DNA from: Ascidia mentula
Taxonomy: Eukaryota; Chordata; Ascidiacea; Phlebobranchia; Ascidiidae
Direction of reading: 5' to 3'
Assembly (NCBI GenBank): GCA_947561715.1
Contig: OX387203.1
Location: forward strand, 12,710,001 to 12,774,000
DNA: 64,000 nucleotides
Both the position numbers and the translations under genes were made by a program. The stretch's first letter is position 1. The number at the start of each line of letters is the position of its first letter. Below are positions 1-64,000 of the stretch, one piece after another. The notes under the pieces were generated by a model. That model was given only the letters and a program-made list of their open reading frames with translations, had not been told where the DNA came from and did no database searches.

Positions 1-224
1 CCACCATAATATAAATTGATCTTAATTGTACCAGGACAACCAATGTGAGGTATTTAGTCTCAAACATCAACAGTTGAGGAAATTGACGAAGCGCCCATTC
101 AGCATATAGTGTGCAGTTCGCAGATGGGGAAATATATAGATCTCATTTACCATCAGCACAGGCTACAGGGCACATAGACCCAAACTTTTATTTCGCAATT
201 TTAAATAAGGGCTCAATGCAAACA

Positions 225-430
225 CGGATATGTAGAATACTCAACGCCCCTGGAGTAAAAGAAGTCTGTCTAAACTTTACAAAACATGCTGGACCGGTGT
301 AAAGAACACAGGGAGCCGTACGCAATATGGAACCTATAAAATCTGCTCTGTGCCAACAAGCTTGACACCGCCATGGTATTAATTGGAAGGGGCAAGAAAC
401 CATTCGTGGCAAAACGGTTGGTCGTGGAAA
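225..430 (+). pseudogene. Penelope-like element scrap (C-terminal GIY-YIG region)
   Basis: A short degenerate stretch resembles the end of the Penelope-like endonuclease near 16.4-16.9 kb read on the other strand. Shared pieces include an NMEP/KSALC-like segment followed by an INWK-like segment and the start of an AKRLVVEN-like tail. The reading frame is interrupted several times, so nothing functional remains. It shows that the same PLE family inserted more than once in this region. Identification rests on this internal comparison and on the known order of PLE proteins (RT followed by GIY-YIG endonuclease). Confidence 0.5.
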
Positions 431-1110
431 ATTAAGTGAAATCGCAATGACGGAAACGTACTTTAGTCTGTGTCCCATGACGTCGCTCGCAATCATTCTT
501 GACTCTTGTTTATGACCCGTGGTTGTTGCGCCTTTTTGTATTTTTTCATCGCGTAATTTCCTTGTTTTTTTTTGCTACTAAGTTTGTTTTATTCTCTGAA
601 GAACGTTAAAAGAATACAATCTTTTCAAACAAAAAGAAGTATATTTGATGTTTTTTTCACCGGAAGAACAAATAGTTTAGTATTTCATGATACTGTGAAA
701 CTGAAAAGGAGTTTTATATCAGTATGATGTAGTTCGGGGGAATATGTATATAAGACAATTAAACAACTCGGTTGCTTGAAGATGGGCATGCACGAACGAT
801 AGAAAACAGAGCTAGCTTAAGCAGAATCTTACAGACGCCAGCCCTGTGAGCACAGGAGAGAGGGTCCAGCGATCGGCCTCACAGCCATGGCATAATTTGC
901 GGGCTCTTGCCCATTTTTGTCTTCAAGTTCAACACTTCATAACTATATTTATCGCATTTTTTGCATTAAATATTAACTATGTTAAAAAATGCAACCAACC
1001 CTACTGAAAACGCTAGTTCCTTTTTTAAAATTGCAAATTGACTTTTTTCAGCGAGACGGGTATATTTGAAAATTTTCTGAAAACTGCTTCGAAAAAAACA
1101 CTTGATCGAG
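431..1110. other. No gene seen
   Basis: AT-rich, low-complexity non-coding sequence. I see no coding exon, RNA gene or terminal repeat here. Confidence 0.5.
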
Positions 1111-2210
1111 ATGTCTTCCAACTATTTCAATGCTGCAGAAGCGTTTGCCATGGTAATGGCAGAAGATATTGATAGCAACTCTATCACACCAGACCGCGAT
1201 TGACTCAACACTGATGAAGGATGAAGAGGACGTGCTCTCTACAAGCACTACACAAACTCCAGCAAAAAGTGGCAGAGCCAAAGAAGACTGCAAGAAAAAC
1301 TGCTATGGCAAGAAGAGGCGCGCCTGCTCAGCAGACCGATGATCAATATTCCTGGGCTGCTGAGCAAATTGCTGACAGCGCTGCAGATACCTGGCTGGGT
1401 AATTTTGCAGGTGTCTTGGACATGGCAGAAGCACTGCCCATCAATTTTCTGGAATTTTTTTGGACCCCAGAATTCTGGGACCTCATCGTCACCGAAACAA
1501 ACCGGTATGCTTATCAGCAGAATACAATGTCCACAGGGGGAAAGCTGAAAGATGCTTTCCGTCAACTAAAGTGGACACCTGTGACTCCATGTCATTGCCA
1601 TGCGCCATAAGACCAGTTTTGAGGATTACTGACAATCATCGCCCGTCACAGCAACACCAGAATTTGGTAAATATATGTCGCGCAATCGATATAAAAAACA
1701 TCATGTTTCTTGATGAAATGACAAATCCATTAAAGGCCAGATGCAAGCTAAAGCAATATAACCCCACAAAATCATCAAAAATGGGGTTATAACACTTTTG
1801 TAGTCGCCAACGCAACCAATGGCTACTGCCTGTACTGGAAAATCTGACGAACAGTCGGAGGAAAACCTGCCAAAAACCCATCACATTGTGAAAGACCTGA
1901 TGGCACCGCTGCTGAATAAAAACCATGTGGTGTACACGGACAGCTACTACTCCTCCTCCCCTGCACTCTACATGGATTTGGCCCAATGTTCCACAGGGAC
2001 ATGCGGAACAGTTGTTTCCGCAAAAACATGCCAGAGGGTCATAGCCAGCGAATTTAAAACTGAAGAAAGGGGATGACCATGTGTTCATGCGGTCCGGCCA
2101 ACTCCTTTCCTGTACGTGGCACGACACGAAGCGAGTCACACTCTTAAGCACTGTGCTCAATAGTGGTTGTGTGGAGAAGTTTTTTCAACAATTGCGCTGG
2201 CACTAGGTGA
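1111..2210 (+). pseudogene. piggyBac-type transposase, broken
   Basis: Pieces of a DDE_Tnp_1_7 (piggyBac) transposase follow each other on the plus strand in the family's order. A candidate start at 1111 (MSSNYFNAAEAF) leads into an acidic N-terminus. At 1431-1530 comes FLEFFWTPEFWDLIV followed by ETNRYA, the family's entry motif. At 1700-1790 a LDEM...KQYNP segment corresponds to the second catalytic Asp region, then WGYNTFVVANATNGYCLYW. At 1870-2060 PKTHHIV, VYTDSYYSSSPALY and TGTCGTV match the region around the third Asp. A WHDTKRVTLLST segment follows at about 2115. At least three frame changes and in-frame stops break the gene. No convincing TTAA-flanked inverted repeats were found. Old, dead copy. 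Confidence 0.85.
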
Positions 2211-4120
2211 GGGAAGGTCAAGGATGAACATGCAGCCCTTGCGGTAAAACCACACCAAACTTTGTGCTCATCAGTGGTCTATGTCCTACGCCCCCCGTGT
2301 CTGTTGGTTCATGGCAAATGTCCTCGATAAAACAATTAAGCATGCCTAAATTTACTATCCGGATTGGTAGCCCATCGCGCTCAGTGGGCCTCAACACATG
2401 GACTGCCTTCCAAGTCGCACTCAATTGGATCATGCAAATTCCTCATTTGATTAGCTTAAAATAATAACAACACTACTGTAAGTACTTATTTTTACATCAA
2501 AATAACAGTTTTGTACATGCATGCAAATTTTATACCAGCTGCTAGCATGCAAGGCTATTTCGAATAAAACAACACAATATATTACATCACTTTTAGTTAA
2601 CGTTTGATGTGTTTCAGTAATAATGTTTTGCAAAGAAACAGATCATCATGTTTCTATAAAAAAAAAAGATTGTCAATTATTTATTGGCTGGAAAGTTTGG
2701 TTGGAAAATTGCTTGGTGACTCCTGAAAAAGCCACGGACCGAAGACTGCAGACGGTGTTAAGCTTTCCTGCCGGAGCTCCCACAGGCTTTCTGGCATCCT
2801 GCTGGACAACACATTTTTCTCACACTTTGTTATAAAACGCCTATTTCGTAATCCTTCGACAGTCTAGTCTAAGTCTACTCTCTCGGCCCTGTCGTTATTC
2901 TTGCCATCGCGCTGTAAACGTTCGCACGTATATTCAATAGTTAAATTCGCTGCAATTCAGTCACGTGTTAAACGCGCTTGAAACAAGTTAAACTTTAGCC
3001 ACCTGGTAATTGCAATCGTGTGTTTCCATTAATAAAGAAGTCTGTTCACAGAGCTTTTAATTCAGTAGTCTATATCAGCAAGAACACGCAAGCAGAATTT
3101 AGAATCAGCAAACAGGGAAATCCTATTGGTACGCTGCAAACGCATACATAAAAACAAAATAAAATGCAATAGCTGTCAAATGGTTATGTGGTTCCACAGG
3201 GTCGCTGTTGTGAATCCATTGACATCCACAACTTATACCCTGCAATGCATAGACTGACTGAACCACGTCCGGTCGAGTAGTATGTTCTTCCTTTGGGCAG
3301 GACTTGACTGAAGGTGGAGTTAACTCTTTCACACTTGTTTGTGTTGACTGTTTTCTTTCACCTCAGTCATTCATCATCAACCCTCTGTGAGAGCAAAAAA
3401 AGCCATGCTTTCGTTTCTTTCTTCGGCAACCATATTAGTGGACCTTGCAACCAGAGTGGTTTCCATGGCAACTGCATGCCATGGGGCGGGTATGTGGGTC
3501 CTGTTGGAGTGATGTTGAAATACCAACAAAAAGTTTAGGTCGGTGGTGATTTCTGCCACTTGCAAGTTGTGATAGGAAAGAATACCTGCCACCGTTATAC
3601 GAACTCAAAGAGCGAGTTTCTGCATTTTCGTGTGTTGAAACAACCAGGATGTCGTCGGTGTTGCTAAAATGGCTATTACTGCTATTTCGACTATTACGAG
3701 GGATTTTTCCCAAATTATTACTACTAGGCTTTATGGCTTCTACTGCTATTAAGCAGATTTTTACCTCTGCTCAAGCACAAAGTTTGGAGTCATATTGTCT
3801 CAGCAGAATGTTGGACAAATATCAACTGCGAGACAATGAATCATGTATTGAAGTCTGTAGCTGATTGGAAGCAACAAAAGCTACCAAGCCTGATAAACAT
3901 GCTGGAAAAGGTGGTCATGTCATCTTACATTGACTTACAAAAAGTAATATATGCAACAGGACCGTACATGCTCTCAACAGACGCCAAATGAATGGCAAGT
4001 AAAAAGCAAAGAGGAGAAAGAAACAGAAAAGATTTGACAGGTTAACTATCGGGGCTGGACAGAATATGAAAATGTATTTGGGTCCTTGACTTGGTTAGGT
4101 ATTGCGACATTACCATTACC
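2211..4120. other. No gene seen
   Basis: About 1.9 kb without a recognisable gene. Short open frames here (for example 2264-2464 and 3649-3864) show no family motif. The stretch 2830-3075 contains an AATAAAG signal and starts with TGTTAT, which could be the edge of an old repeat, but no partner copy lies in the window. Confidence 0.4.
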
Positions 4121-4139
4121 TGCATTTAAATCAATTGTT

Positions 4140-4425
4140 TCTTTTGTTAACGCAATGGGATGATTGGCAGGATCGCCCAACTGCGCAGGTCCTTGCTTGG
4201 CGATCACAGCTATCGTTTGGCAGCCCAGGAAATGCAACCTTGCTGGATCAGCCACTTTTTCCTGACAAGTCGGAGCAAGATTTGAAAAATCAAGCTCCCG
4301 GTGAGGTTTGAACTCACGACCCTGGGCTAACTAGGCCCAACGCTCCAAGTGGTTTCACGGGGTATATTGTGGCCAAGGTGCACTTGTGCGCAAGCGCACA
4401 TCTTGCCAGACAACCTTCAAATATA
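4140..4425 (-). repeat. tRNA-derived SINE, copy 1
   Basis: On the minus strand a head ending in a CGTGAAACCACT-like run leads into a tRNA-like part, of which only the 3' half (anticodon arm and T arm, GTGAG/TTCAAAC/CTCAC) is well kept. A tail then runs through a TCCGACTTGTC-like block and a GTGGCTGATCCAGC-like block to about 4150. The same head, tRNA part and tail recur at 23.6 kb (minus) and 34.4 kb (plus), which marks a dispersed SINE and not a working tRNA gene. Confidence 0.8.
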
Positions 4426-4489
4426 GGTTATATTTCATGATTGGCAGAATTTAGATTTTACCAACTCTCATTAGGTTTCGTTCTTTAGT

Positions 4490-5060
4490 GCAAGTAAAGC
4501 TTTTTATCTTCAAACACCAACAACATTTGTAAAAACCAAAGAAATAGGACCAACTTACAATTTGGAAACGTCAAGAGCTCCGCATTGACCATAACACAGA
4601 GTATTATGCAAAGTACAGGTAACTACATGCGTGCGTTTGAGCTCCCAAGTTTTTGAGTTCCTATTTGTACCATCTTGACAGCAACTTCAGCATCGGTTCA
4701 TCAGGAGAGAATTACCGAATGACTGTTGTTGGGCACACTGGTGATGCAGGTATAAGTGAGCAAACAGGTTTTAATAAATAAATTATAATTTCGCATTTAG
4801 TTATGCCTATTTATCAATATTTTTTACCCCAAAATACATGATTTTATTCTGTTTTATAACAAAGACTGGCCAATTTTATAAATATAATGTGTGTACGCCC
4901 GCAGGTTGTGCAACCCTGTTCTAACCCGTAGATTAGTTACACAACACATATGAGGATGCGTGCTAAAATATTTTATGCTATCCGGTCGCGTGCCTCCTGA
5001 CAAGAATTTTCTAGATCCTTACACGCATTTGCGCTGTTAGGTATACTGGAAAATTTAACA
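4490..5060. repeat. Duplicated segment 1, copy A (partner 24.98-25.76 kb)
   Basis: The sequence around the fibrinogen exon pair, the following AGCAAACAGGTTT stretch, a CGCAGGTTGTGC block and the CCGGTCGCGTGCC block recur in the same order and orientation at 24.98-25.76 kb. Small insertions and deletions separate the copies. This is an old segmental duplication with mobile DNA in it. Confidence 0.75.
4540..4749 (+). pseudogene. Fibrinogen-related domain exon pair, copy A (degenerate)
   Basis: Two short exon-like stretches separated by a GTAACT...TTGACAG intron (4619-4681) read QELRID, EYYAKYS, then NFSIGSSGENYRMTV and GHTGDAG. This matches the middle of a fibrinogen C-terminal (FReD) domain (LRIDLEDF..AYAKYS.F.VG....Y.LTVGGYSGDAG). 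A donor follows at 4750. Compared with the copy at 25.0 kb it has lost codons in the first exon. The preceding and following FReD exons are not visible nearby, so this is a gene fragment carried in a duplicated segment. Confidence 0.65.
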
Positions 5061-5129
5061 TTTATTGATATTTTAAAGACAATAATGAAGTTATGTTTAA
5101 AACCGCCAAAACACCAAGCGAATTAATGC

Positions 5130-5395
5130 CGCTAAAATCGAAAAGAAATCATCGAAATTATTGGAAACCTTAACTTTTCTTTCGTTATTCTTTGAAGAAG
5201 TGATCAACAATTTTTTAACCGCATATACTTATTACCACCACGATTGCATCGAATTTACAAGTGTGCTTGCTTGATACTGTAAATATTTTGTAAACACCTT
5301 GCTTCACAAATCATCTCATTTGAAATATACATGGAACATTTATGAGATGAAACCTTTTGCTTGTTTTTGTCATTATTTTGTTAGGGTGTATGTGA
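5130..5395. repeat. Dispersed repeat 2, copy A (partner 26.46-26.67 kb)
   Basis: A block beginning GAAATCATCGAAATTATTGG and running through ACTTATTACCACCACGATTGC to CCTTTTGCTTGTT recurs in the same orientation at 26462-26665. No coding potential is visible. Confidence 0.75.
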
Positions 5396-5444
5396 CACGG
5401 TCACGGCAACTTTTCGCAAAAGTAATGGTACAACAAATATGAGT

Positions 5445-5850
5445 TTTTCGGTTCAACGTCAACTAAAAAATAAAGGGCATAGCAGCAACGACACTACTTT
5501 GTACTTCGATAACACGGAGGTGGTGCATTTCTTTGCCCAGTGACATTACATGACGTCATTTTGGGTGTGATGTCATAACTTTAACCTCACCTTTGTATTG
5601 ACTTTAATTTGATGATTCCAACATTTCCAGTTACGAACTATATTGCAAAAAATACATTAATTGTGGCGAATTAATCAAATGATTTATGACGCGAACTCGT
5701 AGGCCACGCTACTGCCTGGCAAAATGTGATACTATGGAAGAATAACTGTGTTGCATAATCAGCTAATTTGGTCAGTTTTTCTCGGCGGTCTTTGCCAGAC
5801 TCAAAATTCAATTCCTCAAATATTTTGCTGTAAGTGGACGCTAATTTCAA
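5445..5850. repeat. Dispersed repeat 3, copy A (partner 9.62-10.25 kb)
   Basis: This block contains ACGTCAACTAAAAAAT, TTTCTTTGCCCAGTGACATT and AATCAGCTAATTTGGTC, all of which recur in order at 9618-10245. It is non-coding on both strands. The two copies differ by many small changes, so they are not recent. Confidence 0.75.
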
Positions 5851-6735
5851 TGTCATGAAACCTGCTGAATGCTGGGACTGGATTTGCGGTAAAGTTGATG
5901 CTGTGTTTCTTATGGATTGTTAATATTGAAATAATTGTAAAATTTTATGAAAAGTTTCGATAACAAATACGCATTTATTTATAGGACAGATAATTGCAAT
6001 CAACACATCACCAAAACATAATAATCATACAGGTAGCCACAGATGCATTGGAGCACATTTCAGAAATCACGTGACAGTGGCATGCAAGCGTCATCACTGT
6101 CGTGTGGAAGGCATGGGGCGTGGCCACAGCAGTTGCAAACAGTCTTCTGTTAAACAAAACATCGCCATTATGCGTTTAACAAAAACAGTTTGTGACTCGT
6201 GTACGAAATCAACCACTTGATATCATGTAGAATTCCAATTGTATTTGATAATTCTGCGGCAGGCAAATAGACGTTTGTATAAAAAAGCAAGGTTTTGGGA
6301 CCGTCAATTTTAAAATATGTTGGCATAACAGAGGATCGGGTCGCAAAATGGATTTCTGAGTGTGCTGTTGTATTGTGGATCCTTGAAATCGGTTGTTCAT
6401 ATGTCATGAGTTCCTATTTCAATCAAAAATCCGTTTCAGTGCCGGCGTGTTACTGGCGCGCTCGCCTTTATGACCAACTGTATGTGGAATACAATTGTTT
6501 GTTGTGTTATCTGTGGTGGTTGTGATTAAAATTGCTTTCATTCGAGAAGATTATGTATCCAATCAAAATTGCTTCTAGCCATTTCTTGGTTAAAAGGGGC
6601 GTTTCTATGTCTTATGTTAAATTTCTTTAATGACTTAATTAATTATCCTATACCTAGGTGCTTTATTGCCAGACCCTAACACATAATTAGAGGGTTTATT
6701 GTTTCCTTTTGTTGTTTCGGCCAACAAGGGGTGGT
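5851..6735. other. No gene seen
   Basis: AT-rich non-coding sequence with short open frames on both strands (near 6168-6525) that match nothing I recognise. Confidence 0.4.
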
Positions 6736-6860
6736 CATGAATCCAACCTGAACGGAAAGTAAAACAGAGACAGGAGCACCCAATTCAATCTGTCGTGGCT
6801 CTGTGTCACAAAAACGTTCGCAAATGAAAATGAGATATTTGATGCAGCTAGTAATAATGA
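6736..6860. repeat. Dispersed repeat 4, copy A (partner 26.28-26.40 kb)
   Basis: A block with AATCCAACCTGAACGGA, then ACGTTCGCAAATGAAAAT, recurs at 26290-26400 with moderate divergence and in the same orientation. Confidence 0.6.
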
Positions 6861-6954
6861 GAAATGGAATCATTTGTGTGGTCAAAATTGAATGATAACA
6901 AAACGTGCCACCCAAAACCTTTTGTAATAAGGTTCACAGGCTTCGTAGCCAAGG

Positions 6955-7055
6955 CATTGCAACAAAGCTGGATCAGCCACTTTTCCCAACAAGTCGGAGC
7001 GAGATCTGAAAAATCAAGCTCCCGGTGAGGTTTGAACTGGGCTAACCAGGCTATG
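6955..7055 (-). repeat. tRNA-derived SINE, copy 2 (partial)
   Basis: A minus-strand fragment of the SINE family. The GATCAGCCACTTTT tail block, the AAGTCGGAGCGAGATCTGAA block and the T-arm sequence remain, but the 5' tRNA half and the head are gone. Confidence 0.75.
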
Positions 7056-7705
7056 CGATAGCATGGTATTACCTTTGTAATGAATTGTGGTTTTCGACGA
7101 ATAACTAACCCAACGCACCGATTGCCAACACCTACTGACCTAAGCAAATTGCGTGTATGTGGTCTTACCAACAACAATGCATGAACAGCGTTGAAAGTTA
7201 AAAAGTTCTTTCTTGGTGCAACAAATTAGTATACAGGAAAAACAAATGCTGTATTGATTGGTTTAAATAATTTCTGTTGCTTGTGCTAATTAAAAAAAAA
7301 CTGCAGATTTCACCAGTCTACAGAACTAGCTGCTTGCCAAAAAAATCCTTCGCTTGTTTGATTGTGGTTATGCATGCAGAAAACCTTTGTGAAGCGGACG
7401 CAAGCGCGAAATGCCAACAGCTTTTACATATGGAACTATGAATCTTGATGCTTGCACAATAAACCTATCAAAATTATTTTACTAAAACTGGATTGTTACC
7501 AATAGTAAGTACATCCCTATAGTGTACAACAGACTTAAGTAGCTGTACTAGAACAAGTGCATTGCTTGAAGATTTGGCTTAAAATTCGTGAAACAATAAA
7601 CCCTAAACGCACAACCTCAAAAACAAGTTACCTAAACCTAACTTCTTCGCGTCACTTGTCGCATTTGGCTTTTAGCTGTTCCGTAAACCACTCGCCGCTA
7701 TAGCG
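7056..7705. other. No gene seen
   Basis: Non-coding sequence. I see no exon, RNA gene or repeat boundary. Confidence 0.4.
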
Positions 7706-8525
7706 TCACTAAATGGAGGGACGGAGGGAAATAGTCAAAAGTCACAATAAAAGATACATACAAGTGTAAACCGGGCAGAAACCATAAAACAATACATAAG
7801 AGAGGAATATGATTCAAATTAACACTTTCACAAAACATGAGATTGCGGAGGGTTTGCGCAACGCGATGTAGGAAAACTTGTCTAATAATTAGAAGGGAAG
7901 CATTCTCAAAACTCGTCAATTAAGACGTAGATGCAACAAACAATGTACAGGCGCTTATGGCGGGAAGGATTTATTGCAGATTTTAACAGAGGGAAAAATT
8001 TGTCGCACAATTTGATGGAGGGAAGCATTTGTTGAACACTACAACCGAATAAACTAAAATGTACATGCAACAAACAATGTACAGGCGCTTCTTGCACTAT
8101 GGCCTAGATAGCGTAAAGATAAGTTAACATGCACAGTTTGGCAACTCGCTTAACCTTATTCATTTTTTTAACGGGTAACTTTAAACTCAATTGCAAGAAC
8201 AGCCGTTAAGTGACCACTAAGAAGCGATAGAATGGCCCGATCGTGATGGTACAAAAATGTTTGTCTTTTCTTCGCCATGGGGGTTGAAAGTTTTGTACCG
8301 ACATGTCCAAAAAATTACAAATGCCCAAAAGCATGGGGGAGAAATTAGAACAAATGAATATCAGCCCGTGGCCGTCACAAAACGGATTGAAAACATAAAA
8401 TGATAGTTAATACTTAATCGGATTTTCACTGGAAGATCAAATGCTATATTCAGTACTGTCACCAGATTTGTCTCTAATTGTACGAAACTACTTTATTACA
8501 CCGTCCCTCCGTCCTACAGGCGGTG
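7706..8525. repeat. Possible short inverted-repeat element
   Basis: GGAGGGACGGAGGGA near 7713 and its near complement GTCCCTCCGTCC near 8503 face each other about 0.8 kb apart. Between them a 26-bp sequence containing GCAACAAACAATGTACAGGC is repeated directly at about 7932 and 8068. This could be a non-autonomous DNA transposon, but no clear target duplication was found and no transposase is present. Confidence 0.3.
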
Positions 8526-9617
8526 AATAAAATTGTCTTCTGGATGTGTTGGTTTTAAATCATTTATGCATGCTTCTTAGTGGGATCCTACCTTTGTGGT
8601 TTCAGTAATTATGGGTAGTTCGAATTCGAATTCTGAGCATGAACAAAAGACCATGTACACACAATAAGTTTAAAAATACAGCATCTTCATTCCATTGCAA
8701 GAGCCATCAACAGCACATAGAGATGTATGGCTCAGTGTATTGGCATCCCTGTAACTACAATACTGATGAAAATAACCGACTGCAAAGGAATTGTGCTTTA
8801 CTATTTCTATGCATTTCAAGTCATTAGCGCTTGAGAGCATACTACTTGTTTTTGTGTGCATGCATTTTCATTTAGCTTTTCCAGTATTCACTAAAAAAAA
8901 TTTCTGTGTCTGGCCAAGTTCTTAGCGACTAGGTTATGCCAAGAGTGGCAATGTTATTTAATAATTACCACATAAAATACACGTTTATGTCAATTTCCAG
9001 AGCGTAAGTAATCCATGTTCTCTCGCAATAAGAAAACTCCCTCTCATTAAATATCAGATATAATTTCATTTCTCACATATCCAGATATTTTATTTGTATT
9101 TTTTAGTTTTTAGTAAGGTTACTTTCCCTTGTGTTGCAGACCTTCGTTTGTACTTAGTTAACTGTCTGAAAGATTGAATGGTAGATTATGATGGATGATT
9201 TTACACAAAACCATTCGACCAGCAAATGTAAAGTTCGTCAGTTTACTTACGTCATTGTGCCTTTTTTTATGTTCAAGATAATTTGCAAATGCAAAACAAC
9301 CGTTCTATGCACATAAATATATTTATCAGCTTTTATTTTCACACGGTAAGTTTATACATTTCTGCTCTAGTAAAAGCATCCTTGTTAAAACGACGTCTAA
9401 AGAACCAAGCAACCAACCCCAGCACAATAATAAGCAACAGAACGATGAATCCCAATTGCTATGTAAACAACTTCCATACTCCTGCAAACATGCGGATAAT
9501 GAAAAGCTTTACCCAAGGAAACACGCCCACTTTATTAGCTCACAAATATTTACAGGCAAATAAAATAAAAAGTTTAGTGGCACACAATACGCGTTTAGCC
9601 TGAATCAGAAGTGCATT
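8526..9617. other. No gene seen
   Basis: AT-rich sequence. The open frame at 9283-9603 (106 codons, plus) has no recognisable domain and is probably chance. Confidence 0.4.
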
Positions 9618-10250
9618 TTTCAGTTCTACGTCAACTAAAAAATGTAAAAAACTGCACGAAAAGTAGCGACGACCAAAAATCGTAAACCTTTTTCGCTGTG
9701 GCGTAATTGACATCACACAAGGCGCTCGCGTCGAAAAATGCTCTGTTTACATAGGAGAAGGCGCCTTATATTGCAGATATCGCATAGTTTCAAACATAGG
9801 AGAATCCACAGATTACGTTACCTCAACGGTCAGGAAAAGATTTTACATCACACAAAAATATGTCACTGTGACGTCAGAAACCAAAGGCTTATTTGTCCTT
9901 TATCACAACTACTCTACTCTGGACTTCGATAAGACGGGGATGGTGCGTTTCTTTGCTCAGTGACATTACATGATCATAACTTTAACCTCACCTTTCTGTT
10001 GTTTCCAACATGTCTACTTACAACTATATTGCGAAAAATACATTAGTGGTTGATTGTGGCGAATTAAATAAATGATTTATGACGAGAACTCGTAGGTAAC
10101 GCTACTGTCGGACAAAAAGTGGTACGATGACAGAATAACAGTGTTGTGTTGCATAATCAGCTAATTTGGTCGTTTTTTCTCGGCGGTCTTTGCAGCCTCA
10201 AAATTCAATTAACCTACTTATATCTTTTGCTGTGAGTGGACAAAACGGCA
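9618..10250. repeat. Dispersed repeat 3, copy B
   Basis: Direct-orientation partner of 5445-5850. It keeps the ACGTCAACTAAAAAAT, AGTGACATTACATGA and ATCAGCTAATTTGGTC blocks, with additional sequence inserted in its first half. Confidence 0.75.
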
Positions 10251-10374
10251 ATGCTAAATTGACAGTTTGTCTTAGAAAGTTCATGTGTCACGTTAGCGAT
10301 CATAAATGCTGTAACAACAAGAACACCCTGTCCCAGTAACTGTTTTATTATTACACAACTAAATAAGACATAAC

Positions 10375-10412
10375 TAATAGGTCGAAACAGCGGTCATCTG
10401 TCTGCAGCTCAA
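10375..10412 (+). ncRNA. Degenerate hammerhead ribozyme 3' half
   Basis: GGTCGAAACAG, then ATCTGTC and TGCAGCTC, match the stem II 3' strand, the GAAA core, the cleavage-site GTC and the stem I 3' strand of the intact motif at 36438-36490. The CTGATGAG half is missing, so it cannot fold as a ribozyme. It is a relic of the same repeat family. Confidence 0.6.
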
Positions 10413-10489
10413 AAATCACGCAACAATAATCTCGCTTTCGCACGATTTCGATCAGCTGTATTTCAGAAACCAGTCTTTTTGTGGATATA

Positions 10490-12060
10490 AAACCTCACCG
10501 GTTGTTGACAATGTTCATCAAATTCATCATCTCGTGGACGACTTTGCAACTGCGATTGAAAGAATAATGTGTAAACTTTACAATAGTAGAAGCGTTTAAA
10601 AGGATGTAATTGTTGGTTTGCATTGTCGTACCCGGACAAGTTACTTGTTCATATTTCAAACCTCCGTCATCAGAATCCAAGTTGCTGACCCAGCATGATT
10701 TTAACTGACAAATAGAGGTTCATTAAAACATTGCGAACAAAGCATTGTTGAAATTTTATCCTAACTTTTCATTTCAAAAAATTTTTGAGCAACATAAGAT
10801 CGTGAATATCCTCCATATTGTCGTAACCACCATATACTGGTAATTGATACGGCGCATACGTTTGTGGCTCACCAAGACATTGAACTTTTCACTTGCGGCT
10901 GAATCAACCTTAGCGTACAATTTGGAACTTCTACACACGGATCCATGCAAATTAAACAAAAGATTTAATAATATGGCAAATTATTACTTTGCTCCAACCA
11001 AAATAGTTTTTGGTCGTGTGTGTGAGAGTGGGCAATAATTATGGTTACGGCTAAAAACGCTTGATTTAAAGTCCGGCTGTAATTAGGATTGACAGTTCAA
11101 TTTTGGAACGTTTTCATCTCAAATTTCCTGTTATGTTTCAGCGCAATGACGCCTTCTACTCAGACAACGCTTTCGTTCTCCTACATTGTTAATATTAATT
11201 ATATATGTGATTTTGATCAGATAAATTAATATATCGTTAATTTGTGTATTTGTATGACTAATTTTCTTGTCAAACTTCGACATAAATGTGTATTTTATAA
11301 AGTGGTACTCAATCACCACACCACGCTTCCTGTGTAATTGGAATCGTTACGTATCGCTTATTTGCGAATCGCATGAAATAAACTTTTGTCGATTTTTCAT
11401 CGCTTAATTGCGTTGCCTTTATAACTGCTGTCATGTGTGACGGCCTGGTAGAGGCAAGAAAGCTGAGTGAACTGTATGTGACAATGCTCGAACCGATTGT
11501 GTGATAAATTGTATCACTTTGTTTCGTAAAGTTAATTCCGCATTATTCTTTGTTAATTGATCTCGATTTTATAATGCTATTTGAAACTATCAACGTAGGA
11601 CAACTCAAATACATGGAACCGGTATATGATTTCACAATTCCAGTTGTACTTCCATCACCAGTAAACGTCCCTAACAAGGCACCGTTTGTGTTGTTTCCTT
11701 CGTAAACCTGCCGTAAACATGAAAATTTACTTTGGATAAAGAGTGTTTCCTGTTTTCTTTAGGAAGTAAATATCCCAATTTCAAAACCAGAGTAGATACT
11801 GACTTTATGCAGACACAATACCATTATTATGACATGCTTATCTTTTAAGAGAAAGTTTGTACCAAACAAATGTTGTCGCCGAGTGAAAATTTCCACAAAT
11901 TCATCGCAGCAACTCCCCCGTTTCCTGTGGTAAAAGCTCGACCATAACTTGTACACGAGGATCGGAATTTCGCCAGTTCGATGTCCACTATAACATGATG
12001 GGCCACAATATGTCGACCCCCCACCTACACAAGCATTACAACAGAAATAAAAAATCATTC
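10490..12060 (-). pseudogene. Possible CUB-domain gene fragment
   Basis: On the minus strand 11580-11705 reads VYEGNNTNGALLGTFTG followed by TGIVKSYTGSMYLSC, which resembles the second half of a CUB domain (IYDG....LLG.FTG....SS.NSMYL.F). Other open stretches on the same strand may be exons of the same former gene: a cysteine-containing segment at 11760-12058, and 10495-10690 with GGLKYEQVTCPG. I recognise no domain in these. The first half of the CUB fold, with its conserved cysteines, was not found. Low to moderate confidence; the exon borders are guesses. Confidence 0.35.
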
Positions 12061-13400
12061 TTTGTTAGCTTGTTAACAAATAAGTTTAGGTATGTTTTAA
12101 CTCGCATATACCTGTTACTAATGTCAGGCAGACAGAGAACAGAAAAACAACTTCCATTTAAAAGAAATTTTCTAACACTGTAAAATTCTGTGGATGACAA
12201 GAAAAAGTATTTTAACAATAATGAAGAAGGCTGTTCTGGTAAGTACACCCAAAACTGTTGTATAACCAGCGTGTCGATTAAGTGTTCGACACGCGACGAA
12301 CAGACTAACGCTATTGTTATCTGCAAAAGTCTATAAATTGAATCACTATAATTACTTAATTTAGCCTAACTTATCGGTTACGCCAATCTTGCAACAATCA
12401 CATCGATCTTACTAGTTTCAACGATTTTCCTATTAACGTGTAGTTGACAATTTTTGCAGTACATGCTGGTGGCAAAAGTGGTTCGAAGATGTTGGTGCCA
12501 GTATAAGTCGTTTAATTCCAAACCGCAAACAATCATTTGGGAAGAAATTTGAATTTCGAGTCTCTATCAAACAGCATTTAACCGAACGGTTGCGTAGTGT
12601 TGAAAACGTAATGGAATCATCGTTCGTTGCCAAATAAACGCAACGGCAATAAATTTTTGGACAAAATCCATGCAAAAACCAAATCAGCACTTGCTTTAAC
12701 GTTTACCGAATAAACGCGTTGAACTAACCATTGTTTCCAAACATGGAGCATTGTTACCGACCACGTGACATTGTTACGAAACTAGTACCATTTTTTCGTT
12801 CAATCGGACCTTAAAAGAGACATAGCAGCCTACAACATGCAAGGTTTTTATTTGTTTTGTCATTATTTCAACATGTATTCTAAACCTAAGTACAAGAATC
12901 CTGTAATTGAAATAAGTCTGGTCGTTCACATGCGTTAGTTACCAGATACGACATCTGTACTATTCGACACGCACGACAATTTTTTAAAAAAAAAAAAAAG
13001 ATGTTCGACAGACAATAAAATAATCGACGCCCTGTGTACATATAAATAAACAATATTGTGACAAAAGAGTTTTTGTACTGTAAACATGCATTAGTATCAA
13101 AATTAATTTTAAGTACAGAAAACAATACACCTCTTACAACAGCAACGTCAGGATTTGTTTGTCATGCAGACGTTTCTTAATGTCATTCACTATTGCAATG
13201 CAGTAGTTTTGCCTATCGGCATGTCTGGTGATGGATTAATGAAAACCTTATTAAACTAATCAGGTTAAAAAAGTATCTGCAGTATTCAAAAGTTAAAAGC
13301 AAAATGATTTTTCCTACACTCAATACTTACTCTCTACATTGGTCGCTCTCTGCTGGTAAATACAGACATACGATGAAAAACACTGAAAAAGGAAGCAGTC
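12061..13400. other. No gene seen
   Basis: AT-rich non-coding DNA with a poly-A run near 12984. Short open frames lack any family signature. Confidence 0.4.
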
Positions 13401-13429
13401 ATCTTCTTAATTATTTTTTTCTGACCCTG

Positions 13430-13740
13430 TCACGTTTAATTTTGTACTCGTCAATGAGACGTGTTTATAGCTTCTTTGGGTGTGAAACCGAAACACAGCC
13501 AGGTTGGAAAACCTGACGCGCCCTGCAACTTGTTAGTTTAATTGTCTCTGCTAAATGTCTTGCTGTGGCAGTGACAGCTTTTAAAGCGGCGAGTTATGCG
13601 GTGATTGTGGAACGTATGTGGCGTGTTAATACCTACTTTAGGTGTAAAAACCGGAACACAGCCAGGTCAGAAAACCTGACGTGAACTGCAGCTTGTTAGT
13701 TTAGCTATCTGCTCTAAAAGTCTTACTGTTGCAGTGACAG
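13430..13740 (+). repeat. Repeat family 6, two tandem partial copies
   Basis: GTGAAACCGAAACACAGCC ... GAAAACCTGACG occurs at about 13482-13515 and again, preceded by TTTTAAAGCGGCGAGTTATG, at 13577-13685. The full block recurs at 42238-42345 and a partial one at 41995-42040. It is non-coding and of unknown class. Confidence 0.65.
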
Positions 13741-15370
13741 CCTTTGTGTACGTTGCAGTTTGATAAAATACCCGACGCACTCTTCATCTTTTCGTGAATA
13801 GGGTCGTAATATATCGTTGACTTCGTCAAAACTGCATTATTAACAAACCCTTCGTCGGCCATTTGTGTTCCTCTATCGGAACTAATGCGACTAGGAACAC
13901 CGAACCCAATGAAGAAGGAAAGCGTTAGCACAAGTACCAGCTGTAATGTCTTTCAATGGAATTGCTTCAAACCATTTAGTCCAACGACAAACACTAGTTA
14001 ACAAATAAGAATAACCATCACACTGGGGTAATGGACCGACCAAATCTAAATCAAGTAACGACCAAGAGGTGCACGATTGTTGACAGTAACCTTAGACTTT
14101 TGACAAGGAATGCATGTTCGACACCATTGATAAACCATGCCAAACAAACCGGTTAACTTCCTCGTTGCTTTGACACTAGGGTGTGATAAACCATGCAAGG
14201 TCTAAAAGACCTTTCTCCGATATGGCGGTGGAAGAATAGGGCGACATATACCCGTAGAAACGTCTCCGATTAGCGATTTGTCTGAATCTGGAATCATACG
14301 TTTGACCGATTTCAAAGACTTATCGGAAGAATCGTCTTCTTGTTCGTCTGCAAGTTGTTCTAGAGCAGGGGTGCACAACCTTTTTACTATTGCCGGCCGC
14401 AACACACACACTGCTGTGTGCTAACGGCCGCCACTTAATATACTGTTTTTTCAACGATATACTCCTGATAATTACGACAAGTTGACGTGAGCATTATTAG
14501 AAAGCAATGGAAATGATTCCATACCTGAAAAATGTGCACTATTTATTATTTACATTTGCCAAATTACGTATATGACAATGTAATGAAATGTCGAATTATT
14601 CAATGACTTACTGCATTGTTCTTGCAAGCTAGGTTCACGTCTCCATCATAAAATAATCCACTTCCCATTTGGGATTAAACGCCCCTTTCTCTTGTTTTAA
14701 CACCCTTTTGCGTTTCAGCGATATGACTGTGTCATTCCACTGTTTAGCTTTTCGACAACTGTACATGCGTACATTACAATTTTACAATTCACCGATATGC
14801 TATTAAATTAATTCCCGATCAAAGGTTGAATATCTTCGCTCCAGTCCTTTCAATGGCGCCGAAATGAAAGCTAAAGGTTTCCAGAAACCGTCAGAAAACT
14901 GATAAGACAAGCTCCGACCGCAAACGCGTTACTATCGCATATAAGGGACATACGAGCACTACCCTTTGGATACGTCAACAACGTTTTGTCACGGCGACCA
15001 TTGAATATTCTGTTTCTTTGAACTAGATTTCAATCCATACAATACACCGTTTAGCTGTCTTAGATTGTGTGCAGCGTGCGGAACAAACCTCCGGTAAAAA
15101 TGGTACATGGCAAGAAATCGCCGTAGCTCGGAAGAATTGGTTGGACGTGGAGTGACTGCAACTCGATCCTCGATTGGACTAATTCCGTCCTCAGAGAGTT
15201 GATGCCCCAGAAATTTTACTCTCGACTATCCGAAAACACTCTTAGATAAACGTTTAAGTAATTGTCGCAGATGTTCGGTATGCATTTCTTCAGTTGGGAA
15301 AGCTATGAGCAAATATCGTCAATGTAAGAAATACAAATGGAATCGAATAACGATCTTTGACCGTCTTGCA
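13700..15370 (-). mobile_element. Ty3/gypsy LTR retrotransposon relic
   Basis: Parts of a gypsy polyprotein lie on the minus strand. The RT end (with a trace of the catalytic DD box) and the FLGH region lie at about 15050-15360. An RNase H entry (FWKPLAFIS) lies near 14870, and integrase pieces, including PSRISSDRG, at 13700-14200. No LTR was identified. It is clearly broken, with many breaks, and also carries a small hAT-type element. Old. The family call rests on the order and motifs of the surviving parts. Confidence 0.75.
14365..14828. mobile_element. hAT-type non-autonomous element (one clear end)
   Basis: CAGGGGTGCACAACCTTTTT at the left edge is a typical hAT terminal sequence. The same end (CAGGGGCGCACAACCTTTTT) begins another copy at 25.33 kb. 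It interrupts the gypsy relic, whose RNase H part resumes at about 14830. The right end is poorly kept and I could not fix the target duplication. Confidence 0.5.
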
Positions 15371-15970
15371 AGTAGGGGAGTGCGGCGGCGGGATGGTTTT
15401 TATTTGGAATAGGGGGATTTGTAAAGTTCCTTGAATTTGACAGTAGGTTTGGAATTGTTGCTGTTGTTTTTGGATTTCGTGTTTGGGGTATTTAAATGGA
15501 ATGAAGGGGAAAGGTTGGCCATGAAGGATAAGTTTGTCTGAGGTTGTGAGAAAACAAAGTCGTGGAGGATATTTATATTCTTCTTCCAGGATCAACGGCC
15601 CCTATGGCGTGCAGAAATGAGATAAACTAACACTACATCGTGATCGGAAAATGGACAAGCGGAAAGTAATGATGTTTGGGAATTAGTTGTTTCGATATAT
15701 ATATTCTGTCTATGCGTGATTGGGTCCTTGGGAAGCGATGGGAGTATTGACGATGGGTTGGGTATAGGATGCGAAAGGCGTCTTGTAGTTCGTTGCAACG
15801 TCCGGAGACATCGAAGACGTGACAGGAGGAAATTCCTTAAAAACAGCTTCAAATTTGTTAAGCGTTTGTTGATTACAATCGTTGCTAGCGTTATCACCGC
15901 ATGACTCGTCCGTAGATAACTTATCACCTGGAACATCGGCATTGAAAATTGGATCATGCTTTTGTTTGCT
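15365..15970 (-). pseudogene. LINE (non-LTR) endonuclease relic
   Basis: Minus-strand pieces read DAFRILYPTHRQYS, then QSRIDRIYISK, then FSDHDVVLV. This is the end of an APE-type endonuclease domain (DAYR.L.P....YTW....QSRIDRI..S ... SDHD), including the conserved SDH near the active site. At least two frame changes separate the pieces, and the reverse transcriptase does not follow. The LINE clade cannot be named from this part. Confidence 0.7.
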
Positions 15971-16393
15971 TTGGACAAAGAGAAAACCAACGTGGAATGA
16001 TGCTGACGTCACTTCCAGAACCAACAAGGAATTTTTGACCCTGTCGACTCACCACTCACCAACTACTTGGTGGCTGGTTATTCTGTGGTCTGGGTAAGAA
16101 TTCCTTTAAACGTAATTCCTGCGTCTGGGAAAAATCTGAATATGAATCTGACGTTATTCTGGTGAAAAACAACAAATATACACCTTATGTAAAGATTGTA
16201 TTTTCTGACGTTTCGCATGTACGTACGATTAGGCTTAAACACAGTAGCGAACCCACGGGCAAAGAAATTAGGTGACGAAAAAGAACAAAGGGCGCAACAG
16301 CTAAAACACAGCGGGACATAAATCAATGGACACCATTAATCACAAGTCAAACGGTCAAACATGGGATACAAAAGTAACGAATGGTTACGGGCG
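15971..16393. other. No gene seen
   Basis: Non-coding gap between the LINE relic and the end of the PLE. The minus-strand open frame 16078-16326 is not recognisable. Confidence 0.35.
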
Positions 16394-17229
16394 AAATTGT
16401 GGAACATGGGCGATAGTACGTTTCCTAGGTAGCAAATTAATATAATAATTTTCAACAACCAACCGTTTTGCCAAAATTGTTTCTTGTTTTAATAGTTTTT
16501 CTTCCTTTCAATTGATACGGTGGTCGGTGTCAAGTATGTGGGCACATAGAGCAGATTTATTTGGTTCCATATTGCGCATGGCTGCCTTGTGTTCTTTAAT
16601 ACGGGACGTTAAATTGCGCTTAGTCTGGACAATATACACAGTGTTACAATCAAGGGAGGTGGTAAGTTTCCCGTCCGGTTTTGCAGTGACGTTTACATCC
16701 AAAAATGTCAGACTATGGTCGTGTTGTGTTTCCCGGGTTAACTTGGTAGAAGGTTCAATGTTGTTTATGTGATTATGAAACCTTGCGAACTCGTCTTTTG
16801 CTATGATGACGTACGTGTCATCGACGTCGCGGGGGTGTTTTGAAGGAAGCAAGAGCGGTTTGCTCAATCTGTTCCATTGTAATGTTGGCCAGAACCGGTA
16901 AAATGGGAGACCCCATTGGGGGCAATGTCGTGTTTATATGTGAACGACATCAAACGATCATGCGGAAGTAATTTATATTCAGAAATAATCTTAACAAACT
17001 CACTGGAATTTTTTACAGTAAAGGCAATAAAATTTGGTTGATGAACTTAGATAGCTGGTAGGTTGGCGAGTTAACAAAAGAAACAACCTTCCTTATGGAT
17101 TTTGGGTAACCAGTAGAACTTTGGGAGCACACCGTCGCTGCTATGTAGTCTTCGATACTCCGGTTGGGATATGCAGTCTTCTGTCCGTAATTTCCACACA
17201 AATTTGTTCAGTTTCGTCTCCAGTCTGGT
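16394..17229 (-). pseudogene. Penelope-like element: RT end plus GIY-YIG endonuclease
   Basis: On the minus strand, starting at the gypsy insertion point, the sequence reads LNKFVWKLRTEDC, LPKFYWLPKIHK, VSFVNSPTYQLSKF, then (after lost RT core sequence) a MGSPI...LANITMEQIEQTA stretch and YVDDTYVI (the RT catalytic box). It ends with VYIVQTKRNLTSRIKEHK, a GIY-YIG type endonuclease, finishing near RTIAHVPQF at about 16396. This RT plus GIY-YIG order is diagnostic of Penelope-like elements. Frame changes and the missing RT palm make it inactive. The other half lies beyond the gypsy element at 21977-22250. Confidence 0.9.
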
Positions 17230-20200
17230 TGTCACAAATTACGTGGTTACACATCAAGTTACGGTGTATTGTGATGTCATAGTTGATTGTGATGTGTGAA
17301 GTACTGTACAGTGGTAACGGAATTATTATTAAAAAAGTGAGCAGACTGTCAACAGCTTATTCTGCAGCAGTAAAGCCAGTTTCAAAAACACGCCAATTAA
17401 ACTAACCCGACAGCGTCGCCCAAGAAAAACAGTCTAGGGTCAGACGCGACATCTGGGGGCTCGTCCGGGATCACTTATTTTTTTGGCGTTAGTTTATCGA
17501 ACTGAAGTCTTTGTGCAAATGCAAAATGGACAGGCTGGCGGAGTTGGGAAAGCAAATGGGGCTTACTGGAGAAACGTTAATCAAGTTTGTCAACGAACAG
17601 CAAGCGCTTGAGCGTGAAGAACGACGTCTGGCGCGTGAAGAAGAACAACGTCGAATAGAGGCTGAACTGGAATTAAAACGTCTGACGCGGGAAGAACAAC
17701 GTCGAATAGAGGCTGAACTGGAATTAAAACGACTTGAATTGCAACTTGCCCAAACCAGAAACGGTGGTCTGGACGTTGCTGCAAGTCGGACGAAAACACC
17801 AAAGTTGCCTTCGTTTGTTGATGGAAAAGACGAGCTCGATAGTTATTTATTGCGCTTTGAACGGTTTGCGGCTAACAGCAAGTGGGACAAATCAGAGTGG
17901 GCGACTTCGCTGAGTGCGTTGCTAACCGGAAGGGCGTTGGAGGTATACTCGAGATTGTCCGATCAAGACGCCGTGGATTACGATCAACTTAAACGGGCAC
18001 TTTTGCTTCGTTACGATCTAACCGAGGAGGGTTATCGGGTCAAGTTTCGCGAGTCAAAACCAGAGTCTGGAGAAAGCCCTGTACAGTTTGTCGTTCGTCT
18101 TGGAGGCTACCTTGACAAGTGGGTGAAAAGTTCAAACCACACAACTGAATGGGAAAGTGCCAGGCAGTTGTTTATCAAAGAACAGTTTCTTAAAGCTTGT
18201 TCCAAGGAAACAGCGACTTACCTTAAAGAGCAGGCGCCCAAGTCCCTGGATGATTTAACGGCCTTAGCAGAGCACTTTTTGTCTGCACACGGAAAAGAAA
18301 TGTCCAATGATGACAAAAACTTTATGCGAGAGGGCGATCGAGACATGCGTGATTTCTGCACGCATTGCAAACGCCAAGGTCACACGGTAAAGGACTGTCC
18401 GCGTAAGCAAGTTGATAGCAGAACGCCTAGGCGGTGTTTCATATGTGACAAGACAGGTCACTTTGCTAAGAACTGTACGTCGCGGCCAACAAATGTTTCA
18501 GGGTCTTTGGTTATGGAGGCGAAAGCAGCGTCTCTGCCAATCACAAAAGGTTTTGTGGGAAAGCACCCTGTTATGGTTTTGCGTGACACTGGATGCACTG
18601 GTGTGCTGGTAAATAAAAGGTTTGTCGACCCCAAGGATATCATCGAAAGGCAAGGATCTGTTACGCTTGCTGATGGACAAGTGGTGCAAACCGAAGTAGC
18701 GAAAATATTTATTGATACGCCGTATTACACGGGAACTGTAGAGGCGTTGTGCTTGCCCAGGGCACCGAATGATTTGTGTCTTGGAAATATCGAGGGTGTA
18801 CGGAATGCAGATAATCCTAACCAATTCTGGTGCGAAGCAAATGCTGCTACAACTCGATCAGGAGGCAAAAAGAAGGCATTGGTTCCGTTGGTTGTTGCTG
18901 ATGATAGCAAATGGTCTGTTTGTGATAGACAAGCATTTCTAAAAGCTCAAAAGAAGGACACTTCGCTTGCCAAGCTGTGGGACAGTACGGAGGAACTGGT
19001 GCGAGGCGACCGGGTGACTAAGTTTAAAGTCAAAGAAGGCCTTCTTCATAGAATGTACAAGCATCCGAAAGTTAACAACGGTGAGTGGCTAAAGCAGCTT
19101 GTTGTACCTACGACACTAAGGGAAAGAGTAATGGCAGTTGCCCATGACTCCATTATGGGAGGTCATATGGGAATAAAGAAAACGTATGATAAGATCACTA
19201 CTAACTTTTATTGGCCTGGAATTGCCGGTGACGTAAGGAGGTATTGTAACTCATGTGACATTTGTCAGAGAACTGTAAGCAAGGGGAGTGCCATTAAAGC
19301 ACCCCTTCAAGCGACGCCATTGATAGACACGCCCTTCAGGAGAGTCGCGGTGGATATTATTGGTCCAATTCACCCAGTAAGCGACGATGGACATCGATAC
19401 GTACTCACGTTAGTGGATTATGCGACCAGATATCCCGAAGCCGTAGCGTTGAAATCAATTACAACGGAGTCCGTCGCCGAAGCACTTGTAGACATGTATA
19501 GTCGTCTTGGCATACCTGATGAGGTTCTTAGCGACCTCGGTACACAGTTTGTATCTGAGTGCATGAAAGAGATGGAACGACTCCTTATGGTCAAACATTT
19601 GGCTACGACCCCATACCACCCAATGTGTAATGGTCTGGTTGAAAAATTCAATGGTACCTTGAAACGGATGTTGAAAAGGCTTTGTTGTGATCAGCCGAAA
19701 CAGTGGAACCGTTACATTAATCCACTGCTTTTCGCCTACCGCGAAGTACCACAGGAGGCGACGGGGTTTTCCCCATTCGAGTTACTCTATGGAAGAACGG
19801 TTCGGGGTCCAATGGCAATCATGAGGGAGATATGGACAAACCCCGACACGCCGTCCGATATTACGTCGAGCTATCAGTACGTGGTCGACTTAAGGAATCG
19901 GATCGCAAACACCTTGCAGTTAGCCAAAGAAGAACTGTCAAAATCACACAGTCGGTACAAACAGTACTTTGACAGGAAAACCAAACCGCGGAGATTTAAA
20001 GAAGGCGATAAAGTTCTTCTATTGCTCCCAACCGACCACAACAAACTGTTAATGCACTGGAGAGGTCCATTTACCGTTCTCGAAAGATTTGGTACCAACG
20101 ACTACGTGCTTGACATTAATGGAAAGACAAAGAAGTTCCACATAAATTTGTTAAAACAGTACATACAGAGACATGTCTCGGGTAAGGAAGGCCCAGCTGA

Positions 20201-21971
20201 GGAAGAAAGGTGCAGACAGGATTCCCATTCATGTGCGACCGCTCTCGTTGCAAGTGGTTCGGACCAGGTGACCTATGGAGAACAACTTGACGAGGCGCAA
20301 TGCAAGCAAGCGGAACAACTCGTCCGACAGAACGGATCTGTGTTTAGCGACAATCCAGGAAGTGTGGAGTTCATTGAGCATCGAATTGAGTTGACTGACG
20401 ACCATCCTGTGCGCTCTAAGGCTTATCCCGTGCCTTACCACATGCGACAGGAGCTCGAAAAGGACATTGAGGAAATGATGCGACTGGGCATAATACAGCG
20501 TTCGCGTTCCGCTTATGCTTCGCCGGTGGTCATCGTGAAGAAAAGGGATGGGACCAACAGAATTTGTATCGATTATCGCAAGTTAAACAAGCTGTCGATA
20601 TTCGATCCAGAGCCGATGCCCACGGCGGAAGAAATTTTTCAGAAGCTTTTTAGAAGTAAATATTTTACGAAGATTGACCTCTCCAAAGGATACTGGCAGG
20701 TGCCAGTAGCAGCCGAAGACGTCCCCAAAACGGCGTTTGTCACCAGCGGAGGTACGTACAAGTTTCTTAAAATGCCGTTCGGTATGGTAAACTCGGGGGC
20801 AACGTTCATGAGAGCAATGCGGATGTTGCTTCGGGGCCTTGACCACGTTGATTGTTACATCGATGATATACTGCTACACACGGGAACGTGGGAGGATCAC
20901 CTTGTCTCGCTAAAAGCACTTTTCGGCCGCTTAAAACAAAAAGGTGTCACCATTAAGCCGTCAAAGTGTGTAGTGGGGACTCATACTGTCGAGTTCTTGG
21001 GGCACAGTGTGTGTGATGGCAGTCTTGGATTAAACGACCGAAATGTTGAGAAAATCAAAGGAGCGAAACGGCCGGGGACGAAGAAGGAAGTTCGCTCATT
21101 TATTGGTCTTACAGGTTACTACAGAGATTTTATCCCCAACTACGCGGCTATTGCGTCACCGTTAACAGACTTAACGAAGAAAGGACAGCCGAACGCAGTT
21201 GTTTGGGGTGATGCACAGGAACGTGCGTTTGGAACCTTAAAGTGCATGTTGACAAGTCAGCCGATATTGCGCTTGCCTGATGTTCACAGGGAGTTTGTTC
21301 TGCGAACCGATGCGTCCCAAACCGGAATAGGATGTGTTTTACTGCAACAGCATGAGGGAAGACTCTACCCCGTGAGCTACGCAAGTAGGAAGTTGTCTCC
21401 CGCGGAGGCGGCATATTCGACTATTGAGAAGGAGTGCCTTGCAATCATATGGGCAGTTAAAAGGTACAGGATTTACCTTTACGGTTGCGAGTTCGTGTTG
21501 CAAACGGATCACCATTCCCTGAAGTGCCTATTCTCAGCAAAATATGACAATGACCGTGTGATGCGCTGGGCGATGTATTTGCAGAGTTATCGCATTCGCT
21601 TTGAGTATATTAAGGGTTCGGAGAATGTTGGTGCCGATTTTCTTAGTAGGTCGTAACAACAACGTTGGTAAAAGTTGTACGGCTTTTGTACATAAATCGC
21701 TGTGTGGTGTTTCTTTGTGTTTCGTAATTTGTTTTGTGTTAGTTCTCGAAAAACGATGTTTTCTCTTAAATAGGGACATCAAGTTACGGTGTATTGTGAC
21801 GTCATAGTTGATTGTGATGTGTGAAGTACAGTGGTAACGGAATTATTATTAAAAAAGTGAGCAGACTGTCAACAGCTTATTCTGCAGCAGTAAAGCCAGT
21901 TTCAAAAACACGCCAATTAAACTAACCCGACAGCGTCGCCCAAGAAAAACAGTCTAGGGTCAGACGCGACA
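17230..21971 (+). mobile_element. Gmr1-like Ty3/gypsy retrotransposon, looks whole
   Basis: The element is bounded by LTRs (17230-17451, TGTCAC...GCGACA; and about 21757-21971). Exact 5-bp copies of CTGGT lie at 17225-17229 and 21972-21976. A primer-binding site, TGGGGGCTCGTCCGGGAT (17454-17471), would pair with tRNA-Pro, as in murine leukaemia virus. One long open frame fills the interior. The LTRs are nearly identical over about 195 bp, differing more only at their outer edges, so the insertion is young. It sits inside the minus-strand PLE. It looks whole, with no obvious break. Confidence 0.92.
17511..21656 (+). CDS. Gag-Pol polyprotein of Gmr1-like gypsy element
   Basis: A single 1381-codon frame. 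A second Met at codon 6 (MDRLAEL) is an alternative start. In order: a charged coiled-coil-like region with a duplicated EEQRRIEAELELKRL segment (about 40-80); a gag region; two CCHC knuckles (CTHCKRQGHTVKDC near 283 and CFICDKTGHFAKNC near 309); an aspartic protease with a DTG box near 358; an integrase with an HHCC zinc finger (about 545-590) and DDE residues in VAVDIIGP (613), LSDLGTQF (675) and GLVEKFNG (709); then RT with IDYRKLN (about 1020) and YIDDIL (about 1117); and RNase H starting at RTDAS (about 1264). Integrase lies before RT, the reverse of ordinary gypsy order and the hallmark of the Gmr1 group described from deuterostomes. Confidence 0.93.
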   Translation: MCKCKMDRLAELGKQMGLTGETLIKFVNEQQALEREERRLAREEEQRRIEAELELKRLTREEQRRIEAELELKRLELQLAQTRNGGLDVAASRTKTPKLPSFVDGKDELDSYLLRFERFAANSKWDKSEWATSLSALLTGRALEVYSRLSDQDAVDYDQLKRALLLRYDLTEEGYRVKFRESKPESGESPVQFVVRLGGYLDKWVKSSNHTTEWESARQLFIKEQFLKACSKETATYLKEQAPKSLDDLTALAEHFLSAHGKEMSNDDKNFMREGDRDMRDFCTHCKRQGHTVKDCPRKQVDSRTPRRCFICDKTGHFAKNCTSRPTNVSGSLVMEAKAASLPITKGFVGKHPVMVLRDTGCTGVLVNKRFVDPKDIIERQGSVTLADGQVVQTEVAKIFIDTPYYTGTVEALCLPRAPNDLCLGNIEGVRNADNPNQFWCEANAATTRSGGKKKALVPLVVADDSKWSVCDRQAFLKAQKKDTSLAKLWDSTEELVRGDRVTKFKVKEGLLHRMYKHPKVNNGEWLKQLVVPTTLRERVMAVAHDSIMGGHMGIKKTYDKITTNFYWPGIAGDVRRYCNSCDICQRTVSKGSAIKAPLQATPLIDTPFRRVAVDIIGPIHPVSDDGHRYVLTLVDYATRYPEAVALKSITTESVAEALVDMYSRLGIPDEVLSDLGTQFVSECMKEMERLLMVKHLATTPYHPMCNGLVEKFNGTLKRMLKRLCCDQPKQWNRYINPLLFAYREVPQEATGFSPFELLYGRTVRGPMAIMREIWTNPDTPSDITSSYQYVVDLRNRIANTLQLAKEELSKSHSRYKQYFDRKTKPRRFKEGDKVLLLLPTDHNKLLMHWRGPFTVLERFGTNDYVLDINGKTKKFHINLLKQYIQRHVSGKEGPAEEERCRQDSHSCATALVASGSDQVTYGEQLDEAQCKQAEQLVRQNGSVFSDNPGSVEFIEHRIELTDDHPVRSKAYPVPYHMRQELEKDIEEMMRLGIIQRSRSAYASPVVIVKKRDGTNRICIDYRKLNKLSIFDPEPMPTAEEIFQKLFRSKYFTKIDLSKGYWQVPVAAEDVPKTAFVTSGGTYKFLKMPFGMVNSGATFMRAMRMLLRGLDHVDCYIDDILLHTGTWEDHLVSLKALFGRLKQKGVTIKPSKCVVGTHTVEFLGHSVCDGSLGLNDRNVEKIKGAKRPGTKKEVRSFIGLTGYYRDFIPNYAAIASPLTDLTKKGQPNAVVWGDAQERAFGTLKCMLTSQPILRLPDVHREFVLRTDASQTGIGCVLLQQHEGRLYPVSYASRKLSPAEAAYSTIEKECLAIIWAVKRYRIYLYGCEFVLQTDHHSLKCLFSAKYDNDRVMRWAMYLQSYRIRFEYIKGSENVGADFLSRS

Positions 21972-21976
21972 CTGGT

Positions 21977-22250
21977 ACATGTTGATTTGGCAAGTTTCTT
22001 GTAGGTTTTGTTGTCCGAGAGCAAGGTGACAGCTTTATTGTCATAATCTTGTCTGCCACAGTGCAATATACCTTTGTCAACCTTGGATATGATGATGTTG
22101 GTGTCGTTCCTCAAGCTCTTAGTAAAGTTTGAAGGTGGCAATTTGGCTTTTATACTGATGCTTATGAAGCATTCACAAAACTGGCCGTCTGAAGAGTTTT
22201 AATCGTGTCAATATCCTCCTCTGTTAGGGCGACGACAATGAAACGACATT
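21977..22250 (-). pseudogene. Penelope-like element, N-terminal part
   Basis: The minus strand reads EEDIDTIKTLQTASFVN, then PPSNFTKSLRNDTNIIISK, KVDKG, RQDYD and SDNKTYKKL. This is the conserved entry of PLE reverse transcriptases, just before the LPKFYGLPKIHK motif that resumes at 17229 on the other side of the gypsy element. One stop interrupts it. No further PLE sequence is recognised above 22250. Confidence 0.85.
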
Positions 22251-22985
22251 AGACACGGATGACAAATTAGGCGAATTAATCCCCATTCAACTAATTCGGT
22301 AGTCGCGCTTGTTGTCGGAACAAGTGGAATTCAGTAATTTCGTCAACCGAACCTGTTCCTGAGGGAATATTCAATTCTCCATTAATATTTTTTTTACCAA
22401 ATTCAGAATTGGAAAACACCCCACCATCACCGTGTCTTCCTGAGTCACTAATATCGTGCTTTTGTAGTTTTGGAACGTCTGGCATCACATCCAAAAGAGC
22501 AATGTTTCCAAAATAAGTTTGTTGACAGTTGAGTGCCCAACCCGGAAACTTAAAGATATAGGGCATGTAGGGATTAAAGTTTGCGAACATAAGTCCATTA
22601 TAAATCTCGTTTTTTGGTTAAAACGCAACGTTAGGGCGCAAGAGAGCAGTATTCGTTGCGTTGTCCTTGGCAACGGCGGGCAAAGTTGATCTACGCTTTT
22701 TAATTTAAATAGGAAAGCCCGAGCTAAAATGTTATTAATCATAGTGGGTAGACGTTTCGAACTCTAAACTGCACGTAGAAAAGCGTCAAGGTAAAAAGGC
22801 ACTAAGCAAGCAGAGAAATCACACAGCACAACAGCGACGCTCTTTCTGCAAACAAATGTATGTATTTTGCACCTCACAACCTATTATCAACGTTTTGCAG
22901 TTTGTACAGGACTTCATTTTAACCTAAATACCCATTCCATGAAAAAACTAACTTTACTTTGAAGTTTGGACCTTGACCAGAAGGA
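22251..22985. other. No gene seen
   Basis: May hold decayed upstream PLE sequence. The minus-strand frame 22291-22590 has no recognisable motif. Confidence 0.35.
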
Positions 22986-22994
22986 TAGAAAGTA

Positions 22995-23105
22995 ATATTT
23001 TAACAAACCTCACCGGAAGCTTCATTTTTCAAAATTTGCTCCGACTTGTCGGAAAAATAGTGGCTGATGCTTGGCTGCCAAGCCTGTAAACCTATTTGTC
23101 AAATG
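22995..23105 (+). repeat. tRNA-derived SINE, copy 3 (partial)
   Basis: AACCTCACCGG, then TTTGCTCCGACTTGTCGG, GTGGCTGAT and GGCTGCCAAGCCTG represent the T-arm 3' side and tail of the SINE family on the plus strand. The tRNA head is missing. Confidence 0.75.
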
Positions 23106-23605
23106 GTGGTTGAAAAATTGCTGGGATTTATTTCACGCACATGCTAAGTATTTTGTTGCTGAATTTTAAAACAAAAAACAGTTTGTGTTAATTAATGAAA
23201 CCTTTATATTAGTGGTGTGGCGTCGAGTAAGCAGCAATTCAACATCTTAAACAATCGCCTAAAGAGTAGACTCAAGCAAGTAAACTTTTACGTAGCCTCG
23301 TTTTTTTATGTTGGCATTTTCAGTTTTTGTCTGAAAATAGAATAGCAACAAAAATTATTTAAAAAACACAACAAAAACAAATAACTCAACGGTAGGTCCA
23401 CTTTCGGGTCTGCCACGATAAAAACTATAAAATCTGTTTTCTGCGACACGCCGCTGTGGCAGCAAGAGAAGCGACGAGAGACTGCACTAAAGGTGTTAGT
23501 AGCCAAAACGCGAAAGGTGTAGGCAGCAAGGGCAGTGACGTAGAATTGCGATAAGGCGATAACGCACAAGAGGACAAAAAGGGTGAGAGAGCGCAAAATT
23601 TATTT
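23106..23605. other. No gene seen
   Basis: Non-coding. Open frames on the minus strand at 23306-23670 are hydrophobic or serine-rich chance frames without recognisable domains. Confidence 0.4.
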
Positions 23606-23607
23606 AT

Positions 23608-23775
23608 GCTTTTCCCGACAAGTCGGAGCGAGATCTGAAAAATCAAGCTCCCGGTGAGGTTTGAACTCACGACCCTGGGCTAACCAGGCCCGACGCTCTA
23701 CCAACTGAGCTACAGGAGCTCATTGGCTTCACGGGGTATATTGTGGCCAAGGTACACTGGTGCGCAAGTGGCAAA
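23608..23775 (-). repeat. tRNA-derived SINE, copy 4 (best-kept tRNA part)
   Basis: Minus strand. The tRNA-like part at 23646-23720 forms a cloverleaf: acceptor GCTCCTG/CGGGAGC (7 pairs with one G-T), D arm GCTCAGTTGGTAGAGC, T arm GTGAG-TTCAAAC-CTCAC, with A and B boxes for RNA polymerase III. The anticodon arm is irregular, with an extra base before it, so the identity is unclear. SINE-specific head (GGCCACAATATACCCCGTGAA) and tail (TTTTTCAGATCTCGCTCCGA) sequence flanks it as in the other copies. It is a SINE and not a host tRNA gene, although a scanner may call it one. Confidence 0.85.
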
Positions 23776-23919
23776 CGTTGATTTTTGTACTTATATAAAA
23801 ACGTTTATAAAAAAGCGTAGATCTCCCACTGACGTTGGTTTGGGATTAAAGCGTTCAAATTCTTTCAAAAAGTGATAACTAGGACTGGCCTAGATTTCTA
23901 CTTAATCAGCCAAGCAAGA

Positions 23920-24560
23920 TGTTTTTTTGAATATATATATTTCGCCTATGCGGCATCCTCAGTATTCTAAAAACAACAACAAAAATAATCGTAATGATTA
24001 GCATCCATGGCACACATCAAGACTAACATGTACTTATGTACGAACTTTCCAAGTTGTAGTTGATGCATTAGATGAATCGGCAGAATTTTGGTTTTTATTG
24101 GTAACTAAGCGCAGTGCCCGACTCTGCATAACCACTAGAGGATTTAGCAGTGACGGACTAGCTAGAAGACCATATCTTAAGTGAGAGTGTACTAGCGCAT
24201 GATACACAATTCGTAGTGTGTCTTGGCCAATGTGGCTATTTTTTGCAGAGCATGCTGATGTGCGGACCCCATGAAAGTTGGCTATCGAACTCAATGCCAA
24301 GATATTTAGCTGTTTCAACTTGTTCAAGTGTGATGCCATTGATTTACAGGTGAAATGACTTGTTGTGTAATTTTTTACATCTGGAGAAGAGCATGAACTT
24401 GCTTTTCAGGCAATTAACTGTTAGTTTCTTGGACTGCATCCATGTATTGTCAATTTCAATATTGGCATATTTCTCCAAATCCTCTTTGTTTTTATGTGAC
24501 ATGATTAGAGATATGTGTCCTCTGCAAATAGAGTTGTGTGCAATGTGGAGGCGCAAGGCA
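23920..24560 (-). pseudogene. LINE reverse transcriptase C-terminal relic
   Basis: Minus strand, 24560 down to 24030: TSLIMSHKNKEDLEKYAN-like sequence, WMQSKKLTVNCLKSKFM, ETAKYLGIEFDS-like sequence, then LRIVYHALVHSHLRYGLLA and VMQSRALRLVTN. These are RT palm and thumb motifs of non-LTR retrotransposons. The Asp box before TSLIM is not intact, and frames change at least three times. Towards the LINE 3' end (23935-23965) lies CTGAGGATGCCGCATAGGCGA, and a related block occurs at about 44013-44040. The clade cannot be fixed. Confidence 0.8.
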
Positions 24561-24975
24561 AATCATGCGCCACGTGTGCGTACCAAACAATTACTATAAT
24601 TCTATAAATTAGGCGAAAGATATTGTACTTCAGCTATAAACCATGGGAAATGACAAACACATGCAACTTCAACCTTAATAAACTTATCTGATTGGTCCAG
24701 CAACTAACATAAAAAAGGCTTCCACCAGTCCATGCATTTATAAAGTCTGGCTTGAACAAAATTTCTCCAACTACGTTTGTGGGACAAATTCGAACAACCA
24801 AAAATCACCCGTTTCTGTCTCTGCCATTTACTTTGGAATTAGTTTTGTTTATTTCGATTTCACCCATAACTCCCAATTAACTTTTGTTCTTTAGCGCCTC
24901 TAGCGGTATTTTAAATTCTACCGGTTAGATTGGCTTGTGTGTAAATGTGTCAGTAAATCTTTTTCGTATCCAACC
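24561..24975. other. No gene seen
   Basis: Non-coding. Weak similarity of 24870-24975 to 4460-4490 leads into the duplicated segment. Confidence 0.35.
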
Positions 24976-25036
24976 ACCAACAACATTTTTTAAAAGCAAA
25001 AATAAATAACATTTTACGTTTGTTGATTAATCAAGG

Positions 25037-25262
25037 CTTGGAGCTGATGCACGAACTTACAAGTTGGAAGCGCCAAGAGCTTTACATTGACCTGCAAAAT
25101 TATGATAACGCAGAGTATTATGCAAAGTACAGGTAACTACATGCGTGCGTTTGAGTGCCAAATTTTTGAATTCCTATTTGTACCATCTTGACAGCAACTT
25201 CGGCATCAGTTCATCGGGGGAGAATTACCGTTTGACTGTTGGTGGGTACACTGGTGAGGCAG
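25037..25262 (+). CDS. Fibrinogen-related domain exon pair, copy B (open)
   Basis: The exon ending at 25132 reads LELMHELTSWKRQELYIDL then QNYDNAEYYAKY. The next exon, 25195-25262, reads SNFGISSSGENYRLTVGG then YTGEAG. The intron is only 62 bp (GTAACT...TTGACAG) and a GTAAGT donor follows. Both exons are open and joined in frame across a split Ser codon. This is the central part of a fibrinogen C-terminal domain, which in tunicates occurs in many secreted lectin-like and ficolin-like proteins. Neither the upstream GGGWTVFQRR-type exon nor the downstream calcium-binding exon is visible, so it is either one piece of a larger gene with distant exons or an orphan fragment. Confidence 0.65.
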
Positions 25263-25328
25263 GTAAGTGAGCAAACAGGTTTAAATAAATTAGCTTGACA
25301 CAAAGGAGGTTTAATGATCTCTAACTCA

Positions 25329-25610
25329 GGGGCGCACAACCTTTTTTTTATTAATGCCGGCTTCATCACACAAACTTTATTTTACTAACAGTCGCCAATG
25401 GGTACAAACTAATGATTTCCCTTATGCCCAAAGTATATTAACGTTTTACATTTAACAATATTTTTACCTAAACAATTTTTTTTGACTTGTAACAAAAACT
25501 GATCAATTTAATGAGCTAAACATCTAGGTAAAAAGTTTTGGACAATGCACGACTGACAATACAAATGTACTCTAAAGCATGTGTACGGCCGCAGGTTGTG
25601 CCTTACCCGT
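25329..25610. mobile_element. hAT-type non-autonomous element
   Basis: It begins CAGGGGCGCACAACCTTTTT, matching the end at 14365, and closes with GGCCGCAGGTTGTGCCTTACC, an imperfect inverted counterpart. About 280 bp with no coding capacity. A truncated trace of the same right end lies in the 4.9-kb partner copy (CGCAGGTTGTGCAACCCTG). Confidence 0.55.
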
Positions 25611-25967
25611 GGGTGAGTTACACAACTCATATGAGGATGCGTGACAAAATATTTCATACTATCCGGTCGCGTGCCACGTGACACGACTTTTTAGATCCTT
25701 ATCCGGTGACAGTCTATCCTACTGAAAATTGCGAGCTCTTTTTCAAGCGTTATGACCTGATTTGAACAAATGAACAACTATTTCACGCGTGCCATTTTGC
25801 AATCAATAGCGTGCTAAATTTGACTCAAAACTATAAGTTTTTTATGCAAGAGATTTTTTATAGGTTTTTTATGCAAGAGACAACAGTGCGCTGACCGAAA
25901 AGTACCACAAAGTGGAAATCTGTGTGCCTGCTATAGTCTACCAGCTAACACAGTGCCACATCAACAC

Positions 25968-26023
25968 CTGCACTGATGAGACCTTACAGGTCGAAACAGT
26001 GCGTGTATACACCCTGTCTGCAG
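25968..26023 (+). ncRNA. Hammerhead ribozyme motif (type I), copy 2
   Basis: Core CTGATGAG (25973-25980), stem II GACC-TTACA-GGTC, core CGAAAC, then a stem III CAG/CTG with a self-complementary GTGTATACAC loop, the cleavage triplet GTC ending at 26018, and stem I CTGCA/TGCAG. All conserved core bases are present. Stem I is shorter than in the copy at 36.4 kb. Hammerheads of this type are known in Penelope-like elements and retrozymes. The shared upstream block ACCACAAAGTGGAA at 25905 and 36380 points to one repeat family. Confidence 0.78.
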
Positions 26024-26284
26024 CTCTCAGTGCGCCGACTGTTGTGGAAAAATCTTGCATAAAATAAAATGTTTCGCAAGTATATCTGTATTTGCTGTTC
26101 ACACAATGCCTAAAACTTATTAAACATACACTGCTTTATTTTACATGCCAGGTGATTGGCTGGTTAACATCTGAACCGCAAACTAAAGTTTTGAAAATTT
26201 TACACAAAATAGGTAATAATCTGGTGGTTCACAATCAGATGTCATTCTCCACACATGGCCGAGACAACGATAGATGTGGTATGA

Positions 26285-26405
26285 GAGATGTCATCAATCC
26301 AACCTGGACGGAGAGTATTACAGAGAGGAGACAACAGCAGCCGATTCGAACCGTTGGAATCCGGTATCACGTAAACGTTCGGAAATGAAAATAAGACCTG
26401 TGATG
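26285..26405. repeat. Dispersed repeat 4, copy B
   Basis: Partner of 6736-6860 (AATCCAACCTGGACGGA ... ACGTTCGGAAATGAAAAT). Here it lies upstream of repeat 2, the reverse of the order in the 5-7 kb region, so the two repeats moved separately. Confidence 0.6.
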
Positions 26406-26461
26406 TAATAAAACTGAGGGCAAAACAAAATAAATAAAATTAGTTGCGAGATTACATGAAA

Positions 26462-26667
26462 ATAAGAAGAAATCATCGAAATTATTGGAAACCTTAACAT
26501 TTCTTTCGTTATTCTTAGAAGAAGTGATCAACAATTTATTAACGGCATTTACTTATTACCACCACGATTGCAGCGAATTTATTTTCTTGATGCTGTGGTT
26601 ATTTTATAAATAACTTGCTTCGCCAATCATCTCATGTGAAGCCTTTTGCTTGTTGCGTTATTACTGA
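26462..26667. repeat. Dispersed repeat 2, copy B
   Basis: Partner of 5130-5395, starting GAAATCATCGAAATTATTGG and ending near CCTTTTGCTTGTTG. Confidence 0.75.
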
Positions 26668-27879
26668 GTTAAGCGTGACAGACCTCCGGGTCACGGTTTA
26701 GCCTAAGTACGGCGCCCTTGAATGCAGCCCGATCCGCCCTGCAGACACCATTATCATTTCGGCGAAAAACAAGAAAAAAAATCCAAAATTTCGTCACGCA
26801 TCACTACACACAATTACATATTGCAAAAACGAAAACATCCTAAAATCAATGCAGCCCTAAACAGCGATACAAAATTAGTTGTAAATACCAATTAACGCAA
26901 TATTCGAACGAAACAACTTTACTTCCGATCAGGTGGAATATGACATACAGCGTACAGCCTAGATTAAAACGTACACATTCCAGTCGACATGTTTGGTTAA
27001 AAATTTGAAAATGTTCCGAACCGACGATTTCTTTTTTAAATTGCCTCCAATGTAATCCAGGGCAAGTATCACTAACAGTTTACGTGTGTCAAAACAAGCA
27101 CACACTGTAATTCCGCAGGCTTGAACGTCCTTGTCAATTACACTTCATCAAACGCCCTTTTATTGGGTTTACTGTACAACAGAAAACGATATAATTTTCT
27201 GCTTCATATTTATGTTGTAACGTATTGTCTGCTTGATCTATTGCGTTCTCCACGGCAGGTTTTATACAAATTTGCATAAAAGTGAAAAATATTTTAAGAA
27301 TATGTGTGTGCGATAACAGTCATCAAAGTGTGTCTCTATTTAAATTTCTGTCCTTACATAAACAAAGATTAGTAATTCAATAAAACTATGGATGAAATCG
27401 ACATGGTGTAACTACTATGCTACTGGTGGATAATGTGTGTACTTCAGACAAAAACATAAAAGCATACGCATTTGTTTTGTATACTGCCTACCAAAGCCTA
27501 GAACATGCAGTGCATTTCATTGAGCGTTACATAAAGTGGCTAACCACCCACACCACGGAGTGTACCTATGCGACATTTCCGTTTTTAAAGTTTAGTATAC
27601 AACGAAGCCGTTCAGTGCTGCATGGATTACTCTATCAGGGCTGGATCGTGCCGATTATATTTTCGTGAGGATTGTTATGTATGAAATTATTTGAGCTTTA
27701 ACAAGTTTAAATATTTGCTGCTCTTTTCACACGAGTTTAGTGACAGTAATCATAAGCAGGTCTGTGTAAGTTGTAAATTTTAATTACTCTGGTGAATTTG
27801 TGCAGGCCAAGGGCTCAAAGTCAAAAAGTTATTAAATATGCCGCATTAGTCTTATGTCTACGAAGTGAATGAAAGTGTA
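26668..27879. other. No gene seen
   Basis: About 1.2 kb of non-coding sequence. The open frame 27417-27668 (83 codons) has no recognisable motif. Confidence 0.4.
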
Positions 27880-27884
27880 CATTA

Positions 27885-28000
27885 GCATTGGCGAGTACCT
27901 CTCGCTTTAACAGGTGTGATTTACGCATGCTTTATCGGCTGAGCTACGGTGTGGCTCAAAAGTTACAATCTAACTCCGAAAAGTGGTTGATCCAACTTGG
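27885..28000. repeat. Degenerate tRNA-like or SINE remnant
   Basis: TCGGCTGAGCTACGG near 27937 looks like the 5' half of a tRNA on the minus strand. CTCCGAAAAGTGGTTGATCC at about 27975 resembles the SINE tail on the plus strand. No cloverleaf can be completed. Confidence 0.35.
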
Positions 28001-28344
28001 TTATATATATATATGCAGTGGCTGTAATTTCCATGTAAGGACTTGCGCATTAGGGCGACCCTGTTTTGTCATGCGATAGCATCAACACTTTTGCGTTTAC
28101 TGTATGACCATGTGAAACAACTGTAGTCCAGATGTTATTGCCAATTTGCAAGCTTGAATAAAATTGCTTACTACTTTCTTTATATTATTGTACATTTTAT
28201 TGGTCGTTAAAACTGGATATGGTTTGTATGTACACTACGTACGTCAATCAAGGAAGTAGTATCGCCAACTTTGGAATTAATAGTTCACAGAATCAATCAA
28301 CAGTGAATACTAGAAATCAGAAAGAAAACCGATTGAGTTAGACA

Positions 28345-28620
28345 AAAATATAGTCAGTGGAATTCATACCAAGTCCGTGCTACCGCGAGTGATGTAACCT
28401 TTCTGTTACAGCTTTACGAGAGTTTAAACCCTCTTCCCGTTTAACGACCGATGCTCGTCGAAGTTTAAGAGGTTTGTAAAGGAGATTCGAACAGGGAACG
28501 GTGTTTGGTAACTTCGTAAATTCGAACGTTTTGTTCCGACTACATACGCTCGCAAACCCCAATGTAACCTCACTGGGTATGTTGCTGCGATTATACACGC
28601 AAAACGTGATTCTCTTTTTC
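28345..28620. repeat. Dispersed repeat 5, copy A (partner 31.78-32.26 kb)
   Basis: GTCAGTGGAATTC, GTTACAGCTTTACGAGAG, ATGCTCGTCGAAGTTTAA, ACGGTGTTTGGTAACTTCG and ACGCAAAACGTGATTCTC recur in the same order and orientation in the partner, with insertions in both. Non-coding. Confidence 0.75.
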
Positions 28621-30413
28621 TGTCAAACCATCCAAACCCCTTGGCAGTTCGACGGGTATGACTTTTTGGGCCCGGACAGAGCAACAGATAACTAGCAATG
28701 TACTTCCCAAAATCGATATTTTTGACATAAACAAACCATTATCAAAAGAATCAACAAGAACATAAGTTCGTCGCATTTAGTGCCATCTGGTACTTCATCC
28801 GCTAGACGGCGCTGGGAAAGGTTCTAATGAACCGTGGGGTTTTATACTTACGCTACCTGGCTCGTTTTGTGTCTGGACAGTTTTAGGTGTTGGTGAGTGT
28901 AGTTTGTGCGTGAACCAGTGTGTTAATGGGGGTGGTAGGGTGATTTGGTGATGTTGGGCTATTCTTACATGCGATGCCTGCTTTGAGAACTGATACAAAT
29001 TGAATTTTAATAGTTGTTACCACAAGGTTATATTACACCTTGCTGTTTCTTGTAGAATAATTTGCAAAACTATAGCAAGTTATAAGCAGTCAGTTCCATC
29101 ATTTCAACGCAAGGTGCAAAACGGCGAAAACGAGTCTTTTTTCTTGCCTGCAAGCTTCAACAAATGAACCGTAGTGTTGCTTACTTTGTCTGGCACTGAA
29201 TAGTTTAGGTTTCTTTAGCTTTAATTTGTTCCCTTTGCATTTTAAATGATTTTTCGCAGTTGTATTTGCCGAAGTTGGGGATTTGTTAACGACTGAACAT
29301 TTTGTTTTGCCAAACGATATTCTTTTGCATAACGTCGTTCATAATTCAGGAGTAAAGCCGAAGCTGTATCTTAATAAAAAGCCGTCGTGATACCCACCCT
29401 GATATCTTAAACCATGTCAGTTGGTCCATAATATCACACTTGCAACATTGACTTCTCATCACGTTGTGGGTCGGTACATTTACGTCACTTTATGTCATGG
29501 GAATGTTGGGTGGTCGCAAATAGTTCATTACGACACGAGTGAATGTAGGAACACTATTTACAGATTTACTCAAGTTCTGTGAATAAGGAGAATGGTCCAT
29601 ACTGTTAAAATCATTGACATGTTTTATTTGTTTGAAAAGTTTCGGCAAGAACTTATGCCATCATCAGTTGAAAATGACGCGCTTTTTCTAACTCCAGGAT
29701 TATATGGACTAGACTGACGTCACAAAACATTGAAAGGTTTTCCGCCTCTAGGGGTGTTTGGCCGATAGCAATGATCTGGTTCAGGACACCTTTTCACACA
29801 CACATGAGCGTATGGGTATTTTCAACTTTGTGACAGAAAAAACTAATCACCTTACTGACGCTTTTAATACACCAGAGCAATGACTCGGCTAAAAAGTGAG
29901 AAATACGAAAACACATTTTGTTGTACGCCCGATTTGTGGATGCGTATTGCGGCTAGCGGTAAAAAATTAAATTCATTGAAAATTATTTCACGCTTCATCG
30001 ATATTTTCCGGCATATTTTTTGGGGAACATCTGCGAGAAATAAAAACTCACTCCGCTGTCGCCAACACACTAAATTACCGAGTCATGGGCGTTGGTAAAG
30101 TTTGCGGTCGTCAGCTTCCTTTCAGCTTCAGGTTAGGTTGGTTTACGATTCGATAGGCAGTAAATTCAGCTTACCGACTGACGTAAAACTCGCTGTGATC
30201 GTAAAACAAAGTGAGAGCGAGATCACGCTTTGTTGAAATTCTGTACACTGGATGACGCGAACCTGTCGCGCTCCTGTTGATTAAGATCGCCTAAATTGGG
30301 GTTTCCTAATTTTTTCCTGTTTTGCCTTGTTCAGAACCCTAACCTGCATAAAACGTGTTTAAATAACGGCGCATGAATAGTAAACAAAATTCAAAATTGC
30401 TGCATTAGCCTAC
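28621..30413. other. No gene seen; one retroelement-like end motif
   Basis: Nothing coding was recognised. Around 29632-29690 the run AGTTTCGGCAAGAACTTATG, then CCATCATCAGTTGAAAATG, resembles the short conserved ends seen in many Penelope-like and related repeats, so a retroelement end may lie there. Everything else is unannotated AT-rich DNA. Confidence 0.4.
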
Positions 30414-31479
30414 CAGGGGCGGCATGATGAGCACACCTCGCTAAGTTTAGCGAGCTCGCTACTGACGCAAAACCTCGCTAACGCAACTTTTGGTATGACG
30501 AGCCGCGTTCTCGCTAAGCGATTCTCGTTAAGTTCCTCGCTAACTAACGAGGATCTCAGACCACTCGCTAAACTCATTTTTGTCGAAAAACTGCATTTTG
30601 GCAGCATATTTTGCAATTACTTGTTATAAAAATAGGCCAAAAATAACCAAGTGTTCATGAAATATGTTTCACTTGGGGGTAATAGTTTAATTTTGCTTGC
30701 CTGCATTTGCAATATCAGTATGTTTTGTGAAGATTTGCAAAAGCTTTAAAATATAGGGTATTTAACAGCAAAACAACATATTTTTACAAAAATAATCATC
30801 GTTGTGAAAACGATCGAGAGAACCACACCATTCGAGTATATATTAGTGTCAATTTTGCATGGGTTGTTTTTCATAACGTCTATGTAAGTACAATATAGCC
30901 AATTGTAAAGTTTCTGACGATATTTCTCAACTTGTGCATTTTTGAAATTTTGACAATATTAATCGGGAGACTATGAATATTTTTATACCTGTTGTACGTT
31001 TCCGGCGTGTAAATGATTTAAATAACTCGCAATGTGTGGAAAAATTGTAATTTAATTTAAAAATTTTTATAACTATTAAAAATGAGATTGACCAGTACAA
31101 TGTTAGGAAATTTGCTCAACTGTTAAGCCTAAAACCAAAGCAACAATTTGATTTGTGATTTCGGTCTCATATTATCGTAAACTTACCTAAATAATGTAAA
31201 CGAACAAAAAAATGTGGGGTAAATTCAATATTCTATACCGCATATGCGCAATATATGGCAAATTACGCAACTCGCATTCAGAAACATGGGACTTAAGGCG
31301 ACGCAAAGGTCCCTTTCTCCTGAAAAGTGACGCATTCTCTCGTTTTCGTTGCGCCTTTGTACGAGGTCCTAACGAGATGTGCTCGGCATACCATTTTCCG
31401 TACCGAGGTCCTCGCTAATGTCTGTTTTAGCGAGCTCGGTAGTTTAACGAACGAGGAACTTCTCATCATGCCGCCCCAG
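30414..31479. mobile_element. Non-autonomous element with terminal and subterminal repeats
   Basis: The left end CAGGGGCGGCATGATGAG (30414) is matched by the right end CTCATCATGCCGCCCCAG (to 31479), an 18-bp inverted repeat with one mismatch. Inside each end the motif CTCGCTAA / TTAGCGAG is repeated many times (30437-30570 and 31370-31450). Such subterminal clusters usually bind a transposase. The 1.07-kb interior is AT-rich and has no transposase. The flanks do not show a clean target duplication; CCAG on both sides is possible. The superfamily is unknown, with hAT the likeliest guess. Confidence 0.7.
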
Positions 31480-31779
31480 GTCACTAAATGGCTCTGTTTT
31501 TAAGGCTACAGTTTGCATTTACGGATTAAGGTTTTTGATTCTTCCCGATTTTATAAAATCGATATTCATATCAAATCAAATTTAATTTGGACAAAAAACA
31601 ACCACGCTGATGAACATGTGCGAAAGAAACAAATTAATATGGGCACCGATAAAACCATTGAAGGTTATCGAGTCCTCACGGAATATCGCCGTCTGCCGTA
31701 GGGTCGCAGCCAGTCGCACTGGGAGGCGCAAACGCCAACTCGGTTCTTAGAACGATATTAGAAAGGAAACCATTGGGTT

Positions 31780-32260
31780 ACACAAAAATAAAGTCAGTGG
31801 AATTCTTACCAAGTCCATGTTACCGCGGGTGTAGTTAATGGAAAACAAGTAAGTAACCTTTTTTGTTACAGCTTTACAAGAGCTTAATCATTTCCCCGTT
31901 CAACGAACAATGCTCGTCGAAGTTTAAGGAACGGTGTTTGGTAACTTCGTAAATTCCGAACGTTCGAAAACATGAAGGTTTAATAGTAACTTCGTCCTAA
32001 TGGAAAATTTTAACTGCAGCGCTGACGTTACGTGTTCAGTACAAGTCACGAAAAAGTCAGGTTCGAATTATGGACAACTTCAAATGTTACATTCCATTTC
32101 TACAAATTGTTACGTGACATTATCAACAATATGTGATTATCAAGAAGCGATGCGCGGCCGCCATTTTGTTCCGGCCACATCCACTTGCAAATCCCATTGT
32201 AACCTCATTGGTAAGGTTGCTGTGATCATATACGCAAAACGTGATTCTCAGTGTAGGTGT
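31780..32260. repeat. Dispersed repeat 5, copy B
   Basis: Partner of 28345-28620. The blocks from GTCAGTGGAATTC to GGTAACTTCG lie at 31790-31950, and the last block, ACGCAAAACGTGATTCTC, lies at 32232, after an insertion of about 200 bp. Confidence 0.7.
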
Positions 32261-32677
32261 ATAATTTTCCACATGTGTTTGCATCGTTATCGTCGTGGTT
32301 TTATCGGTGCAAATAAAGTACAAAAATTAAAAAAGATTGCCAATAATAATGGCCGACTTTGTCTGCATGAAATAATTGAACCGATTTATTGTTTGCTGAA
32401 CAAACTTTTCGTTCAAGGACGAAATCGTTGTAAAACCTTTACCGAAGCACTTTATACAACGTTTCCTAAACTGAGAACCACCAGGGGTTTGCAACGGTAT
32501 GGCAAAAAAGGTGTTTCATATTATCTTGCCATTTTAAATCCAGATGTTATTCATTTTTGCTTTCTTTTGCCTTCCACGCTGAGAAGGGGGAAAAATTCAT
32601 GGAACATAAGATTGCGGGCCGAGAAAACCAATGTCAAAATAAAAGGTCTACAGTGCAAAAATTGCACTAAATTCTGA
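32000..32677 (+). other. Unrecognised 225-codon open frame
   Basis: The longest open frame not explained by a known family or by the tandem repeats. It starts MENFNCSADVTCSV and ends KGLQCKNCTKF. It is rich in Lys, Arg, Cys and Leu, with no recognisable domain and no signal peptide. Its 5' third overlaps dispersed repeat 5, which is non-coding elsewhere, which argues against a real gene. It ends 230 bp before the NLR-like gene on the same strand. Confidence 0.2.
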
Positions 32678-32910
32678 CTTAGGCGCATTAAGCAGCTAAA
32701 ATTTCGTGATCAATTTGAGGTAAAATATTTGTACTGGGATGTCAAATAAACCTAAGCCGATTCCAGAATGAAAACATTGGATTGGAAATAATTTACATCC
32801 TTGATGCATCTTAACTTCATACAAAATTTTTACACAATTTGTAGGTTATATATGTGTGGCATATTTCTATACTGTACTTGCAATACAAATGTACAACTGC
32901 TAATCCAAGA

Positions 32911-35900
32911 ATGGCCGAACGACAAACAGAAGGAGAAAACTCACAAAACATTGTTGCCGAGGTAAGCTTGTTGCTCTTGAATATTGAGATTTGCCGTACT
33001 AGTGGAAAGAGTTGGAGAAAATCAATCACGCATGTGGGCAGTTTAGAAACAGTGATGGATTTTTAAATATTTCGATGACCATGTGTTTGGTAATTTTGCT
33101 GGTTCCCTTCCAGAACTTACACCTACATACTGGTGACGTACATCACCATGAGCATTTGCATCAGACTGTGGAAGAACATCATCACAATCAGACTGTAGAA
33201 CATCATCACGCCCATTATCATGAATCAACCATTACAGAATCAGAATATAAACGAGGTATGGGAGTTTTACTAGGGAAGGTTGTCGAACCCCAACTGATTT
33301 CGTCTTTATATTCAACCATTTGGAGATGACAAAATTATTAGCTTGATGCGACTCATTTACTTCGAATCATATACTATCTGTGTCGTGCCCCAGCAACAAC
33401 ATAGGATCGAATTGAGCATGCCATATGACAAATACCATTTTACATTGATATCATCACATTAAATTGTCACTACATATGTCGTTTGAATTCTACATTTTTT
33501 TTATGGTTGTCAGCAATTTCTACCAATGACCAGTTAGGTTGCCATGCATGATGCATTGCTATGGAAATCTGGTGCTATGTCTGGGAATGCAAGTTTATGT
33601 AAATGTACATCGTTGACTTTTATGTATTGAGTTACTGAGCAAAAGCAATTAACATATACCATGGTAATTAGTGACTGCCCAAAGCAGGATTCACACCAAA
33701 CGCGGCTAGACGTGACGGCGTGATTTTCTCGCCCGAAGCCTCTGACGGCGAAGTTAAATCTGATTTAACTTTTCCGTCAGCCGCAATGATCCGAAGCTTG
33801 TTTTCGTTGCGTATTTGGCTTCATAAGATATATTTTAGGTGGTTTTAAGTAATTCTATTTGTATATTGAGTGTTTGGTGATAAGATATCATAAATTAACT
33901 AATCGATATTTGTTGTTGACAATGGAGCAAATTGTTTTGCGGTAATTAATTGTTGGACATTGGAAAATGTTTATTTTATTGTAGATTACGAAATATTGTA
34001 GATCAGTGCCACTAACATAGTCATTTGCTGTTCGAACAATAAAAGCGAACCAAATACTACATATGTCGTAAGTAAACGCTCCGTGGATGAATATTATAAA
34101 TTAAGATTAACTGAAATTTCCCAGTAATATTTCATGCAATGGCATGATAGGCAGGATCGCCCCACTGCGCAGGTCCTTGCATGGCGATCACAGCTAACGT
34201 ATCGCGATCATGAGGTTTTCAGGCTTGGCAGCCCAGGCAATGCAGCCCAGCTGGATCAGCCTGAAAACCTCATGATCGCGATACGTTAGCTGTGATCGCC
34301 AAGCAAGGACCTGCGCAGTGGGGCGATCCTGCCTATCATGCCATTGCATGAAATATTACTGCGTCATCTGATACGGTGGTAGAGATCCCCTACGTATATG
34401 TGAAGGTTGCCTGGCAAGTTGTGCGCTTGCGCACCAGTGTACCTTGGCCACAATATACCCCGTGAAACCACTGAGTTCCTGTAGCTCAGTTGGTAGAGCG
34501 TTGGGCCTGGTTAGCCCAGGGTCGTGAGTTCAAACCTCACCGGGAGCTTGATTTTTCAAATCTTGTTCCGACTTGTCAGGAAAAAGTGGCTGATCCAGCT
34601 GGGCTGCATTGCCTGGGCTGCCAAGCCTGAAAACCTCATGACTGAAATTTCCCATTGACGTTTTTACGAAACAAAGACGCTGTAGATATTGAAATGATTT
34701 GCCGCAGTGGCGCCAACATTCCGATTGAATAAGAATGTGCCTGACATCAGCATTTAAGATGAAAGCATGCTGTCCGTGACGTTTTTGCGTGAAAGGTGTT
34801 AAGTTTTCAGACACTTTTTGTTCATGTGTTTAGTAATTTGTGTTTGGATCCAGATGCTCGGGAGCTCTCACTTCCCTTGTAGAATCATGATTGATGAGCA
34901 TGCGATTATTTTCAACTACTTGAACGAATAATGCACTTTAAAGCTTGTCAGAATAATGCGTTCAAGAGGTTTCGCAAACTGTGTGTGCCGCGAAAAAAAA
35001 TTATGAAAATGTATCGACGCTTATATGTTGCCACTGCAAACATTTTGATAATGTCGCATCGAGCCATGAATTGTTTCAATGGTTTGCTCACAACTCATAA
35101 CCTCGTGACATCACAAATAACGTACGTAACCTTTTGCAAACCACTTGAGGACAACTGTTGAAATATTTAGGTAGCTGTGACAAGCGAAACTCGGTGCCAG
35201 TAGGTTAACAAGACACTTTCACGCCAATCACACGGGCTTAGAATGTAAGGAATTTTCTTCACGCTTGTTTGGCCAACATTTAAAACAAACACTGCAGCTG
35301 AAACACCATACGTCTATCTACGATGAAGCTTTTTTTGCTGACTGTGGAACGGAAACACTCTCATACAGTCGCTAAAAGTTTTTTCTCTGAAAACACACAA
35401 AATACACAACTTTGTAAAAAAATTGGCTTGTTTCCCGTTGTTTTGCTGAGTGATTATGATTTCGATTGATTTACTGCCCGCTTATATGTTCGCGTCCACT
35501 CTTTCTGCACACTTTTATCACACTCGGTTTGGCCAGGCTGGATAGTTTAGAACTTGGAACATACGAAACAAAAATTACTCACACTATTTAACTTGGCTAT
35601 AAAGCGGGTTAGAACTGTAGCATTAACAGTAGGCTGCTACACAACATGACTGATTGCTCATGCTTTTAGGATGCGATTTCTCAGCCATGCATGTTGGCTG
35701 CAGGTCCCGTCACCGATAGTCTGTTCTTGGACCAATATTTGTTTATGTAATTCAGTGCAGACATAAGTCTTTGATTATTCTGCAGGTGTAGCCTGAAATT
35801 TCAACCACCTTTTCAGCTCAATTTTGTGCAGCACATGTTACCACGTATCTTTCTTAAAACGCCCAAAACTCTACTTAAAATTGCCTGAAACTGGCTTAAA

Positions 35901-38900
35901 TTTGCCATGGCAATAGCACATGCGTTCGTGCTCACTCAACCGTAAAATTAACCCCATTGCTTCACTGATTGCTTTGTGACGTCCTCCTTCTATTCTAACA
36001 GGGGTTTATACAAGGTGGAAATTTTCCGCAGCCAAACATCTTCAGTACAGTGTACTGCATTGTGGGTAAACTTACAACCAAGCAGAGAGTCACAACTCGA
36101 AATTGCAACTAAATATACTCTGTGATAAGCAATGTGGAGCCAATAATATGAATTGTGTATAAGCTGCTGACAGATGGCCACTGTTTAGACCTAAAGGGTC
36201 TCATTAGTGCATCAATTCATATTATTGGCTCCACGTTGCTTATCATATGATTATTGTGACACGGGGCCTGACGGCACTATTGGTTGAGCTTTGCTTGGCC
36301 ATAGTGTTTCCACCTTGTTTTCTCCGTTTTGGTTGCACCTAGTTTGGTGCCCAACGGATGACGGTGATTGTATAGTCACCACAAAGTGGAAGTCTTTGCT
36401 TGGCCGTTTGGTCAGCAAAGTCGTCTCATAGTCACACCAGCTGCACTGATGAGACCTTTTAGGTCGAAACAGTGGCCATCTGTCTGCAGCTTATACACAT
36501 ACTCTTTGATGTTTATCGATGTCATCTGAAATTATGTTTGTTCCTACGAAGCAAAGTAGTAATTTCAACTAAAACTTTGGAAACAATCATTTGAAATGAA
36601 AATATGATGATACATAATACGAAAGGGGTAAAAAAAATTAAACAGCAGACAAAATTTTACCCGTTTTTATCATTTTTCTGGGGCATTAGACGTTACCATC
36701 ACAATATGATTTTACTGATAAACGTTAATCCTCAATTTGCGTTGTGGCTATGTAGCATGCTGCACTAAAAATAAACCAGCTAAACATAAATGGTATAGCT
36801 CACTGTTTCTCAAGAAACCACAGTAACATAAATTTATTATCTGAAAAACTGTTCAAAATTTGCAGAAGAAAAGTTGCAACAGGCAGTTGATGAAATCAAA
36901 AAATATCAGCTTGAAAATCTTGATCCAGATGTTGTCCCTTACAGTGAAGTTTTCAAAAAGCTTGAAATACCTGAGGTTCAGCCAACGTTGATAGATACTG
37001 ATATTTACAAAGGAATTGATCCTCGAAAGGAAAATGAGTTTCAGCCATCAACAAGCAAGGGGAACAATGATCGATTTGTTGGTAAACGCATGGAATTTCA
37101 GAAACTACTTTCAAGCTTCAAAGAACACAACCAGCAAGGCATATTTCTAGCTTTTCTAGGTCCTGCTGGATGCGGCAAATCCACTCTTTCAAAGAGATTG
37201 TACAGGCAACTGGAAACAGAAGATCACCTAGTGCTTCATCTTCGGTTCATGTATTTAAACTACGGCGATAGAAAGCTAACTTTGCAGGAGCTTCTGCTGG
37301 ATAACCAGTTCAACCATGCTTCACAGGAAAAACTCAGTTTGGTTTTCCAGTGGATGATAATGAACCAACAAAAGTGTGCTTTTATTTTTGATGGATTGGA
37401 TCAGGCAACCTGGACACTAGAAAATATGGCCCCTGTAAATGTGAAGTATGGCACTCCCTTGCCAGTACAGCAACTTATTGCTAACCTTTGCAGCAGGCAA
37501 TTTTTTCCTAATTCTACATTGATTTTTACTTCTCGACCCCACTCGTTACTATTAATACCATTAGGACTCCGACCTAAACCAACAATTTATGTCAGTGATC
37601 TTTCCCCTGAGGATGCAAAGACACTGTTTGATAGTTACTCGGATGATAAAGCAAATGCACTGTGGAACAAACTTGAAACTAAATCTCCACAACTGCTTGA
37701 TTTATGTCGCAACCCAATGCTTTTACAATTTATTGTTTATGCTGGGTTATTTGGTGAGGTGCACAGTATTTCCACCATAACTAATGTATTTGATGCCGTT
37801 TTGCAACAACTTGGTCACTCGGAGCATGCAAAAGGAGAGAAATTAGTTCACCTCAAACGGCCACTTGGCCAAATGGCATATGAAGGCATGGTTCATAAAA
37901 CCCTTGTGTTCACACATGACGACCTACAAAAAGTAGGTTTAGAAGATGTAAAAGTACAGGATGTAGTGTTTAAAATGGCAAAGTTCTCCTGGTTTCCCAG
38001 TCGTAGAGTCTTTGATGGGAGAGATGTCCTCTTCTACTATCTTCATCAAGTTCTGCAGGAAATGTTTGGCGCATACTACATTTCTATGTTCATGTCAGAT
38101 GAAGAATTTGGTAAAATAGCGGACGATTTGATCAATGAACCCCATTGGGCAATGGTTCGTCGTTTTGTGTGTGGCCTTTTGCTCGGACACAAACCAGGTA
38201 TGTGCAGCGCATTAGAAAGTTTGTAACCGTTATTTTTATTTTGTAATTTTCAATCAAAGCCCCTGGAAGTGGACGTAGTGAAACCAGTTCAGAATCTGAT
38301 CCTGTCAATAGAGCTGTCAGCGGTATGACAATGATCCATGAAATCCGTCAGTACTATATTTATTTTGTATTTGTGTGTTAAAAATTAGTTTCTGTTACAT
38401 TTTTGCTAACAAAATTTTGCTAATCACTTAGCGTTGAACTGAAATATAATTAAAAAAAAAGATAAATGCTTCACTATATATTGTAATTGTTTGTTTTACA
38501 GCTTGCAGGGGTGGTTTGTCTTCAACAAATGTAAAATCTACTTCATCCAAAACATTAGATGGCGCAACAAATTCCAAGGCCCAACATTCAAAACAGTCGC
38601 CGAAAAATGGTAGCAAATGTTTGCAAAGCAAAAAAAACGTTTGAGTGAAACATAACATAACAACAGTGCTTTCTTCTTTGATTTGGGCTTCATAAGATTT
38701 GACAGCGTATTATATGTTGAAGCATGGTTGTGTTTGACCTTAAAACAACGTGCGTTTGTTTTTCTTCAGTTTCTTCCAGTTCTGCCACAGAAAAATCAAG
38801 AGGATTTACGAGACTTTTTTCAAGACGCTTCAAGAAACATCCAAATCATGCAGGAAAAGGTTTAATTTCTGAATAAACGAGATTTATTTCCCTGCTTCTC

Positions 38901-41858
38901 TCGGCAGTGACATCGTAGCCAAACTGGGTGTTTCCGTTTTATAGCTTGGCTGGCAGAACAATGGTTCGAATGGGGTTACGAGTTCAAACTCGAGTGCTTT
39001 TTTATATCTTGAGTTGTCAGGAAAAGTAGCTTTACCGGGCTTGGTTGTGATGCCACTGTTACTTGTTGTGCAAGGTTTTAGTGCTGTAAGCATGCCACAG
39101 TATCTCAATCCATTTGCTGTGTTAATCTCAACTATCATGAAAAAGCATGTATGTTAGTTTATATTCACACACATTTCAAATTTTTTTTTAACAGAAATGT
39201 CTTGTCAAATTTCAAAAAACGTACATTTTACTTGTATGCTGTATTTTTATCAATTTAGGTTTTTGGTTAATTTGGTAAGATATAACTGTAACCCAGTCTA
39301 TCTTGGTATGCAGCTGAACCTGAGGCAACCAAAACTCCTCAAATTGATTGTGGTAATCTAGGACACGTAAAAGGTGAGTTCTGCCCTATATACACACGTT
39401 GCTTAACTGATAACATTTTTTAACACGAACTGGAAAGTATTGTTGCATCCATCCATGTGGTTAGCCAAAGAATACAGCATAGCTCAATTAAATCCCCTTT
39501 CCCAGCAAAACAGAATGAACAGCTCAAAGAGAAATGTATTTTTATGACGTTAGTGTCTTAAAATCTGTTTGCAAAAGAGCGTGCGTACTATGAACAGATC
39601 AGTGGCCTGGAATACCTATTATGTTCAGCTTGGTTGTTTAGCCACTGATACGTAATATATTTATTGCAAAAATTATCAAATAAGGCCTTCACATTGGGGT
39701 ACCCGTTATGGTGTACATAAGTGACATTAAATTGCAGTTATTTTTTACAGGTGATGGAAGTGGTTCCAATCCAAAAACCTTGCAATCTACCTCAGTCAAG
39801 AGAGCTTCCAGTGATCCTGCATCCTCCACACTTAACTATGAGGAACAAAAGCCTGGTAGTCAGTTTCTTCTCTTTTCTTGTCTAAACATGCGAAAATCAC
39901 TCTGCTTTAGTACTTGTAACCAGCAAAATATTACAAGGCATTTGGGTGAAAAACGCTGGCAAAAACAAATTAATGCCAAAGTTAAGATGCAGCTATCAGA
40001 TAACATGTTTGTTTTGTTGCACTTGTCTGTCCATTGAAGGCTTTTCTGTCAGTTAGTCAGTATAGTGCTGATGACGAATATAAACATTTTAAACAACATT
40101 TATATATTCTTTCTTAGTTTCTTCCAATTCTGCCACAGAAAAACCCAGAGGATTTAAGAAGCTGCTGTTAGGAATGTTTTACAAACAATCAAAACATGCA
40201 GGACAAGGTTTGCTACTGTCCAAAATTTAATATGACGCTATAGTGGAGATTCCATTCGCTGGACGACGAGATAGACTTGCGCCAGACAAAAGCACGCTAG
40301 TGCGATAGCGTTTTATCATTCTTGTGATATGTCCTAGGGAGGGGTCGCCTAAATTGCCCCTACCTGAAAATGATGCAAATTTTATTTCAACTTTAAGTAT
40401 AATAACTGTGATTCTTAAAATTCCCTTGTCCCTTACCACTCTCACGTGGTTTTGAGCTAAATGCTTAACGATTTGCTAAACCTTTTTTAGAATTTGTTAC
40501 ACAACGTTGCTTTACGCGAAAAGTTTGCTGTTAAACTTTCACACACTTTCCACTACAAGTTACCATTATATTGGGTAAACGGGTATCGTGGGTTAGAAAG
40601 TCTCACATCTCATTGTGCATCTAATATACGCAGGTTATATTTGTAGAAAAACGCACATTGGGAGTTTAATAATTCTCCCATCCACATACATTGCTTTTAT
40701 TTTTGCCGTACATGTTGATCTTGTTATTTTCAGACAAACGTGCGAAAATGTTGTTGAAGAAACTTTCGAAATACCTGCGAGAAAAAAAGCCCCGTGGATA
40801 CGAGTTACGAGGTTAGTATTTATTTCCAGTCTGTGTGATGCGTGTTTGTAAACGTAACTGTTACGTCACTATAAGTATTCTAACGTCGCAATTCCATTGT
40901 TCTTATAGAATAGAATAAAAATGTTTAGTTCAGGTTGAAAGTTTTTAAGAAAGTTCGCATATTTTTTTGTCGGATAAAGTTTATGTCTTCCTTACAGTAG
41001 CTTAAGGTTGTTGTATTTGATTAATTTGTTGGATCTTGTCTTGTTTAAATCCAATTAAAAGTGAAGAAATCTTGTTTAAAGTTTGCAATAAAAAGTTACA
41101 GTGATTAAGTAAAATTTAAAATCCTGTTTGTTTTGATGAACTTGAACCTGTTTCAGATTTCCTCGTGGATTTACAGGAAATTGACGAATTATTTAGGAAT
41201 GAAATCGCCCTCTCTTGTCCTCGGATGTTATATTTAAACGCAATCCCACTGAAGATTTCGGATATTTTCGCTCTCGCGGATTTCCTCCCACGGATTCGAG
41301 AACCCGGTTTGAAGCTGGGTTTGGGGGAATGCGAACTTAATTCCGAAGCTTTAAACATGATCTGTGAAGCGGTTGTCAAGATGGGACCCAAGGTTGGTTG
41401 TCAATATTTTTATTTTTATAAAACTTACTTTTTGTTGAAAGTGAAAACATGAATATAATTTTAATCGGGTTTTAAGATAAAAACTTTTGTTTTAAATAAA
41501 GTATGAAACAAAGATCGACCAATCTTTATATTTTAAATAGTTCGGATTTCTTAACCTGAGATTCAACAAGTTTAAACGAAAAGATGTTGGTAATATTTGT
41601 CGGATTCTCCCTGAAGTAGATGAGTTGTGGCTAGATGGTTGCGGATTCAATTCCGAATCTATTCGAGTCTTGAGAGAAGCGATTAATAAACTGAAAAACC
41701 CTGTAAGAATTTTGTTTAAATCATATGTGCACAAAAACATGGTTTCGTTAATTTTGATGAAAATAAAATTTTTACGTTTTTCTTGCAGCCGATAGTTTCG
41801 GGTTTGGATTATCAGTCCCTCCTATTGTCCTCTGTAGACTCCAGTGGTGCGGATTGAA
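32911..41858 (+). CDS. NACHT-LRR (NLR-like) gene, 13 exons, 861 aa
   Basis: Exons: 32911-32961, 33114-33255, 36866-38197, 38260-38322, 38502-38609, 38770-38859, 39314-39373, 39751-39855, 40118-40207, 40734-40811, 41157-41392, 41541-41702, 41790-41858. Every border is GT/AG and all phases join to one 861-codon frame. Exon 1 gives MAERQTEGENSQ. Exon 2 has 15 His in 47 residues. Exon 3 holds the NACHT domain: Walker A GPAGCGKST (about 163), Walker B FIFDGLDQ (about 236), then a sensor-like TSRP. Exons 4-10 are small phase-1 exons encoding a Ser/Lys-rich linker; exons 6 and 9 (30 codons each) are duplicates. Exons 11-12 are leucine-rich repeats of ribonuclease-inhibitor type (ELWLDGCGF, KLGLGECEL). 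Such proteins are cytosolic sensors of infection or damage. No death or effector domain is recognised. Spliced prediction; transcript support not seen. Confidence 0.85.
33256..34109. other. NLR intron 2, first part
   Basis: Non-coding intron sequence. A foldback at about 33745-33783 (CTGACGGCGAAGTTAAAT facing ATTTAACTTTTCCGTCAG) is probably an old inverted-repeat element scrap. Confidence 0.5.
34124..34640 (+). repeat. tRNA-derived SINE, copy 5, with palindromic head
   Basis: A 517-bp insertion bounded by exact 14-bp direct repeats, ACTGAAATTTCCCA (34110-34123 and 34641-34654), inside NLR intron 2. The left part is a near-perfect inverted repeat: 34122-34225 and 34258-34361 are complementary over 104 bp with one mismatch, around a 32-bp spacer. 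Each arm is the SINE tail sequence. The SINE head follows, then the tRNA-like part (34468-34549; D arm GCTCAGTTGGTAGAGC, T arm GTGAG-TTCAAAC-CTCAC) and a normal tail to GAAAACCTCATG. The intact target duplication shows that the palindrome entered together with the SINE. Confidence 0.88.
34655..36120. other. NLR intron 2, middle part
   Basis: Nearly 1.5 kb of intron with no recognisable exon, RNA or repeat. Short open frames at 34931-35161 (plus) and 34530-34814 (minus) are not convincing. Confidence 0.45.
36123..36245 (-). ncRNA. Degenerate hammerhead at the tip of a 33-bp inverted repeat
   Basis: Arms 36123-36155 and 36213-36245 are complementary over 33 bp with one mismatch (TGATAAGCAATGTGGAGCC...). 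The loop, read on the minus strand, carries TGCACTAATGAG, then ACCCTTTAGGT, TAAAC, AGTGGCCATCTGTC and AGCAGCT. This is the hammerhead of the 36.4-kb copy with core changes (CTAATGAG for CTGATGAG, TAAAC for GAAAC), so it should be inactive. The long arms extend stem I. It lies inverted relative to the intact copy 190 bp downstream. Confidence 0.75.
36438..36490 (+). ncRNA. Hammerhead ribozyme (type I), intact core, in NLR intron 2
   Basis: Stem I AGCTGCA (36438-36444) pairs with TGCAGCT (36484-36490) over 7 bp. CTGATGAG follows stem I. Stem II is GACC-TTTTA-GGTC. Then comes CGAAAC, stem III ACAG/CTGT with loop TGGCCAT, and the cleavage triplet GTC at 36481-36483. Every conserved core base of the hammerhead is present. 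It is on the sense strand of the NLR gene, about 375 nt before exon 3, so cleavage would cut the intron of the pre-mRNA. The upstream block ACCACAAAGTGGAA is shared with the 25.9-kb copy, marking a retroelement origin (Penelope-like or retrozyme). Confidence 0.88.
38880..39075 (+). repeat. tRNA-SINE remnant in NLR intron 6
   Basis: GAGTTCAAACTCGAG resembles a T arm and TTGTCAGGAAAAGTAGCT resembles the SINE tail. The D arm and head are not recognisable. It is an old member of the SINE family seen elsewhere in the window. Confidence 0.45.
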
Positions 41859-41984
41859 ACAAAACACAAGTCTTCCAAAATTATTTGTGTTTTACTGTAA
41901 CAAAATTACTACGAAGTATATTAAGTGAAATTTGTCTGGAGCATGTTAGTTCAATTATCTTTGTTAATATTGTTTTTGAGGCTG

Positions 41985-42350
41985 TTATATGTTTTAAAGC
42001 AGTAAGTTTTGCGTTGATTGTGGAACGCATGTGTAACACAAGCACCTTACAGCCTCTTGCGCAAAAAAAATAACGCACTAACGGCTTCGTGAACCGTTTG
42101 TCTTCAGTTAAAGTGATTCATTCATCCACACAAAATGTTCGTCCATGCATGTCACACCACACATTTGTTGTTGTATTATTGTGACTAAACCAACCAAAAA
42201 GCCTTCGAAAACCCAGTTATAATTAGTCAGTGTCAGATTTTAAAGCGGCGAGTTATGCGGTGATTGTGGAACGTATGTGACGTGGTAATAGCTTCTTAGA
42301 GAGTGAAACCGGGACACAGCCAAGTCAGAAAACCTGACGTTTAATCCCAT
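41985..42350 (+). repeat. Repeat family 6, further copies, downstream of the NLR gene
   Basis: TTTTAAAGCGGCGAGTTATGC ... GTGATTGTGGAACGTATGTG ... GTGAAACCGGGACACAGCC ... GAAAACCTGACG at 42238-42345 matches 13577-13685. A shorter related block (GCGTTGATTGTGGAACGCATG) lies at 42012. It may fall in the NLR 3' untranslated region. Confidence 0.65.
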
Positions 42351-43299
42351 TTGTTAATTTTTATGTACTGCATGGTGAACAATGTTAACTGTTACGCCAC
42401 TGAAAAAACGGCAGCAACTTAACCACTGGTGCAAGGTTTCTGTGCAGCGTGCGAATGCGTTCGTATGCTTTGCAGTAGGCGCTACTATCGGTTTCTTTGA
42501 TTTCATGCGCCGAAACTTGCAGTTGTTGATTGCTTTAAACTCATACAGAAAAATATTGTAGAGGACATTGTCGTTCATAACAACAAAACTGTTTGTAATG
42601 TAGTAGACATGTTTAAGTGCACAAACTTTGTTGTGCAAAACCTGCCTGTTCTATGGCTTTTCAAATCTGCAAATACAGTGAAAAAGCTGTGTTGGCGGTA
42701 ATGAAATTGTTTGGAATGTATGTTATCTTTTTCCTATGTTTATGTACAGTGGTTTCAGTTGAAAGAAGATGAAAAGATCTTTGTTTGTAAGATCTTTCTA
42801 AATTAAAAACAAGGATTCCAAAATCAAAACTATTGGTTAGTGCATGTCATTTTGGTTAAAAACTATGTATAGCCAAACATTTGTGTTTTTTTTGAGATGA
42901 TATTAAGAAACTTGTTTGCCAAAAAAGCTTAGCTGATTTCAGTTGTTGGCTGTAAGCTGACATGGAACTTTTGTGCAAAGCTTATGAAAGTTATGTTTAA
43001 GTCGGATAAACAAGCTAAGAAAATGGTTTGTTTCGTTGTCATGATGCTATTAATGTTAGTGTATGAGCAGAATATTAATTTTTATCAAATAGTACTTGAT
43101 AAGGGAGCATTATTCACTTTGCACCAGTTTAAGGAAATCTATTTTTTGTAGAGGTCCGTTAAAAGAAAAATACAACCAGTACCAATGCATGGCACTTGTT
43201 GGGAAACATGTTTTTTATGTTTTGCACAATTGGTAAAACAATTAACAGTAAAATACTAGCCAAAATTTGATACTCTAATAGTTTGTTATTTTTGTCTAG
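42351..43299. other. No gene seen
   Basis: AT-rich non-coding DNA between the NLR stop codon and the orphan exon. Confidence 0.45.
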
Positions 43300-43371
43300 T
43301 ATCTCCAATCAAAAGAATGCACAGAAACTCAGATTCTGCTTCAGCTGCCACACCAAGCAAGAAATTACCAG
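43300..43371 (+). CDS. Orphan phase-1 exon resembling NLR linker exons
   Basis: Preceded by TTTTTGTCTAG and followed by GTAGGC, this 72-bp stretch reads SPIKRMHRNSDSASAATPSK then KLPG, with split first and last codons (phase 1 in, phase 1 out). That is exactly the form of NLR exons 4-10. It lies about 1.4 kb beyond the NLR stop. It could be an alternative exon, or the remnant of a second, neighbouring NLR gene cut off by the transposon cluster that begins at 43.7 kb. Confidence 0.4.
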
Positions 43372-43706
43372 GTAGGCTATATCTAAAAGTTTCAAAAAAT
43401 ATTTTTTTGCGCTGTAACAACTATGTTGTTGTCTTTTGCGCATTTGAAGTACATTTGGTAAACAAGAATGTCAAAGGAATAACCAAAAAAGTTCGTAATA
43501 AAATGCTTGTTTAAAGTATTGCTTATTTTTAAGAAATTGTTGCACACTAGATCAATTAGAAAATTTTGGTCACATTAATGCTAAAACAAGCTGTTTTAGG
43601 ATCTGAAAGAAACTGGATGAACAGAGATCTGAAGATGAATTGTAAAAAGCATTTATGTGTTTCTTCCTTTCAAAACAAACTGTGACTTTGCTACATAAAT
43701 GCTAAA

Positions 43707-46104
43707 CCAGTGGCGGATCTAGAAAAAATTAGGGGGGTGTCCGAGCTTGGTCACGCCAATTATCGCGTTTGGCTTAGACCAGTGGTTCTTAACCTTTTTT
43801 CTATCACGCCTCCTTTTAGTAACGGACTTGTGCCTTACGCCTCCCAAAACTGTAAATAGGTTTCATAACAAAGGCAATTGTGTTTTTGTCGATCTACGTA
43901 AATAAGCTAGCTAGCTAAATACTGCAACACGATAAAAACATAATATGTATCAAGAATTCAATGAAACTAGCAGAAGTTTCGAATTGAGTCAGCTGATTTA
44001 TTAGTAAAAAATCGATTTCGCCTAAACTGGCATCCTCAGTATCTGCAAATTTAAATTTGCAAATAAACACAGAAAGCTATGCGGTAAATAAATCCAAGAA
44101 TAAAATAAATTAAAATATAATAAAACTACTAAAGTTAAAAAGCAAGAAACCCTGTACTGCCGCCTTCCCTATGCACTACACTGCAAGAATATGTATCAAT
44201 ATAGGCTTGCTTATTTTAACTAAAAAAATGGGACCAATAATCGGTTTGTAACGAAACAGATAATTCATCACAAAAGGTATTTTGTGACGCAATGGTTTCT
44301 TTCTTAGTGACGTAACAGTAACTTAACTGCACATGCAGAATTTTTTATTTAAAGTAAGATTTTTGTTTCGAAACTGTAAGAAATATATAGCAGACAGCAT
44401 AGGACATTAAAGTCACTACAAAAAATGAAGTTTTGGCATAGAGCTTGCGCCCCCAATGAGAATTGGATTTCCTATGGGGGTTTCTTCGTCTGTAGACTAT
44501 TACGTCACATTTTTTTTTAGTCTGGAGAACGCAATAAAACGCTGCATCACTTGCCGCAAAATAGTTCAGTTGGTCCAGTAAAGTTTAATCGAAACAGTAT
44601 AGCAAAATGCATCAGTCAAAAAGCTGTTTAAGTATCGAGTGATACAGGTTGTTCACATGAAGAGTCTGACACAGAGGAATCGTCCGCCGTTGTTTTGCAG
44701 CAACAGTCCTTTAAACAGGTGACTGCGTCTCAAGACATTGGCCAATTTGTAGAGGATTTGCATCTTTTACACGATGAAGAAAAGTTATTATTTATACAGC
44801 CATGCATACCATCAGAAGGCTATGAATTTCCCAAAATGTCTCGCGTGGGTAATGGGAAACCACGATTTCAAAGCATAAGGGCAGATTGGTTTCGGAGATA
44901 CCCTTGGTTATCGTACAGCCCAATTAGGAAAGGACTGTTTTGTCGGTTTTGTGTGCTATTTGCTCCTAGTACCGTGCATGGTTGTAAATTAGTAAATTAG
45001 ACCAAATTAGAGAAAAAAATTTGCAAGACATCAACAAGGCAGTTTATTTTTCAATTATAGCGGACGAAACCACAGATGTTGCGGGTTATGAGCAGTTATC
45101 ACTTGGTGTGCGTTATGTCAGCAAAAAAGCCAAAAACCCGCTGCTGTCTGACTGGACTGTCAACGAGGTTTTTCTTGGGTTTGTCATGGTGGAAGAACTC
45201 TCAGGTGAAGCTTTGACCAACACCATACCAACAAATTTGTCTGGTTGGGGGATAAATTTGAATGGCTTGCGCGGTCAGGGTTACTATGGAGCAGCAAATA
45301 TGTCTGGGCGATTTCGTGGTGTTCAGGCTTTGATTTCCAACAAATATCCACTGGCACTGTACACGCACTGCTCCTCACACTGTCTTAATCTTGCTTTGAT
45401 TTGTTCGTGTACAGTCCGGGACATACTTCACACATTAAAGATAATTTCAGACGTCATCAACTTTTTTAGGTCTTCTGCCAAACGTCAGTTAGTTTTGGAA
45501 TCGGCGATCCGACAAGAGTTTGCTGATGACCTAAGCATGAAGTCAGCTAAACTTACCCAAGTTGTGCCAAACTAGATGGGTAGAGCGCCACACGGCAATC
45601 GTAAAATTTATTAAGTTGTTTCCGTGCATTTTGCAAGTTTTACTCAAGGTTGAGGGCTTTTTAAACTTTACAGTTTCGTCAGAAGCAGAAGCGCACCGGA
45701 AAAGGATCGCCTCATTTTCGTTTCTGGTGGCAATGCATTCACTTGAAATGGCCACTGAGTTATTGCTTGTTGTCAGCAAATGTCTCCAAAAAAAGAGCAC
45801 ATATATTATTTCAGCTTGTGAAGAAATATCCAGCATAAAAAGGTCAATGGAAAAAATTGAAATTGGTGATTATCGTCAAATTTTCTACAAAGCCAAAGTT
45901 GTTGCGGAGAAACACCGAAATCCTGTGCGAATATATCGACAAAGAGGCGCCTGGACGAAGAAGAGGACTTGATGAAACATATATACGAAAACACCTTCAA
46001 GCCATCTATGAATTCGCTTTAAGGACGGGATCGAGTCACGCTTTTGCCCGATGTTTCAAACCGCCGCTCGTATCAACGGGGTAATCCCCATGTTTCAACG
46101 TAAG
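43707..46104 (+). mobile_element. hAT-type DNA transposon, left part
   Basis: Two terminal-type sequences lie close together: CAGTGGCGGATCTAG at 43708 and CAGTGGTTCTTAACCTTTTT at 43780, the latter a classic hAT (Charlie-like) end. The transposase pieces at 44.66-46.08 kb follow. No matching right end was found; the sequence changes at about 46105 into what looks like a gypsy LTR. At 43985-44060 lies a LINE 3' end motif (CTGAGGATGCC on the minus strand). Confidence 0.6.
44640..46083 (+). pseudogene. hAT transposase (TTF zinc finger, DUF4371 type), broken
   Basis: At 44695-45000 a TTF-type zinc-finger region reads RADWFRRYPWLSYSP then KGLFCRFCVLF. After a gap the catalytic region begins at 45021: KAVYFSIIADETTDV (the first catalytic Asp), EQLSLGVRYV, then GLRGQGYYGAANMSGR with the family's second Asp position lost (usually GQ.YDGA.NM) and HCSSHCLNLA. 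At 45562 WVERHTAIVKF continues in another frame. An internal piece between finger and catalytic domain is missing, at least three frame changes occur, and the C-terminal dimerisation region is absent. Closest known relatives are ZMYM- and THAP0-like hAT proteins. Dead copy. Confidence 0.85.
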
Positions 46105-46339
46105 TGTAACGTATGATATCTATGTTATAAAAATCTTGGGGTTGAGATTATTGTGCGTTTTTGGGTCTTGAAAAACTGGGTAGATACATTGACCACATAA
46201 CGGGGGCATCGACGCAAACCAGATTATGACGTCACAATCGCTTTTAACAATGGACAAGGTTGTGCGTGCGTCAAATGTGCGTGAAGTGCGCTGTAGTCTG
46301 AAACGTGTCAACTGAACCGTGAATGTTTTGAAGAATATA

Positions 46340-48512
46340 ATGTGGGTTGGGCCCAGATTTCAGTTATGGTGTAGCGTGGAAGCATTAAATCCTCTAATGT
46401 GGGTTGGGCCTAGATTTCAGTTATGGTGTAGCATGGAAGTATTAAATACTCTAATGTGGGTTGGGCCTAGATTTCAGTTATGGTGTAGTCTGGAAGCATT
46501 AAATACTCTAATGTGGGTTGGGCCTAGATTTCAGTTATGGTGTAGCGTGGAAGCATTAAATACTCTAATGTGGGTTGGGCCTAGATTTCAGTTATGGTGT
46601 AGTCTGGAAGTATTAAATACTCTAATGTGGGTTGGGCCTGGATTTCATTTATGGTGTAGCGTGGAAGCATTAAATACTCTAATGTGGGTTGGGCCTAGAT
46701 TTCAGTTATGGTGTAGCGTGGAAGCATTAAATACTCTAACGTGGGTTGGGCCTAGATTTCAGTTATGGTGTAGTCTGGAAGCATTAAATACTCTAATGTG
46801 GGTTGGGCCTAGATTTCATTTATGGTGTAGCGTGGAAGCATTAAATACTCTAATGTGGGTTGGGCCTGGATTTCAGTTATGGTGTAGCGTGGAAGCATTA
46901 AATAGTCTAATGTGGGTTGGGCCTAGATTTCAGTTATGGTGTAGTCTGGAAGCATTAAATACTCTAATGTGGGTTGGGCCTAGATTTCAGTTATGGTGTA
47001 GCGTGGAAGCATTAAATACTCTAATGTGGGTTGGGCCTGGATTTCAGTTATGGTGTAGCGTGGAAGCATTAAATACTCTAATGTGGGTTGGGCCCGGATT
47101 TCAGTTATGGTGTAGCGTGGAAGCATTAAATACTCTAATGTGGGTTGGGCCTAGATTTCAGTTATGGTGTAGCATGGAATTATTAAATACTCTAATGTGG
47201 GTTGGGCCCAGATTTCAGTTATGGTGTATGGTGTAGCGTGGAAGCATTAAATACTCTAATGCGGGTTGGGCCCAGATTTCGGTTATGGTGTAGCGTGGAA
47301 GCATTAAATACTCTAATGCGGGTTGGGCCCAGATTTCGGTTATGGTGTAGCGTGGAAGCATTAAATACTCTAATGTGGGTTGGGCCTGGATTTCAGTTAT
47401 GGTGTAGCGTGGAAGCATTAAATACTCTAATGTGGGTTGGGCCCGGATTTCAGTTATGGTGTAGCGTGGAAGCATTAAATACTCTAATGTGGGTTGGGCC
47501 TAGATTTCAGTTATGGTGTAGCATGGAATTATTAAATACTCTAATGTGGGTTGGGCCCAGATTTCAGTTATGGTGTATGGTGTAGCGTGGAAGCATTAAA
47601 TACTCTAATGCGGGTTGGGCCCAGATTTCAGTTATGGTGTAGCGTGGAAGCATTAAATACTCTAATGTGGTTTGGGCCTAGATTTCGGTTATGGTGTAGC
47701 GTGGAAGCATTAAATACTCTAATGTGGTTTGGGCCTAGATTTCAGTTGTGGTGTAGCGTGGAAGCATTAAATACTCTAATGTGGTTTGGGCCTAGATTTC
47801 AGTTATGGTGTAGTCTGGAAGCATTAAATACTCTAATGTGGTTTGGGCCTAGATTTCAGTTATGGTGTAGTCTGGAAGCATTAAATACTCTAATGTGGGT
47901 TGGGCCTGGATTTCAGTTATGGTGTAGTCTGGAAGCATTAAATACTCTAATGTGGTTTGGGCCTAGATTTCAGTTATGGTGTAGTCTGGAAGCATTAAAT
48001 ACTCTAATGTGGTTTGGGCCTAGATTTCAGTTATGGTGTAGTCTGGAAGCATTAAATACTCTAATGTGGGTTGGGCCTGGATTTCAGTTATGGTGTAGTC
48101 TGGAAGCATTAAATACTCTAATGTGGTTTGGGCCTAGATTTCAGTTGTGGTGTAGCGTGGAAGCATTAAATACTCTAATGTGGTTTGGGCCTAGATTTCA
48201 GTTGTGGTGTAGCGTGGAAGCATTAAATACTCTAATGTGGTTTGGGCCTAGATTTCAGTTATGGTGTAGTCTGGAAGCATTAAATACTCTAATGTGGTTT
48301 GGGCCTAGATTTCAGTTATGGTGTAGCGTGGAAGCATTAAATACTCTAATGTGGTTTGGGCCTAGATTTCAGTTATGGTGTAGTATGGAAGCATTAAATA
48401 CTCTAATGTGGGTTGGGCCTAGATTTCAGTTATGGTGTAGCGTGGAAGCATTAAATACTCTAATGTGGGTTGGGCCTGGATTTCAGTTATGGTGTAGCCT
48501 GGAAGCTTTATG
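46340..48512 (+). repeat. Left TIR array, about 38 units of 57 bp
   Basis: The unit begins ATGTGGGTTGGGCCTAGATT and ends AAGCATTAAATACTCTA. Because 57 is a multiple of three, the array reads through as repeats of MWVGPRFQLWCSVEALNTL in frames of 305, 127 and 323 codons. A 7-bp insertion (an extra TGGTGTA) breaks the frame at about 47225 and again 349 bp later, marking a duplicated block of six units plus 7 bp. Outer units have GTGGGTTGGG and inner units GTGGTTTGGG (V to F), a gradient mirrored in the right array. Confidence 0.95.
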
Positions 48513-48578
48513 TGTAAAATAGAAATTACTTTAATTTGGTTTATTTGTAGTGACCATTTGTATTTATTGTTTATTTAG

Positions 48579-51500
48579 GTTCTGTTCTGCTAAAAATCGA
48601 ATTGATTTTGTGCGAAGAGATGCTTTTTTGTGAAAGAAGTTTCAGTCTTTTGAAAGATGTTGTTGACTCTCATGAGTCTCGGCAATTTCGAAATTGTGTG
48701 CCAATGCCAAAAAATTTAATAATCTCTGAAGGTATTGTTCAACATTGGTAAGATGTAAAACTTTTCTAAATCCTAAAAACTATTTTAATACTTGCTTTAG
48801 CATCCTAAATGAAGTGGCATTCGGTGAGAAGGAATTTACATTCTCAAATACTCTAGAGAAGGTTAGTTATTACGCTGTGAATATTAAAGAATGAAACTTG
48901 CATTGTCACAAATTGGTCTAAGAATCTGTTAAGTAGTAATAAAAGTTCTATGTTCAGGCACATGAACACGTTTTTGTTGTATTATGGAAGTATTTCATTT
49001 GTGCTTTTATTTATTAGTGGTATGGATCCAAACATGAAGCAACAAATATGCTGCATCAATTCAAAAAGTCATGTGCACTAACTTTAAAGTCCCCGTTAAT
49101 TAAATCACACGGTGAGTTTTGTTGTTTGTGGGTGCTTGTTTTCACGATGGTACTGTTTTTTTTTCGAAACCTCTTTTTACGTTTGAAGATGCATGTAAAA
49201 GCTCAGTGCATTGGAATGATGCTGCCATACCATACATAATTACACGTTCAGAGTGCTTTGAATTACTTTGGCATTTTGACCGCCAATCTGAACCAAACAA
49301 ACTATATCAATATGTAATAACCATCTTTGATGTTTTGGTGTTTGCAAAGTTTGAAGGCTTAGTAAGTATACATTTAAATGTTATTAACTATCATTACATT
49401 AATGTCTTGGGCACAGAAGAGAGATATTTTGTGAAGTTTGTGAAGAATGAATTCACTTGTTTAAGTAAAATGGTTAGTAAATTGTATAGCTTAACACAAT
49501 GCTTTGTGCATATGTGTGGTTGTTTATTTTAGCAAAATATATCAGAAGCAGCAAAGGAGAATAGCAAACAAAATTTGCAGGTAATATAAGACTGGTAATT
49601 GGTGCAGTTTATAAATTTAAGTTTAGAGTAAATCCAACAATTGTTGCAGTGGGCTTGTTCAATGACTCAGGCAAATGATTTAGTTGAGAAATTTGAAATC
49701 TCCACATTGACAAAGTTCATTCATTTCTCGAAGAATTCATTTGGTATGATAAAAAAAGGCATGCTTTTTAGCTTAGTTTTACTTATTAAAAGAAAGTTCA
49801 TCAAGCCATAATTGTATGACAATACAAACTGATTACATTTGTGATTTTTTTTAGATATTTTAATAGGTCGCTTGCATTGGGACAGTACATCCACTCCCTA
49901 CATCATAGTACAAACAAAGGTCTTGGAATGCCAACATTCTAAAGATCGCAACAAGATTAAAAATGAAAGGCGTCATGTTGCACCACCTACACATGTAAGT
50001 GACTTTATGTTTTCTATGATAAAATATTGAAACCCCTTTGATCAGTTGCAAGATCATCCAAATCCTTGCAAAAAACATTTGTGTATTCAAGGGACCAAAA
50101 AAACTAACTGCAAGGCAAAAATTGTAATTCAGGAAATTATGAAGTTTCCACAGTTTCAGGTACTTCAACTTGTTTGAATCTAATTTTATTTAGTTGGATA
50201 TCAATAATTTCTTCTGTAATATGATTAGATAATCTCGAAATGTAAATCTAAAATGGACAAGACAAGTGTTGTTGTAAAAGATTTGCTGCAAAACAACGAT
50301 AAGCACTTGCTAAAGCAACAAACTTACAGTGTTTGCTTTCCATCTCAGGATGACCACACCGGTCATGTTTTAGGGGAAGTAAGGATGTTATTTAAATTAA
50401 ATGTTTACTTTTGAACTGTTTATTTACCATATTACATATTTTAAGGCTGCTGGTTTCCTTCGACCTGTTGATCAAAGAATAATTGCCAAAATAGATCAAT
50501 TGGTTACAGAAGGTGTATGCAGTATTGAGGAAATTCTTAGAAGCCTAAAACATTATGTTGCCCATGAACTTTTTCAAAATGATACCCCACCATCTACTTC
50601 AAACAGGAGATTTTATCCAACAAAAAAGGACATTCAAAGTCATTATTACCGAGTATTTTGTAAACACAGATTTGCAAAAATTGATCAAACTAATGTCCAG
50701 TGCTTGGTGGATGAATGAGTGAAGGCAGGAGATGCCAATGACAAAATATATTTCCGGCCATTCATTGCTAACATGGAACCTGAAGTAGTTGATGGAGAAA
50801 CAGCACCAGTCATTCAATCTGAACAAACCATGCTGTTTATCCATCAGTTTGCATGGCAGCGTAGATTGCTTCTGCGCTACGGCCAAGACATTTGTCTAAT
50901 GGATGCTACCTACAAGACATCCAAATATGCTCTCCCATTGTTTTTTCTCTGTGTGAAGACAAATGTTGGCTATCAAGTTGTTGCCAGTTTCATTACACAG
51001 AATGAAAGACAATTGGACATTGAAGAGGCACTGAAAATATTGAAAGAATGGACTCCTGCATGGCAACCATCATTTTTTATGGTAGATAAATGTGATGCTG
51101 AGATCCATGCCATTGAAAGCATTTTTACAGGTTAAAGTTCTGCATCAAATATACATGTACCACATATGTAAAACGAATTTTTGCCAAATGCATATGAGAA
51201 GTGAGTGTACCTCCACTAAAACATTTATGGTTATATGCAAGAACATGCAATCAAAATTAATCAATAAATTTTACTTTGAGCAGATACAAACAACAAAACA
51301 AGAGATCTTCTGGCAATTACAGAAGTTACAACGCTGAGGTTCCCAGCTTTCTTCGAAACCGACCAAGAAAATTGGTAAAACATTGTATAAAACGTATCGG
51401 AGAAACTACAAACATTCAGGCAAGTTCTATATGTAGAAAAGGGGACTTGTTCACTGTATTAAGCAGTTCCTCTTCTGAAATATACACCATTAAATTTGGC

Positions 51501-51842
51501 ACCGAAAGAGATTTTCCAAAGTGTACATGTCATGATTTTTTACACAATTTTTTACCATGCAAACACATGTTTGCAATTTTTAACAAGTATGCAGATGTTG
51601 GATGGCATAGTCTGCCAGATTGGTACTCCAATTCTGTTTACATGGTTTTGGATCCGGTTGTTGTGAACAAATTGTCAGCTGAAACTGTTTGTGATACTGT
51701 GGTCAAAACACAAGACATCAAGAATTCCTCCACAAACCAATCAATTTCTCAACCTGAAAACATTGTAACTGACGACAAAACCTGCGGTACTGACAACAAA
51801 ACCTCAGATCGCAAACAAAGCCATCAAAAGTTATTGATTTAA
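48579..51842 (+). CDS. MULE transposase gene (CaRF-like region, MULE catalytic part, SWIM finger)
   Basis: Several short exons with GT/AG borders (about 48579 to 50170) lead into a region like the CaRF/ALS2CR8 domain, with the pieces CKAKIVIQEIMKFPQF, GHVLGE, AAGFLRPVDQRIIAKI and SNRRFYPTKKDIQSHYYR (50100-50660). The MULE domain follows at 50880-51125: LMDATYKTSKYALPLFF with the first catalytic Asp, KTNVGYQVVASF, FMVDKCDAEIHAIE with the second. The stretch that should carry the third acidic residue is missing before the SWIM finger CTCHDFLHNFLPCKHMF (51526-51585). An in-frame stop at 50716 (expected Trp in LVDEW) and the missing segment suggest that this copy cannot transpose by itself. In the intact family the product would cut and join transposon ends in the nucleus. 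Confidence 0.75.
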
Positions 51843-52985
51843 TGAAGCATTTGATAGACCTTTCATATGATGTCAGTTCCAAGCAGGTTTTGGATGAAGG
51901 CATTTCTGATGGCAATGCCATGGTGGCTAAGTTTTCTAAAGCATGTTCATACGATTCTGGGTTTAGAATTACTCAACCTCCAGAACTTAAGTCATTGAAA
52001 AGGAAGCGAAAAACAACACCTTCTGAAAATACTGTCCATGATGAGTTGCCCCGCAAGCGACCAAAGCCCAATCCATTTTCATCACGGGTTGGACAATTTG
52101 CCAACCTTATGCAGCCGCTTGTATGGATATTGTTCGGAACAAACACTCAATGATGCAAAAAAACATCACAGCCCATGTTACCGGTTACAAAGCTTCTGGT
52201 GCAATTTTAAAAAACGGCCCTCATTCAATTTCTTTGTTGGAGTTAAAATCTCTGGATGATGCATTGCCACCAGCTGAAGTTTGCGAGCTTAAAAAGCATG
52301 ACAGCAGATTTAATGTTGGTTGGCTTTATGATGAAGTCATTAACAGCTACTTGTGGCGATTAACTGGTGTGCACCAACACACACTTTATGTTTGTTCGAC
52401 AGTGGCTCAAATATTACAAAGAAAAGCTTCAATTAAAAAAGTTTGGGAAGGGATAAATTTGCAAGGGAAACAAACACTGTTTATACCTTGGAACTCTTCA
52501 GGCTTCCACTGGGTTTTGCTTGTAGTTGACATCCCTGGTCGAAAAATGCTGTACATAGACCCAGTAGCAATGCCTTGTGTAAAAACAGACAGCAATGTTC
52601 AAACTGCAAAAGCTATGGTGAATTGTCTAATGGCAACAAAGTTTGGTTGGAAAATTAATACTGTGGAAATACCACACAAAACAAAACAGCCAGATGGATC
52701 AAGCTGTGGAGTGATGATATGTATGTATGCAAAATGGCTGGCAACTGGAGAAAAACTTGTGCAAAATGTTTGTACCTACAGCTATAGACTTGAAATGTTA
52801 AGGGAAATTGCTGGCAAGTGTCTTCAAGGCACAAATGAAATAAGTATGTGGAGATGAAGGCGACAATCCCCTGAAAAAAGTTTGGATTGAGTGCACTCGA
52901 TGTGGACAGTGGTTTCACATCATGTGTGTTGGTTTTTCAGAGAAGCAAGCAAAAAAAGATAAATATTTTGTGTGCACATTGTAAA
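51842..52985 (+). CDS. Ulp1-type cysteine protease plus PHD finger, MULE C-terminal region
   Basis: Follows the SWIM region after a frame change; the two were probably one protein. Basic linker with nuclear-signal-like KRKRK (about 52000). From 52123 a 244-codon frame carries a C48 (Ulp1/SENP) domain: GWLYDEVINSYLWRL, the catalytic His in FHWVLLVVD (about 128), Asp in LYIDPVA (about 146), Gln in KQPDGSSC (about 189) and Cys in SSCGVMIC (about 195). All four are present. A second frame change leads to a PHD-like finger, WIECTRCGQWFHIMC, whose last CAHC pair (about 52972) lies in another frame beyond an A-run. Ulp1 domains remove SUMO-like modifiers; in plant MULEs they are carried by Kaonashi-type elements. 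A role in the transposition complex is inference. Confidence 0.78.
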
Positions 52986-53084
52986 TCAAACAACATTACA
53001 ATCTGTTAAACAAATAAGAACACAAGCCAAATGAAATTTATTCACTATACCATAACAACCACAATGTCCCATTTTTTTTAGTTT

Positions 53085-53425
53085 TATCACTTCTGCAAAG
53101 TGAATGTAATACCGTACCTTTTGGGTTTTGGCCCAAAGGGTGTAACACTCTTGGAGTGACGGTAAACCTGACCAATCGGGACTCTACCTGAGAGGTGTAA
53201 CACTCCTGCGAAGTGAATTTCCTACCATACCTTTGGGTTTTGACCCTAATGGTGTAACACTCGTAGAGTGATGGTAAACCTGACCAATCGGGACTCTACC
53301 TGAGAGGTGTAACACTTTCGCAGAGTGAATTTCATACCATACCTTGCGATGGTAAAACTGACCAATCAGGCTTCAACCTGAGAGGTGTAACACTTCTGCA
53401 GAGTGATTTTAAGACCATACTATTT
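53085..53425. repeat. Three-copy tandem repeat of 75-120 bp inside the MULE
   Basis: The block GAGAGGTGTAACACT..GCAGAGTGAATTTCATACCATACC occurs around 53190, 53303 and 53378, with an earlier variant at 53085. CTGACCAATCGGGACTCTACC lies between the copies. It is non-coding and sits just after the stop of the protease gene, so it may form the 3' untranslated region or a terminator-like structure. Confidence 0.7.
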
Positions 53426-54490
53426 AAGTATTGTGTTTTCTTCAACACGTATTATGTTGTTCAACCCAGTTTCATATGGCTACTGGCGAGGCGTCTGGGT
53501 TATCAAAAATGCCAACGACCACATGGAAAAGCCTCCTGGGCGTGGTAGGAATTTTTCAAACACAACATAAAAATGCAGTCCATCAACATATAAGCAAACA
53601 TTATTTATTTGGAAAGCCTGAAATGCACTTAGTTCGCCATAAAAAAGAGAAATCGATTACAAAACAAATAGCACCATTTTTGTAGCGACATGTGACAAAG
53701 AGTGCAATGTTTGTGCCCAAAGGAAGTTCATTTAAATTTGCATTGTCTGGCAGTGGCAGAAACAGTTTATTGCATCACAATTAGCATACACAAAACAATA
53801 TATATAACACAAATGCTGTTTAACATAAAATAGTGTGTTTTATAAAGATTTCAACTTTGTAAAAAATATGTTTGGAAATTTGTATCTGGTTTCTTGCAGC
53901 TTATTTAGGGTGGCTTCTATCTTTGCAGAATCTGCAGTGTTAAAGCTTTGTTACAATTTTGTTTTATCAATCAAGAATCATACAGGAATATCCATTTTTT
54001 TAAATCCAATGTAAACAATATACGAAGTGAAAATATTTTGTAGTATGACGACAGACACTATCATATCCATAGTATGATATAAAATAATTTCATTTTTGGG
54101 AAGGAGTAAAAAGGACCACACAAAATGAACTTTAAAGACTTAACAGTAATTCTTACCTTATTCAAATTATACTTTATTTCCACAGATGTAATATTCCAAC
54201 AGAAGCATTGCAGATGTTCAGCTGAAATTCAAGTAGCATTTAAAATTGTTTTTTTTAAATAAAATCATAACAAACCTTTTGATTTGTGTCTTCTGTTTAA
54301 CTTGTCGCTTCAAATGTCATTTGTCTTTTGTTGAAACCAACATAGTCAAAATAGAATGACCTAAATTATGTTAATGGATCTAAACACATTGGCAACATGC
54401 TTCATTCTGATGGTCTGAGCTTGTGCAAAGTAAGCAAAACCAAAACATAATAGTTCCAGTCATACACCAACCCACAGAGTATAAAGTTTT
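53426..54490. other. MULE interior, no gene seen
   Basis: AT-rich sequence between the protease gene and the right TIR. The frame at 53431-53685 (84 codons) is not recognisable. Confidence 0.5.
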
Positions 54491-54494
54491 TAAG

Positions 54495-57400
54495 CTACAC
54501 TATAACTGAAATCTGGGCCCAACCCACATTAGAGCATTTAATGCTTCCACGCTACACCATAACTGAAATCTAGGCCCAAACCACATTAGAGTATTTAATG
54601 CTTCCAGACTACACCATAACTGAAATCTAGGCCCAAACCACATTAGAGTATTTAATGCTTCCACGCTACACCACAACTGAAATCTAGGCCCAAACCACAT
54701 TAGACTATTTAATGCTTCCAGACTACACCATAACTGAAATCTAGGCCCAAACCACATTAGAGTATTTAATGCTTCCAGACTACACCATAACTGAAATCTA
54801 GGCCCAAACCACATTAGAGTATTTAATGCTTCCACGCTACACCACAACTGAAATCTAGGCCCAAACCACATTAGAGTATTTAATGCTTCCACGCTACACC
54901 ATAACTGAAATCTAGGCCCAAACCACATTAGAGTATTTAATGCTTCCAGACTACACCATAACTGAAATCTAGGCCCAAACCACATTAGAGTATTTAATGC
55001 TTCCAGACTACACCATAACTGAAATCTAGGCCCAAACCACATTAGAGTATTTAATGCTTCCACGCTACACCACAACTGAAATCTAGGCCCAAACCACATT
55101 AGAGTATTTAATGCTTCCACGCTACACCATAACTGAAATCTAGGCCCAAACCACATTAGAGTATTTAATGCTTCCAGACTACACCATAACTGAAATCTAG
55201 GCCCAAACCACATTAGAGTATTTAATGCTTCCACGCTACACCATAACCGAAATCTGGGCCCAACCCGCATTAGAGTATTTAATGCTTCCACGCTACACCA
55301 TAACCGAAATCTGGGCCCAACCCACATTAGAGTATTTAATGCTTACACGCTACACCATAACTGAAATCTGGGCCCAACCCACATTAGAGTATTTAATGCT
55401 TCCACGCTACACCATCACTGAAATCTGGGCCCAACCCACATTAGAGTATTTAATGCTTCCACGCTACACCATAACTGAAATCTGGGCCCAACCCACATTA
55501 GAGTATTTAATGCTTCCACGCTACACCATCACTGAAATCTAGGCCCAACCCACATTAGAGTATTTAATGCTTCCACGCTACACCATAACTGAAATCTGGG
55601 CCCAACCCACATTAGAGTATTTAATGCTTCCACGCTACACCATAACTGAAATCTAGGCCCAACCCACATTAGAGTATTTAATGCTTCCACGCTACACCAT
55701 AACTGAAATCCAGGCCCAACCCACATTAGAGTATTTAATGCTTCCACGCTACACCATAACTGAAATCTAGGCCCAACCCACATTAGAGTATTTAATGCTT
55801 CCACGTTACACCATAAATGAAATCTAGGCCCAACCCACATTAGAGTATTTAATGCTTCCACGCTACACCATAACTGAAATCTGGGCCCAACCCACATTAG
55901 AGTATTTAATGCTTCCACGCTACACCATAACTGAAATCTAGGCCCAACCCACATTAGAGTATTTAATGCTTCCAGACGACACCATAACTGAAATCTAGGC
56001 CCAACCCACATTAGAGTATTTAATGCTTCCACGCTACACCATAACTGAAATCTGGGCCCAACCCACATTACAGTATTTAATACTTCCAGACTACACCATA
56101 ACTGAAATCTAGGCCCAACCCACATTAGAGTATTTAATGCTTCCACGCTACACCATAACTGAAATCTGGGCCCAACCCACATTAGAGTATTTAATGCTTA
56201 CACGCTACACCATAACTGAAATCTAGGCCCAACCCACATTAGAGTATTTAATGCTTCCACGCTACACCATAACTGAAATCTGGGCCCAACCCACATTAGA
56301 GTATTTAATGCTTACACGCTACACCATAACTGAAATCTGGGCCCAACCCACATTAGAGTATTTAATGCTTCCACGCTACACCATAACTGAAATCTAGGCC
56401 CAACCCACATTAGAGTATTTAATGCTTCCAGACGACACCATAACTGAAATCTAGGCCCAACCCACATTAGAGTATTTAATGCTTCCACGCTACACCATAA
56501 CTGAAATCTGGGCCCAACCCACATTAGAGTATTTAATACTTCCAGACTACACCATAACTGAAATCTAGGCCCAACCCACATTAGAGTATTTAATGCTTCC
56601 ACGCTACACCATAACTGAAATCTGGGCCCAACCCACATTAGAGTATTTAATGCTTACACGCTACACCATAACTGAAATCTAGGCCCAACCCACATTAGAG
56701 TATTTAATGCTTCCACGCTACACCATAACTGAAATCTGGGCCCAACCCACATTAGAGTATTTAATGCTTACACGCTACACCATAACTGAAATCTAGGCCC
56801 AACCCACATTAGAGTATTTAATGCTTCCACGCTACACCATAACTGAAATCTGGGCCCAACCCACATTAGAGTATTTAATGCTTACACGCTACACCATAAC
56901 TGAAATCTGGGCCCAACCCACATTAGAGTATTTAATGCTTACACGCTGCACCATAACTGAAATCTAGGCCCAACCCACATTAGAGTATTTAATGCTTCCA
57001 GACGATACCATAACTGAAATCTAGGCCCAACCCACATTAGAGTATTTAATGCTTCCACGCTACACCATAACTGAAATCCAGGCCCAACCCACATTAGAGT
57101 ATTTAATGCTTCCACGCTACACCATAACTGAAATCTAGGCCCAACCCACATTAGAGTATTTAATGCTTCCACGTTACACCATAAATGAAATCTAGGCCCA
57201 ACCCACATTAGAGTATTTAATGCTTCCACGCTACACCATAACTGAAATCTGGGCCCAACCCACATTAGAGTATTTAATGCTTCCACGCTACACCATAACT
57301 GAAATCTAGGCCCAACCCACATTAGAGTATTTAATGCTTCCAGACGACACCATAACTGAAATCTAGGCCCAACCCACATTAGAGTATTTAATGCTTCCAC

Positions 57401-57893
57401 GCTACACCATAACTGAAATCTGGGCCCAACCCACATTAGAGTATTTAATGCTTCCACGCTACACCATAACTGAAATCTAGGCCCAACCCACATTAGAGTA
57501 TTTAATGCTTCCACGTTACACCATAAATGAAATCTAGACCCAACCCACATTAGAGTATTTAATGCTTCCACGCTACACCATAACTGAAATCTGGGCCCAA
57601 CCCACATTAGAGTATTTAATGCTTCCACGCTACACCATAACTGAAATCTAGGCCCAACCCACATTAGAGTATTTAATGCTTCCACGCTACACCATAACTG
57701 AAATCCAGGCCCAACCCACATTAGAGTATTTAATACTTCCACGCTACACCATAACTGAAATCTAGGCCCAACCCACATTAGAGTATTTAATGCTTCCACG
57801 TTACACCATAAATGAAATCTAGGCCCAACCCACATTAGAGTATTTAATGCTTCCACACTACACCATAACTGAAATCTGGGCCCAACCCACATT
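54495..57893 (-). repeat. Right TIR array, about 60 units of 57 bp
   Basis: The same 57-bp unit as the left array, in opposite orientation. Minus-strand frames of 275, 217, 108 and 324 codons read as MWVGPRFQLWC / SVEALNTL repeats, with F in place of V in the inner units (54.55-55.21 kb). Marker variants recur in the same order several times: CCAGACGACACC at 55973, 56428 and 57341 (and a close variant at 56998), and CACGTTACACCATAAATG at 55802, 57172, 57512 and 57797. This shows higher-order duplications of several units at once. Confidence 0.95.
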
Positions 57894-58237
57894 ATATTCT
57901 TCAAAACATTCACGGTTCAGTTGACACGTTTCAGACTACAGCGCACGTCACGCACATTTGACGCACGCACAACCTTGTCCATTGTTAAAAGCGATTGTGA
58001 CGTCATAATCTGGTTTGCGTCGTTGCCCCCGTTATGTGGTTAATGTATATACCTGAAAAACTGTCTTCGGATGTTATGGTAGTTGTCGAGACTATCGTTA
58101 TTAATAGGATATTTCACATGATTAAACAATCGTTTCTGATCTGGTGACGAACCTTCTGTGGCGAAACATTACAGTGGTGGCAGCGGTGACCATATCAGAA
58201 GTGAACAGTTGCAACTTCATTGGGCTGGTGAATCAAC

Positions 58238-60752
58238 ATGGCTTTGTCCTCAAAAAGCAAGGGGAAAGATACAGAAAATCTGTTACAGACACCTCATCCA
58301 ACACTGGTGGAAAAGCAAATCGGCGGAAAAGGGAAAACCGACGAGGCAAAGGCTTGGCTAAGAAGGTATGAGGGGATATATGGTGAAGGCTTGGATTTTC
58401 CGGTAGGGACAAGAATGCCTTCCAAATGGGTGAATTCACCACCACAATTTGACGGCAGACAAGATTTTGCCGCATGGCTGGCTTGCTTTGAGAACTTTGC
58501 TGACATTCTACATATCCCCTTGGATCAACGGGCCTTTTCAATGTTAACTTTTTGCTCACCGGAAATTGGTCTAAGAATCAAGAAAATGAGTTTCGACGAA
58601 GAACAAAAGAGGGACTTTATTTACTTCAAGGGCTGTCTGAGAAACAGGTTTTCTCCGGAATTGGATAGCGGTGCTGCAATGTGCAAGTTAATGGAAAGAA
58701 AGCAGTTGGCTTCGGAGTCGGACGAAGAATACTTGCGTGAGCTAAATGCCTTAGCACGCTTAGCTTATGGAAACAAAACTGAATTTAAAAAGATAACAGA
58801 CCAGGCAGTACGCAGTGCTTTTCTGCGTGGTCTTTTGGATAGAAATCTGGCGTTCCACATTTTCAATACTGACAAGGATTTATCTCCAGATGACTTGTTA
58901 AAAATAGTTGACAAATATTGGCGTGGCGCTCAACTGCTTGGAGTTGGTTTGAAACCGAGTGGAGAGAGGGTCCATGCGTTGCACGGATGTCCTGAAAATG
59001 AGCCCAAAGTATCAACCGATGTCCGCCTAGCTAATCTTGAAGCCGTAAATAAACAAATGCAAGGGGCAATGAAGGACATATCAGAAAAACTGAGTGACCT
59101 AGCCAAAGTAAAGTTTCAGGAAGAAAACCCCAGGCGAAGGTCAACACACAGACCACCGTATGGTCTCAAGTGCTACGGCTGCGGTAAACCTGGACACATT
59201 CGTCGGGAATGTCCTTTAAACGAGAATGGGTTGGGAAACCGCGGCAGGAGTTTGCCCCAACCCAACGAAAAGTAGTGCCTCTGTCCTCTCTACAGCATTC
59301 CAGTGGCGCGAGCTCGGTAAGTACACGTAAATGGCGCAGTCGAATCTCGGTCCGTCGTGTTTACTATTGATACCGGATTCCCAGTAAGTCTAATTGCTTA
59401 CAGCATGTGGCAAGCGTTAGGGTTGAGAAAAACTCATCTGGCTGCCTCTCAAACCGTTTTGTTTCAGGCGGACGGACAAACCTTGCTTCCAACTGACGGC
59501 GTTGCATCGCTGTCGTTTCAGCTCGGAGGTCTGTCGAACGTTTTTGAATTTTATGTCACAAGAAATCTGGACGGAACCTGTCTCTTAGGCCATGATTTTC
59601 TGACAGCATTTCGGTGTGATATTTTGTACTCGCAGGATGTGTTGCAAGCCGGTGACGCATTCGTTCTATTTTCGTCTTACACCGCTGCGCTGTCATGCCA
59701 ACGCGTATATGTCAGTCGTGATTGCGTTATTCCTTCGGGTAGCTATGGTCACGTGGTTACCGATCTCGGAGTCAACAGTGCACACGCAGCCTCCATGGTA
59801 AAACCAGAATCGCAGGTGATGATTCCGGAGCCTTGCTAAAAACTGAAAATGGAAGAGTTGTAATCTGTGCACTAAATACTTCTGACTCTTCAGTTTGTTT
59901 GAGGAAAGGGGCAAATGTTGGTGTGTTGCATCCTGTGGCTGGTTTCGGAAGGTTGTCAGCCATACCGAAAGATATGGTGGCGGTGAGAGATGTCGCGGGA
60001 GAGAGCGACGGTGACATGCACTGCTCGGAAATAGATTGGAATGATCCGGATTTTGCGACCCTGTTGAAGCAACTGCATTTTGAAGAGATCGAAAGGCGAT
60101 CGGAGAAACCTAAAGCTTATCTGGGATAACCGTGAAGTATTTTCCAAGCATTCCGATGATGTTGGCTATACACTGCTTGCGCAGCATAAGATTGAAACCA
60201 CTGCTCCCCCCATCAAACAGCATCCGAGACGCGCACCTTTTGTGCATCGCAAAAAGGATTGATGAGATGGTGGAAAAAATGTTGCGCTTGGGTGTGATTT
60301 CCCCCAGTGCTTCCAGTTGGAGTTCACCTGTCGTTTTGGTGCAAAAGTCAGACGGGTCGTACCGCTTTTGTGTGGACTACCGGAGGCTCAACGATGTGAC
60401 CGTGAAAGATTCGTTTCCGCTTCCTCGGATTGATGACACCCTGGACGTTTTGGGTGGTGCGAAGTTTTTCTCTACATTGGATTTAACTTCAGGTTATCAC
60501 CAGGTGGCTATGTGCGAAGAGGACAAACACAAAACCGCCCTTGCCACTCACAATGGTTTGTACGAGTTTAATCGTTTACCGTTTGGCTTAACTAATGCAT
60601 GTGCCACATTTCAACGTTTAATGAGTGTCGTTTTAAGGGGTCTCAATGATATTTGCTTGTGCTATATTGACGATATTTTGTGTTATGCCGTTAATGAAAA
60701 TGACCACAATGCCAATTTGAGCAAAGTTTTGTGCCGCCTTAAGCGTGCTTGA
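58238..60752 (+). mobile_element. Ty3/gypsy relic: gag, protease and RT parts
   Basis: Plus strand, right of the MULE. The gag frame 58238-59275 (345 codons) has one CCHC knuckle, CYGCGKPGHIRREC, near its end. The protease part at 59357-59839 has an active-site box FTIDTGF. The RT part at about 60080-60752 has YRFCVDYRRLND, LDLTSGYHQV and CYIDDIL. Together with the candidate 5' LTR and primer site at 58.06-58.19 kb, this is the left half of a gypsy element into whose LTR the MULE jumped. It is broken, with several breaks, and RNase H is not seen in line. Moderately old. Confidence 0.85.
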
Positions 60753-60759
60753 CTAAAAC

Positions 60760-61795
60760 TTAAACCGTCCAAGTGTCGATTGTATCGCAATAAAGGACAC
60801 TTTTCCTCACTAGGACACTTTTCTGCGTGTTCCTGACCAGCATTATCACTTGTATCGCTGGAAATCTCCGGCAATCGTGGTTGAAGGTGGTTGACGTGTC
60901 TTTTCCACACACCTCTGTCGGTTTGTACTAAATAGAGAACATTTCCTCGTTTTTCAATGATTTTGCCAGGTAGCCATTTTGGTCCTAATGAGTAGTAAAG
61001 TGACAGCAGACTTCGCGGTTGACGCCCATGTAGAATTTCGGCTGGAGTTTTGAATTCCAGCGCCGGATGGGGCGTACACCTGTACGTTGTCATAAGACAT
61101 CGTGTTGCTGCAGTAAGATCATCTTCTGCACTTCCCGCTTAAATGTCTGCACGAAGCGTTCTGCTTCTCCGTTCGAAGCGGGGTGAAATGGGGGTGATAT
61201 GACATGACGAATATCCAACTTGGTACAAAAATCTTGAAACTCTTGTGACGTAAACTGAGGTCCATTGTCGCTTACGATGGTTGTGGGAAACTCTTCAATG
61301 GCGAAAATATCTTTCAGTGCGGCAATGGTGTGCGCTGATGTGGTGTAGCCGGACTGAAATCGGGACACGTGAGGATACCACATCTTGTTCAAGAAAGGCC
61401 CGGCGTAATTAATCCACATGTATGCGCTCTCAGGGCTTGGATGTCTTCGGCCAACTTCTGTATTGTTTGTCTGGCGCTTTTGCTGCTTGTCGACAAGGTG
61501 TGCAGCCTTTCACGAGATTCTCAATGTCAGCATTGATACGCGGCCACCAGACGTAACGGCGGGAAATTTGTTTCATACGTGAAATGCTCCAATGTGCTTG
61601 GTGCAACATTTCTAATATTTTGGAACGAAGTACCTTTGGTACAACCACTCGGGTGTTGGTGTCTCGTTGCAATATAATCACATTGTCGTTGATCCAAAGC
61701 CACTGAGCGTAATTATAGTAAGTACTTAGCTCGTCATTCGTAGTTGTGCGTTCTGGCCAGTTCCCAGTAGAGATCCACTTAGCAACTTTATTCAA
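60760..61795 (-). mobile_element. Ty3/gypsy integrase part on the opposite strand
   Basis: Minus-strand pieces give an integrase in order: an HHCC zinc-finger region with CTPCRQ (61430-61795), a catalytic core with TTIVSDNGPQFTS and FHPASNGEAERFVQ (61090-61419), and a C-terminal region with TPAEILHGRQPRS and WLPGKII (60760-61093). The orientation is opposite to the RT part immediately left of it. It is therefore either the inverted remainder of the same element or a second gypsy copy. Broken. Confidence 0.85.
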
Positions 61796-62280
61796 ATTGC
61801 CAAACTGATGCTACATGCTTTAGGCATCAATTGTTCTCTTCGGTGACTTTGCTTCATATATGCTAAACATTCCTTTCTTATTATTTTGTGTGTGTTGTGT
61901 TGTACTTTTACTCCAAAACAAATTGCCAAACTGGTGCTGCATGTTTTCGTACGGTGGCCCATAGCGGCCACGCCTGAGACACAACTCAAACGCGGAACAC
62001 ATTAAAAAAGTGAAACAAGGTATAATATCAGCAATAAAGTTAATAAACCAACGTATTGTGACGTAATATTGGTAATAGAATCAAATTGTAACAGTTATTA
62101 ATTTTTATTGTTTGCTTCAGTGTTGGCAAAAATTGCGGACAGTTTGCACTAGTGGATTAACGTCAGAAGTAGCAACTGTGCTTGCAAGGTTGACGGCTTG
62201 TTGTTACATGTTTCAGCTAAGGTACCATAACTCGTAGTCAGATTATTTTTCCAAATTTTGCAGGATTAAAGAAGAACCTA
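61796..62280. other. No gene seen; one direct duplication
   Basis: CAAATTGCCAAACTGATGC at 61794 is repeated as CAAATTGCCAAACTGGTGC at 61919. The remainder is AT-rich, without coding potential. Confidence 0.5.
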
Positions 62281-63362
62281 ATGGATTTCTCATTATTTCC
62301 AAACGATATTACTGACTTTGCTTGCGCGTATAGGGTTAAGCTGGAGTACAAGTTTTGCCCGCATTGCGGTTCTCCTGTTGATCCAGAAGAACTCGTCATA
62401 AAGAGACATTTCTTCAGATTTAAGTACAGCACGATCACAGAGTTCTTGTCAAAATATCACAATATGTATATGAGCATTAGGACTTTGAGGCGACGATTAA
62501 AAACTTATGGATTACAACGTCGGACTCCTTCAGTAAATGAGACTGCTATTATTTATGAAATACGCCCAAAACTTAACAGTATGTTGGGCTACAGAAGTAT
62601 GTGGATATCGCGCAGCCAAACTGATGAACGAATTAGATCCAGAAGGTTGTGCTACACGACAGAGAAAATGTTTGCGGCGAAGGTTGTACCACAACCAGGG
62701 ACCAAATCACTGTTGGCATATTGGTTACGACAATCTTAAACCATACGGTTTTGCAGTGCATGGTTGTATCGACGGTTGGAGTCGAAAAATAGTGTGGCTT
62801 AATGTTTTGAGATCAAACAACAATCCCAGTGTGGTGGCACATCTTTATTTAAACACCGTCCTGTCGGTTAATGGCTACCCGCGAAAAGTCGATCAGACTG
62901 TGGTACAGAAAACGTACATGTTGCAGCTGCACAATGCTATTTGAACAATTCGACTTCTGCCCACGTTCACGGAACATCTCCGTACAACCAACGAATTGAA
63001 GCGTGGTGGTTATGTTTGCGACGAAGCTGTACGACATGGTGGAAAAATCTTTTTATAGTTCTGATAAAAAAAAGAGTTGTTTACTCCGGGTCATCAGTTA
63101 CAAATGGAAGCATTGTGGTTTTGCTTCTAAGACATATAAGTGGAACACACATTACATCAGGAAATCGAGAATTGAAACTGTATCAGGTAGACCGGATGAG
63201 CTTTATTATCTGTCGGAATTACATTCAGGAGAAAATCAACTCAGAACCATAACAACAGGACAAGTTGAACATCGGCGACGGAGTCTCTTGGAAATAGTTA
63301 ATGACATTCAGCACAGCACTGAAGGCAATTTGTATCAGGAATATTTCGCTATCGTATCGTAA
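62281..63362 (+). pseudogene. IS3-like integrase-core (rve) transposase, broken
   Basis: Starts MDFSLFPNDITDF with a zinc-ribbon-like CPHCG, then a helix-turn-helix region, MYMSIRTLRRRLKTYGLQRR. Continuing through overlapping frames: LDPEG, RQRKCLRRRLYHNQGPNHCWH, YDNLKPYGFAVHGCIDGWSRK (second catalytic Asp region), then YNQRIEAWW with the conserved Glu, and finally HYIRKSRIE...SGRPDELYYL. The order and wording match an integrase-core family widespread in fish and invertebrate genomes, related to bacterial IS3-type transposases; the exact Repbase family name is uncertain. At least three frame changes and a gap between the Asp and Glu regions disable it. Confidence 0.75.
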
Positions 63363-64000
63363 ATCACCAGCCTTTCGGGTCAGCTCAACAATTGTGCTGG
63401 AAGCAGGTCAAGGTAGCTTAGAAACACTGGTTCCTGCTTGAGGTCAGCAGGCCGTTGACACACTTTGTACAAGGATCTTGGAGTTGGCCCTTACAGCGAC
63501 ACCGCGGCCGGTACAAGTAGAAAGCAAGATTTTGGCAGCAATTACTATTGAATAATTTGCCCTGGTAACTGCCTGTTGATCCTAGACACTTTGGTTGCGC
63601 ATACTTAGTTGTAATTAGCTTTCTCACATCGGTAACCGTTTGATTTTGTTCAGACACCTTTTGTCGCATTTATTGCTTCTGGCACACTCGTTTGTGCTTC
63701 AGTTTTTTACGGTCACGTGTAAGCGTGTTTTTTCCTCATCTTCGCTATCACCTACCATAGGTTCGCTACCACACTGTAGTTCACAGTGTGAGCTTGAGGT
63801 GATAGCGCGAAGAAAAGACTCTCAGTTGCAAGGGTGGTTTTTGTGTGCATTTTATTGCTTTTATTATTACTACTACGTAATCTTTGCAGAAACTGACGAT
63901 GCTTGAATAAGATAAAATCTGCTAACTTTAATCAGAGGCTTGTTGCTTCATTATATATACGAACCGAAGTAATTTGGTGTCGCAGATAAATAAACAATGT
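63363..64000. other. No gene recognised; small inverted repeat
   Basis: The minus-strand frame 63418-63669 (83 codons) is cysteine-rich in its second half (CRCKGQLQDPCTKC) but has no signal peptide and matches nothing I know. TTCGCTATCACCT at 63740 faces AGGTGATAGCGCGAA at 63797, forming an imperfect hairpin that may be part of an element end. Confidence 0.35.

Follow-up and report, generated by a model that had tools for sequence, protein, structure and literature searches.

A defective MULE transposon with tandem-array ends in Ascidia mentula belongs to a young, recently mobile family

The window analysed here, a stretch of 64 000 nucleotides from the tunicate Ascidia mentula, contains at positions 46179-58053 a MULE-type transposon of 11 875 bp, flanked directly by the duplicated sequence TGAAAAACTG. 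It is a defective copy, with a broken transposase gene, in a young, multi-copy and recently mobile family. Taking the evidence together, we consider it very probable that this description is correct as a whole and that the long tandem arrays at the ends are remodelled rapidly and are most likely accessory. Array-ended elements of this build have already been described in animals; what is new is a close sister family with plain ends in the same genome.

Results

Structure of the element

The boundaries proposed in the initial annotation, an 11.9-kb unit between exact 10-bp duplications, hold to the base. Its account of a unique end followed on each side by an array of 57-bp repeats, about 38 copies on one side and 60, inverted, on the other, was likewise right in coordinates and counts. 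The two 160-bp ends of the element are mismatched at 4 of 160 positions. The parts are as follows.

46169-46178 (unstranded): left target-site duplication TGAAAAACTG, perfect over 10 bp
46179-46337 (+): left unique terminal inverted repeat (TIR), 159 bp, the same sequence matched at at least 39 genomic ends
46338-48510 (+): left array, 37.9 copies of a 57-bp unit, 94% match, from tandem-repeat analysis
48511-54493 (+): interior with the broken transposase gene
54494-57894 (-): right array, 59.7 copies of the 57-bp unit, 95% match, inverted relative to the left array
57895-58053 (-): right unique terminal inverted repeat
58054-58063 (unstranded): right target-site duplication TGAAAAACTG, perfect over 10 bp

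A MULE transposase had been predicted in the interior, and Pfam domains above cut-off bear this out. On the plus strand, ALS2CR8, ZSWIM1-3 RNase H-like/MULE, SWIM and Ulp1 (C48) domains all exceed their cut-offs. The MULE transposase domain PF10551 scores 37.1 bits against a cut-off of 27.6 (E-value 4.3e-9), while the PHD finger PF00628 lies just above its cut-off of 24 in the window (24.7 bits, 2.3e-5) and reaches 4.2e-6 in the copy designated e9. Less damaged relatives encode, by Pfam, ALS2CR8/CARF-like, MULE RNase H-like, SWIM, Ulp1 and PHD domains. In the window copy, the gene and its 3′ region are arranged thus.

49869-50393 (+): ALS2CR8/CARF-like domain, first half (profile positions 9-146), with stops in frame read as X
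50461-50646 (+): ALS2CR8/CARF-like domain, second half (profile positions 167-228)
50719-51135 (+): RNase H-like/MULE catalytic exon (PF21056, PF10551), with a TGA between this exon and the preceding open reading frame
51173 (unstranded): site of approximately 465 bp absent relative to copies such as e9
51261-51842 (+): open reading frame with SWIM zinc finger
52045-52857 (+): open reading frame with Ulp1 (C48) peptidase domain
52844-52978 (+): PHD-finger stretch in a shifted frame
53088-53420 (+): 3′ region of 112/78-bp imperfect repeats, present in several other copies too
53464-53556 (+): conserved non-coding motif common to related MULE families

The gap of approximately 465 bp relative to e9 falls between the MULE and SWIM exons. 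The SWIM-Ulp1-PHD frame, a single 612 aa in e2, e3, e6, e9 and e10, is reduced in the window copy to fragments of 270 and 193 aa. Since this copy is defective, it presumably moved before its gene decayed or with the help of another copy.

A young, multi-copy family

The mitochondrial COX1 of the assembly (contig C79) fits a tunicate host: of its 16 AGA/AGG codons, 13 align with glycine in bovine COX1, two with alanine, one with glutamine and none with serine, and AGR is read as glycine in the ascidian mitochondrial code (NCBI table 13). The 195.8-Mb assembly was searched with window positions 46189-46400 as the end query; the counts of listed matches are lower bounds, and the window copy is referred to as e1. 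At least 39 end matches were found, comprising 15 convergent pairs and nine singles, and with 30 of the matches falling in convergent pairs the structure of the window element is not a product of chance. Among all 15 pairs, duplications are perfect in 11 (9 bp in ten pairs and 10 bp in the window copy), near-perfect in two (e12, where 8 of 9 bases agree, and C1:14786191, where the 9 bp are offset by one base) and absent from two, e11 and e18. These lengths fall within the 8-11 bp characteristic of the MULE superfamily. The 10-bp duplication in the initial annotation is thus true of the window copy, but the family norm is 9 bp and the window copy is the sole 10-bp case. The assembly search that it had recommended returned at least 15 pairs with shared ends, most of them with 9-10-bp duplications, and array lengths varied among copies. 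The genome holds 49 MULE matches, among them those of e1, e2, e3, e5, e6, e9, e10 and e12.

Evidence for recent movement comes from e9 (C70:20310847) and e10 (C70:19544033), which lie 766 kb apart in opposite orientation and match at every position over 10 521 bp, a span that takes in the arrays. Their duplications differ (GTGCACTTG and CTAAAAGAG). Identical elements at different sites show that the arrays travel within the element and that movement was recent. The tandem array into whose margin e9 has inserted has units of about 43-44 bp (L030 1-547).

When ten elements were compared with the fetched loci, a paralogous empty site was found for e2 only, and none for the window copy. The e2 element sits in sequence akin to a MULE transposase gene. 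When its flanks are joined through a single AAGGAGGAC, the resulting sequence aligns, junction included, with an uninterrupted site in copies F1 and F2 of a related family, F, described below. The alignment spans a 79-bp segment at 92.5%, and the nine site bases read AAGGAGGAT in both F1 and F2. The initial annotation had suggested an empty-site comparison as a check on the duplications, and at e2 it supports them.

Arrays confined to element copies

The initial annotation had also raised the objection that the repeat might be a genome-wide satellite unrelated to the ends. A three-unit query of the 57-bp repeat gave 426 matches, and among the part of these that was listed the repeat occurs only at or beside element copies or at truncated ones. 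Two arrays, at C2:12160204 and C2:12215185, lack a terminal match and could be taken to favour an independent satellite that a transposon had hit or come to neighbour, with the duplication coincidental. However, both adjoin element interior at 97% identity and so are truncated copies. Moreover, the array starts right behind the unique end in 11 copies, and e9 and e10 carry their arrays whole. On the matches listed, we regard an independent satellite as almost certainly the wrong explanation. Errors in assembly are a concern for array length, as long tandem arrays are prone to them; against this, each arm is made up of numerous different unit types, whose order is particular to the element. The identity of e9 and e10 fits faithful assembly, yet could also arise from one sequence used twice. 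On balance, array lengths that are merely assembly errors seem very unlikely.

Array lengths and remodelling

Array copy numbers were determined by TRF and are given in contig order.

e1: 37.9/59.7 copies
e2: 20.2/64.7 copies
e4: 8.3/131.5 copies
e5: 29.7/101.9 copies
e6: 18.7/26.9 copies
e9: 37.9/25.9 copies
e10: 25.9/37.9 copies
e11: 37.1/25.7 copies

The arrays of e3, e7 and e12 are interrupted or rearranged. Arm lengths across the family range from approximately 0.3 to 131 units, in agreement with the unequal and variable lengths anticipated from the window copy. Arrays of the 57-bp unit stand behind both ends in 11 of the 13 copies read end to end, the exceptions being e16 and e18. The former has about 0.3 and 4-5 units with a perfect duplication, AGGAAATGA, and its arrays could have been lost after insertion. 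At a further locus, C71:16405556-16426508, 57-bp matches occur as far as 21 kb from the end; their positions suggest that one end is followed by a right arm of up to approximately 20 kb made of 57-bp units, the intervening stretch being known from the matches alone.

The interiors of e2, e3, e5, e6, e9 and e10 are approximately 97.8-99.6% identical to that of e1 over the main blocks, and e2 has one 177-bp interior block at 96.0%. Across 14 arms of seven elements, the longest exact run common to the arms of different elements is 332 bp. Exact block duplications are present inside arms, of 1280 bp in the right arm of e4 and 852 bp in the right arm of e5. Unit types are shared more often between an element's own two arms (mean Jaccard 0.155) than between elements (0.095; permutation p 0.00425, seven elements), in a test that left out e10, as a duplicate of e9, and the interrupted e3, e7 and e12. 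The effect is modest, and only e1, e4 and e11 possess unit types that recur in their two arms while being absent from every other element.

A sister family with plain ends

Over the catalytic exon, seven genomic matches show 88-89% DNA identity, and two of them, C69:21600773 and C52:1213928, represent family F. At the protein level F and e9 are 90% identical over the catalytic exon and 73% over the SWIM-Ulp1-PHD frame. An F element measures approximately 7.2 kb and ends in simple TIRs, each about 285 bp, and both copies read have 9-bp duplications (GATAATAAC and ATATTTTTT); no tandem array was reported inside the F element. As F has 9-bp duplications and no arrays, it transposed without them. 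After the two split, therefore, either the window's family acquired arrays or F lost them.

For more distant relatives at 85% (L046) and 78% (L047 and L054), no inverted TIRs were recognized within the 9-10 kb fetched, and the 3′ part of L046 is inverted and rearranged. A 99-bp array of 5.3 copies follows the 3′ motif in L047 (7383-7903), with no inverted partner in 10 kb.

A second array-ended family

The left array of e3 contains a 14.3-kb element with inverted arrays of its own, of 149 and 47 copies of a 42-bp unit. A duplicated stretch of 8-9 bp from the 57-bp array, CATTTATG(G), stands on either side of it. MULE and Ulp1 domains are above cut-off in this element, and a PHD match falls below it (0.012). 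Its terminus has 52 matches in the genome, including a pair at C2:9388069/9389521 with the duplication CGTGAGTCG. The open frames of the 42-bp element gave no BLASTP match at 1e-3 to e9 or F1. With no BLASTP relationship and a different unit, array ends are present in two distant MULE families of one genome. In a 27-kb stretch at C70:13814249-13841104, five close inverted pairs of the 42-bp family terminus have starts approximately 170 bp apart; these could be miniature or tandemly amplified derivatives.

Discussion

Role of the arrays

The transposase of the window's family most likely recognizes the 159-bp unique ends and, judging from what is known of such families, would cut at 5′-GGT/GGA. 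Insertion would then generate a 9-bp duplication (10 bp for the window copy), in keeping with the duplications and the one empty site found. The 57-bp arrays, placed just inside the unique ends, are carried along with the element, as in e9 and e10. They change more quickly from copy to copy than the interior does, through the duplication and deletion of blocks and some exchange between an element's own arms. Unequal exchange, slippage or gap repair may provide the route, and the block duplications and the excess of unit types shared between own arms are its observed side. The arrays would be free to grow and possibly offer weak extra binding sites for the transposase. As the plain-ended sister family transposed, arrays are probably dispensable for cutting and joining, although the independence of F from arrays need not extend to the window's family. 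The plain ends of F and the unrelated 42-bp arrays together indicate that arrays are labile and recurrent, and probably accessory.

The arrays may alternatively be maintained by selection, with units derived from an ancestral terminus serving as extra transposase-binding sites that strengthen binding. The initial annotation had proposed that the arrays may multiply such sites. On its reverse strand the 57-bp unit aligns with the extreme terminus of F (TTTCAGTT..GGTGT-AG.GTGG, score 24-25), a weak likeness that would favour binding sites. A score of 25 equalled the maximum of 300 shuffles, and in further tests the score was reached in 2 of 3000 and in 2 and 0 of 2000, counts that are uncorrected for the several comparisons made. 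In the 42-bp family, pseudo-repeats begin right at the terminus and have short words, such as TTACGGA and CTAAGGAAA, in common with that family's unit; the 42-bp unit is somewhat similar to its own terminus, with a score reached by 22 of 3000 and 29 of 2000 shuffles. The presence of arrays in two families that do not match each other by BLASTP points the same way. However, the F-like units point opposite to the end that they follow, five of 926 other segments score equally (at least one of these lies in the e9 interior and is a remnant of an array) and F transposed with plain ends. A link between the 57-bp unit and its own 159-bp end is unsupported, since the scores of two variants were reached by 1546 and 114 of 2000 shuffles. 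We therefore view selected binding sites as a rather unlikely account of the arrays. A bolder version, in which MULEs with Ulp1 and PHD domains repeatedly invent array ends from the terminal binding sequence, and the array is a fast-turnover antenna for the transposase helped by exchange between arms, strikes us as less likely still.

The arrays could also be minisatellite passengers, functionless by-products that slippage and gap repair leave near the ends. Arms of approximately 0.3-131 units with strong left-right asymmetry, block duplications within arms and the absence of arrays from F are all in line with this. On the other hand, the architecture recurs in the second MULE-Ulp1 family and in the Rehavkus-1_TC, Tm1 and FB4 elements discussed below, which is more than a by-product obviously predicts, and arrays at both ends are the rule among the copies read. 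We put a pure passenger role at a little under an even chance. Overall, an accessory or passenger role is more likely than one as binding sites.

Comparison with known elements

The initial annotation knew of no described animal MULE of this structure, a statement that the literature overturns: Rehavkus-1_TC (PMC10218199) and Tm1 (PMC3169594) share the build, and FB4 is probably a MULE (PMC8277862). Rehavkus elements, in the accessible text of PMC6446971, have 9-bp duplications, a MULE-related transposase, a PHD finger and a terminal minisatellite, as in the window's family, with the minisatellite placed ahead of the 3′ TIR only. Rehavkus-1_TC of Tribolium (PMC10218199) is described as 9.5 kb long, its inverted termini holding a 164-bp satellite, mostly of five and eight monomers, compared with up to 131 in the window's family. 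Hosts reported in the text available are arthropods and annelids, whereas ours is a tunicate. The 9-bp duplications (perfect in 10 of 15 pairs), the PHD finger and the end minisatellite were all found in the window's family, so the element is Rehavkus-like with unusually long arrays, features having been compared by description rather than by sequence.

Tm1 of Meloidogyne, a Phantom-type MULE with tandem repeats of approximately 14 bp in its TIRs (PMC3169594, in part), resembles the window's family as an animal MULE with composite TIRs, variable unequal repeats and mostly 9-bp (8-10) duplications. It differs in its unit of 13-15 bp and in having FLYWCH and MULE domains, the available text mentioning neither Ulp1 nor PHD. 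In the part of PMC6446971 available, the FLYWCH zinc finger is optional in Phantom MULEs; no match to it at E-values up to 0.1 was found in the three plus-strand frames of the window interior and e9. FB4 of Drosophila, argued to be a MULE in the accessible part of PMC8277862, and FB-NOF share repetitive foldback TIRs and 9-10-bp duplications with the window's family. Compared by description only, they differ in a TIR of approximately 700 bp and in being non-autonomous. Tetris of Drosophila virilis (PMC4079207, in part) has foldback TIRs with tandem repeats and 8-10-bp duplications, and the Mutator superfamily has been suggested for it; according to the same text, its 220-bp unit also occurs in satellite-like arrays and no transposase is known, whereas no satellite spread was seen for the window's family. 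Galileo of Drosophila likewise has long, internally repetitive TIRs but a P-element transposase, as stated in the accessible portion of PMC3169594. No P-type or THAP domain was found by Pfam at E-values up to 0.1 in the three plus-strand frames of the window interior and e9.

In an arthropod survey (PMC13359780), the text puts MULE TIR lengths at 13-1193 bp and one table row gives 1527 bp; with the 159-bp end added, 13 of 16 listed arms of the window's family exceed 1527 bp. No ascidian or tunicate MULE with array ends was named among the titles listed and, as far as that literature shows in the parts available, array-ended MULEs now reach tunicates. Although foldback-type ends were recognized decades ago, there is no agreed account of their role. 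With an array-bearing family and a plain-ended relative in one genome, young identical copies and an empty site, a direct comparison becomes possible, which could address binding, mobility and genome rearrangement.

The transposase N-terminus and the 3′ motif

The N-terminal part of the transposase (window positions 49869-50646) matches ALS2CR8 at 3.4e-14. ALS2CR8 is also named CARF, a calcium-responsive transcription factor. The genome has 98 ALS2CR8 matches, some within 1 kb of MULE matches (for example, C2:18414022, C69:16814847 and C70:3133693). It is tempting to speculate that CARF stems from the DNA-binding part of a MULE; a literature search for work tying ALS2CR8 or the calcium-response factor to a transposase found nothing relevant, and one combining ZSWIM, MULE and domesticated found none.

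An Rfam scan of the window interior for structured RNA gave three matches, all far under gathering scores. Folding of the 3′ motif gave z-scores of -0.52 and -0.73 for the window strands and -0.27 and +0.70 for two relatives, so that a structure is unsupported. A coding role for the motif was rejected on account of indels of 1-2 bases between families. This non-coding sequence of approximately 90 bp (ACCCAGTTTCATATGGCTACTGGCGAGGCGTCTGGGTT..., window positions 53464-53556) is 83-95% conserved outside the window's family, in surroundings that align poorly, and has 40 matches in the genome.
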